From assembly GCF_014180715.1 (NCBI RefSeq), contig NZ_JACEFC010000027.1, forward strand, positions 1-42,933: DNA of 42,933 bases, in the 5' to 3' direction. Below the pieces are notes generated by a model. The model searched no databases and was not told the origin of the DNA. It saw only the letters and a program-made list of their open reading frames with translations. This DNA comes from Nocardioides stalactiti (GTDB taxonomy: Bacteria > Actinomycetota > Actinomycetes > Propionibacteriales > Nocardioidaceae). This document shows positions 1 to 42,933 of this stretch, in pieces (positions within the stretch are counted from its first letter, which is position 1; each line of letters starts with the position of its first letter). Made by a program: the position numbers and the translations under genes.

Positions 1-868
1 GGCCGTCGGGGTTGGTCGTGGTGCTCGCCCACTCGCGCACGAGCTGGAGGGAGTGGACCAGCGGCGCCGCCGAGGTCAGGGACACCCGCTCGTGGTTGAG
101 CTGGTTGGTCATCAGCGCCCAGCCGCCGCCGCGCTCGCTGATCAGGTTGGACGCCGGGACGCGGACGTCCTGGTAGTACGTCGCGCTGGTGCCGACGCCG
201 GCGACCGTGTGCACGGGCGTGTAGGTGACGCCCTCGGCGTTCGCCGGGACCAGGATCATCGACAGACCCTTGTGCCGGGCCTGGTCGGGCTCGGTGCGGC
301 ACGCCAGCCAGATCCAGTCGGCGTACTGGATGAGGGAGGTCCACATCTTCTGGCCGTTGATGACCCATTCGCCGGCAGCCTCGTCGAGGACGGCCTTGGT
401 CTGGAGCGAGGCGAGGTCGGTGCCCGACCCCGGCTCGGAGTAGCCGATCGAGAAGTGCAGCTCGCCGGCGAGGATCTTGGGCAGGAAGTAGTCCTTCTGC
501 TCCTGCGTGCCGTAGCGCATGATCGTCGGACCGACGGTGTTGAGCGTCAGGTAGGGGATCGGCACGCCGGCGATGGCAGCGGTGTCGGTGAAGATGAGCT
601 GCTCGATCATCGAGCGGTCCTGGCCGCCGTACTCCTTGGGCCAGCCGATGCCCAGCCACCCGTCGGCGCCGATCTGCTTGATCACGCTCTTGTAGACGTT
701 GGCGTCGCCGAACTCACCGGCGTTGCGGGCCTGGCCCTCCTCGCCCTCGTCGAACTCGTTGGTCGCGGCCGACAGACCGGCGCGGACCTCCGGGGTCACC
801 AGGTTCGCGAAGTACTCGCGCAGCTCCTCGCGCAGTGCTACCTGCTGCGGCTCCAGATCGACGTGCAC
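1..868 (-). CDS. Acyl-CoA dehydrogenase, FadE29/ChsE-like (3' end cut by window edge)
   Basis: The reverse strand reads from a GTG at 868 as MHVDLEPQQVALREELREYF and stays open for 289 codons to the left edge. An AGGAGG ribosome site lies just upstream. The middle of the protein carries the flavin-binding acyl-CoA dehydrogenase signature (YSEPGSGTDLASL, then INGQKMWTS) and the beta-domain stretch KGLSMILVP. From memory the N-terminal half resembles mycobacterial FadE29, a subunit of the heteromeric ChsE1-ChsE2 enzyme that dehydrogenates a shortened steroid side-chain CoA ester. It is transcribed divergently from kshA across a KstR-like operator, which fits a steroid role. The exact substrate is inference; family membership is firm. 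Confidence 0.85.
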   Translation of the reverse strand, partial: MHVDLEPQQVALREELREYFANLVTPEVRAGLSAATNEFDEGEEGQARNAGEFGDANVYKSVIKQIGADGWLGIGWPKEYGGQDRSMIEQLIFTDTAAIAGVPIPYLTLNTVGPTIMRYGTQEQKDYFLPKILAGELHFSIGYSEPGSGTDLASLQTKAVLDEAAGEWVINGQKMWTSLIQYADWIWLACRTEPDQARHKGLSMILVPANAEGVTYTPVHTVAGVGTSATYYQDVRVPASNLISERGGGWALMTNQLNHERVSLTSAAPLVHSLQLVREWASTTTNPDG

Positions 869-915
869 GAGGCCTCCTGTGTGGCATAGATCAAGCCCGG
901 ACGAGCGGGTGTTCG

Positions 916-951
916 TTGTCAGACTACCCGCAAAACTGTAACGTGTTCTAC
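916..951 (+). promoter_or_regulatory. kshA promoter overlapped by a KstR-like operator
   Basis: A -35 TTGTCA (916-921), a 17-base spacer and a -10 TAACGT (939-944) lie 7 bases before the kshA ATG at 952, so the transcript is probably leaderless. The 14-mer at 937-950, TGTAACGTGTTCTA, fits the KstR consensus TNNAACNNGTTNNA at every fixed position and covers the -10 box. KstR is the TetR-family repressor of steroid catabolism in mycobacteria and rhodococci. Binding here would block polymerase on kshA and could also control the divergent fadE gene. The match is seen; the regulation is inferred. Confidence 0.75.
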
Positions 952-2097
952 ATGAGTGACACGCGCATGCTCGATCAGGGGACGACGCCGATCCGCTTTG
1001 CCAGGGGCTGGCACTGCCTGGGCCTCGCCACGGCGTACGACGACGGCAAGCCGCACTCGATCGAGGGTTTCGGGACCAAGCTCGTGATCTGGAAGGACAG
1101 CAAGGGCGAGCTCAACGTGCTCGACGGGTTCTGTCGTCACATGGGCGGCGACCTGACCCAGGGCGAGGTCAAGGGCGACAACATCGCGTGCCCCTTCCAC
1201 GACTGGCGCTGGGGCGGCGACGGCAAGTGCAAGGAGATCCCCTACGCGCGTCGGGTCCCCTTGCGGGCGCGCACCCAGCGCTACGAGACGGCCATCGTCA
1301 ACGGTCAGCTGCTCATCTGGAACGACCCCGAGGGCTCGGCCGCCGACCGCTCGATCCTGCCGCCCGAGCTGCCGGAGGTCATGACGGACAAGTACACCGA
1401 CTGGTCCTGGCACACCAAGGAGATCAACGGCTCGCACTGTCGTGAGCTCATCGACAACGTCGCGGACATGGCGCACTTCTACTACGTGCACTTCGCCTTC
1501 CCGACGAGCTTCCGCAACATCTTCGAGGGCCACACCGCGACCCAGTTCATGGAGTCGACCGGCCGCCCCGACAAGACCGAGGGCGGTTACAGCGACGCCA
1601 ACTCGACCCTCAAGTCCGAGGCCACGTACTACGGGCCGTCGTACATGATCAACTGGCTGACGGTCGACTACAAGGGATTCGTCACCGAGGTCATCCTCAT
1701 CAACTGCCACATCCCGACCGGCCCCGACTCGTTCCTGCTGCAGTACGGCATCGCCGTGCAGAAGCCCGAGGGCCTGGACGAGAAGACCGTGAACTACATC
1801 GCGGAGCGCTACACCGAGTCGTTCGGCGACGGCTTCCTCCAGGACGTGCACATCTGGGAGAACAAGGTCGCCGTCCAGAACCCGCTGCTCTGCGAGGAGG
1901 ACGGCCCCGTCTACCAGCTGCGCCGGTGGTACGAGCAGTTCTACACCGACGTCGCCGACCTCAAGCCGGAGATGACCGACCGCTTCGAGTTCGAGGTCGA
2001 CACCACCAAGGCCAACGAGTACTGGCACGCGGAGGTCGCCGACAACCTGGCGAGGCGCGCAGCGGACGAGTCGACGCAGGAGCCCGTGAGCCACTGA
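952..2097 (+). CDS. kshA: 3-ketosteroid 9-alpha-monooxygenase, oxygenase component KshA
   Basis: This 381-residue Rieske non-haem iron oxygenase is the terminal component of the enzyme that hydroxylates 3-ketosteroids at C9, the step that leads to opening of steroid ring B. The N-terminal Rieske domain has C61-x-H63 and C80-x2-H83. The catalytic domain has N169, D172, H175 and H180 in a DNVADMAHFYYVH segment and a later Asp (D298, FLQDVHIWENK) that would complete the 2-His-1-carboxylate iron site. Length and spacing match characterised KshA proteins. ATG 952 is preferred to the longer frame because a -10 box lies 7 bases upstream. The stop overlaps the next gene as TGATG, and the partner reductase follows. 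Confidence 0.93.
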   Translation: MSDTRMLDQGTTPIRFARGWHCLGLATAYDDGKPHSIEGFGTKLVIWKDSKGELNVLDGFCRHMGGDLTQGEVKGDNIACPFHDWRWGGDGKCKEIPYARRVPLRARTQRYETAIVNGQLLIWNDPEGSAADRSILPPELPEVMTDKYTDWSWHTKEINGSHCRELIDNVADMAHFYYVHFAFPTSFRNIFEGHTATQFMESTGRPDKTEGGYSDANSTLKSEATYYGPSYMINWLTVDYKGFVTEVILINCHIPTGPDSFLLQYGIAVQKPEGLDEKTVNYIAERYTESFGDGFLQDVHIWENKVAVQNPLLCEEDGPVYQLRRWYEQFYTDVADLKPEMTDRFEFEVDTTKANEYWHAEVADNLARRAADESTQEPVSH

Positions 2098-2396
2098 TGG
2101 CCTCCTTCGTCCCGACCGACCCCGACACCCTCGAGGAACAGCGCCTCTACACGAGCGCCCGCATGGTCGAGGTGCAGTGCCTCGACTGCCTCGCGAAGGT
2201 CACGGCGAAGAAGAACAGCGACCACCACACGTCGATCCAGTGGAGCACCGGGGCCCGGGCAGCCTGTCCGGAGCTGTGTCGTAGGACACGACCCGACGGG
2301 CGGGACAGCCACCAGGCGTGCCCCCGGATGACGGCTAGCATCGACGCCGCGGTCCGATCGGGTGAGATCCCGGTCGGGGCCGATGACGGCTACTGA
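2097..2396 (+). CDS. Small Cys-rich protein between KshA and KshB, function unknown
   Basis: This 99-residue ORF begins at an ATG that shares one base with the kshA stop, so it should be translationally coupled, and kshB starts 12 bases after its stop. It has five cysteines: C28 and C31 as CLDC, then C57 and C61 as CPELC, then C75, with H43, H44 and H72 between them. That arrangement could hold zinc or an Fe-S cluster. It has no signal peptide or membrane segment, and I do not recognise the family. Its position inside the ksh operon suggests a role with the oxygenase, for example in electron transfer, metallocentre assembly or stability, but this is inference. An internal ATG at 2163 would give a shorter protein that still has all five cysteines. 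Confidence 0.7.
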   Translation: MASFVPTDPDTLEEQRLYTSARMVEVQCLDCLAKVTAKKNSDHHTSIQWSTGARAACPELCRRTRPDGRDSHQACPRMTASIDAAVRSGEIPVGADDGY

Positions 2397-2408
2397 GAAA
2401 GAGTTTCT

Positions 2409-3503
2409 GTGGACATCGAGTCCTTCCTGCTGAACGTGGTCGACGTCGTCGACGAGACCGCCGACGCCCGCTCCATCAGCTTCGAGATCCCCGCGGAGGC
2501 TCCGGAGAAGTTCGTCTACAAGCCGGGCCAGTTCCTCACCGTGGCCGTGCCGAGCGACCAGACCGGGATCGCCGCGCGCTGCTACTCGCTCTCGAGCAGC
2601 CCGCACGACGGCGGCCCGCTCACCGTCACGGTCAAGCGGACGGTCGACGGCTACGCGTCGAACTGGATCTGCGACAACCTCAAGGTCGGCGACACGCTCC
2701 GCGTGCTGCCGCCGTCGGGCATCTTCTCGCCGGCCTCGCTCGACGCCGACCTGCTGCTGTTCGCGGGGGGCAGCGGGGTCACGCCGATCATGTCGATCAC
2801 GCGGACCGCGCTCGACCAGGGCACCGGCAAGATCGTCGTCTTCTACGCCAACCGCGACGAGAAGTCGGTCATCTTCGCCGACGAGTTCACCCGGCTCGCC
2901 GCCGAGAACCCCGAGCGGCTCCAGGTCGTCCACTGGCTCGAGTCGGTCCAGGGCATCCCGTCGCCGGAGCAGGTCAAGGCGTTCGTCATGCCCTACCTCG
3001 ACTACAACGCGTTCTGCTGCGGGCCGGCGCCGTACATGAAGATGGTCACCACCGTCCTGCGCGAGCTCGAGTTCCCGCGCGAGCGGCGGCACCAGGAGAA
3101 GTTCGTCTCCCTGGGCGGCAACCCGTTCGGCGACATCGAGGAGCTCAGGCTCGCGGCGAGCGAGATCGCCGACAACGACGACGGCAACGAGCCCGAGGAC
3201 GCGGCCGGTGAGCCGACCCTCGCCGGGCCGGTCAAGCTCGAGGTCGAGCTCGACGGTGAGGACCACACCTTCGACGACTGGGACCCGAAGGTGAAGCTGC
3301 TCGACTTCCTCGAGAGCAAGGGCGTCAAGGCGCCGTACTCGTGCCGCGAGGGCGAGTGCTCGGCGTGCGCGATCCGGTTGCTCGAGGGCGACGTCCGGAT
3401 GCTGCACAACGACGTGCTCGACAGCGAGGACCTCGACGACGGCATCCGCCTCGGCTGCCAGTCGGTGCCGCTGACCGACACCGTGCGGGTCACCTACAGC
3501 TGA
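2409..3503 (+). CDS. kshB: 3-ketosteroid 9-alpha-monooxygenase, ferredoxin reductase component KshB
   Basis: This 364-residue protein passes electrons from NAD(P)H through FAD and a plant-type [2Fe-2S] cluster to the KshA Rieske centre. The order is an FAD-binding barrel (R57-C-Y-S at 57-60), an NAD-binding domain (FAGGSGVTPIMS near 118-129 and CCGPAPYM near 203-210), an acidic linker around 252-270, and a C-terminal ferredoxin domain with C312, C317, C320 and C350. This is the class IA-like FAD-NAD-[2Fe-2S] order of known KshB proteins. The start is a GTG with only a weak purine-rich upstream site, consistent with coupling to the preceding genes. Other phenylacetate- or phthalate-type oxygenase reductases share the fold, but adjacency to kshA makes KshB the likely identity. 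Confidence 0.9.
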   Translation: MDIESFLLNVVDVVDETADARSISFEIPAEAPEKFVYKPGQFLTVAVPSDQTGIAARCYSLSSSPHDGGPLTVTVKRTVDGYASNWICDNLKVGDTLRVLPPSGIFSPASLDADLLLFAGGSGVTPIMSITRTALDQGTGKIVVFYANRDEKSVIFADEFTRLAAENPERLQVVHWLESVQGIPSPEQVKAFVMPYLDYNAFCCGPAPYMKMVTTVLRELEFPRERRHQEKFVSLGGNPFGDIEELRLAASEIADNDDGNEPEDAAGEPTLAGPVKLEVELDGEDHTFDDWDPKVKLLDFLESKGVKAPYSCREGECSACAIRLLEGDVRMLHNDVLDSEDLDDGIRLGCQSVPLTDTVRVTYS

Positions 3504-3522
3504 CCCGCACTGCCGGGGGTCA
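3501..3522. terminator. Short hairpin joining two convergent stop codons
   Basis: TGACCC at 3501-3506 pairs with GGGTCA at 3517-3522. The outer TGA on each strand is the stop codon of kshB and of the SDR gene. A 6-bp stem with no T tract is at most a weak bidirectional terminator. Confidence 0.3.
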
Positions 3523-4413
3523 GTCCCCGAACGCCGCCGGGTCGGCGGAGTTGCTGACGTTGCGGGCGCTGGTGAAGCGGCCGAGGGCAGCGACCTCGGC
3601 ATCCATGCGCGGCAGCAGGTCCGCGACGTGGGGCAGGAGCGCGCGGGAGCCGGCGGCCGAGTTGACGACGTTGCGGTTGAGGCCGACGCCGCGCACCCAG
3701 CCAGGGCAGTAGACGTGGCGCGACCGCTTGTCGATGCCCTTCACGAACGCCTTCACGCAGGCGTCGACGGAGGTGGTCTTGCTGAGCGGGTAGGGCAGCT
3801 TGGTGAGCAGCTCGGCGAAGGTCGACAGGTCCTTCTTCGCGTCCTGGACCAACGGGGTGTCGATCCACGACATGTGGGCACAGCCGACCGCGACGCCCTG
3901 GTGGTGGACCTCGAGGCGGAGGACGTTGGCGAAGTGCTCCGCACCGGCCTTGCTGGCGTTGTAGGCCGACATCCCCGGCGCCGCGGCGAACGCGGCGAGC
4001 GAGGAGACCACCAGGAAGTAGCCCTTGCTCTCGACGAGCGCCGGCACGCACGCCCTGGCCGTGTGGAAGACCCCCAGCACGTTGATGTCGAGGACCCGCT
4101 TGAACGCCGCCGGGTCGGTGCCCATGACCGAGCCGTACGACGCGATGCCGGCGTTGGCGACAGCCGCGTCGAGCCGCCCGAAGGTCTCGACGCCGGCGGC
4201 GACGGCAGCCTCCATGGACGCGAGGTCGCAGACGTCGGCGACCACGGCGAGGCACCGGTCCTTCCCGATCTCCGCGGCAGTCGCGTCCAGCGCGTCGCGG
4301 TCCAGATCGGTGAGGATCAGCTTCGCCCCCTTCTTCGCGAGCGCCTTGGCGGTCTCCGCGCCGATGCCGCGGGCGCCGCCGGTGATGAGGACGACCTGTC
4401 CGTCGAGGGTCAT
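3520..4413 (-). CDS. Short-chain dehydrogenase/reductase
   Basis: This classical-to-extended SDR has 297 residues. The dinucleotide motif TGGARGIG is at 11-18, an Asp at the end of beta-2 (LILTDLD, D36) suggests NAD preference, NAG is at 87-89, and the catalytic set is N111, S138, Y151 and K155 (YNASK). The start ATG at 4413 has AGGAG about 8 bases upstream. It lies 20 bases after the GMC oxidoreductase gene on the same strand, so the two probably form an operon that converges on kshAB. Acting on a hydroxylated lipid or steroid would fit, but no substrate can be read from the sequence. Confidence 0.88.
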   Translation of the reverse strand: MTLDGQVVLITGGARGIGAETAKALAKKGAKLILTDLDRDALDATAAEIGKDRCLAVVADVCDLASMEAAVAAGVETFGRLDAAVANAGIASYGSVMGTDPAAFKRVLDINVLGVFHTARACVPALVESKGYFLVVSSLAAFAAAPGMSAYNASKAGAEHFANVLRLEVHHQGVAVGCAHMSWIDTPLVQDAKKDLSTFAELLTKLPYPLSKTTSVDACVKAFVKGIDKRSRHVYCPGWVRGVGLNRNVVNSAAGSRALLPHVADLLPRMDAEVAALGRFTSARNVSNSADPAAFGD

Positions 4414-4433
4414 GGCTGCTCCTGGTGGGGTGG

Positions 4434-6377
4434 TCAGGCGAGGCGGGTGGCCAGGCGGGTGGCGGTCATGTAGGCGATCGACTCGATCGAGATCATCGGG
4501 TTGACCCCTGAGGCCGTCGGGAAGCACGACCCGTCGGCGACGTAGAGGTCCCGCAGGTCCCACGTCTGGCCGTCGGGGTCGATCGCGGAGGTCGCTGACG
4601 AGTCGCCCATCCGGGCCGAACCCATGATGTGGAGCGCAGCGAGGGTCATCCGGCCAGGTGCGGTGCCCGCCGCCCGGACGTCGGCCTCGAACGACGTCAG
4701 GTCGCCCCGCGCACCGGGTTCGTAGCTCACCGTCTGGTGGTGGGTGGTCGTGATCCGGCTGGCACCGGCGGCCTCCGCGATCCGTGCTGCGCCGACCAAC
4801 CCCTGGACGAGGTGCTCGGAGTCGCCGTCGGAGAGCTTGTAGCGGACGACCGGCTCGCCGTCCCGCTTCGTGCGGACGGTGCCGACGGAGTCGCGGTCAC
4901 GGAGGATCACCGCGATGCCGAGGGAGTCCCGCAGCTCGATCATCCGACGGCGGAAGGCCGTGCTGCCCCGCCAGCCGATGAAGCCCGTGCCGAGCCCGGG
5001 CGTGATCGGAGCGGTCTCGTAGAGGACGCCGTAGCCCTTGCCGTCGAGGTTGGTGAGCTTGTTGACGTAGCGGCTCTGCATCGCGCCGACCCACGGGTCC
5101 ACGCGCTCGCTCATCAGCCCCCAGACGGCCGTCGCCGGGTGCAGGCGCAGGTGTGCGCCGACGTTGGGGTTGGTGAGCCCGCTGCGGTGGAGCAGGGCCG
5201 GTGTCTGGATCGCGCCCGCCGCCGCGACGACCGCTCGGGCGCGCACCGTCACCGGGTGCCCCTCGGCGGTGACGCCCTCGACACCGGTCGCGCGGCCGTT
5301 CGCCTGGGTCACCGTGCGGGCCGTGACGCCGGTGTAGAGCCGGGCACCGGCCGCGGCCGCGTCCTCGAGCCAGGTCTTGGTCACCGACTGCTTGGCGCCG
5401 AGCCGGCAGCCCATGCCGCAACGTCCGCACTCGATGCCCTGGTCGCAGCCGATGACGTTGCGCGGCATGGCGGCGGACTCCCAGCCGAGCGCGAGCGCGC
5501 CGCGTTCCAGGATGGCGTCGCGCGGCGCCGCCCGGTCGTGGTCGGTGTTGACGCCGAGCCGGGCGCAGACGGCGTCGAGCGCGGCGTCGTACTCCTCGGT
5601 GACGAACTGCTTGGCGCCGAGGTCGGCCCACTCCTGACGCACGTGGTCGGGCGTCCGGAAGGACGTCGTGTAGTTGACGACCGTGCCGCCCCCGAGACCA
5701 CGGCCGGCGAGCAGGTTGATCTGGCCCTCGGCGGTCGCCTGCGGGGCGAGGGCGTAGAGGTTGAGGAAGCCGGACTCCTCGCTGCCGTCGAAGTCGTTCT
5801 CGTCGTGGTGGTCGCCCGCCTCGAGGACGACGACGTCGAGGCCGGCCCCCGCCAGAACGGCCGCCGCCGTCCCGCCACCCGCACCCGAGCCGACGACGAC
5901 CACGTCGCAGTCGAGCGTGGTCGCACCCGTCGCACGGTGGGTCGTGAGCGTGCGCGGCGGGGCGTCCGCCCGGACCCCGAGCGGCCCGGAGTAGCCCATC
6001 GGCTCCCACAGCGGCCCGCCGCCGCGCAGGTAGTAGGGCAGCAGCGCCGCGCTCTTGAGCGCGGCGAAGAGTGCGCGCTTCTGGGCGAGGTTGGAGTCCG
6101 AGAGCGAGAGCAGGAAGCGCTCCCTTCCGGCCTGGCCGCGCTGCGAGAAGCGCTGGGGCCGGCCGGTGAGCGCCAGCGCGAACCCGCGGGTGTCCCAGAT
6201 CCGCAGCAGGCCCTTGAGCTGTCGCAGCTCGGGAGCACGCGGATTGGCCGCCGCCACCTCGAGCGTGAGGTCGACAGCACCGCACTGGCTGGCCGCCGGG
6301 ACACCCGCACCGTCACCGGGAGCGAAGGTGTCACAGATGAGGCGCATGGCCTCGCGCTCGCGGGCGCTGAACGTCAT
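4434..6377 (-). CDS. GMC-family FAD oxidoreductase, long-chain-alcohol-oxidase-like
   Basis: This 647-residue flavoprotein has an extra N-terminal helical region (about 1-150), then the FAD Rossmann motif [19 protein letters not shown] near 161-179, then the GMC C-terminal domain with HIMGSARMG and SGVNPMIS, which carry the usual catalytic His and Asn positions. Four cysteines, C311, C317, C320 and C324 ([14 protein letters not shown]), lie in the middle. The layout recalls long-chain alcohol oxidases and cholesterol-oxidase-type GMC enzymes. A -10 TAGCCT lies 7 bases before ATG 6377 on this strand, so it is probably the leaderless first gene of an operon with the SDR. A substrate alcohol or sterol is inferred from the neighbours only. 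Confidence 0.87.
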
Positions 6378-6677
6378 GTCCGCGAGGCTAGACCCGCGTC
6401 GTGCTCGTCGTCACTAGAAGTGTCACCAGAACAGTCGCGAGAAGTGAGGCGGCGAGGAAGAACGATTCGGGACCCGGAGGGGGTAGATTGGTCACAGTTG
6501 AAAGAACGGGTCACGCATCCGTTGCTCCGAACGTCCGACTGCCGGGCTTCGGTTCACTCACGTGGTTCCATTGTGGCCCTCTCCGGGCTGCCGTCGAGGT
6601 GCGGTGCAGGTGGGTTCATCCGCGCAGCAGACAACCGTTTGCGCGTCTTGACAGCAGTAGAAAACAAGGAGATCGCC
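6378..6677 (+). other. 300-base non-coding region upstream of the cold-shock gene
   Basis: I see no supported gene here. It holds the GMC promoter on the minus strand, and for cspA a possible -10 TAGATT at 6486-6491 that would leave a leader of roughly 180 bases. TTGACA at 6648-6653 is too near the ATG to be a -35 for this gene. Long structured leaders are usual for cold-shock genes; I could not fold this one. Confidence 0.4.
6385..6390 (-). promoter_or_regulatory. -10 box of leaderless GMC oxidoreductase gene
   Basis: On the minus strand TAGCCT is followed by 7 bases and then ATG 6377. The same geometry recurs at other first genes in the window, which supports both the promoter and the chosen start. 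Confidence 0.55.
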
Positions 6678-6881
6678 ATGACGACTGGCGTCGTGAAGTG
6701 GTTCAACGAGACCAAGGGTTTCGGTTTCATCGCACAGGACAGCGGCGAGGGTGACGTCTTCGTCCACCACACCGCTATCGCCGGCACGGGTTACAAGAAC
6801 CTGGCCGAGAACCAGCGCGTCGAGTTCGATGTCGCGCAGGGCCCGAAGGGCCTGCAGGCGGAGAACGTCCGCGGCCTCTGA
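6678..6881 (+). CDS. cspA: Cold-shock protein, CspA family
   Basis: This 67-residue single cold-shock domain binds single-stranded nucleic acid and acts as an RNA chaperone. The RNP1 motif KGFGFI and the RNP2 motif DVFVHH are both present, and the start [18 protein letters not shown] is typical of actinobacterial members. AAGGAG lies 6-11 bases before the ATG. It is a single-gene unit, with a long leader upstream and a strong hairpin 12 bases after the stop. The paralogue letter cannot be assigned. Confidence 0.96.
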
Positions 6882-6892
6882 GCCTGGACATG

Positions 6893-6927
6893 CGAACGGC
6901 CCCACCGGTCTCCGGTGGGGCCGTTCG
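6893..6927. terminator. Strong bidirectional terminator hairpin
   Basis: CGAACGGCCCCACCGG (6893-6908) pairs perfectly with CCGGTGGGGCCGTTCG (6912-6927) around a TCT loop, giving a 16-bp stem. It lies between the convergent cspA and secreted-protein genes and can serve both. It has no clear T tract, as is common in actinobacteria. Confidence 0.85.
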
Positions 6928-6959
6928 TCATTCCGACCGCGCGTGAGCGACGCTCGGGA

Positions 6960-7361
6960 TCAAGGAGCCGGGGTCTCCGGGCTCTCCGGCTGAGCGGCCT
7001 GGCAGGCCTCGAGGCGCTCGGTGGCCTTGGCGACGCGCATCTGCTGAGCGCGCTGCCGCTCCTTGGTGTCCGCCTTCTTCGCCTTCGCCTTGGCCAGCTC
7101 GGCCCGAGCCTCCCGCCGCTCGGCGCGGGTGTCGGCGTCCTCGAGGGACTCCTCGGCCGCGGCGACGCGCTTCTTCTGACGGGCGAAGACCGCCTGCACA
7201 CGAGCGAGCGCGGCCTCGGCCCGGTCCAGCTGGACCTGCTGGGTGGCGCACGGCTGGGGCGACGGCTCGGTCTCGTCGGCGTGGGCGACGAAGGACGTGG
7301 CCGGGACGGTCAGCGCGACACCGGCCACGAGGCCGAGTCCGCGCGCGATGGTGCGATTCAT
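6960..7361 (-). CDS. Small secreted coiled-coil protein, unknown function
   Basis: This 133-residue protein starts at ATG 7361, preceded by GGGGAG. Residues 1-28 look like a Sec signal peptide (MNRTIARG, a hydrophobic core, then SFVAHA before DETEPS). The mature part is almost wholly charged helix rich in Ala, Glu, Lys and Arg (about residues 40-120), probably a coiled coil, with one Cys near each end that could form a disulfide. The C-terminus is a short Pro/Glu tail. I do not recognise a family, and similar small exported helical proteins are common in this group. Confidence 0.75.
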   Translation of the reverse strand: MNRTIARGLGLVAGVALTVPATSFVAHADETEPSPQPCATQQVQLDRAEAALARVQAVFARQKKRVAAAEESLEDADTRAERREARAELAKAKAKKADTKERQRAQQMRVAKATERLEACQAAQPESPETPAP

Positions 7362-7477
7362 GTAGTGCTCCCCAGGAATGCCGCGTCCGCGACGGGCGAG
7401 GCGGTGAACCATGTCACCCTTACCTGTCGGCGGCCGGCCCGGTCGTTACACCGTTTCGTGGAAATTCTCGGATCCGG

Positions 7478-8149
7478 TCACCAGCCGCGCTCGCGCCACT
7501 CGGCGAGGGCGGGGCGCTCGGCGCCGAGGGTCGAGTCGTCGCCGTGGCCGGGGTAGAACCAGGTGTCGTCGGGCAGCGCGCCGAAGAGCTTGGCCTCGAC
7601 GTCGTCGATGAGGGTGGCGAAGGCAGCCTCGTCCCCGAAGGTGTTGCCGACGCCACCGGGGAAGAGGGAGTCCCCGGTGAAGAGGTGGGGGTGGCCGTCG
7701 GGGTCGCGGTAGAGCAGGCAGATCGAGCCCGGCGTGTGGCCGGTGATCCGGATGACCTCCAGGGTGCACGACCCGACCGCGACCTTGTCGTCGTCCGTCA
7801 CCCGGCGGGTGACCTCGACACCGGTCTGCTCGGTGATCGCGTCGGCGTCGGGCTCACCGGCGACGACCTCGGCGCCGGTCGCGGCCACGACGGCGGCGAG
7901 GGCGCGGTGGTGGTCCCAGTGCTGGTGGGTCGTCACCACCGTGCTCAACCCTCCCTCGCCGACCAGCGGGAGCAGGGTCTCCGGTGCGGCCGCGGCGTCG
8001 ACGAGCACCTGGTCGCCGGTGTCGGTGCACCGCAGCAGGTAGCAGTTGTTCGACATCTGCTCGTCGACGGCCACCTTGGTGATCGTCAGGTGTCCCAGCT
8101 CGCGGACGTCGGCCGCGCCGCCGGGGGAGACGGCTCCGGTGTAGGTCAC
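7478..8149 (-). CDS. Metallo-beta-lactamase-fold hydrolase, glyoxalase-II-like
   Basis: This 223-residue hydrolase has the complete metal-binding set: H75-x-H77-x-D79-H80 (THQHWDHH), H138 (GHTPGS), D160 (FTGDSLF) and H202 (YPGHGDDS). This is the pattern of glyoxalase II and related thioester hydrolases with two metals. The GTG at 8149 overlaps the upstream stop as GTGA and has GGGAG 7 bases before it, so I prefer it to a longer frame. The neighbour is a DinB-type enzyme of a family that includes mycothiol-dependent isomerases, so a mycothiol-thioester substrate is a reasonable guess. Confidence 0.88.
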   Translation of the reverse strand: MTYTGAVSPGGAADVRELGHLTITKVAVDEQMSNNCYLLRCTDTGDQVLVDAAAAPETLLPLVGEGGLSTVVTTHQHWDHHRALAAVVAATGAEVVAGEPDADAITEQTGVEVTRRVTDDDKVAVGSCTLEVIRITGHTPGSICLLYRDPDGHPHLFTGDSLFPGGVGNTFGDEAAFATLIDDVEAKLFGALPDDTWFYPGHGDDSTLGAERPALAEWRERGW

Positions 8150-8835
8150 TTCCACGCTCCCAGCTCCGGCAACGGCCGGGTCGAGGTCAGGCTGTCGCTC
8201 GCGCCGCGGCCCACGAGCCACCACGCGAGGTCGCCGGCGGGCCCGGCGACACCGTGCCCACCCTGGCCGACCAGCACGGTCTTGTCGATGTCCCGTGCGT
8301 GCAGGGTGATCCCGAGCTCGCGGCCCCGGTCGGCAGCGGCCGACTCCAGGAGCAAGGCTGCGAACGGCAGCGGCCAGTCGGCCGGCCCGTAGCCGATCCC
8401 GAGGTCGGCGTGGTGGATCTCGACCTCCTTCCAGCGGATCTCGACCACCTTGGCCGCGTCGAAGACGTGGCCGCCGGGCGTCCTCTCGATGGTGACCAGC
8501 GCCTTCATCAGGCGCAGCTCGCCGGCCAGGCGCAGCGAGGCCATCTGGTTGAACGCCGCGAGCTCCTCGACCGAGCCCGAGGACCGCTCCTCGACCTCGG
8601 CGTCGCGCGCCTCCTGGGAGTCGTAGATCGGGACCGGGTCCCCGGTGCGTGCACCGCGGAGAGCGCGGGCGAAACCGTGGGCGTTGAGCGCCAGGTGCGC
8701 GGCGACGTGTCCGCGGCTCCAGCCGGGCAGCAGGCTCGGGTCACGGAGCTGCTCGTCGGTCAGTCCCTCCAGCGCGGAGAGGTAGCGGGTGGTGGCCTCG
8801 AGAACGGCCTCGACCGGGTTCACGCGCCCCATCAT
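8146..8835 (-). CDS. Maleylpyruvate-isomerase-family (DinB-like, mycothiol-dependent) protein
   Basis: This 229-residue protein has the DinB-type four-helix N-terminal domain of mycothiol-dependent maleylpyruvate isomerase: [17 protein letters not shown] with H47, and [13 protein letters not shown] with E137 and H141, which together resemble the His-Glu-His metal site. A small C-terminal domain follows. Members of the family transfer or isomerise thiol-linked substrates in actinobacteria; the real reaction here is unknown. Its stop overlaps the hydrolase start by four bases, so the two form an operon divergent from uvrA. Two adjacent ATGs (8835 and 8832) and a GTG at 8823 are all possible starts. 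Confidence 0.82.
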
Positions 8836-8881
8836 CCACCCCTGGGGCGCCGCGGAAATCGGCGGTGTCGGCGGCGCTCCG

Positions 8882-8887
8882 TAGGCT
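8882..8887 (+). promoter_or_regulatory. -10 box of leaderless uvrA
   Basis: TAGGCT is followed by 7 bases and the uvrA GTG at 8895. No ribosome-binding sequence is present, so a leaderless transcript is likely. Confidence 0.55.
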
Positions 8888-8894
8888 GGGGCAC

Positions 8895-11798
<2,904 letters not shown>

Positions 11799-11849
11799 GG
11801 AACTGCTGTGACCTGCGATTCGCACCTGTTCCGGGCACGGGCCGGACCG

Positions 11850-11855
11850 TAGGGT
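11850..11855 (+). promoter_or_regulatory. -10 box upstream of the Rieske lipoprotein pair
   Basis: TAGGGT is followed by 7 bases and ATG 11863, the same geometry as uvrA and uvrC. It argues for the ATG rather than the upstream GTG at 11854. Confidence 0.5.
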
Positions 11856-11862
11856 GATTCAC

Positions 11863-12339
11863 ATGTCAACGATCAGCAGGCGACAGGCGATCACGGGGGC
11901 GGCCACCGTCGGGGTGGGTGTTCCCCTCTTGGCGGCGTGCGGCGACGACGGCTCCGACCCGAAGGCCGACGCCTCGGACCCGGCGACCTCCTCTGCCCCG
12001 CAACCGTCGACGGACGCCCCGTCCGACACCGGTGCACCGACCTCCGACCCGCCGGCCGGCGGCGGCATCTCGACCTCCGACGTCCCCGTCGGCGGTGGCA
12101 TCGTGGTCGTCGAGGAGTCGGTCGTGGTCACGCAGCCGACCGAGGGCGAGTTCAAGGCGTTCACCGCGGTGTGCACCCATGCCGGGTGCCTGGTGGCGCG
12201 GGTGAGCACGGAGATCGAGTGCGACTGCCACGGCAGCCGCTACTCGATCGAGGACGGCTCCGTCGTCGGCGGCCCGGCCCCGACCCCGCTCGGGGAGTTC
12301 ACGGTCACCGTCTCCGGCGACCAGATCACGGTCGAATGA
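11863..12339 (+). CDS. Exported Rieske [2Fe-2S] lipoprotein, disulfide-type
   Basis: This 158-residue protein has a twin-arginine start (SRRQAITGA), a hydrophobic segment and a lipobox with C26 (LLAACG), so it is probably folded in the cytoplasm, exported by Tat and lipid-anchored outside. A low-complexity Asp/Ser/Pro/Thr linker (about 28-70) leads to a Rieske domain with C104-T-H106-x2-C109 and C120-D-C122-H123. C104, H106, C120 and H123 would bind the cluster, and C109 and C122 would form the disulfide typical of high-potential Rieske proteins. The redox partner is unknown. The stop overlaps the next gene as ATGA. Confidence 0.88.
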   Translation: MSTISRRQAITGAATVGVGVPLLAACGDDGSDPKADASDPATSSAPQPSTDAPSDTGAPTSDPPAGGGISTSDVPVGGGIVVVEESVVVTQPTEGEFKAFTAVCTHAGCLVARVSTEIECDCHGSRYSIEDGSVVGGPAPTPLGEFTVTVSGDQITVE

Positions 12340-12755
12340 CGACTCTCCGCAACGCCCGGCCGACCCGGAGGATCCTCTTCCACGGTCTGGGCGCCCTCGG
12401 GGTGGCCGCTGCCCTCGCCGGCTGCGGCGGCGACGACGGTGACGGCGCGACGCCGGACCTGGAGGCCGGCACCGAGCTGACCACGACCGACGAGGTCCCG
12501 GTCGGCGGCGGCATCATCCTCACCGAGGAGAAGGTCGTGGTGACCCAGCCGACCGCAGGCGAGTTCAAGGCGTTCACCGCCGTCTGCACCCACCAGCAGC
12601 TCACGGTCACCTCGGTCGAGGACGGCGTCATCCACTGCGACAACCACGGCAGCGCCTACGACGCCGCGACCGGCGAGGTCGTCCAGTCGCCTGCCCCCGA
12701 CCCGCTCGCGTCGATCGCGATCGAGGTCAGGGACGGCAAGATCCTCACTGTGTGA
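12336..12755 (+). CDS. Exported Rieske [2Fe-2S] lipoprotein, lacking the disulfide cysteines
   Basis: This 139-residue paralogue of the preceding protein is coupled to it by an ATGA overlap. It has a twin-arginine-like start (PTRRILFHG), a lipobox with C30 (ALAGC), the shared VPVGGGI and TQPT.GEFKAFTAVCTH segments, and cluster ligands C84, H86, C101 and H104. L89 and N103 stand where the first protein has its disulfide cysteines, as in Rieske ferredoxins of lower potential. It also lacks the long linker. The last 11 bases overlap the convergent TTC38-like gene. A paired electron-transfer role is inference. Confidence 0.87.
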   Translation: MTTLRNARPTRRILFHGLGALGVAAALAGCGGDDGDGATPDLEAGTELTTTDEVPVGGGIILTEEKVVVTQPTAGEFKAFTAVCTHQQLTVTSVEDGVIHCDNHGSAYDAATGEVVQSPAPDPLASIAIEVRDGKILTV

Positions 12756-14037
12756 GGGCCGAGGCGCGCCACCGCTCGTCGCGCGGCGAGGGGCGGCGGT
12801 CCAGGCGCGCGTCGAGGAGTGTGCGCGCGTCGTCGTACCGCTCGGCGCGGAGCAGCGCCGCGATCCGGGTCTCCTCCACGATCTCGCGCTGCGCGTCGGA
12901 GCCGCCGAAGCGCCAGCACAGAGGAGCGAGCTCGGCGAGCCGGTCGGCCGCCTCCGAGGCGCGCCCGGAGCCGAGCAGACCGAGCGCCCGCGCCAGCGGG
13001 GCGACCACCTCGCGCTGGGTGGCGTGCGGGTGGCCGGCGCACCGGTCGGCCAGCCGCCGGAGCGCGTCGAGGTCTCCGAGCGCGAGCAGGGTGACGGCGG
13101 CGTGCATCCCGAGGAACGCCGTCGCCGGTGCCTCGAGCACACCGCGGCCGGCGGCGCGGGCGACCTCCTCCAGGTCGGGGACGGTCGCCGCGTCGGGCGT
13201 CAGCGCCCAGCGGTAGAGCAGCGAACCGGTGTCGACCAGGGCGCGGCAGCCGACCGCCTGCCGTGGCTGGAGCTGGGTCTCGTAGCGCCGGCGGACGGCG
13301 TCCAGGTCGCCGAGCGAGAGCTCGTGGAGCGCGGCGTGCCAGGAGAAGTGCGTGAGGCTCTCGGTCCCCGCTCCGTCACCGGCGACCCACGCGTCCATCC
13401 AGGCCAGGCCGGCATCGTGGTCGCCGGTCTCGTAGTGTGCGTGCGCTCGGGCGTGGGCCGCGTGGCCGGCCGTGGGGTCCGCAGCCAAGGCCGAGCAGGA
13501 CAGCGTCATCGCGTCGTCGTAGCGGCGTTGCTCCTGGCGGACGAAGGCCAGCAGGCCGAGGAACCACGGGTCGTCGCCGTACGCCGGCGCGGCGGCCTCC
13601 ACGATCGCCCAGGCCTCCGCAGGCACCTCGGTGACCCCGGCGAACGCGATCGTCGGCATGGCGACCGACAGCAGGACGGCGTCGCGCGGGTAGGTCCGGA
13701 GGTGCTGGAGGAGCGGCAGGTGGTCGCCCTGGAGGTGCCGGTCGACGGCGTGGACGTGGCTGCGCTCCCGCTCGGTCGCGCGACCGACGAGGCGGCGGGC
13801 GTCCTCGAGCCGGGAGACGATGTCGACGTCGACGCACATCTCGTGACCGAGCAGGGCCAGGTCGGCGTGCGCAAGGGCGAAGGTCGGGTCGTGCGCCAGC
13901 GCCGCCGCGATCCGGACGTGGGCGTCGCGGCGCAGCCGCAGCAGGTCGCGCACTCCGGAGACGTAGGCCCCGGCAGCGGCGTCGCCCGTGGTCAGGTGAT
14001 AGCCGTAGTCGTCACGACACCCTCCGCCCACCGTCAT
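12745..14037 (-). CDS. TTC38-like tetratricopeptide-type protein
   Basis: This 430-residue all-helical protein starts at ATG 14037 with GGGGAG upstream. Much longer readings in this frame run antisense to uvrC and are rejected. The segments YPRDAVLL, HAHYETGDHDAGLAWMDAWV, HFSWHAALHELSLGDLDAV and LVDTGSLLYRWAL resemble the conserved core of the TTC38 repeat family, as remembered, which has no established reaction in bacteria. There is no signal peptide or membrane segment. It is divergent from uvrC and its tail overlaps the second Rieske gene by 11 bases. Its function is unknown; a role as a protein-interaction scaffold is the default expectation. Confidence 0.8.
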   Translation of the reverse strand: MTVGGGCRDDYGYHLTTGDAAAGAYVSGVRDLLRLRRDAHVRIAAALAHDPTFALAHADLALLGHEMCVDVDIVSRLEDARRLVGRATERERSHVHAVDRHLQGDHLPLLQHLRTYPRDAVLLSVAMPTIAFAGVTEVPAEAWAIVEAAAPAYGDDPWFLGLLAFVRQEQRRYDDAMTLSCSALAADPTAGHAAHARAHAHYETGDHDAGLAWMDAWVAGDGAGTESLTHFSWHAALHELSLGDLDAVRRRYETQLQPRQAVGCRALVDTGSLLYRWALTPDAATVPDLEEVARAAGRGVLEAPATAFLGMHAAVTLLALGDLDALRRLADRCAGHPHATQREVVAPLARALGLLGSGRASEAADRLAELAPLCWRFGGSDAQREIVEETRIAALLRAERYDDARTLLDARLDRRPSPRDERWRASALTQ

Positions 14038-14133
14038 GGCGCCAGTCTCTCCCCGCGTCCGCCACGACACGACCATTTCGTGCCCGGATGTGCCGATCAC
14101 CCTGGAGGGGGCCGGGCCGTCGGCGCCGGTCCG

Positions 14134-14139
14134 TAGGGT
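14134..14139 (+). promoter_or_regulatory. -10 box of leaderless uvrC
   Basis: TAGGGT is followed by 6 bases and the uvrC GTG at 14146, with no ribosome-binding sequence between them. Confidence 0.55.
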
Positions 14140-14145
14140 TGGGGC

Positions 14146-16089
14146 GTGTCGCAGAGCTATCGCCCGAAGCCGGGGGAGATCCCCACCGAGCCCGGGGTCT
14201 ACCGCTTCCGCGACCAGCAGCGCCGCGTGATCTACGTCGGCAAGGCCAAGAACCTGCGCGCCCGGCTCTCGTCGTACTTCCAGGACGTCGGCAACCTCCA
14301 CCAGCGCACCGCGACCATGGTCGCGACCGCCGCGTCGGTGGAGTGGACCGTCGTCAAGACGGAGGTCGAGGCCCTCCAGCTCGAGTACTCCTGGATCAAG
14401 GAGTACGACCCGCGGTTCAACGTGAAGTACCGCGACGACAAGTCCTACCCGTGGCTCGCGGTGACGGTCGGGGAGGAGTTCCCCCGGGTGATGGTCGGGC
14501 GCGGTGCCAAGCGCCGCGGCACCCGTTACTTCGGTCCCTACAGCCACGCCTGGGCGATCCGCGAGACCGTCGACATCCTGCTGAGGGTCTTCCCGATGCG
14601 CTCGTGCAGCAACGGCGTCTTCAAGCGCTCCCAGCAGATCGGCCGGCCGTGCCTGCTCGGCTACATCGACAAGTGCGCCGCGCCGTGCGTCGGCAACGTG
14701 AGCGCCGAGGAGCACCGCGCGATCGTCGACGACTTCTGCGAGTTCATGGCCGGCCGGACGGCCGCCTTCACCAAACGCATCGAGAAGGAGATGTACGCCG
14801 CCAGCGACGACCTCGACTTCGAGCGGGCAGCGCGGCTCCGTGATGACCTCGGCGCGATGCAGAAGGCGCTGGAGAAGCAGGCGGTGGTGCTGGGCGACGG
14901 CGCTGACGCCGACGTGATCGCGCTCGCGGAGGACCCGCTCGAGGTCGCGGTCCAGGTCTTCTACGTGCGCGGCGGCCGGATCCGCGGGCAGCGCGGGTGG
15001 GTGGCCGACCGTACCGACGACGGCGGCACCCCCGAGCTGGTCGACGACTTCCTGCTCCAGCTCTACGCGGGCGAGCCCGACTCGGTGCCGCGCGAGATCC
15101 TCGTCCCGGAGCTGCCGCCCGACGTGGCGACGTTCGAGCAGCTCCTCAGCGACCTCAAGGGGTCCAAGGTCGCGATCCGGGTCCCCCAGCGGGGCGACAA
15201 GAAGCTGCTCCAGGAGAACGTCGCCCGCAACGCGGTCGAGGCCCTGGCCCTGCACAAGACCAAGCGCGCCAGCGACCTCACGACCCGCAACCAGGCCCTC
15301 GCCGAGATCGCCGACGCGCTGGGGCTCGACGAGGCGCCGCTGCGCATCGAGTGCTACGACGTCTCCCACATCCAGGGGACCGAGATCGTCGCCTCCATGG
15401 TGGTGTTCGAGGACGGGTTGGCGCGCAAGGGGGAGTACCGCCGGTTCGTCATCCGCGACCAGGAGGGGTCGGACGACGTCGCGGCGATGCACGAGGTGAT
15501 CACCCGCCGCTTCCGCCGGCTGCTCGACGAGCAGGCGCGCAGCGAGGAACGGATGGGGGACGACGGCCCCATGCTCGTCGACCCCGACACCGGACGCCCG
15601 CGGAAGTTCGCCTACGCGCCCGGGCTGGTGGTGGTCGACGGCGGCGCACCGCAGGTCGCCGCCGCCCAGCGCGCGCTCGACGAGCTCGGCATCGACGACA
15701 TCCCGATCTGCGGTCTCGCCAAGCGGCTCGAGGAGGTCTGGCTGCCCGGCGAGCCGGATCCCGTGATCCTGCGACGCAGCTCCGAGGGCCTCTACCTGCT
15801 GCAGCGGGTCCGGGACGAGGCCCACCGGTTCGCCATCGCCCACCACCGTGGCCGCCGGTCGAAGTCGATGGTCGAGAGCCTGCTCGACGACGTACCCGGG
15901 CTCGGGGAGGTGCGCCGCAAGACCCTGCTGCGCCACTTCGGGTCGCTCAAGAAGCTCCGGGAGGCCGAGGTCGAGGAGATCGCCGCCGTCCCCGGCATCG
16001 GGCCCCGGACCGCGACCGCGATCAAGGATGCCGTCACGGCGGGGGACGCGACAGCGCGCACGAGGACCGGGAAGACTACGTCGTCATGA
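14146..16089 (+). CDS. uvrC: Excinuclease ABC subunit UvrC
   Basis: This 647-residue nuclease makes both incisions of nucleotide excision repair after UvrAB recognition. A GIY-YIG domain opens the protein (PGVYRF, then [18 protein letters not shown]), a UVR motif that contacts UvrB follows near 205-240 ([17 protein letters not shown]), an RNase-H-like endonuclease domain lies in the second half ([12 protein letters not shown] and VVDGGAPQV carry the acidic residues), and tandem helix-hairpin-helix motifs close it ([27 protein letters not shown]). It is the first gene of a coupled run with rapZ and yvcK through ATGA and TGATG overlaps. Confidence 0.97.
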
Positions 16090-16985
16090 GCGGGGTCTTG
16101 AGCGAGGTGGAGGACGACGGCCAGGCAGGCGTCGGCGAGCTGGTCGTCATCACCGGGATGACCGGCGCCGGCCGCAGCACCGCGGCGAAGGAGCTGGAGG
16201 ACCTCGGGTTCTTCGTCATCGACAACCTCCCGCCGAGCATGCTGGCCGAGGCGGTGCGCATCGTCGACGCCGGCCAGGGCCGTAGCCAGCGGATCGCGGT
16301 CGTGGTCGACGTCCGCTCCGGCTCCTTCTTCCAGGGCCTGCGCAGCGCGCTCGCCCACGGTGTGCGAGGCCGCAACACCACGTTGGTCTTCCTCGACGCG
16401 ACGATCGACGTCCTGGTCCGCCGGCAGGAGGCGGCGCGCCGCCCCCACCCGCTCCAGGAGGGCGGACGGCTCCTCGACGGTCTGGAGCGCGAACGGATCG
16501 TGCTCGCCGACCTGCGCAGCGACGCCGACCTGGTCATCGACACGACCAATCTCAACGTCCACCAGCTCACCGACCGGATCGCCGAGTCGTTCGGCACGCC
16601 CGAGACCACCCAGCTGCGGGTCACGACGATCAGCTTCGGCTTCAAGTACGGCATCCCGGTCGACGCCGACTACGTCGCCGACATGCGGTTCCTGCCCAAC
16701 CCGCACTGGGTGCCCGAGCTGCGCGCCCACTCCGGACGGGACCAGGACGTCGCCGACTACGTCCTCGGCCGGCCCGGCGCGCAGGAGTTCCTCGACCAGT
16801 ACGTCGGGCTGCTCACGGGTGTGGCCGAGGGCTACCTGCGCGAGGGCAAGCGCTTCATGCGGGTCGCGATCGGCTGCACCGGCGGCAAGCACCGCAGCGT
16901 GGCGATGAGCGAGGAGATCGCCCGCCGCATGCAGGAGATCGGCTACGTCGCCCGCGCCATCCACCGCGACCTCGGGCGGGAGTGA
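16086..16985 (+). CDS. rapZ: RapZ/YvcJ-family nucleotide-binding protein
   Basis: This 299-residue P-loop protein starts at ATG 16086, overlapping the uvrC stop. The Walker [10 protein letters not shown] has Arg in place of Lys, which I recall in other actinobacterial members. The C-terminal domain has the family signatures [26 protein letters not shown] and [16 protein letters not shown]. In E. coli RapZ controls glmS through small RNAs; in Gram-positives the role of YvcJ is less defined, and nucleotide or RNA binding is the safe statement. The uvrC-rapZ-yvcK-whiA order is conserved in actinobacteria. Confidence 0.94.
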
Positions 16986-17980
16986 TGACACCCAGCCATC
17001 GGCCGCAGGCCTCCTCCCTCGAGCGCGCCCAGGCGGTGGTGGCACTCGGAGGCGGCCACGGGCTGCACGCCTCGTTGACCGCGTTGCGGATGCTCGTCGA
17101 CGACCTGACCGTCGACGAGCTCACCGCGGTCGTGACGGTGGCCGACAACGGCGGTTCCTCGGGGCGGCTGCGCGGTGAGTTCGGGGTGCTTCCGCCGGGT
17201 GACCTGCGGATGGCGCTCGCCGCGCTCTGCGGCGACGACGAGTGGGGCGACACCTGGGCGCGGGTGCTCCAGCACCGGTTCGAGGGCCACGGGGAGATGC
17301 GCGGGCACGTGGTCGGCAACCTGCTGATCGTCGGTCTCTGGGAGCTCCTGGGCGACCACGTCGACGCGCTCGACTGGGTCGGACGGCTGCTCGGAGCCAA
17401 GGGCCGGGTGCTGCCGATGGCGATGACCCCGATGGACATCACCGCCGAGGTCCGCGGCCTCGGCGCCGACCCCGATGCGCTCACGACGGTCCGCGGTCAG
17501 GTCGAGGTCGCGACCACCGACGGGGTCATCGACTCGGTCGCCCTCGACCCGCCCGACCCCGACGTCACCCCCGCGGCGCTGGCCGCGATCGAGGAGGCCG
17601 ACTGGGCGGTGCTCGGGCCGGGTTCGTGGTTCAGCTCGGTCATCCCGCACCTGCTCGTCCCGCAGCTGCGCGATGCGCTCGCCGCGACCGAGGCACGGCT
17701 CATCGTCGTACTGAACCTCGCCGAGCAGCAGGGCGAGACCCACGGCTTCGGTCCCGCCGACCACCTGTCGGTGCTGGCCGAGCATGCGCCCGACCTCAAG
17801 GTCCACACGGTGCTGGCCGACCGGGAGAGCGTGGGGGAGGAGCTCGACGACCTCCGGTCGGTGGTCACGGCTCTCGGCGCGCGCCTCGTCATCGACGACG
17901 TCGCGATGAGCGACGGGACCCCCCGCCACGACCCGACCCTGCTCGCCGCTGCCTACACCCGGATCATGCAGACCACCTGA
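16985..17980 (+). CDS. yvcK: YvcK/CofD-like protein (gluconeogenesis factor family)
   Basis: This 331-residue Rossmann-type protein carries the family motifs VVALGGGHGLHASL near the start, VTVADNGGSSGRLRGEFGVLPPGDLRM, and LGPGSWFSSVIPHLL. YvcK homologues bind UDP-sugars and affect growth on gluconeogenic carbon sources and cell-wall synthesis; the mycobacterial homologue is CuvA. The sequence resembles CofD transferases, but the context here is YvcK. ATG 16985 shares one base with the rapZ stop; the GTG immediately before it is an equally possible start. Confidence 0.92.
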   Translation: MTPSHRPQASSLERAQAVVALGGGHGLHASLTALRMLVDDLTVDELTAVVTVADNGGSSGRLRGEFGVLPPGDLRMALAALCGDDEWGDTWARVLQHRFEGHGEMRGHVVGNLLIVGLWELLGDHVDALDWVGRLLGAKGRVLPMAMTPMDITAEVRGLGADPDALTTVRGQVEVATTDGVIDSVALDPPDPDVTPAALAAIEEADWAVLGPGSWFSSVIPHLLVPQLRDALAATEARLIVVLNLAEQQGETHGFGPADHLSVLAEHAPDLKVHTVLADRESVGEELDDLRSVVTALGARLVIDDVAMSDGTPRHDPTLLAAAYTRIMQTT

Positions 17981-18048
17981 GGATCGGCCGTCGTCCGCGT
18001 CTCCCGGTCCCGTCCGAGGGTTGTTGACGGAGGTGGCAGGATCGACCC

Positions 18049-19035
18049 ATGGCGATGACGGCTCAGGTCAAGGCGGAACTGGCCAGCACCCCGGTCACCA
18101 AGGCGTGTTGTCGCAAGGCGGAGGTCGCCTCCACCCTGCGCTTCGCCGGCGGTCTCCACATCGTGGGCGGCCGGATCGTCGTCGAGGCCGAGCTCGACAC
18201 CGGCGCCGCCGCGCGCCGGCTGCGTCGCGACATCGGTGAGATGTACGGGCAGGCCTCCGACGTGGTGATGGTCCAGGGCAACGGCATCCGCAAGGGCAGC
18301 CGCTACATCGTCCGCGTGGTCAAGGACGGGGAAGCGCTCGCGCGCCAGACGGGTCTCCTCGACCAGCGCGGCCGGCCGATCCGTGGACTGCCGCCGGCCG
18401 TCGTCTCGGGTGGCGGCTGCGACGCGGTCGCCGCCTGGCGGGGCGCGTTCCTCGCCCACGGGTCGCTCACCGAGCCCGGCCGCTCGTCCTCGCTCGAGGT
18501 CACCTGCCCCGGCTCCGAGGCCGCCCTCGCGCTCGTCGGCGTCGCCCGCCGACTCGGGATCCAGGCCAAGGCCCGCGAGGTGCGGGGCGTCGACCGCGTG
18601 GTCATCCGCGACGGCGACGCGATCGGTCAGCTCCTCACCCGGCTCGGCGCCCACGAGACGCTGATGGCCTGGGAGGAGCGCCGGATGCGGCGCGAGGTCC
18701 GGGCGACCGCCAACCGCCTCGCCAACTTCGACGACGCCAACCTGCGCCGTTCCGCCCGCGCCGCCGTCACCGCCGGTGCTCGCGTCGACCGTGCCATGGA
18801 GATCCTCGGTGACGACGTCCCCGACCACCTGAAGATGGCCGGTGAGCTCCGGCTCGAGCACAAGCAGGCCTCCCTCGAGGAGCTCGGTCAGCTCCACGAG
18901 CCGGTGTTGACGAAGGACGCGATCGCCGGCCGGATACGGCGTCTCCTGGCGATGGCGGACAAGAAGGCCGAGGAGCTCGGCATCCCGGACACCGAGGCGT
19001 CGCTGACGCCGGAGATGCTCGCGGGCGACAGCTGA
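18049..19035 (+). CDS. whiA: DNA-binding protein WhiA
   Basis: This 328-residue regulator starts [13 protein letters not shown]. It has an N-terminal LAGLIDADG-homing-endonuclease-like fold without nuclease activity and a C-terminal helix-turn-helix (about 220-310, with [21 protein letters not shown] and LEELGQL). In Streptomyces WhiA works with WhiB to start sporulation septation; in non-sporulating actinobacteria it affects division and growth. It lies 68 bases after yvcK. A weak -10 CAGGAT six bases before the ATG and a GGAGG set too far upstream suggest a leaderless internal promoter. Confidence 0.95.
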
Positions 19036-19079
19036 CGGTCGCACCCTGGGCGGGTGATCCAGACCACACCTCGGCCGGG

Positions 19080-19142
19080 TAGGGTCGATCCGCGGGTGAC
19101 TGAACGCCCGGAACCTGACGTCTGGCGGGTGACCGAACGCCC
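19080..19142 (+). promoter_or_regulatory. gap promoter and leader with an 18-base direct repeat
   Basis: A -10 TAGGGT lies at 19080-19085, putting the transcript start near 19092 and giving a leader of about 77 bases. The leader opens with two copies of GCGGGTGAC(T/C)GAACGCCC, at 19092-19109 and 19125-19142, identical at 17 of 18 positions and spaced 33 bp start to start, close to three helical turns. That geometry suits a dimeric regulator or paired RNA-protein sites. I do not recognise the motif. Confidence 0.5.
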
Positions 19143-19156
19143 TCCACCGAGACTAG

Positions 19157-20167
<1,011 letters not shown>

Positions 20168-20170
20168 TCG

Positions 20171-21382
20171 ATGGGTGAATTCGCAGGACTGGGCGAGGTG
20201 GGCGGCAAGCGCGTCCTCGTCCGGTCGGACCTCAACGTGCCCCTGAACGGGGCCACCATCACCGACGACGGTCGGATCCGGGCGAGCGTGCCGACCATCC
20301 AAGCGCTGGCGGAGGCCGGGGCGCGGGTGGTCGTCACCGCCCACCTGGGTCGCCCGAAGGGCGAGCCGGACCCCGCGTACTCCCTGGCCCCGGTCGCCGC
20401 TCGGCTGGGTGAGCTGCTCGGCCAGGAGGTCGCGTTCGCGACCGACACCGTCGGCTCCTCGGCCCAGGAGACCGTCGCCGCGCTCGAGGACGGACAGGTC
20501 GCCGTCCTCGAGAACGTGCGCTTCAACGCGGGGGAGACGAGCAAGGACGAGGGCGAGCGCGGTGCGTTCGCCGACCAGCTCGCTGCGCTGGCTGACGCGT
20601 TCGTCTCGGACGGTTTCGGCGTCGTGCACCGCAAGCAGGCGTCGGTCTACGACGTCGCCGAGCGGCTGCCGCACGCGATGGGCGGTCTGGTCGCCGCGGA
20701 GGTCGACGTCCTGCGTCGCCTCACCGTGCAGCCCGAGCGGCCCTACGTCGTCGTGCTCGGCGGGTCGAAGGTGTCCGACAAGCTCGGCGTCATCGACAAC
20801 CTGCTCGGCAAGGCCGACAAGCTGCTCATCGGTGGCGGCATGATGTTCACCTTCCTCGCGGCCGAGGGCCACGAGGTCGGCAAGAGCCTCCTCGAGGAGG
20901 ACCAGCTCGAGGTCTGCCGGGACTACCTGCGGCGCGCCCACGAGTCCGGCGTGGAGCTGATCCTCCCGACCGACATCGTCGTCGACACCGAGTTCCCGGC
21001 GGGTGAGCGCACCCCGGCCCCGTTCGTCGTACCGTCCTCGGAGATCCCCTCGGACACGCTCGGCCTCGACATCGGCCCGGACAGCGCGGCGATCTACGCC
21101 AAGGCGCTCGCCGATGCGCGGACCGTCTTCTGGAACGGGCCGATGGGCGTGTTCGAGGTCGATGCGTTCGCGGCCGGCACCCGCGCCGTCGCCGCAGCCC
21201 TGACGCAGGTCTCGGCCAACGGCGGGCTGACCGTCGTCGGCGGGGGCGACTCCGCCGCCGCGGTCCGCACCCTCGGCTTCGACGAGGCCGCGTTCGGCCA
21301 CATCTCCACCGGCGGTGGCGCCAGCCTCGAGTACCTCGAGGGCAAAGAGCTCCCCGGCATCACCGTTCTGGAAAAGGGCTGA
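20171..21382 (+). CDS. pgk: Phosphoglycerate kinase
   Basis: This 403-residue kinase transfers phosphate from 1,3-bisphosphoglycerate to ADP. It has the N-terminal substrate-domain motif [21 protein letters not shown], the KVSDKLGVI segment, and the C-terminal nucleotide domain with GGGDSAAAV and [19 protein letters not shown]. Length is usual for the family. It lies between gap and tpiA with gaps of 3 and 6 bases, so translation is likely coupled. Confidence 0.97.
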
Positions 21383-21388
21383 CGACAC

Positions 21389-22192
21389 ATGGCTGCTCCA
21401 TCAACGACCCGTACGCCGATCATGGCCGGCAACTGGAAGATGAACCTCAACCACCAAGAAGCGGTGGTGCTGGTCCAGAAGCTGGCGTGGACCCTGTCCG
21501 ACAAGCGCCACGACTACGGCAAGGTCGAGGTCGTCGTACTGCCGCCGTTCACCGACATCCGTTCGGTGCAGACGCTCGTCGACGGTGACCGGCTCTCGAT
21601 CAAGCACGGTGCGCAGGACATCTCCGTGCACGAGTCGGGTGCCTACACCGGTGAGATCTCCGGCGGCATGCTCGCCAAGCTCGGCTGCTCCTACGTGACC
21701 GTCGGTCACTCCGAGCGCCGGCAGTTCCACGCGGAGACCGACGAGCTGGTCGCCGCCAAGGCCAAGACAGCGATCAAGGCCGGCATCACGCCCATCGTGT
21801 GCGTCGGCGAGGGCCTCGCGATCCGACAGGAGGGCACGCACGTGCCCTACAACACCGCGCAGGTCGTCGGCTCGCTCGCGGGTCTGACGGCCAAGCAGGT
21901 CGCCAAGATCGTCATCGCCTACGAGCCCGTCTGGGCCATCGGGACCGGCGAGGTCGCGACCCCCGACGACGCCCAGGAGGTCTGTGCCGCCATCCGCGGG
22001 CAGATCAAGGAGTCGTACGGCGCCGACGTGGCCGAGGCGGTCCGGATCCAGTACGGCGGCTCGGTCAAGGCGGCCAACGTGGCCGGCATCATGGCGCAGC
22101 CCGACATCGACGGCTGCCTCGTGGGCGGTGCCAGCCTCCAGGCCGACGAGTTCGGCGGGATCTGCCGGTTCTACGACATGCCGGTGCTCTGA
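21389..22192 (+). CDS. tpiA: Triosephosphate isomerase
   Basis: This 267-residue TIM barrel interconverts dihydroxyacetone phosphate and glyceraldehyde-3-phosphate. Lys in AGNWKMN, the electrophilic His in GHSERRQF, the catalytic Glu in [11 protein letters not shown] and the phosphate loop YGGSVKAAN are all present. The C-terminus [12 protein letters not shown] is intact. A degenerate second copy of this 3' end and of the terminator after it lies 1,745 bp downstream, on the far side of the fibronectin gene. In related genomes secG normally follows tpiA directly. Confidence 0.97.
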
Positions 22193-22210
22193 CGAACACC
22201 CGGTCCGTTG

Positions 22211-22236
22211 GTGGTGCCCCGTCTGCGGGGCACCAC
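22211..22236. terminator. Terminator after tpiA
   Basis: GTGGTGCCCC (22211-22220) pairs perfectly with GGGGCACCAC (22227-22236) around a 6-base loop. It lies between the convergent tpiA and fibronectin genes and can serve both. Confidence 0.8.
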
Positions 22237-22259
22237 TACGAGCTCGGGAGGTAGCGGCT

Positions 22260-23741
22260 TCAGGGCACCGGGACCGTGGCGCCGAAGGCGCTGAAGGGGC
22301 CCGTTCCCACGGCGTTGGTAGCGCGCACCCGGCAGTGGTAGTTCTTTCCGCCGGACAGCAGGGTCACGTTCAAGGGGCTGGACGTGCCCGACGTGGTCCG
22401 TGCCACGCCGCCGTCGGTGCTGAGGCACTGCGCGGTGAACCCGGTGATCGCGCTGCCTCCGGTCGATCCCGGGGTGAATGCCACCGAGATCGCTCCGGAC
22501 GACGGGGTCGAGGAGGTCACCGTCGGGGCAGCCGGTGCCGTCGCGCCGACCATGACCGTGGCGCCGAAGGCGCTGAAGGGGCTCACCCCCACGGCGTTGG
22601 TCGCGCGCACCCGGCAGTGGTAGTTCTTCCCGCCGGACAACGACGTCACGATCAAGGGACTGGTGGGCCCCGTCTTTGACCTCGCCACGCCGCCGTCGGT
22701 GCTCAGGCACTGCGCGGTGAACCCGGTGATCGCGCTGCCTCCGGAGGATCCCGGGGTGAACGCCACCGAGATGGCTCCGGACGACGGGGTCGAGGAGGTC
22801 ACCGTCGGCGCGGCCGGCGCTGTCGCGCCGACCGGGACCGTGGCGCCGAAGGCGCTGTAAGGACTCGTTCCCACGGCGTTGGTCGCGCGCACCCGGCAGT
22901 GGTAGTTCTTCCCGCCGGACAGCAGGGTCACGTTCAAGGGGCTGGACGTGCCCGACTTGGTCCGTGCCACGCCGCCGTCGGTGCTGAGGCACTGCGCGGT
23001 GAACCCGGTGATCGCGCTGCCTCCGGAGGATCCCGGGGTGAACGCCACCGAGATAGCTCCGGACGACGGGGTCGAGGAGGTCACCGTCGGCGCGGCCGGT
23101 GCCGTCGCGCTCGGCAGGGAGCCGACGTCGCCCGCGTTGTTGTGAGGCACGGGACTGGCGGCGAGGTCGAAGTCGGCGGCACTGTCGTTGGTGTCGTCCC
23201 CGGGCTCCAACAAGGACGGATTCCCGGCGCTGATGTCCCGGAGCGCGGCGCCACCGCCGACAGGGAGGCCGCTTGCCGGCCGGAAGGGGTTGCCCACCCC
23301 GGTAGGGCTGCCCGTGTAGTCACCCCAGGCGAAACAGTCGACAGCCGTCTCGAAGCAGACCTTTCCACCGGTCGGCACCAGCGACGGGGTGATGACCAGG
23401 TCGGCTGTGATGTCGAAGAGTGACTCCGCTTGGGCGGTTGCGATCAGGATGTAGCCCTGGTCGGACCCGTTCGAGACGTTGCTGGGAAAGACGAAGGTGT
23501 CGGTCAACGTTCCGGCCGCGTCGAAGACGAAGAGCTCGTGGTTGGCAACGACGTTCTGGTTGGCCGCCCGCATCTGCAGCTCGACGAACTGCGCGTCGCC
23601 GGGGGTGTCGACCGTCCCGATCCAGACCTGGCGGATGTTCATGAGGTGGAACGCGGCGTACGACGGCACCGCACTGATGGCGAGCACGGCGGGGACAGCG
23701 ACCGCGATCGCCATCAGGAGTCGGAGCAGGCGGATCCCCAT
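22260..23741 (-). CDS. Secreted protein with a lamin-tail-like head and three fibronectin-III repeats
   Basis: This 493-residue protein has a signal peptide at about 1-29 (MGIRLLRLL, hydrophobic core, PSYAA). Residues about 30-130 (NIRQVWIGTVDTPGDAQFVELQ) resemble lamin-tail-type beta domains. Residues about 130-208 are Gly/Asp-rich, with two cysteines. Three nearly identical 94-residue fibronectin-III domains follow (about 209-302, 303-396 and 397-490), each starting APAAPTVTSSTPSSGAISVA. There is no sortase motif or membrane anchor, so it is probably released or wall-associated by other means. It lies opposite in strand to tpiA and secG and between duplicated tpiA ends, which suggests insertion. 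Its role is unknown; binding to a surface or polymer is a guess. Confidence 0.88.
   Translation of the reverse strand: MGIRLLRLLMAIAVAVPAVLAISAVPSYAAFHLMNIRQVWIGTVDTPGDAQFVELQMRAANQNVVANHELFVFDAAGTLTDTFVFPSNVSNGSDQGYILIATAQAESLFDITADLVITPSLVPTGGKVCFETAVDCFAWGDYTGSPTGVGNPFRPASGLPVGGGAALRDISAGNPSLLEPGDDTNDSAADFDLAASPVPHNNAGDVGSLPSATAPAAPTVTSSTPSSGAISVAFTPGSSGGSAITGFTAQCLSTDGGVARTKSGTSSPLNVTLLSGGKNYHCRVRATNAVGTSPYSAFGATVPVGATAPAAPTVTSSTPSSGAISVAFTPGSSGGSAITGFTAQCLSTDGGVARSKTGPTSPLIVTSLSGGKNYHCRVRATNAVGVSPFSAFGATVMVGATAPAAPTVTSSTPSSGAISVAFTPGSTGGSAITGFTAQCLSTDGGVARTTSGTSSPLNVTLLSGGKNYHCRVRATNAVGTGPFSAFGATVPVP
22272..23117. repeat. Three tandem 282-bp repeats encoding the fibronectin-III domains
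   Basis: The unit recurs at 22272, 22554 and 22836 with a period of exactly 282 bp (94 codons). Identity is high even at synonymous positions, so the copies arose by recent duplication or are kept alike by recombination. Repeat number may vary between strains. Confidence 0.9.
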
Positions 23742-23902
23742 GTCAGAACCTTCGGGTCGCGAGAGAAAGAGCGGTGCAACCTACATTCGACGCCCGAGGC
23801 ACAGCAGATTTGCCCGAGCATGAACCAGCTGCGCAGGACCGTCAACCTCGGGGCCCCGGCAGCGACCGAGGTGAGGGTCACGCGCGGGTGAAGGCGCCTC
23901 CG

Positions 23903-23985
23903 GCACCGGCCGTTTCACCGACATTCCGGTGGTGTGACGAACACGCAGTCCCATGGTGGTGTCCCACCTGCGGGACGCCACCGTG
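23903..23985 (+). pseudogene. Degenerate second copy of the tpiA 3' end plus terminator
   Basis: This stretch aligns without gaps to 22158-22240, at a constant offset of 1,745 bp, with about 62 of 83 bases identical by hand count. In frame it reads GTGRFTDIPVV-stop, against [11 protein letters not shown]-stop in tpiA, and it is followed by the same GACGAACAC and a related hairpin (GGTGGTGTCCC at 23954-23964 and GGGACGCCACC at 23971-23981). It looks like the original or a foreign tpiA terminus left on the far side of the fibronectin gene. Confidence 0.7.
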
Positions 23986-23992
23986 CCTGACG

Positions 23993-23998
23993 TAGGAT
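23993..23998 (+). promoter_or_regulatory. -10 box of leaderless secG
   Basis: TAGGAT is followed by 7 bases and the secG GTG at 24006. It lies just downstream of the tpiA-end remnant, so secG has its own promoter. Confidence 0.55.
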
Positions 23999-24005
23999 CC
24001 CTGGC

Positions 24006-24242
24006 GTGCTGGAAACCACGTTCACCGTCCTGCTCGTGATCACGAGCTTGCTGATGATCCTGCTCGTGCTGCTGCACAAGGGTCGCGGCGGCGGACTGTC
24101 CGACATGTTCGGCGGCGGTGTCTCCAGCTCGTTGGGCGGCTCCTCGGTGGCCGAGCGCAACCTCGACCGGTTCACGATCGGCATCGGCGTCATCTGGTTC
24201 GCCACGGTCATCGCGCTCGGTCTGCTGCTGGCCTACCAGTAG
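24006..24242 (+). CDS. secG: Preprotein translocase subunit SecG
   Basis: This 78-residue membrane protein is the small subunit of the SecYEG channel. It has two membrane helices (about 5-23 and 56-75) joined by a Gly/Ser-rich loop with HKGRGGGLSDMFGGG, which is the family signature. The GTG start gives MLETTFTVLLVITSLL. Position between the glycolytic operon and rbpA is the usual actinobacterial one. Confidence 0.95.
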   Translation: MLETTFTVLLVITSLLMILLVLLHKGRGGGLSDMFGGGVSSSLGGSSVAERNLDRFTIGIGVIWFATVIALGLLLAYQ

Positions 24243-24334
24243 TCCGATCGACAGCACGTCGAACACCGCATCAACTCTCGACCCCGAGATCAAGAAAACG
24301 TCCGGGACCGCCGGATCGAGCTGAGGAGAACACG

Positions 24335-24694
24335 TTGGCTGGTGGAGGCAACGCGATTCGCGGAAGCCGTGTCGGTGCGGGCCCCATGGGCGAGGCCGAG
24401 CGCGGCGAGGCAGCGCCCCGACAGGCGGTCACCTACTTCTGCGCCCACGGCCACCGGTCCGTGATCGCCTTCTCCGTCGAGGCCGTCGTGCCCGACTCCT
24501 GGGACTGCCCCAAGTGCGGGCTTCCGGCCGGCCTCGACTCCGAGAACGCCCCGCCGGCGCCGAAGATCGAGCCCTACAAGACCCACCTCGCCTACGTGAA
24601 GGAGCGCCGCTCCGACAAGGAGGCCGAGGTCATCCTCGACGAGGCGATCCAGCTCCTCCGCTCCCGTCGGAAGTCCGGCGAGATCATCTTCTGA
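24335..24694 (+). CDS. rbpA: RNA polymerase-binding protein RbpA
   Basis: This 119-residue actinobacterial transcription factor binds the housekeeping sigma factor and RNA polymerase and stabilises the open complex. It has a flexible N-terminal tail (1-30), a zinc-type core with C36, H40, C58 and C61 (YFCAHGH, WDCPKCG), and a C-terminal basic linker and sigma-interaction helix (YVKERRSDKEAEVILDEAIQLLRSRR). The start is a TTG at 24335 preceded by GAGGAG; the protein beginning MAGGGNAIRGSRVG matches known family starts. Tandem 22-bp repeats begin four bases after the stop. Confidence 0.97.
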   Translation: MAGGGNAIRGSRVGAGPMGEAERGEAAPRQAVTYFCAHGHRSVIAFSVEAVVPDSWDCPKCGLPAGLDSENAPPAPKIEPYKTHLAYVKERRSDKEAEVILDEAIQLLRSRRKSGEIIF

Positions 24695-24698
24695 CGAA

Positions 24699-24755
24699 CC
24701 CGCGGGGTTTGGTCGCCGAGCCCGCGGGGTTTGGTCGCCGAGCCCGCGGGGTTTG
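24699..24755. repeat. 22-bp tandem repeat array A (two copies plus a partial)
   Basis: Units begin at 24699, 24721 and 24743; the first two are CCCGCGGGGTTTGGTCGCC plus GAG and the third stops after 13 bases. The unit contains the palindrome CCCGCGGG. The array lies immediately after rbpA and, as 22 is not a multiple of three, does not encode a peptide repeat. Confidence 0.85.
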
Positions 24756-24768
24756 TCTGAAACCGCCA

Positions 24769-24870
24769 GGTTCGTCGGCCATTGTGTGCAGGTTCGTGGG
24801 CCGAAGTGTGCGGGTTCGTGGGCCGAAGTGTGCGGGTTCGTGGGCCGAAGTGTGCGGGTTCGTGGGCTAG
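24769..24870. repeat. 22-bp tandem repeat array B (four copies plus a partial)
   Basis: Units begin at 24769 (diverged), 24791, 24813 and 24835 (identical), with a partial at 24857. The unit runs GGTTCGTGGGCCGAAGTGTG plus CG. The last partial copy runs into the pgl stop codon (24867-24869). Together with array A it fills almost the whole gap between the convergent rbpA and pgl genes. Confidence 0.88.
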
Positions 24871-25592
24871 AGGAGGGCGGCGGCGTCGTGGTCGAGGAAC
24901 CAGGTGGTCTCCTGGGTGCCACGGACGCCGCGGGCGGGGGTGTCGGTGACGGTGCCGTCCTCGGCGAGGGCACGGCGTACGGCGTCGGCCTTGGCCTCGC
25001 CGCTGGCGAGGAACCACACCGCCGCTGAGTGGGCCAGCGCCTCGAGCGTCAGCGACACCCGGTGCGACGGCGGCTTCGGCGAGCCGGTGACGCCGACGGC
25101 GATGTCGTGGGCGTCGAGCTGGGGGAAGCCGGGGAACAGCGACGCGACGTGGCCGTCGGGACCGACGCCGAGCATCGTCACCAGGAACTCGTGGGCGGGG
25201 GAGCCGCGGAGCTCGGCGCCGTAGGCCCGGGCGGCTTCGTCGACCGAGCAGGCCGACGACGGCGGCGGGACCTCGTGGACCCGGTGGTCCGGCACGCCGA
25301 GCACGTCGAGGAACGCGGCGCGGGCCTGGCCCGCGTTGCGGTCGGGGGAGTCGCGGTCGACGTAACGCTCGTCGCCGAACCAGAAGTCCACCGCACCCCA
25401 GTCGACTCCGGAGTCCGGAGCGAGCCGGGCGACCTCGCGGTGGACCGCGTCGGCGATGGTGCCGCCGGTCAGGCAGATCGCGGGGACGTGGCCGGCCGCC
25501 TGGCTGTCGGCGATCCGGTGGAGGAGCTCGCCGGCGACGGCCGTCGCCAGCGTCCCCGGGTCGGCGTGGACCTCGACCGTCGGCTCGCTCAC
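24867..25592 (-). CDS. pgl: 6-phosphogluconolactonase
   Basis: This 241-residue enzyme hydrolyses 6-phosphogluconolactone in the oxidative pentose-phosphate branch. Family features are [12 protein letters not shown] near the phosphate site, [26 protein letters not shown], and [15 protein letters not shown]. The GTG at 25592 overlaps the pgi stop as GTGA. In related genomes zwf and opcA usually stand between pgi and pgl; here nothing does. The stop lies inside the last repeat of array B. Confidence 0.94.
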
Positions 25593-27256
25593 AGCCGGTG
25601 CTCCCGGTAGTACGCGATGAGTGCTCGCGTCGACGCGTCCTGCTGGGCCAGGGCGTCGGCGTCGCCGCCGACGGCTGGCGTGACCTGGAGGGCGAGCTGC
25701 TTGCCGAGCTCGACGCCCCACTGGTCGAAGCTGTCGATGCCCCACACGACGCCCTGGGTGAACGTGATGTGCTCGTAGAGCGCGACCAGCTGACCCAGCA
25801 CTGCCGGGGTCAGCGCAGGCGCCATGATCGACGTCGTCGGGCGGTTGCCGGAGAACACGCGCGCGGGGACGATCGCCTCCGGAGTGCCCTCGGCCCGCAC
25901 CTCGTCGGCCGTCTTGCCGAACGCCAACGCCTTGGTCTGGGCGAAGAAGTTGGCGAGGAAGAGCTCGTGCACGTCGACGCTCTGCCCGTCGTGGGCGTCG
26001 GTGAGCGGGTGCGCGGGGTTGGCAACGGCGATGAAGTCGGCCGGGATCAGCCGGGTGCCCTGGTGGATGAGCTGGTAGAACGCGTGCTGGCCGTTGGTGC
26101 CGGGCTCGCCCCAGAAGATCTCGCCGGTGGCACTGGTGACGGGGCTTCCGTCCCAGCGCACCCCCTTGCCGTTGGACTCCATCGTGAGCTGCTGGAGGTA
26201 CGCCGCGAACCGGTGCAGCGACTGGGCGTAGGGGAGCACCGCATGGGTGTGGGCGCCGAGGAAGTTGACGTACCAGACGTTGAGCAGCCCCATGAGGGCC
26301 GGCACGTTCGCCTCGAGCGGCGTCGTCCGGAAGTGCTCGTCGATGGCGTGGAAGCCCGCCAGGAACTCGGCGAAGCGCTCGGGGCCGACGGCGATGACCA
26401 CGGACGTGCCGATCGCGGAGTCGACGGAGTAGCGCCCGCCCACCCAGTCCCAGAAGCCGAAGGCGTTGGCGGGGTCGATCCCGAACGCCGCGACCTTGTC
26501 GAGCGCGGTCGAGACGGCGACGAAGTGCCGCGCGACGGCCCCGCGGGCGTCGTCGAGGCCGGCGAGCAGCCAGTCACGGCAGAGCCGGGCGTTGGTGAGG
26601 GTCTCGAGCGTCCCGAACGTCTTGCTCGCCACGATGAACAGGGTCGTCGCCGGGTCCAGGTCGGCGAGCGTCTCGGCGGTGTCGGTCGGGTCGATGTTGC
26701 TGATGAACCGGCACTCGATGTGCTCGTGCCGGTACGGCTTGAGCGCCTCGTAGGCCATCACCGGCCCGAGGTCCGAGCCGCCGATGCCGATGTTGACGAC
26801 AGTGCGGATCCGCTCGCCGGTCGCACCGACCCAGGCACCCGACCGGACCTGATCGGCGAACGCGTAGACCCGGTCCAGCACCTCGTGGACGTCGGCGACC
26901 GTGTCTTGGCCGTCGACCTCCAGGCGGGTGCCGGCCGGGAGCCGCAGCGCCGTGTGGAGGACGGCCCGGTCCTCGGTGACGTTGATGTGCTCCCCGGCCA
27001 GCATCGCGTCGCGACGCTGCTCGAGGCCCACCGCGGCGCCGAGCTGCAGGAGGGCCTCGACGACCGCCTCGTCGACGAGGTTCTTGGACAGGTCGACGTA
27101 GAGGTCGGCTGCGGTGAAGGTCAACCGGTCGACCCGGCCGGGGTCGTCGGAGAACGCCTGGCGCAGGTCCACCGTCCCGGCGGCCGCGAGCTCGGTCAGG
27201 CGCGCCCACGCCGCGGTCGTCGTGGGGTCAACGGGTCCGGTCGTCGGGCTGGTCAC
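25589..27256 (-). CDS. pgi: Glucose-6-phosphate isomerase
   Basis: This 555-residue enzyme interconverts glucose-6-phosphate and fructose-6-phosphate. The sugar-isomerase signatures [46 protein letters not shown] and [13 protein letters not shown] are all present. The GTG start at 27256 lies 4 bases after the tal stop, and pgl overlaps its end. It links glycolysis to the pentose-phosphate genes of this operon. Confidence 0.97.
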
Positions 27257-27260
27257 CGGA

Positions 27261-28355
27261 TCAGCCCATCTGGCCCTTGACCGTCTCCAGCAGCTCCAGC
27301 CAGGAGGTCTTGAACTTGTCGACGCCCTCGGTCTCGAGCGTCACGAAGACGTCGTCGAGGTCGATGCCGACCCGGGCGAGCTGACCGAACAGGGCCTGCG
27401 CCGAGTCGGCCATCCCGCTGACCTGGTCACCGGAGACCTCGCCGTGATCGGCGAACGCGTCGAGCGTCTTCTCCGGCATCGTGTTGACCGTGTCCGCGAC
27501 GACGAGGTCCGTGACGTACAGCGTGTCGGGGTAGGCGGGGTTCTTCACGCCCGTGGACGCCCACAGCGGCCGCTGCACGTGGGCTCCGGCATCTGCCAGC
27601 GCCTGCCACCGCGGGCCGGAGAAGACCTCCTGGTACGCCGCGAAGGCGATCCGTGCGTTGGCCACCGCAGCCTTGCCACGCAGCGCCAGGGCCTCGTCAG
27701 TGCCGATCTTGTCGAGGCGGGCGTCGATCTCGGTGTCGACGCGCGACACGAAGAAGGACGCCACCGAGCGGATCGTCGCCAGGTCGACGCCGTTGTCCCT
27801 GGCCTGCTCGAGGCCGGTGAGATAGGCGTCCATCACCGCGCGGTAGCGGTCGGTGGAGAAGATCAGCGTGACGTTGACGCTGATGCCCTCGGCGATGACC
27901 GCGGTGATCGCCGGTAGCCCCTCGAGGGTCGCCGGGATCTTGATGAGCGCGTTGGGCCGGTCGACCGCAGCCCACAGCGCCTTGGCCGAGGCGACCGTCG
28001 CGTCGGTGTCGTTGGCCAGGGTCGGCTCGACCTCGATGGAGACCCGGCCGTCGTCGGACGTCGCGGCGGCGACGGGCGCCAGGATGTCGCAGGCGTTGCG
28101 GACGTCGTCGGTCGTGAGGTCGAAGATCACGCGGTCGACGTCGGCGCCCTGGGCGACCAGGCCGCGCACCTGCTCGTCGTACCGCTCGCCGTCGGAGATG
28201 GCGGCGGCGAAGATCGTGGGGTTCGTGGTCACCCCGACGACCGACTTCTCGGCGACCAGCGCCGCGAGGTTGCCGGTCTCGATCCGTTCGCGCGACAGGT
28301 CGTCGAGCCAGATGGACACACCGGCGTCCGCCAGTGCCTTCAAACGATCACTCAT
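27261..28355 (-). CDS. tal: Transaldolase
   Basis: This 364-residue enzyme moves a three-carbon unit between sugar phosphates. The Schiff-base Lys is K139 in [22 protein letters not shown] lies near 41-53 and the start [22 protein letters not shown] is typical of the actinobacterial type. An AAGGAG site lies about 5 bases before ATG 28355. The gap from tkt is 46 bases, and pgi starts 4 bases after its stop. Confidence 0.97.
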
Positions 28356-28401
28356 GGGTTCTCCTTCGTGAGTCTGTGGCTAGGGGCGGCCGCCGGGTGG
28401 G

Positions 28402-30513
28402 TTACTTGGCGGCTGCCTCGATGCTGTCCTTGGCGGCCTGGGCGACTGCTTCTGCAGTGATACCCACTTCTGCGAAGATCCGCTGGTAGTCGGCCGAAGC
28501 CCCGAAGTGCTCCAGGCTGACCATCCGGCCGGCGTCGCCGACGTACTCGCGCCAGCCCTGCCTGATACCGGCCTCCACGCTGACCCGCGCCCGGACCGTC
28601 GGCGGCAGCACCTGGTCGCGGTAGGCCTGGGTCTGCTGCTCGAACCACTCGATCGACGGCATCGACACGACCCGCGCGTTGATGCCCTCGGCGGCGAGCT
28701 GCTCGCGCGCCTGCACCGCGAGCTGCACCTCCGAGCCGGTGCCGATGAGGATGACGTCGGGCTGACCGCCGTCGGCCTCGACGAGGACGTAGCCGCCCTT
28801 CGCGACGTGCTCGGTGGTCGCGAAGCCGTCTTCGCCGCGCGGGAAGACCGGCAGGTTCTGGCGCGACAGGATGAGCCCGGCCGGTCGGTCGGTGTTGTGG
28901 AGGATCTGGAGCCAGGCGGCGACGGTCTCGTTGGCGTCGGCCGGCCGGACGATGTCGAGGCCCGGGATCCCGCGCAGCGCCCAGAGGTGCTCGACCGGCT
29001 GGTGCGTCGGGCCGTCCTCGCCGAGGCCGATCGAGTCGTGGGTCCAGACGTAGACGACCGGCGCCTGCATGAGCGCCGCGACCCGGACCGCGCCCCGCAT
29101 GTAGTCGGAGAACGTCAGGAAGGTGCCACCGAAGACGCGGGTGCCGCCGTGGACGGCGATGCCGTTCATGATCGCGCCCATGGCGTGCTCGCGGATGCCG
29201 AAGTGGAGGACCCGGCCGTGCAGCGGGTCGGCCTGCCACTCCTCGACCGAGCGGTCCGCCGGGAGGAACGACGGGACGCCGTTGATCGTGGTGTTGTTGG
29301 AGCCGGCGAGGTCGGCCGAACCGCCCCAGAGCTCGGGCATCAGCGGGGCCACCGCGTTGATGACCTTGCCGGAAGCCGAACGGGTCGCGACGCCCTTGGC
29401 GTCGGCCGGGAACGACGGCAGCGCCGCCTCGACGCCCTCGGGGAGGGACCGCGACTTCATCCGGTGGAGGACCGCGGCCCGCTCGGGGTGGGCGGCGGCC
29501 CACACGTCGTACTGGCGGTCCCACTCGGCGCCCCACGCCTTGCCGCGCTCGAGCAGCGAGCGGGTGTGGGTGATGACGTCGTCGGGCACCTCGAAGTGCT
29601 GCTCGGGGTCGAAGCCGAGGACCTTCTTGGTGGCGGCGACCTCCTCGGCGCCGAGGGCCGAGCCGTGGGAGGCCTCGGTGTTCTGGGCGTTGGGGGAGGG
29701 CCAGGCGATGATCGTCTTGAGGACGATGAGAGAGGGCTGGTCGACGACGGCGTCGGCGGCGGCGATCGCGGCGTGCAGCGCGGGGACGTCCTCGTGGTAG
29801 TCGGCGCCGTTGGTGTGGTCGCCGTCCTTGGTCCAGTCGACGGTCTGGACGTGCCAGCCGTAGGCCTCGTAGCGCTTCGCGACGTCCTCGTTGAACGCGA
29901 TGTGGGTGTCGCCCTCGATCGAGATCCGGTTGGCGTCGTAGATGACCGTGAGGTTGCCGAGCTCCTGGGTGCCGGCGATCGAGGAGGCCTCGCCGCTCAC
30001 GCCCTCCTGGAGGTCGCCGTCCGAGGCGAGGACGTAGACGTGGTGGTCGAACAGCGACTCGCCCGCAGGGGACTCGGGGTCGAACATCCCGCGCTCGCGA
30101 CGAGCGGCCATCGCCATGCCGACCGCGTTGGCGACACCCTGGCCGAGCGGTCCGGTGGTGACCTCGACGCCTGCGGTGTGGCCGAACTCCGGGTGGCCGG
30201 GGGTCTTGGAGCCCCAGGTGCGCAGGGACTCGAGGTCAGCCAGCTCGAGGCCGAACCCGCCGAGGAAGAGCTGGGTGTAGAGCGTGATCGAGCTGTGGCC
30301 GGCGCTCAGCACGAAGCGGTCGCGAGACATCCAGTCCGGGTCGGCCGGGTCGTGCCGCATGACCTTCTGGAAGAGGAGGTACGCCGCGGGTGCCAGACTC
30401 ATCGCGGTGCCCGGATGGCCGTTGCCGACCTTCTGCACGGCGTCCATCGCGAGCACCCTCGCGGTGTCGACGGCCTTGCGGTCGAGGTCGGTCCAGTCCA
30501 GCTCCGGGATCAT
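28402..30513 (-). CDS. tkt: Transketolase
   Basis: This 703-residue thiamine-diphosphate enzyme moves two-carbon units in the pentose-phosphate pathway. [16 protein letters not shown] lies near the N-terminus, the ThDP-binding stretch is [15 protein letters not shown], and the pyrimidine domain has [23 protein letters not shown] 30513 is chosen over a longer frame because TAGGCT on this strand lies exactly 7 bases upstream, which suggests a leaderless start of the tkt-tal-pgi-pgl operon. Confidence 0.97.
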
Positions 30514-30520
30514 GCGTCCG

Positions 30521-30526
30521 AGCCTA
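30521..30526 (-). promoter_or_regulatory. -10 box of leaderless tkt operon
   Basis: On the minus strand TAGGCT is followed by 7 bases and ATG 30513, with no ribosome-binding sequence. Confidence 0.55.
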
Positions 30527-30594
30527 CTCAGCGGGTTCGGCCGGTCCGCAGCCGGTTCCCCGGGCCGGATGGCGGACGTGGGCCCGATCACCGA

Positions 30595-30600
30595 TACACT
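30595..30600 (+). promoter_or_regulatory. -10 box upstream of ctaB
   Basis: TACACT lies 34 bases before the ctaB GTG, which has its own ribosome site (GAGGTACC) in between, so this transcript would carry a short leader. Confidence 0.4.
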
Positions 30601-30634
30601 CGGCTCGGCCCGACCCCTGCCGTGAGGTACCTCT

Positions 30635-31609
30635 GTGACGACCGTCGACCCTGACCGCCCAGCCACTCGGCTGGTCGTCGGCGTGAACGGTGTCGTCGAG
30701 CAGGGCGACATCCAGGAGAAGGCCACCTTCAAGGACGTCGTGATGGCCTACGTCGGCCTCACCAAGCCCCGGGTCATCGAGCTGCTGCTGCTGACGACCG
30801 TGCCGGTCATGTTCTTCGCCGCCGCCGGGGTCCCCGACCTCGGCCTGGTCGTCGCGACCGTCGCCGGTGGAGCGCTGTCGGCCGGCTCCGCGTCGGTCTT
30901 CAACTGCGTCTACGACCGCGACATCGACGAGCAGATGCGTCGTACCCGGCGCCGCGCGCTGCCGCGTCACATCGTGACGCCGCGGGCCGCGCTCGTCTTC
31001 GGATTCGTCCTCGGGATCCTCTCGACGGTGATCCTGTGGCAGTGGGTCAACCCGCTCTCGGCCGTGCTGTCCGTGGCCGCCAACGCGTTCTACGTCTTCG
31101 GCTACACGATGATCCTCAAGCGGAGGACCACCCAGAACATCGTCTGGGGCGGCATCGCCGGCTGCTTCCCGGCCCTCATCGGCTGGACCGCGGTGACCGA
31201 GCAGCTCGCCTGGGAGCCGATCGTGCTGTTCCTCGTGGTGTTCTTCTGGACGCCGCCGCACACCTGGGCGCTGGCCCTGCGCTACCGCGAGGACTACAAG
31301 CAGGTCGACGTCCCGATGCTGCCCGTCGTCCGCTCGGCCCACAACGTCGCCGTGCAGATCGTCGTCTACAGCTGGGTGATGGTCGCGACCAGCCTGGTCC
31401 TGTGGCCGGTCGCGGACACGGGCCTCGTCTACCCGATCGCGGCTGCGGTCCTCGGCGCGGTGTTCCTGCTCCAGGCCCACCAGCTCGAGCGACGGGCCAA
31501 GGGCACCGAGGACCTCTCGATCATCCGCCCCATGCACCTCTTCCACAGCAGCAACCTCTATCTGTCGCTGCTGTTCGTCGCGGTCGCGATCGACCCGCTC
31601 CTGCGCTGA
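30635..31609 (+). CDS. ctaB: Protoheme IX farnesyltransferase (haem O synthase)
   Basis: This 324-residue UbiA-family membrane enzyme adds a farnesyl group to haem B to make haem O for cytochrome oxidase. The two Asp-rich motifs are present: NCVYDRDIDEQMRRTRRRALP and REDYKQVDVPMLPV. About eight or nine membrane helices follow a short cytoplasmic N-terminus. It converges on ctaA, which converts haem O to haem A, with a 29-base gap between them. Confidence 0.96.
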   Translation: MTTVDPDRPATRLVVGVNGVVEQGDIQEKATFKDVVMAYVGLTKPRVIELLLLTTVPVMFFAAAGVPDLGLVVATVAGGALSAGSASVFNCVYDRDIDEQMRRTRRRALPRHIVTPRAALVFGFVLGILSTVILWQWVNPLSAVLSVAANAFYVFGYTMILKRRTTQNIVWGGIAGCFPALIGWTAVTEQLAWEPIVLFLVVFFWTPPHTWALALRYREDYKQVDVPMLPVVRSAHNVAVQIVVYSWVMVATSLVLWPVADTGLVYPIAAAVLGAVFLLQAHQLERRAKGTEDLSIIRPMHLFHSSNLYLSLLFVAVAIDPLLR

Positions 31610-31638
31610 CCCGCAGACCCGCTGATCCAGCCGGTGCG

Positions 31639-32544
31639 TCAGGCGCCGCGGGAGGCGCGGGTCGAGATGACCAGCCAGGCGAGCGCGGCCGACGTGAGTG
31701 CCGCGCCGAGCATGTGCAGGAGCACGAGCGCGATCGGCAGGTCGAGGAAGTACTGGGTGTAGCCGATCGCGCCCTGCAGGACCTCGACGCCGAGCAGTGC
31801 GGTCGCGGCGGTGCGCAACGGCACGTTGCCCGCGCGCCGGGCGAGCACGAGCGTGAGCACGGTGAGGCCGACCAGCGCGTAGACCGCCCAGGCGTGGACG
31901 TGGGACATCGTGGCCGGGTCCAGGCCGGTCCGACGCGAGTCGAGGTCGCCGCTGTGGGGGCCCGAGCCGGTCACGACCGTGCCGAGGTAGAGCACGACCC
32001 AGCCGGCGGCGAAGGTGGCGGCCGCGGCCTGCTTGAGCCGCGGGGTCGCCCAGGCGCGGGGTCGGCCGGCGAGCAGGTCGACGAGGAGGACGCAGGCGCC
32101 GATGATCGCCATCGACACCAGCAGGTGGAACGCGACGATCCACGGGTTGAGGTCGGTGAGTACCGTGATGCCGCCGATGATCGCCTGGGCCGGGATGCCG
32201 AGCGCGATCACCGTGGCGAGGACGAACGGACGTCGGTCAGCGCCGTCACGGTCGCTGAGGACCGGCCGCAGTGCGGCCACCCAGCAACCGATCGCGATCG
32301 CGACCAGGACGAAGGTCAGGGTCCGGTTGCCGAACTCGATCGCGCCGTTGATGCCCAGCTCGTCGTGCGGGACGTAGGAATCGTCGGTGCAGCGCGGCCA
32401 GGTCGGGCAGCCGAGCCCGGAGCCGGTCAGCCGCACCGCCCCGCCGGTGATGACGATCGCGATGTTGGCGACCAGGTTGGCCCAGGCCAGCCGGACGAGG
32501 GTGCGCGTCGGCCGCTGCGTCTGCGTCACTCCCACCGGAACCAC
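31639..32544 (-). CDS. ctaA: Haem A synthase
   Basis: This 301-residue COX15/CtaA membrane protein oxidises the C8 methyl of haem O to give haem A. Family features are GSGLGCPTWPRC with its cysteine pair in the first extracytoplasmic loop, EFGNRTLTF, FHLLVSMAI, HVHAWAVYALVG and LLHMLGAAL, with about eight helices and four candidate haem-ligand histidines. The start is uncertain: GTG 32544 has no clear ribosome site, and GTG 32529 would overlap the permease stop as GTGA. It is the last gene of a coupled run with the ABC exporter. Confidence 0.94.
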   Translation of the reverse strand: MVPVGVTQTQRPTRTLVRLAWANLVANIAIVITGGAVRLTGSGLGCPTWPRCTDDSYVPHDELGINGAIEFGNRTLTFVLVAIAIGCWVAALRPVLSDRDGADRRPFVLATVIALGIPAQAIIGGITVLTDLNPWIVAFHLLVSMAIIGACVLLVDLLAGRPRAWATPRLKQAAAATFAAGWVVLYLGTVVTGSGPHSGDLDSRRTGLDPATMSHVHAWAVYALVGLTVLTLVLARRAGNVPLRTAATALLGVEVLQGAIGYTQYFLDLPIALVLLHMLGAALTSAALAWLVISTRASRGA

Positions 32545-33290
32545 CGCCCCGCGGCCGCGCCGCCGCCGACGGCCCAGGCCGCCAGCGTGGCGAGCTCCCG
32601 CCAGGCGACGGAGCCGTCGAACGCGTCGCGCATCGCCTCGCCGAGGGCACCCGAGGGGAGCCAGGTCATGACGTCGCCGAGGCCGCCGTACGCCGCCGCC
32701 GGCAGGACGACCGCACCGCCCGCGAGCAGCAGCAGGTAGACCAGGTTCGCCGCAGCCAGGGTGGCCTCCGCGCGCAGGGTGCCCGCGAGCAGCATGCCGA
32801 GCCCGGCGAAGGCCGCGGTGCCGAGCAGCACGGCGAGGAGCAGGGCGACCGGCTGGACGTCGGGGGACCAGCCGAGCGCCAGCCCGGCCGCGCCGATGAC
32901 GAGGAACTGGAGGACCTCGACCAGCAGCAGGGCGCCGATCTTGCCGCCGAGGAGGGCGCCGCGGGCCAGGGGAGCGGTGCCGAGCCGCTTGAGGACGCCG
33001 TACCGCCGCTCGAACCCGGTCGCGATGGCCAGCGAGGTGAACGCCGTCGACATGACGGCGAGCGCGAGCACACCGGGGGTGAGGACGTCGACCGAGGTGT
33101 GCTTCGAGCCGAGGTCGAGCGCGGCCGAGCCGCGGACGGCGCCGACGAGCACGATGAGGGGGATCACGACCGCGAGGAGCAGCTGCTCGCCGTTGCGGAG
33201 GAGGAGCCTGGCCTCCATCGCCGTCTGGGCGAGCACCTGGCGAGCGACCGGCGCGGCCCCCGGTGCCGGCGTGAACGTCCCGGCGCTCAT
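32526..33290 (-). CDS. ABC-2 type exporter permease
   Basis: This 254-residue membrane protein has about six helices and the ABC-2 permease segment FERRYGVLKRLGTAPLARGALLGGK before the third helix. ATG 33290 overlaps the ATPase stop as ATGA, so the pair makes one exporter. Substrate is unknown. The place beside ctaA and ctaB recurs in actinobacteria, which hints at a link with haem or cytochrome assembly, though drug-efflux-type annotation is also common. Confidence 0.9.
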   Translation of the reverse strand: MSAGTFTPAPGAAPVARQVLAQTAMEARLLLRNGEQLLLAVVIPLIVLVGAVRGSAALDLGSKHTSVDVLTPGVLALAVMSTAFTSLAIATGFERRYGVLKRLGTAPLARGALLGGKIGALLLVEVLQFLVIGAAGLALGWSPDVQPVALLLAVLLGTAAFAGLGMLLAGTLRAEATLAAANLVYLLLLAGGAVVLPAAAYGGLGDVMTWLPSGALGEAMRDAFDGSVAWRELATLAAWAVGGGAAAGRWFRWE

Positions 33291-34240
33291 GAGCCCGACA
33301 CCTCCGTCTCGCGTGCGGTGAGCTCGAGGAAGACGTCCTCGAGGTTGCGCTGGCCCAGGGTGAGCGACTCCGGGAGCACGCCGTGGTGCTCGCACCAGCG
33401 CGAGACCACCGCGAGCGTCGAGCCGTCGGCCGGTCCGGACACCTGGAGGCTGTGCTCGTCGAGCACGATCAGCTCGGTCGTCGGGCCGAGGGCGTCGGCG
33501 AGCGACTGCGGCGCCCCGGGCGGGAACGGCTGGGTCACGACCAGCCGGATCGTGGCGACGGTGCCGCCCCGGGTCAGCTCGAGCGGGGAGCCGCTGGCGA
33601 CGAGCGTGCCCTTGTCGAGGATGTGCACGTGGTCGGCGAGGCGCTCGGCCTCCTCCAGGTAGTGCGTCGTCAGCACGACGGTCACGCCGTCGGTGCGCAG
33701 CTCCTCGAGCAGCTCCCAGACGGTCCGGCGGACCTGCGGGTCCAGGCCCGCAGTCGGCTCGTCGACGAAGACCAGCTCGGGGCGGCCGACGAGAGCCATC
33801 GCCAGCCCGAGCCGCTGCTGCTGGCCGCCCGAGAGTCGCCGGTACGGCGTCCGCCCGCACTCGTGGAGGGCGAGCCGATCCATGAGCAGGCCGGTGTCGA
33901 GCGGGTGGGCGTGCAGCCGGGCGACGTGGGTGAGCATCTCGTCGGCCCGGACGCCGCTCCACGCGCCGCCGGCCTGGAGCATCACGCCGATCCGGGGCAT
34001 CAGAGCCCGGCGGTCCGCCACCGGGTCGAGCCCGAGCACGCGCACCGAGCCGGCCTGCGGACGGCGGTAGCCCTCGCAGGTCTCGAGCGTGGTGGTCTTG
34101 CCCGCGCCGTTGGGTCCGAGGACGGCCGTGATCGTGTGGGCCGCGACCTCGAGGGAGAGGCCGTCGACGGCGGTCTTGTCGCCGTAGCGCATCACCAGGC
34201 CGTCGATGCGCACGGCGGGGGAAGGCTCGGGCACCGCCAC
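33287..34240 (-). CDS. ABC transporter ATP-binding protein
   Basis: This 317-residue ATPase has Walker A GPNGAGKTTT, Q-loop VMLQAGG, signature LSGGQQQRLGLA, Walker B LVFVDEPTAGLD and the switch His in TTHYLEE. A C-terminal extension of about 90 residues is usual for DrrA-type exporters. It is coupled to the permease by ATGA. GTG 34240 is the longest reasonable start; GTG 34234 is an alternative. Confidence 0.94.
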   Translation of the reverse strand: MAVPEPSPAVRIDGLVMRYGDKTAVDGLSLEVAAHTITAVLGPNGAGKTTTLETCEGYRRPQAGSVRVLGLDPVADRRALMPRIGVMLQAGGAWSGVRADEMLTHVARLHAHPLDTGLLMDRLALHECGRTPYRRLSGGQQQRLGLAMALVGRPELVFVDEPTAGLDPQVRRTVWELLEELRTDGVTVVLTTHYLEEAERLADHVHILDKGTLVASGSPLELTRGGTVATIRLVVTQPFPPGAPQSLADALGPTTELIVLDEHSLQVSGPADGSTLAVVSRWCEHHGVLPESLTLGQRNLEDVFLELTARETEVSGS

Positions 34241-34343
34241 AGTTTAGGGAGGCTGTCGCCGGTGCCGACCGCCGGTCCGGGCTTCAGCCGGCGGCGTCGG
34301 CCGCGAAGGACACCCGCCGGGAGTCGAGGCTGGTGAGCCCTTC

Positions 34344-34349
34344 TACGCT
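34344..34349 (+). promoter_or_regulatory. -10 box of leaderless membrane-protein gene
   Basis: TACGCT is followed by 7 bases and GTG 34357. It supports that start over an upstream in-frame ATG. Confidence 0.45.
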
Positions 34350-34356
34350 GTGCGGC

Positions 34357-34722
34357 GTGAACGCGTGGGTGGAAGGCGCCGTGCTGCTGGCGTGTGCTGC
34401 CGCGGCCCTGCTCTTCGTCGTCGACCTGGTCCGCGACCGCAACACCCTGGACTCCCACTTCGTCGCCCTCGCGGTCGTCGAGGTCGCGGTCCTCGTCCAC
34501 GCGGTCTGGGCGGGGGTCGACCTGGCGGGTGCCGACATCGACGGCTCCGACCAGGCGAAGGTGATCAGCTATCTCGGCGCGATGGCGATCGGACCGGTGC
34601 TCGGTGCCTATTTCGGGCTCATCGAGCGGTCGCGGGCCGGCACCTTCAGCATGCTCCTGGCGGTCGCCACCGTCGCGGCGCTCGAGGCCCGCGTCATCGA
34701 CATCTGGAGCACCCTTGTCTGA
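34357..34722 (+). CDS. Small four-helix membrane protein, unknown function
   Basis: This 121-residue protein has four predicted membrane helices (about 6-24, 36-58, 70-92 and 98-118) with little soluble sequence. GTG 34357 is chosen because a -10 box lies 7 bases upstream. The next membrane-protein gene starts inside its last codons, so the two are coupled and may work as a pair. I do not recognise a family function. Confidence 0.75.
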   Translation: MNAWVEGAVLLACAAAALLFVVDLVRDRNTLDSHFVALAVVEVAVLVHAVWAGVDLAGADIDGSDQAKVISYLGAMAIGPVLGAYFGLIERSRAGTFSMLLAVATVAALEARVIDIWSTLV

Positions 34723-35134
34723 GGCCCGGTCGTCCGTGTCGCGCCCGTCCGCCGAGCTGGCGTCGGGCTGGGGCCGTGCGCTCGTGTTCGCGTACGGCGT
34801 CTTCGCGGTCGCGGCCACCGGGCGCTCCGTCCTCCAGATCGGTACCGACTTCGACCGGGCTCCGTTGGCGTACTCGCTCTCCCTCCTGGCCGCGGTGGTC
34901 TACCTGGTCGCCACCACCTCCCTGCTCCTCGGCGGCGTCACTGGCTGGCGGGTCGCGGGCATCGCGGTCGGGATCGAGCTGGTCGGGGTCTTGTCGGTGG
35001 GCGCGCTCAGCTATGTCGCCACGGACCTGTTCCCGGACCGCACGGTGTGGTCGCACTTCGGCCAGGGCTACGGGTTCGTCCCGCTCGTGCTGCCGTTCGC
35101 CGGGCTCGCCTGGCTCCGCCACACCCGCCCCTGA
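34715..35134 (+). CDS. Small membrane protein, unknown function
   Basis: This 139-residue protein has four predicted helices (about 19-40, 48-70, 75-97 and 113-134) and a short polar N-terminus LSEARSSVSRPSAE. The TTG at 34715 overlaps the preceding stop by 8 bases and has TGGAG 5 bases upstream; a GTG at 34736 is an alternative. It is probably a partner of the preceding membrane protein. No catalytic motif is visible. Confidence 0.72.
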   Translation: MSEARSSVSRPSAELASGWGRALVFAYGVFAVAATGRSVLQIGTDFDRAPLAYSLSLLAAVVYLVATTSLLLGGVTGWRVAGIAVGIELVGVLSVGALSYVATDLFPDRTVWSHFGQGYGFVPLVLPFAGLAWLRHTRP

Positions 35135-35164
35135 CCAGGATCGCGGAGGCGTGACCGGGACCAC

Positions 35165-35219
35165 TTAGGGTGGCCTTGCTTGAATGCGCGGAAGCATTAA
35201 CGTCACACTTGTGTTGTGG
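35165..35219 (+). promoter_or_regulatory. suf operon control region: IdeR-like box, inverted repeat and SufR-like site
   Basis: The 19-mer at 35165-35183, starting TTAGGGTGGCCTTGC, agrees with the IdeR/DtxR iron-box consensus at about 14 of 19 positions by hand count. An inverted repeat AATGC (35183-35187) and GCATT (35194-35198) follows. ACACT-N5-TGTGG at 35205-35219 fits the remembered mycobacterial SufR site ACACT-N5-TGTGA except for the last base. A possible promoter is TTGCTT (35176-35181), 16 bases, TAACGT (35198-35203). Joint iron and Fe-S control is inference. Confidence 0.5.
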
Positions 35220-35917
35220 AAAACATGGGCCACGACTCCGACCAGCCGACGCGCCAGCGCGTGGCGCGGTCGATCCTGGTCAACGGGCCCTCCACGGCAG
35301 CGGCGCTGGCTGAGCGTCTGGACCTGACGCCGGCCGCCGTACGACGCCATCTCGACCACCTGCTCGAGGAGCGGGCCGTCGAGGCGCGCGACCCTCGTCC
35401 GGTCGGCTCGCGGGGCCGCGGGCGTCCGGCGAAGGTGTTCGCGCTGACCGAGCACGGGCGCGACGGCTTCGACCAGCAGTACGACGACCTGGCCAACGAG
35501 GCGCTGCGCTTCCTGGCCGAGACGGTCGGCCCCGAGGCGGTGAAGGCGTTCGCCGAGCGGCGCGCGTCGTTCATCGAGGAGAAGTTCCCGCAGGTCGCCG
35601 CGCAGCACCCCGACGCCTCGCCGGCCGAGGTGCTCGCGATGGTCTTCTCGGACGAGGGCTACGCCGCCTCCGTCCGCCAGCTTCCTCGCCCCCTCAACGT
35701 GCTCGGCGGGGAGCAGCTGTGCCAGCAGCACTGCCCCGTGTCCCACGTCGCCCACGAGTTCCCGCAGCTGTGCGAGGCCGAGACCGAGGCGATCAGCCGC
35801 GTGCTCGGCACCCATGTCCAACGACTGGCGACCATCGCCCACGGCGACGGCGTCTGCACGACGTGCATCCCGGCCACACCCGCGATCGACAGAGAGAAGG
35901 AGCAGGTCACCTCATGA
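35216..35917 (+). CDS. sufR: Fe-S-sensing transcriptional repressor SufR
   Basis: This 233-residue regulator has an N-terminal winged helix-turn-helix ([24 protein letters not shown]) and a wing with [15 protein letters not shown]. The C-terminal part carries the cysteine cluster [18 protein letters not shown], expected to bind an Fe-S cluster, and a later CTTC pair. In mycobacteria and cyanobacteria SufR represses the suf operon when clusters are plentiful. The start may be GTG 35216, inside its own likely operator, or ATG 35225; no ribosome site precedes either. It overlaps sufB by ATGA. Confidence 0.93.
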
Positions 35918-37332
35918 CCTCCATCGAAGACCTCAACCCCGAGCTGAAGGGCATCGGTCGCTACGAGTTCGGCTGGTCCGACAAGAACGACGTCGGCGCC
36001 GACGCGAAGCGCGGCCTGAGCGAGGACGTGGTCCGCAACATCTCCTCGCTGAAGTCCGAACCGCAGTGGATGCTCGACCTGCGCCTGAAGGGCCTCAAGC
36101 TCTTCGGTCGCAAGCCCATGCCCACGTGGGGCTCGGACCTGAGCGCGATCGACTTCGACAACATCAAGTACTTCGTGCGCTCCTCGGAGAAGCAGGCCGC
36201 CACCTGGGACGACCTCCCCGAGGACATCAAGAACACCTACGACAAGCTCGGCATCCCCGAGGCGGAGAAGCAGCGCCTGGTCTCCGGTGTCGCGGCCCAG
36301 TACGAGTCCGAGGTCGTCTACCACTCGATCCGTGAGGACCTCGAGGCCCAGGGCGTCCTGTTCCTCGACACCGACACCGCGCTCAAGGAGCAGCCGGAGC
36401 TGTTCCAGGAGTACTTCGGCACCGTGATCCCGGTCGGCGACAACAAGTTCGCTGCGCTCAACACCGCCGTGTGGTCCGGTGGCTCGTTCATCTACGTGCC
36501 CAAGGGTGTCCACGTCGACATCCCGCTCCAGGCCTACTTCCGGATCAACACCGAGAACATGGGCCAGTTCGAGCGGACCCTGATCATCGTCGACGAGGAC
36601 GCCTACGTGCACTACGTCGAGGGCTGCACCGCGCCGATCTACTCGTCGGACTCGCTGCACTCCGCGGTCGTCGAGATCATCGTCAAGAAGGGCGGCCGCT
36701 GCCGCTACACGACCATCCAGAACTGGTCGAACAACGTCTACAACCTCGTCACCAAGCGCGCGGTCTGCGAGGCCGGCGCGACGATGGAGTGGGTCGACGG
36801 CAACATCGGCTCCAAGGTGACGATGAAGTACCCCGCCGTCTACCTGATGGGCGAGCACGCCAAGGGCGAGACGCTCTCCATCGCGTTCGCGGGCGAGGGC
36901 CAGCACCAGGACGCCGGCGCCAAGATGGTGCACGCGGCGCCCAACACGTCCAGCTCGATCCTCAGCAAGTCGGTCGCGCGCGGCGGCGGGCGTACGTCGT
37001 ACCGCGGCCTGATCCAGATCAACGAGGGCGCGCACGGCTCGAAGTCCAACGTGCTGTGCGACGCGCTCCTGGTCGACCAGATCAGCCGCTCCGACACCTA
37101 CCCCTACGTCGACATCCGCGAGGACGACGTGTCCATGGGCCACGAGGCGAGCGTCTCGAAGGTCTCCGACGACCAGCTCTTCTACCTCATGTCACGCGGC
37201 ATGGAGCAGGACGAGGCGATGGCGATGATCGTCCGCGGCTTCGTCGAGCCGATCGCCAAGGAGCTCCCGATGGAGTACGCCCTCGAGCTCAACCGGCTCA
37301 TCGAGCTGCAGATGGAAGGAGCCGTCGGCTGA
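35914..37332 (+). CDS. sufB: Fe-S cluster scaffold protein SufB
   Basis: This 472-residue protein is the scaffold of the SufBCD complex on which Fe-S clusters are built. It has the beta-helix core typical of SufB/Suf[34 protein letters not shown], and the C-terminal [30 protein letters not shown] helix that contacts SufC. There is no intein, unlike some mycobacterial SufB proteins. A purine-rich AGAAGGAG lies upstream of ATG 35914, which overlaps the sufR stop. sufD starts on the last base of the stop. Confidence 0.97.
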
Positions 37333-38507
37333 TGTCGGCAGTTGCAGAGCGTCTCGGGGCTGCCCTCGAGATGGACAAGGTCGAGTCCCACCTCCACCCC
37401 GAGGGGTCCTTCGACGTCGCCGACCACGAGGTCCCGACCGGTCGTGAGGAGATCTGGCGGTTCACCCCGCTGAAGCGCCTCAAGGGTCTCCACCAGGAGG
37501 CCTCGCTCGCCGGGACGTCGTACGCCCCTGCGTTCGACGCGCCCGAGGGCGTCCGGATCGAGCAGGTCGAGGGCGACGCGCTCAAGGGCGTCAGCGGACT
37601 GGTCCCGTGGGACCGGATCTCCGCGCGTGCCTTCGCCGAGGCGAAGTCGACGCTCGCGGTGACCATCCCCGCCGAGACCGAGCTGGACCGCCCGGTGTTC
37701 GTCACCCTCAAGGGCACGGGCACCGACGAGGCCACTGCGACGCACGCGGTGATCCGGGCGGAGAAGTTCTCCCAGGCGGTCGTCGTCATCCGGTTCGAGG
37801 GCTCGATGATCCTGGCCGACAACGTCGAGGTCGTCGTCGAGGACGGGGCCAAGCTCACCGTCATCAGCATCGACGACTGGGCCGACGACGCCGTCCACGT
37901 CGGCCACCGGCACATCCGGGTCGGTCGCGACGCGGAGTTCAAGCACGTCGACATCACCATCGGCGGTGACGTGGTCCGCCACGACACCACCGCGGAGTAC
38001 TCCGGCCCCGGCGGCTCGGTCGAGATGCTCGGCCTCTACTTCGCCGACGCCGGTCAGCACATCGAGCACCGTCTCTTCGTCGACCACACCGCCCCCAAGA
38101 CCAAGAGCCACGTGGTCTACAAGGGCGCGCTCCAGGGCGAGAAGGCGCACACGGTCTGGATCGGCAACGTGCTCATCCGCAAGGTCGCCGAGGGCATCGA
38201 GACCTACGAGGAGAACCGCAACCTGGTCCTCACCGACGGGTGCCACGCCGACTCCGTCCCCAACCTCGAGATCGAGACGGGCGAGATCGCCGGTGCCGGG
38301 CACGCCTCGGCCACCGCGCGCTTCGACGACGAGCACCTCTTCTACCTGCGATCGCGCGGCATCTCCGAGAAGGAGGCGCAGCGCCTGGTCGTGCACGGCT
38401 TCTTCGACGACCTGATCCGCAAGATCGGGGTGCCCGAGCTCCAGGAGCAGCTCGCCGCCACGGTCGAGGCCGAGCTGGCCAAGAACGTCCTCAAGGAGCT
38501 CGTGTGA
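37332..38507 (+). CDS. sufD: Fe-S cluster assembly protein SufD
   Basis: This 391-residue paralogue of SufB completes the SufBC2D complex and is needed for iron delivery. It has the shared beta-helix core (HRLFVDHTAPKTKSHVVYKGAL) and the C-terminal LRSRGISEKEAQRLVVHGFFDDLI helix. Its ATG shares one base with the sufB stop, and its stop overlaps the following Rieske ferredoxin as GTGA. Confidence 0.96.
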   Translation: MSAVAERLGAALEMDKVESHLHPEGSFDVADHEVPTGREEIWRFTPLKRLKGLHQEASLAGTSYAPAFDAPEGVRIEQVEGDALKGVSGLVPWDRISARAFAEAKSTLAVTIPAETELDRPVFVTLKGTGTDEATATHAVIRAEKFSQAVVVIRFEGSMILADNVEVVVEDGAKLTVISIDDWADDAVHVGHRHIRVGRDAEFKHVDITIGGDVVRHDTTAEYSGPGGSVEMLGLYFADAGQHIEHRLFVDHTAPKTKSHVVYKGALQGEKAHTVWIGNVLIRKVAEGIETYEENRNLVLTDGCHADSVPNLEIETGEIAGAGHASATARFDDEHLFYLRSRGISEKEAQRLVVHGFFDDLIRKIGVPELQEQLAATVEAELAKNVLKELV

Positions 38508-38839
38508 CGTTCGAGAAGGCCTGCGCGCTGGCCGACGTACCGGACGACGAGGCGCTCGCCGTCACGATCGGCGAGTACGACGTCGCCATCGCCAAGGACG
38601 GCGACGAGTACTTCGCGCTCCAGGACCTCTGCTCCCACGCCGCGGTCTCGCTCTCCGAGGGCGAGGTCGCCAACGGCGCTGTCGAGTGCTGGCTGCACGG
38701 CTCCTGCTTCGAGCTGCGCACCGGCAAGCCCACCCACTTCCCGGCGACCGAAGCGGTCGCCACCTTCCCCGTCGAGGTCCGAGGCGATGACCTCTACGTC
38801 GACGTCACCACCACCGCGAACGGAGTCACCCCCACATGA
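38504..38839 (+). CDS. Rieske-type ferredoxin of the suf operon
   Basis: This 111-residue cytosolic Rieske ferredoxin has ligands in CSHAAVSLSEG and CWLHGSCF, that is C-x-H and C-x2-H, without the extra disulfide cysteines. It overlaps sufD by four bases and sufC by four bases. This inserted gene is usual in actinobacterial suf operons, where an electron-donor role in cluster assembly or repair is suspected but unproven. It resembles the ferredoxin subunit of ring-hydroxylating oxygenases. Confidence 0.92.
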   Translation: MTFEKACALADVPDDEALAVTIGEYDVAIAKDGDEYFALQDLCSHAAVSLSEGEVANGAVECWLHGSCFELRTGKPTHFPATEAVATFPVEVRGDDLYVDVTTTANGVTPT

Positions 38840-39594
38840 GCACCCTGGAGATCAAGGACCTCAAGGTCCAGGTCAACACCGAGGACGGCCCCAAGGAGAT
38901 CCTCAAGGGCGTCACGCTGACCATCAAGGACGGCGAGACCCACGCGATCATGGGTCCCAACGGCTCGGGCAAGTCGACCCTCGCGTACTCGATCGCCGGT
39001 CACCCGCGCTACGAGATCACCGGCGGCACGGTGACCCTCGACGGCGAGGACGTGCTGGAGATGTCGGTCGACGAGCGCGCCCGCGCCGGCCTGTTCCTCG
39101 CGATGCAGTACCCCGTCGAGGTCCCCGGCGTGTCGGTGTCGAACTTCCTGCGCACCGCCAAGACCGCGATCAGCGGTGAGGCGCCGAAGCTGCGCACCTG
39201 GGTCAAGGACGTCAACAGCGCCCTGGACCTGATGAACCTGGACTCCACGTTCTCGTCGCGTTCGGTCAACGAGGGCTTCTCCGGTGGGGAGAAGAAGCGC
39301 CACGAGATCGCCCAGCTCGACCTCCTCGACCCCAAGGTCGCGATCCTCGACGAGACCGACTCCGGCCTCGACATCGACGCGCTCAAGGTCGTCTCCGAGG
39401 GCGTCAACCGGTTCCGCGAGCGTGACAACAAGGGCGTCCTGCTCATCACGCACTACACGCGGATCCTGCGCTACATCAAGCCCGACTACGTCCACGTGTT
39501 CGTCGACGGCAAGGTGGCCGACGAGGGCGGCCCGGAGCTCGCCGACGAGCTGGAGGCCAACGGCTACGAGAAGTACCTCACGGCGGCGGTCTGA
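38836..39594 (+). CDS. sufC: Fe-S assembly ATPase SufC
   Basis: This 252-residue ABC-type ATPase powers the SufBCD scaffold. Walker A is GPNGSGKST, the signature is FSGGEKKRHEI, Walker B is VAILDETDSGLDID, and the switch His is in LITHYTRIL. ATG 38836 overlaps the ferredoxin stop as ATGA. It has no membrane partner, as expected for SufC. sufS follows after 2 bases. Confidence 0.97.
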   Translation: MSTLEIKDLKVQVNTEDGPKEILKGVTLTIKDGETHAIMGPNGSGKSTLAYSIAGHPRYEITGGTVTLDGEDVLEMSVDERARAGLFLAMQYPVEVPGVSVSNFLRTAKTAISGEAPKLRTWVKDVNSALDLMNLDSTFSSRSVNEGFSGGEKKRHEIAQLDLLDPKVAILDETDSGLDIDALKVVSEGVNRFRERDNKGVLLITHYTRILRYIKPDYVHVFVDGKVADEGGPELADELEANGYEKYLTAAV

Positions 39595-39596
39595 CG

Positions 39597-40847
39597 ATGA
39601 GCGTGCCCGCCCTCCCTGGCCTGCTGCCCGAGCTCGAGGTGGTCCGCAAGGACTTCCCGATCCTCGAGCGCACGCTCGCGGGCGGCGTACCGCTGGTCTA
39701 CCTCGACAGCGCCAACACCTCGCAGAAGCCTCAGGTGGTGATCGACGCGATGGTCGACCACCTCGAGCGGCACAACGCCAACATCGCCCGCGCCATGCAC
39801 CAGCTCGGCGCGGAGTCGACGGCGGCGTTCGAGGAGGCCCGCGACAAGGTGGCGGCGTTCCTCAACGCGCGGTCGCGCAACGAGGTCGTCTTCACGAAGA
39901 ACGCCACCGAGGCGCTCAACCTGCTGGCTCGGACGATCGAGCTGGGCCCGGGCGACAACGTCGTGATCACGGAGATGGAGCACCACTCCAACATCGTGTC
40001 GTGGCAGCTCGCGTGCGAGCGCTCGGGCGCGGAGCTGCGCTGGTTCGGCCTGACCGATGACGGTCAGCTGGACCTGAGCAACGCCGACCGGCTGGTCGAC
40101 GAGAACACCAAGGTGGTCGCGTTCACCTGGGTCTCCAACATGCTCGGCACGATCAACCCGGTCGCCGATCTGTGTGCCCGCGCGCGGGCGGCCGGCGCGG
40201 TCTCGGTGGTCGACGCGTCGCAGGCCGCGCCCCAGCTGGTCGTGGACGTCCAGGCCGTCGAGTGCGACTACCTGGTGTTCACGGGCCACAAGGTCTGCGG
40301 CCCGACCGGCATCGGCGTGCTCTGGGGCCGCGAGGAGCTGCTCAACGAGCTGCCGCCGTTCCACGGGGGTGGCGAGATGATCGAGACGGTCACCATGGCG
40401 CGCTCGACCTACGCCAAGGCGCCGCACCGGTTCGAGGCCGGCACCCCGCCGATCGTCGAGGCCGTCGGGCTCGGTGCCGCGGTCGAGTACCTCGGCCACC
40501 TCGGGCTCGACGTCGTGCACGCGCACGAGCAGGCGATCACGGCCTACGCGCTCGAGGGGTTGCAGACGGTCCCGGGCCTGACGGTGCTCGGTCCGCTCGA
40601 CGCCACCGAACGCGGGGGAGCGATCTCCTTCGAGCTCGACGGCGTCCACCCGCACGACATCGCGCAGGTGCTCGACTCCCGCGGCGTCGCCGTACGCGCG
40701 GGTCACCACTGTGCGAAGCCGGCGCACGCCCGCTTCGGGGTGCAGAGCTCGACCCGGATGTCGTCGTACCTCTACACGACGCCGGGGGAGATCGACGCTC
40801 TCGTCGAGGCCCTGGAATACACCCGCTCGTACTTCAAGTTGGGCTGA
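39597..40847 (+). CDS. sufS: Cysteine desulfurase SufS
   Basis: This 416-residue PLP enzyme removes sulfur from cysteine for cluster assembly. The PLP Lys lies in VFTGHKVCGPTGIGVLWG, and the catalytic Cys in RAGHHCAKPAHARFGV, which gives the group-II (SufS) pattern. SVVDASQAAP holds the PLP-binding Asp. The gene is placed between sufC and sufU, its sulfur acceptor, which begins 4 bases after its stop. Confidence 0.97.
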   Translation: MSVPALPGLLPELEVVRKDFPILERTLAGGVPLVYLDSANTSQKPQVVIDAMVDHLERHNANIARAMHQLGAESTAAFEEARDKVAAFLNARSRNEVVFTKNATEALNLLARTIELGPGDNVVITEMEHHSNIVSWQLACERSGAELRWFGLTDDGQLDLSNADRLVDENTKVVAFTWVSNMLGTINPVADLCARARAAGAVSVVDASQAAPQLVVDVQAVECDYLVFTGHKVCGPTGIGVLWGREELLNELPPFHGGGEMIETVTMARSTYAKAPHRFEAGTPPIVEAVGLGAAVEYLGHLGLDVVHAHEQAITAYALEGLQTVPGLTVLGPLDATERGGAISFELDGVHPHDIAQVLDSRGVAVRAGHHCAKPAHARFGVQSSTRMSSYLYTTPGEIDALVEALEYTRSYFKLG

Positions 40848-40851
40848 TCTG

Positions 40852-41298
40852 ATGAGCCAAGACCTGGATGCCCTGTATCAGGAGATCATCCTCGACCACT
40901 ACAAGAACCCCCACGGCAAGGGCCTGCGTGAGGAGTTCGAGGCCGAGGTCCACCACGTCAACCCCACCTGCGGCGACGAGGTCACCCTGCGGGTGCACCT
41001 CAGCGACGGGGTCGTGGACGACGTGTCGTACGACGCGCTCGGCTGCTCCATCTCGCAGGCCTCGGCCTCGGTGCTCTACGACCTCGTGGTCGGCAAGAAC
41101 GTCGATGAGGCGATGGCGATCCACGAGGAGTTCCTGACCCTCATGCAGGGCAAGGGCAGCGTGGAGCCCGACGAGGAGACCCTGGAGGACGCGATCGCGT
41201 TCGCCGGTGTCGCGAAGTTCCCGGCGCGCGTGAAGTGCGCCCTGTTGTCGTGGATGGCGTGGAAAGACGCCACCGTTCAAGCTGGAGGAGACCGATGA
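40852..41298 (+). CDS. sufU: SufU, zinc-dependent sulfur transfer protein
   Basis: This 148-residue IscU-like protein has C40, D42, C65 and C129 (NPTCGDEV, LGCSISQAS, RVKCALLSW) and the insert between the second and third cysteines that marks SufU rather than IscU. In Gram-positives SufU binds zinc with these residues and accepts sulfur from SufS. ATG 40852 follows the sufS stop closely, and its own stop overlaps sufT as ATGA. Confidence 0.96.
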   Translation: MSQDLDALYQEIILDHYKNPHGKGLREEFEAEVHHVNPTCGDEVTLRVHLSDGVVDDVSYDALGCSISQASASVLYDLVVGKNVDEAMAIHEEFLTLMQGKGSVEPDEETLEDAIAFAGVAKFPARVKCALLSWMAWKDATVQAGGDR

Positions 41299-41681
41299 CC
41301 GAGAGCACCATCGACCACGGCGATCTGCCGGAGGTCCCTGAGGCTGCTGGTTCGACCGGCGCCGTCGGCACGACCACGACCGTCGACGACGTCACCGAGG
41401 CGATGAAGGACGTCGTCGACCCCGAGCTCGGCATCAACGTCGTCGACCTCGGCCTCGTCTACGGCGTCCACCTCGACGACTCGTCCAACGTGGTCCTCGA
41501 CATGACGCTCACCTCGGCCGCGTGCCCGCTGACCGACGTGATCACCGACCAGACGGAGTCCGCGCTCGAGGGCCTCGTCAACGACGTCGCCATCAACTGG
41601 GTCTGGATGCCCCCGTGGGGCCCGGACAAGATCACCGACGACGGCCGCGAGCAGCTCCGCGCCCTCGGCTTCAACGTCTGA
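41295..41681 (+). CDS. sufT: SufT-like MIP18/DUF59 Fe-S maturation protein
   Basis: This 128-residue protein has a flexible acidic and Thr-rich N-terminus (1-30) and a DUF59 domain with KDVVDPELGINVVDLGLVYGV, the reactive Cys in TSAACPLTD, and VWMPPWGPDKITDDGREQLRALGF. Family members, including PaaD and SufT, help mature or repair Fe-S proteins. It is the last gene of the suf operon; a 22-bp repeat array begins 17 bases after the stop. Confidence 0.94.
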   Translation: MTESTIDHGDLPEVPEAAGSTGAVGTTTTVDDVTEAMKDVVDPELGINVVDLGLVYGVHLDDSSNVVLDMTLTSAACPLTDVITDQTESALEGLVNDVAINWVWMPPWGPDKITDDGREQLRALGFNV

Positions 41682-41698
41682 CGGTTCGAGGCCTCAGC

Positions 41699-41802
41699 AG
41701 GGGCGACTCGCGCCCGCAACAGGGGCAACTCGCGCCCGCAACAGGGGCAACTCGCGCCGGCAACCCTGGCAACTCGCGCCGGCGACCGGGGCGATTCGTC
41801 GG
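41699..41802. repeat. 22-bp tandem repeat array C (four copies plus a partial)
   Basis: Units begin at 41699, 41721, 41743 and 41765, with a partial at 41787. The unit is close to AGGGGCAACTCGCGCCCGC plus AAC, and divergence grows toward the right. The array fills the gap between the convergent sufT and SRPBCC genes, ending at the SRPBCC stop codon. Its sequence differs from arrays A and B, but the period and the kind of site are the same. Confidence 0.88.
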
Positions 41803-42309
41803 TCAGACGGTGACGCCGTACTTCTCGTCGGTGTAGCGGCGCAGGTTCTTGAGGAACCAGCGGAACGTCAGGTTCATGACCGGCTTGCCGAGCGGGACGA
41901 AGAAGCGGGAGGGCCCGGCGACCTCGAGCGCGAGGGTCCAGGTGAGGCTGCAGCCGGTGGCGGTGCGCACGACGTCGTAGCGCTCTGCGAAGGCCTGGAC
42001 GGTCTTCTCCGAGGACTCGTTGAAGCGGAACGCCATCCGCGTCGGCGGCTCCCAGAGCAGGAACTCCTCGTCGCCGACCAGGCCGCCGCGCATGTCGACG
42101 ACCCGGCGGGTCCCGACCCCGCGGGGCTCCGGGGTCGTCCAGGTGACGTGGGTGATCACCTTCGCCCAGCGCGGCCACGACGTGGCGTCCGCGAGGACCT
42201 CGAAGAGCTGCTCGGGGGTGATGGCGAGCTCGACGGTGTTGGCGTAGCGGAAGCGGGCGGTGTCGACGAAGTCGACGTCGACCAGCCGGCAGGGGTGCAT
42301 CTCGGTCAC
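41803..42309 (-). CDS. SRPBCC (START-like/polyketide cyclase) family protein
   Basis: This 168-residue protein has the SRPBCC helix-grip pattern: ITPEQLFEVLADATSWPRWAKVITHVTW, then a strand run (EEFLLWEPPTRMAFRF), and a long C-terminal helix (LGKPVMNLTFRWFLKNLRRYTDEK). Such folds bind hydrophobic ligands in a central cavity. GTG 42309 is chosen because TAGCCT lies 6 bases upstream on this strand, giving a leaderless start; ATG 42300 is an alternative. A perfect KstR-like operator overlaps that promoter, so a lipid or steroid ligand is plausible, but this is inference. Confidence 0.86.
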   Translation of the reverse strand: MTEMHPCRLVDVDFVDTARFRYANTVELAITPEQLFEVLADATSWPRWAKVITHVTWTTPEPRGVGTRRVVDMRGGLVGDEEFLLWEPPTRMAFRFNESSEKTVQAFAERYDVVRTATGCSLTWTLALEVAGPSRFFVPLGKPVMNLTFRWFLKNLRRYTDEKYGVTV

Positions 42310-42315
42310 CGTCCC

Positions 42316-42345
42316 AGGCTAGAACACGTTCTAGACACGTAGGGT
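42316..42345. promoter_or_regulatory. KstR-like operator between two divergent leaderless promoters
   Basis: TAGAACACGTTCTA at 42320-42333 fits TNNAACNNGTTNNA fully and forms 7-bp arms (CTAGAAC and GTTCTAG). On the minus strand the SRPBCC -10 TAGCCT (42321-42316) shares two bases with it. On the plus strand the VLRF1 -10 TAGGGT (42340-42345) lies 7 bases from its GTG, so the operator would cover its -35 region. A bound repressor could affect both genes. Confidence 0.72.
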
Positions 42346-42352
42346 CGGTCTC

Positions 42353-42933
42353 GTGAACCGGATCGCCGTCGACAGCGCGCGCCTGCCGCGGTGGGTCGAG
42401 AACTTCGCCGCTCGGCACGGCGAGACGTCGCTCGCGGTGGCCGACGGAGCGCTCCGGGGCGAGGCCGCGGACGGGAGCTGGTTCCGGGCCCGACTGCCGT
42501 TCAGTGCGCCGTACGACGGCCCGCCCACCGTCCCGGACCTCCTGGCCGCGCTCGTGCTGCCGGCCGACTGGGGCGTTCTCCTGGTGCGGAAGGGTGGGTT
42601 CGCGGTCGCTCGGCTCGCCGGGGACGAGGTGGTCGCCTCCAAGGTCGGCCAGCGTCACGTCCAGGGTCGGACCAAGGCCGGCGGGCAGTCCCAGCAGAGG
42701 TTCGCCCGTCGCCGGGACAACCAGGCACGCGAGGCGTACGAGGCGGCCGCGGACCACGCTGCCCGGATCCTCGAGGGTCTCCGCGGTCCGGTGGTCGTCG
42801 GCGGAGACCGGGCGGCCGTCGACGCGGTCCTCACCGATGCCCGTCTGGCCCGTCTGGTCGTCGTCGAGCCGTGGCTCGCCGTCCCCGACCCGCGCAGAAA
42901 TGTCCTCGACGCCGCCGCCCGCGAGGCGCGGGC
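42353..42933 (+). CDS. VLRF1-type (Vms1-like release factor) peptidyl-tRNA hydrolase, 5' part
   Basis: The reading frame from GTG 42353 runs 193 codons to the right edge without a stop. It resembles the release-factor-like VLRF1 domain of Vms1/ANKZF1, with KVGQRHVQGRTKAGGQSQQRFARRR: Q112 in GGQSQQ would be the catalytic glutamine of the actinobacterial form, and a charged helix follows. Such proteins release stalled peptides from tRNA in ribosome-associated quality control. A -10 TAGGGT lies 7 bases before the start. The C-terminal part is outside the window. Confidence 0.82.
   Translation, partial: MNRIAVDSARLPRWVENFAARHGETSLAVADGALRGEAADGSWFRARLPFSAPYDGPPTVPDLLAALVLPADWGVLLVRKGGFAVARLAGDEVVASKVGQRHVQGRTKAGGQSQQRFARRRDNQAREAYEAAADHAARILEGLRGPVVVGGDRAAVDAVLTDARLARLVVVEPWLAVPDPRRNVLDAAAREAR

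Follow-up and report, generated by a model that had tools for sequence, protein, structure and literature searches.

The window analysed here is a stretch of 42,933 nucleotides from Nocardioides stalactiti (contig NZ_JACEFC010000027.1), a member of a large genus that is high in G+C. Towards its right-hand end a sufT-like gene and a gene of the SRPBCC family converge on a gap of 121 bp, most of which is filled by a tandem array of 22-bp units (Table 1). Tandem Repeats Finder returns this array with a period of 22, 4.3 copies, 89% matches and a score of 134, thereby confirming the array that the first-pass annotation had described after sufT; four windows of 44 nt lie in register, at spacings of 22, 22 and 22. 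In the ungapped scan that was used on all gaps the array reaches 41686–41798 with a score of 56, where simple shuffles of 300 sampled gaps gave a maximum of 12.5.

A second convergent gap, that between rbpA and pgl, contains two arrays on opposite strands: both belong to one unit family (family B, below) and in N. stalactiti they enclose no gene. Heuristic gene calls agree with the earlier count of arrays in two of the seven convergent gaps of the window. Elsewhere in the window there are three copies of a 282-bp tandem unit (22267–23110, 89% matches). These are coding sequence inside a fibronectin type III domain gene (22260–23741, minus strand) and are unrelated to the 22-bp arrays.

Table 1. 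Genes and arrays of the two array-bearing convergent gaps of the window.
Feature	Position	Strand	Repeat units	Setting
rbpA (PF13397)	24335–24694	+		left neighbour of the B pair
Left array of the B inverted pair	24695–24755	+	2.8 diverged units	directly after the rbpA stop
Right array of the B inverted pair	24769–24867	-	4.5 units	ends on the pgl stop
pgl (PF01182)	24867–25745	-		right neighbour of the B pair
sufT-like FeS assembly gene (PF01883, FeS_assembly_P)	41295–41681	+		left neighbour of the focal array
Focal array, family A	41698–41792	+	∼4.3 units of 22 bp (GGGGCAACTCGCGCCCGCAACA)	beside the SRPBCC stop
SRPBCC / Polyketide_cyc2 gene (PF10604)	41803–42309	-		right neighbour of the focal array; stop at 41803

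Arrays of this kind could be ordinary intrinsic hairpin terminators that have been amplified in tandem. Two observations speak for such an origin: the unit of family B is in part a palindrome, and the left array in the rbpA–pgl gap does fold better than its shuffles (z −4.12). However, the right array there gains little or nothing over its shuffles (z −1.53), the same is true of RNA from the focal gap (z −1.35 and −0.05), the focal unit has no T tract, and no terminator-like site was found within 41500–42000. The weak folding of the focal gap and the lack of a terminator-like site nearby argue against a simple hairpin terminator: we reject that identity for the focal array, and find the explanation scarcely credible for the arrays at large.

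The sufT and SRPBCC genes are adjacent and convergent in 6 of 29 relatives, and none of the six syntenic congeners has an array of 21–32 bp at the orthologous gap. By eye, the gap in two congeners (G025 and G064; L093 and L095, downstream of the SRPBCC stop) holds other repeat-like sequence of similar length, and the gap may thus collect different elements in different species.

Unit families, gap types and geometry

Gaps of 40–700 bp were surveyed in 28 genomes (988 gaps, delimited by our own heuristic gene caller with a codon-position GC filter, which sets some starts too late). Arrays with a period of 21 or 22 were found in 18 of 130 convergent gaps, 7 of 537 co-directional gaps and 0 of 321 divergent gaps. 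Within N. stalactiti the period is 21 or 22 in 16 of the 19 gaps with strong tandem repeats, and in each of the 16 gaps with arrays of these periods an array edge lies no more than 16 bp from a stop codon. The fixed period and the convergent, stop-abutting setting, which the first-pass annotation had noted for the arrays of the window, are therefore general; neither a broad range of periods nor an equal frequency across gap types was found.

Other species of the genus possess arrays of their own. Among seven congeners sampled at 80–200 kb, six contain arrays, with periods of 22 and 21 bp (G025), 22 bp (G051), 32 bp (G064 and G063) and 21 bp (G092 and G001); no arrays were found in the 80 kb of the seventh, G056. 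Twenty more congeners, at 18–20 kb each, yielded few arrays, most of the short samples having none. G013 has a 22-bp array and G012 an inverted pair of 30/31 bp, each in a gap called divergent, G020 has a two-copy 22-bp repeat, and lone periods such as 24, 25, 29 and 41 occur among the twenty: given this mixture the period of 21 or 22 is not universal. At RbpA loci of the family a 21-bp array is present in 1 of 30, and PGL used as bait in the named genomes gave one Nocardia match. A different, shorter-period class of 3′-end repeat also occupies convergent gaps. It consists of short arrays of 12–15-bp units with CAGTCC (e.g., GCTCAGTCCTCCGGC), found at C101:14312–14355 and C57:24118–24159 in N. 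stalactiti and at L195 5890–5930 in G020.

The N. stalactiti genome contains at least three dispersed families of units: A and B, with units of 22 bp, and D, with units of 21 bp. The focal unit, earlier held to be unrelated to the others, is not peculiar to its gap: it is the unit of family A, of which there are 12 arrays in 1.19 Mb (1,190,350 bases in 31 contig pieces, or ∼26% of the genome); a 15-mer taken from it matched several further 22-bp-spaced arrays in the genome. Eleven of positions 1–17 are identical across all 12 array consensuses, although the conservation of positions 1–13 is partly built in, because they were the search seed (positions 15–17 lie outside it); positions 18–22 hold 0.4–1.2 bits. 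The tandem A pattern is found in 1 of 215 genomes of the genus, namely N. stalactiti itself (20 matches), and in 0 of 214 congeners, and the A-unit pattern had no match in the named genomes, a set to which the species itself may not belong. At up to three mismatches family B numbers 111 sites genome-wide, against 1 for a reversed-pattern control, and family D 98 sites, against 2. Units are contiguous, 21–22 bp in length, with short variable linkers of 4–5 bp that are alike inside one array and unlike between arrays. Which unit an array has depends on its family and its species; the locus does not determine it.

Array copies occur as inward-facing inverted pairs, or as half-pairs, that hug stop codons. 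Pairs make up 21 of 29 clusters in family D, 11 of 26 for the unit of the congener G051, and 10 of 34 in family B among the matches listed, where several lone sites at three mismatches may be chance. Three inverted A pairs were seen (at C9, C71 and C243), and since all three have their left array on the minus strand and its right-hand partner on the plus strand, we read the focal array as the right-hand half of an inverted pair. The search for a clean empty/filled site, made with one strain of the species, found none, and no movement of an array was seen.

The geometry of the arrays was derived from site coordinates alone, using 98 of 98 D sites, 100 of 111 B sites (those among the matches listed) and 58 of 58 sites in G051. 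All 42 inverted pairs (21 D, 10 B among the matches listed, and 11 in G051) face inward and none is reversed; the inward order of gene-less pairs is also the order found in the gene-bearing copies described below. Spacing on the same strand is 21 bp in 48 of 48 instances for D, 22 bp in 55 of 56 for B among the matches listed (the other is 44), and 22 bp in 19 of 21 for G051 (the others are 44 and 66). Start-to-start distances between facing arrays cluster modulo ∼10.6 bp, which is the best period in a free scan of 5–20 bp. With uniform random distances of 20–110 bp as the null, none of 3000 random sets was as good at 10–11.2 bp, whether all values or unique values were used, and 55 of 3000 were as good once values within 1 bp had been merged. 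Some pairs may share descent, which may inflate the phasing, and we therefore place most weight on the last of these figures. Both the spacing of units and the distance between facing arrays are as would be expected if helical phase counted, in keeping with the importance that the first-pass annotation gave to phasing.

Could the arrays have arisen one gap at a time? Replication slippage or local duplication might make 22-bp arrays independently in each gap, with the mechanism itself setting the period. Similar periods do recur in several species, and the linkers, being alike within an array and unlike between arrays, indicate that local expansion does occur. Against independent origins, however, stands the recurrence of one core in dozens of unrelated gaps of a single genome, together with the absence of the tandem A unit from 214 congeners, the strict inverted pairing and the link to one gene family; as the source of the arrays we think independent slippage or duplication very improbable.

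A nuclease gene between inverted arrays

The gene family in question came to light in four congener stretches, where it lies between arrays; these are our discovery cases (G064, G025, G063 and G092). In G064 and G025 a gene of ∼320 codons lies between two arrays inside the rbpA–pgl gap; in G063 the gene and its arrays adjoin rbpA, with a sodium symporter gene following before pgl; in G092 they lie beside a MoaA-like gene. The protein combines an AbiEi-like N-terminal part with a C-terminal Vsr-like (DUF559/MTES_1575) nuclease domain. AbiEi models (PADLOC) match all seven aligned members, at best with 6.6e-16, and Pfam AbiEi_4 is matched by three of the seven at E≤1 (the first member at 15 bits, against a cut-off of 25). 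At the same threshold the C-terminal domain matches PF18741 (REase_MTES_1575) in six of seven members, with scores below the Pfam curated cut-off in the four members listed, and PF04480 (DUF559) in three of seven. Eighteen columns are invariant in the alignment of seven, including D245, E256, D258 and G259 (numbered as in the G064 protein), and we read D245, E256 and D258 as a putative active site of PD-(D/E)XK type. The closest solved structure, 3hrl, is a weak match (E 0.12).

Homologs are widespread: among 209 genomes of the genus, 175 contain between one and four matches at E≤1e-20, counts that may be low since the best 10 candidates per genome were scored. No relatives were found in viral contigs. 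The frames directly beside the four congener copies encode RbpA, 6-phosphogluconolactonase, a sodium symporter, DUF3099 and a MoaA-like radical SAM protein, with one frame of 47 aa that has no match; Pfam found no toxin family and no methylase among these nine neighbour frames, one of which is the unmatched frame.

Three strong homologs were located by protein in N. stalactiti (C110:640–1479, C212:5758–6609 and C146:16758–17576). A-like matches at C110 were known earlier; for the other two homologs, flanks of families B and D were predicted in writing before the search. As predicted, D units flank the C212 gene on both sides (5634–5652, plus strand; 6746–6806, minus strand) and B units flank the C146 gene on both sides (16526–16565, plus; 17698–17759, minus). 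The first-pass annotation had preferred a mechanism favouring 22-bp phasing to the spread of one element. That preference finds no support: at least three families are dispersed, and two of them, B and D, each enclose one nuclease gene between their units. At C110 the A-like units (417–431 and 504–518, spacing 87) lie on one side of the gene only. The 15-mer by which they were located matches the control 128 times, and two more of its matches fall inside the gene; the link between family A and the C110 gene is tentative.

In G051 the prediction named the gene C34:180387, which proved to lack flanks of the tested unit. That unit, learned from gene-less gaps of this genome, occurs at C35:26121–26205 and 27345–27363, and one of its three homologs (C35:26309–27166) lies between those copies. 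The rbpA–pgl gap of G051 (L146 8401–8529 = C7:48401–48529) is occupied by arrays that enclose no gene and belong to the family linked to the C35 gene, and the G051 homolog closest to the rbpA–pgl gene of other species sits on C34. This gap may have been reoccupied by another array family.

We also scored the best inverted match between the 250 bp on either side of 1,179 called genes of 600–1,400 bp. The five top-scoring genes (41–70.5) are all nuclease homologs, the next gene scores 18, and the 99th percentile is 16. Three of the five are discovery cases (G063, G064 and G092); the remaining two, C35 and C209 of N. stalactiti, are independent, being weak homologs to which no array had pointed. 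An HMM made from three Tsukamurella proteins, a choice blind to the arrays, recovers the same seven homologs in the genus sequence examined. The low scan scores of the two G025 homologs (8.0 and 8.5) are explained by the caller having started both genes internally. With starts adjusted and flanks of 300 bp, all seven genus homologs, four of which are discovery cases, score 34–70.5.

Palindromes are present in the flanks at C35, at C209 and at the second G025 gene; in 1.19 Mb of N. stalactiti the flank arms of C35 and C209 had no copy elsewhere. Two of these weak homologs, N. stalactiti C35:28185–29395 (L078 8185–9395) and G025 L145 17514–18491, have similar palindromic flanks (CAGTTTCACCG..CGGTGAAACTG), which look to be shared by descent rather than dispersed. 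The palindromic flanks of the C209 homolog (L060 11336–12572) measure ∼66 bp.

Beyond the genus, Tsukamurella tyrosinosolvens (Mycobacteriales) has inverted flanks at two of three homologs (scores of 43.5 and 26.5; the third scores 10.5). Among four distant homologs in all, inverted flanks were absent from two, L229 of Tsukamurella and L230 of Nonomuraea, the Nonomuraea score of 8.5 having been obtained with guessed gene limits. One of the Tsukamurella flanks has matches at 20 places in 8 records, and for the other there are 7 places in 5 records. The former being palindromic, a single copy of it may have been counted twice. It is a ∼64-bp palindrome that flanks a DUF559 gene (L227) at 2250–2330 and 3213–3280, and the 8 records in which it is matched are labelled as plasmids of one strain.

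A proposed element and its relation to known systems

The dispersal of the families, their strict orientation, fixed spacing and helical phasing, the linkage of gene and arrays and the domain make-up of the protein are all computed from the genomes. Their best reading is that the arrays are binding sites, and at the same time non-autonomous, REPIN-like relatives, of nuclease-encoding elements. The focal array is, in our judgement, quite probably a gene-less copy from a dispersed element family that is built from the sites of an AbiEi-like/Vsr-like fusion nuclease.

For the binding, cleavage, mobility and copying route of the proposed element we infer the following scheme. A complete element would consist of a nuclease gene with units on its left pointing rightward and units on its right pointing leftward. 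Gene-less copies would be inward inverted pairs or half-pairs, parked directly behind stops and mostly in convergent gaps. The AbiEi-like N-terminal part would bind each unit of 21–22 bp. Neighbouring units, and likewise two facing arrays, would present themselves on one face of the helix, so that bound proteins could contact each other and bridge both arms. The Vsr-like C-terminal domain would then nick or cut at the arrays, and repair or recombination would copy the arrays into new 3′ gaps. Because enzyme and repeat would change together, each species would come to have its own unit.

The location of the arrays also invites a regulatory explanation: the protein, as a resident DNA-binding factor, would recognise arrays behind stops as selected operators, which spread by selection and not as a selfish element and serve, for example, as roadblocks (TTF-I-like) that halt RNA polymerase before it enters the convergent neighbour. 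A network of this sort would account for the proximity to a stop (within 16 bp in 16 of 16 array gaps of N. stalactiti), for the presence of period-21/22 arrays in 18 of 130 convergent as against 0 of 321 divergent gaps, and for fixed spacing combined with helical phase. The same location, however, is predicted if 3′ gaps are simply a tolerated parking place. Moreover, operators of a resident factor sit poorly with a tandem A unit that occurs in 0 of 214 congeners, with six of six syntenic sufT gaps that have no such array, with conserved acidic residues in the nuclease-like domain of the protein, and with inverted repeats that flank the nuclease gene itself. We regard the regulatory network as unlikely.

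Still less likely, and in our view decidedly doubtful, is a role in defence, whereby the arrays would be protected sites that titrate or license the nuclease against foreign DNA, the dispersed copies marking the chromosome as self. The AbiEi-type domain is known from abortive infection systems, and the small number of genes (one to four in 175 of 209 genomes, with the best 10 candidates per genome scored) beside many array copies also speaks for such a role. Yet no toxin or methylase adjoins the four congener copies, and self-marking does not need clustering behind stops.

Taking the arrays as relatives of a nuclease-encoding element, we lean, a little more cautiously, towards the view that they define an element class of which we found no report: in it AbiEi-like/Vsr-like nucleases would maintain helix-phased arrays of their binding sites, specific to each species, and would disperse copies without the gene into 3′ gaps, in what would be an independent invention of the REPIN–RAYT life style. 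The open literature yielded no paper that ties DUF559/MTES_1575 or AbiEi–nuclease fusions to dispersed repeats, the search having excluded subscription papers and preprints. What would make the class new is that its enzyme is unrelated and its repeats are designed differently; counted by life style, it may resemble a known kind.

If enzyme and repeat truly pair, then REPIN–RAYT-like systems arose at least twice from unrelated nucleases, and the persistence and spread of such repeats can be compared between two independent cases. The proposed element would give context to two poorly understood labels, AbiEi-domain protein and DUF559/MTES_1575, and would account for a conspicuous group of tandem repeats between genes in a large genus of actinobacteria. 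For the 175 of 209 genus genomes that have homologs, the flanks of each homolog would predict the binding site of its enzyme; Tsukamurella L227 provides a named case in which the same logic of gene and repeat can be studied.

Among known systems the N-terminal part of the protein points to AbiEi. AbiEi is reported to bind, as monomers, a pair of inverted 23-bp repeats separated by 3 bp and to bend the DNA, and Rv2827c to bind four such repeats with gaps of 4 and 13 bp (PMC7319586). Given sites of 23 bp, a unit of 21–22 bp corresponds roughly to one AbiEi-type site. By analogy, helix-phased units and facing arrays would suit proteins in contact with one another both along one face of the helix and over the spacer. 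The likeness to this type IV toxin–antitoxin system lies in the AbiEi-type N-terminal part. The differences are that the C-terminal half is here a nuclease-like domain, that no nucleotidyltransferase (DUF1814) toxin is found among the nine neighbour frames of the four congener copies, and that the sites are dispersed through the genome, whereas AbiEi operators are confined to one promoter.

The C-terminal domain resembles Vsr-like proteins of the DUF559/MTES_1575 group through its matches to PF18741 and PF04480, and plausibly supplies the nick or cut. Elsewhere a Vsr-like protein, VsrA, acts in mismatch repair (PMC12907096) and DUF559/Vsr-like domains are parts of multi-domain conflict proteins (PMC3710099); unlike in the genomes described here, no dispersed repeats are mentioned for VsrA or for the conflict proteins in the available portions of these two papers.

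CRISPR arrays have repeats with longer unique spacers, whereas the units here are contiguous, 21–22 bp long and joined by linkers of 4–5 bp. In MITE-like non-autonomous elements, gene-less copies keep the ends of the gene-bearing copy. The gene-less copies described here do likewise, although their ends are tandem arrays of units the size of a protein site, and no transposase of a known class was identified.

The closest parallel is with REP/REPIN–RAYT systems, for which a low-copy nuclease gene flanked by inverted repeat copies, many gene-less extragenic copies in inverted pairs, and a repeat sequence that varies by species are described (PMC2817692, PMC3116915). The enzymes differ: that of the proposed element matches AbiEi and MTES_1575/DUF559 and not an IS200/IS605-type HuH transposase, no Y1 transposase family being among the Pfam matches (E≤1) of the seven aligned members. 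So do the repeats, which here are helix-phased tandem arrays of 21–22-bp (also 30–32-bp) units in place of single REP hairpins. A REP is a hairpin preceded by a conserved motif (PMC8266576); among the arrays, the focal one folds like shuffles, the left B array folds well, and palindromes flank C35, C209 and Tsukamurella L227. In its organization the proposed element is nonetheless like a REPtron: in all seven homologs of the genus sequence examined, with starts adjusted, as well as at C212 and C146 of N. stalactiti and C35 of G051, the gene lies between inverted repeats, and families D and B and the G051 unit have many extragenic cognate repeats, largely as inverted pairs, whereas C35 and C209 of N. 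stalactiti have no such copies in the 1.19 Mb. Gene-less pairs thus stand to a low-copy nuclease gene as REPINs stand to RAYTs.
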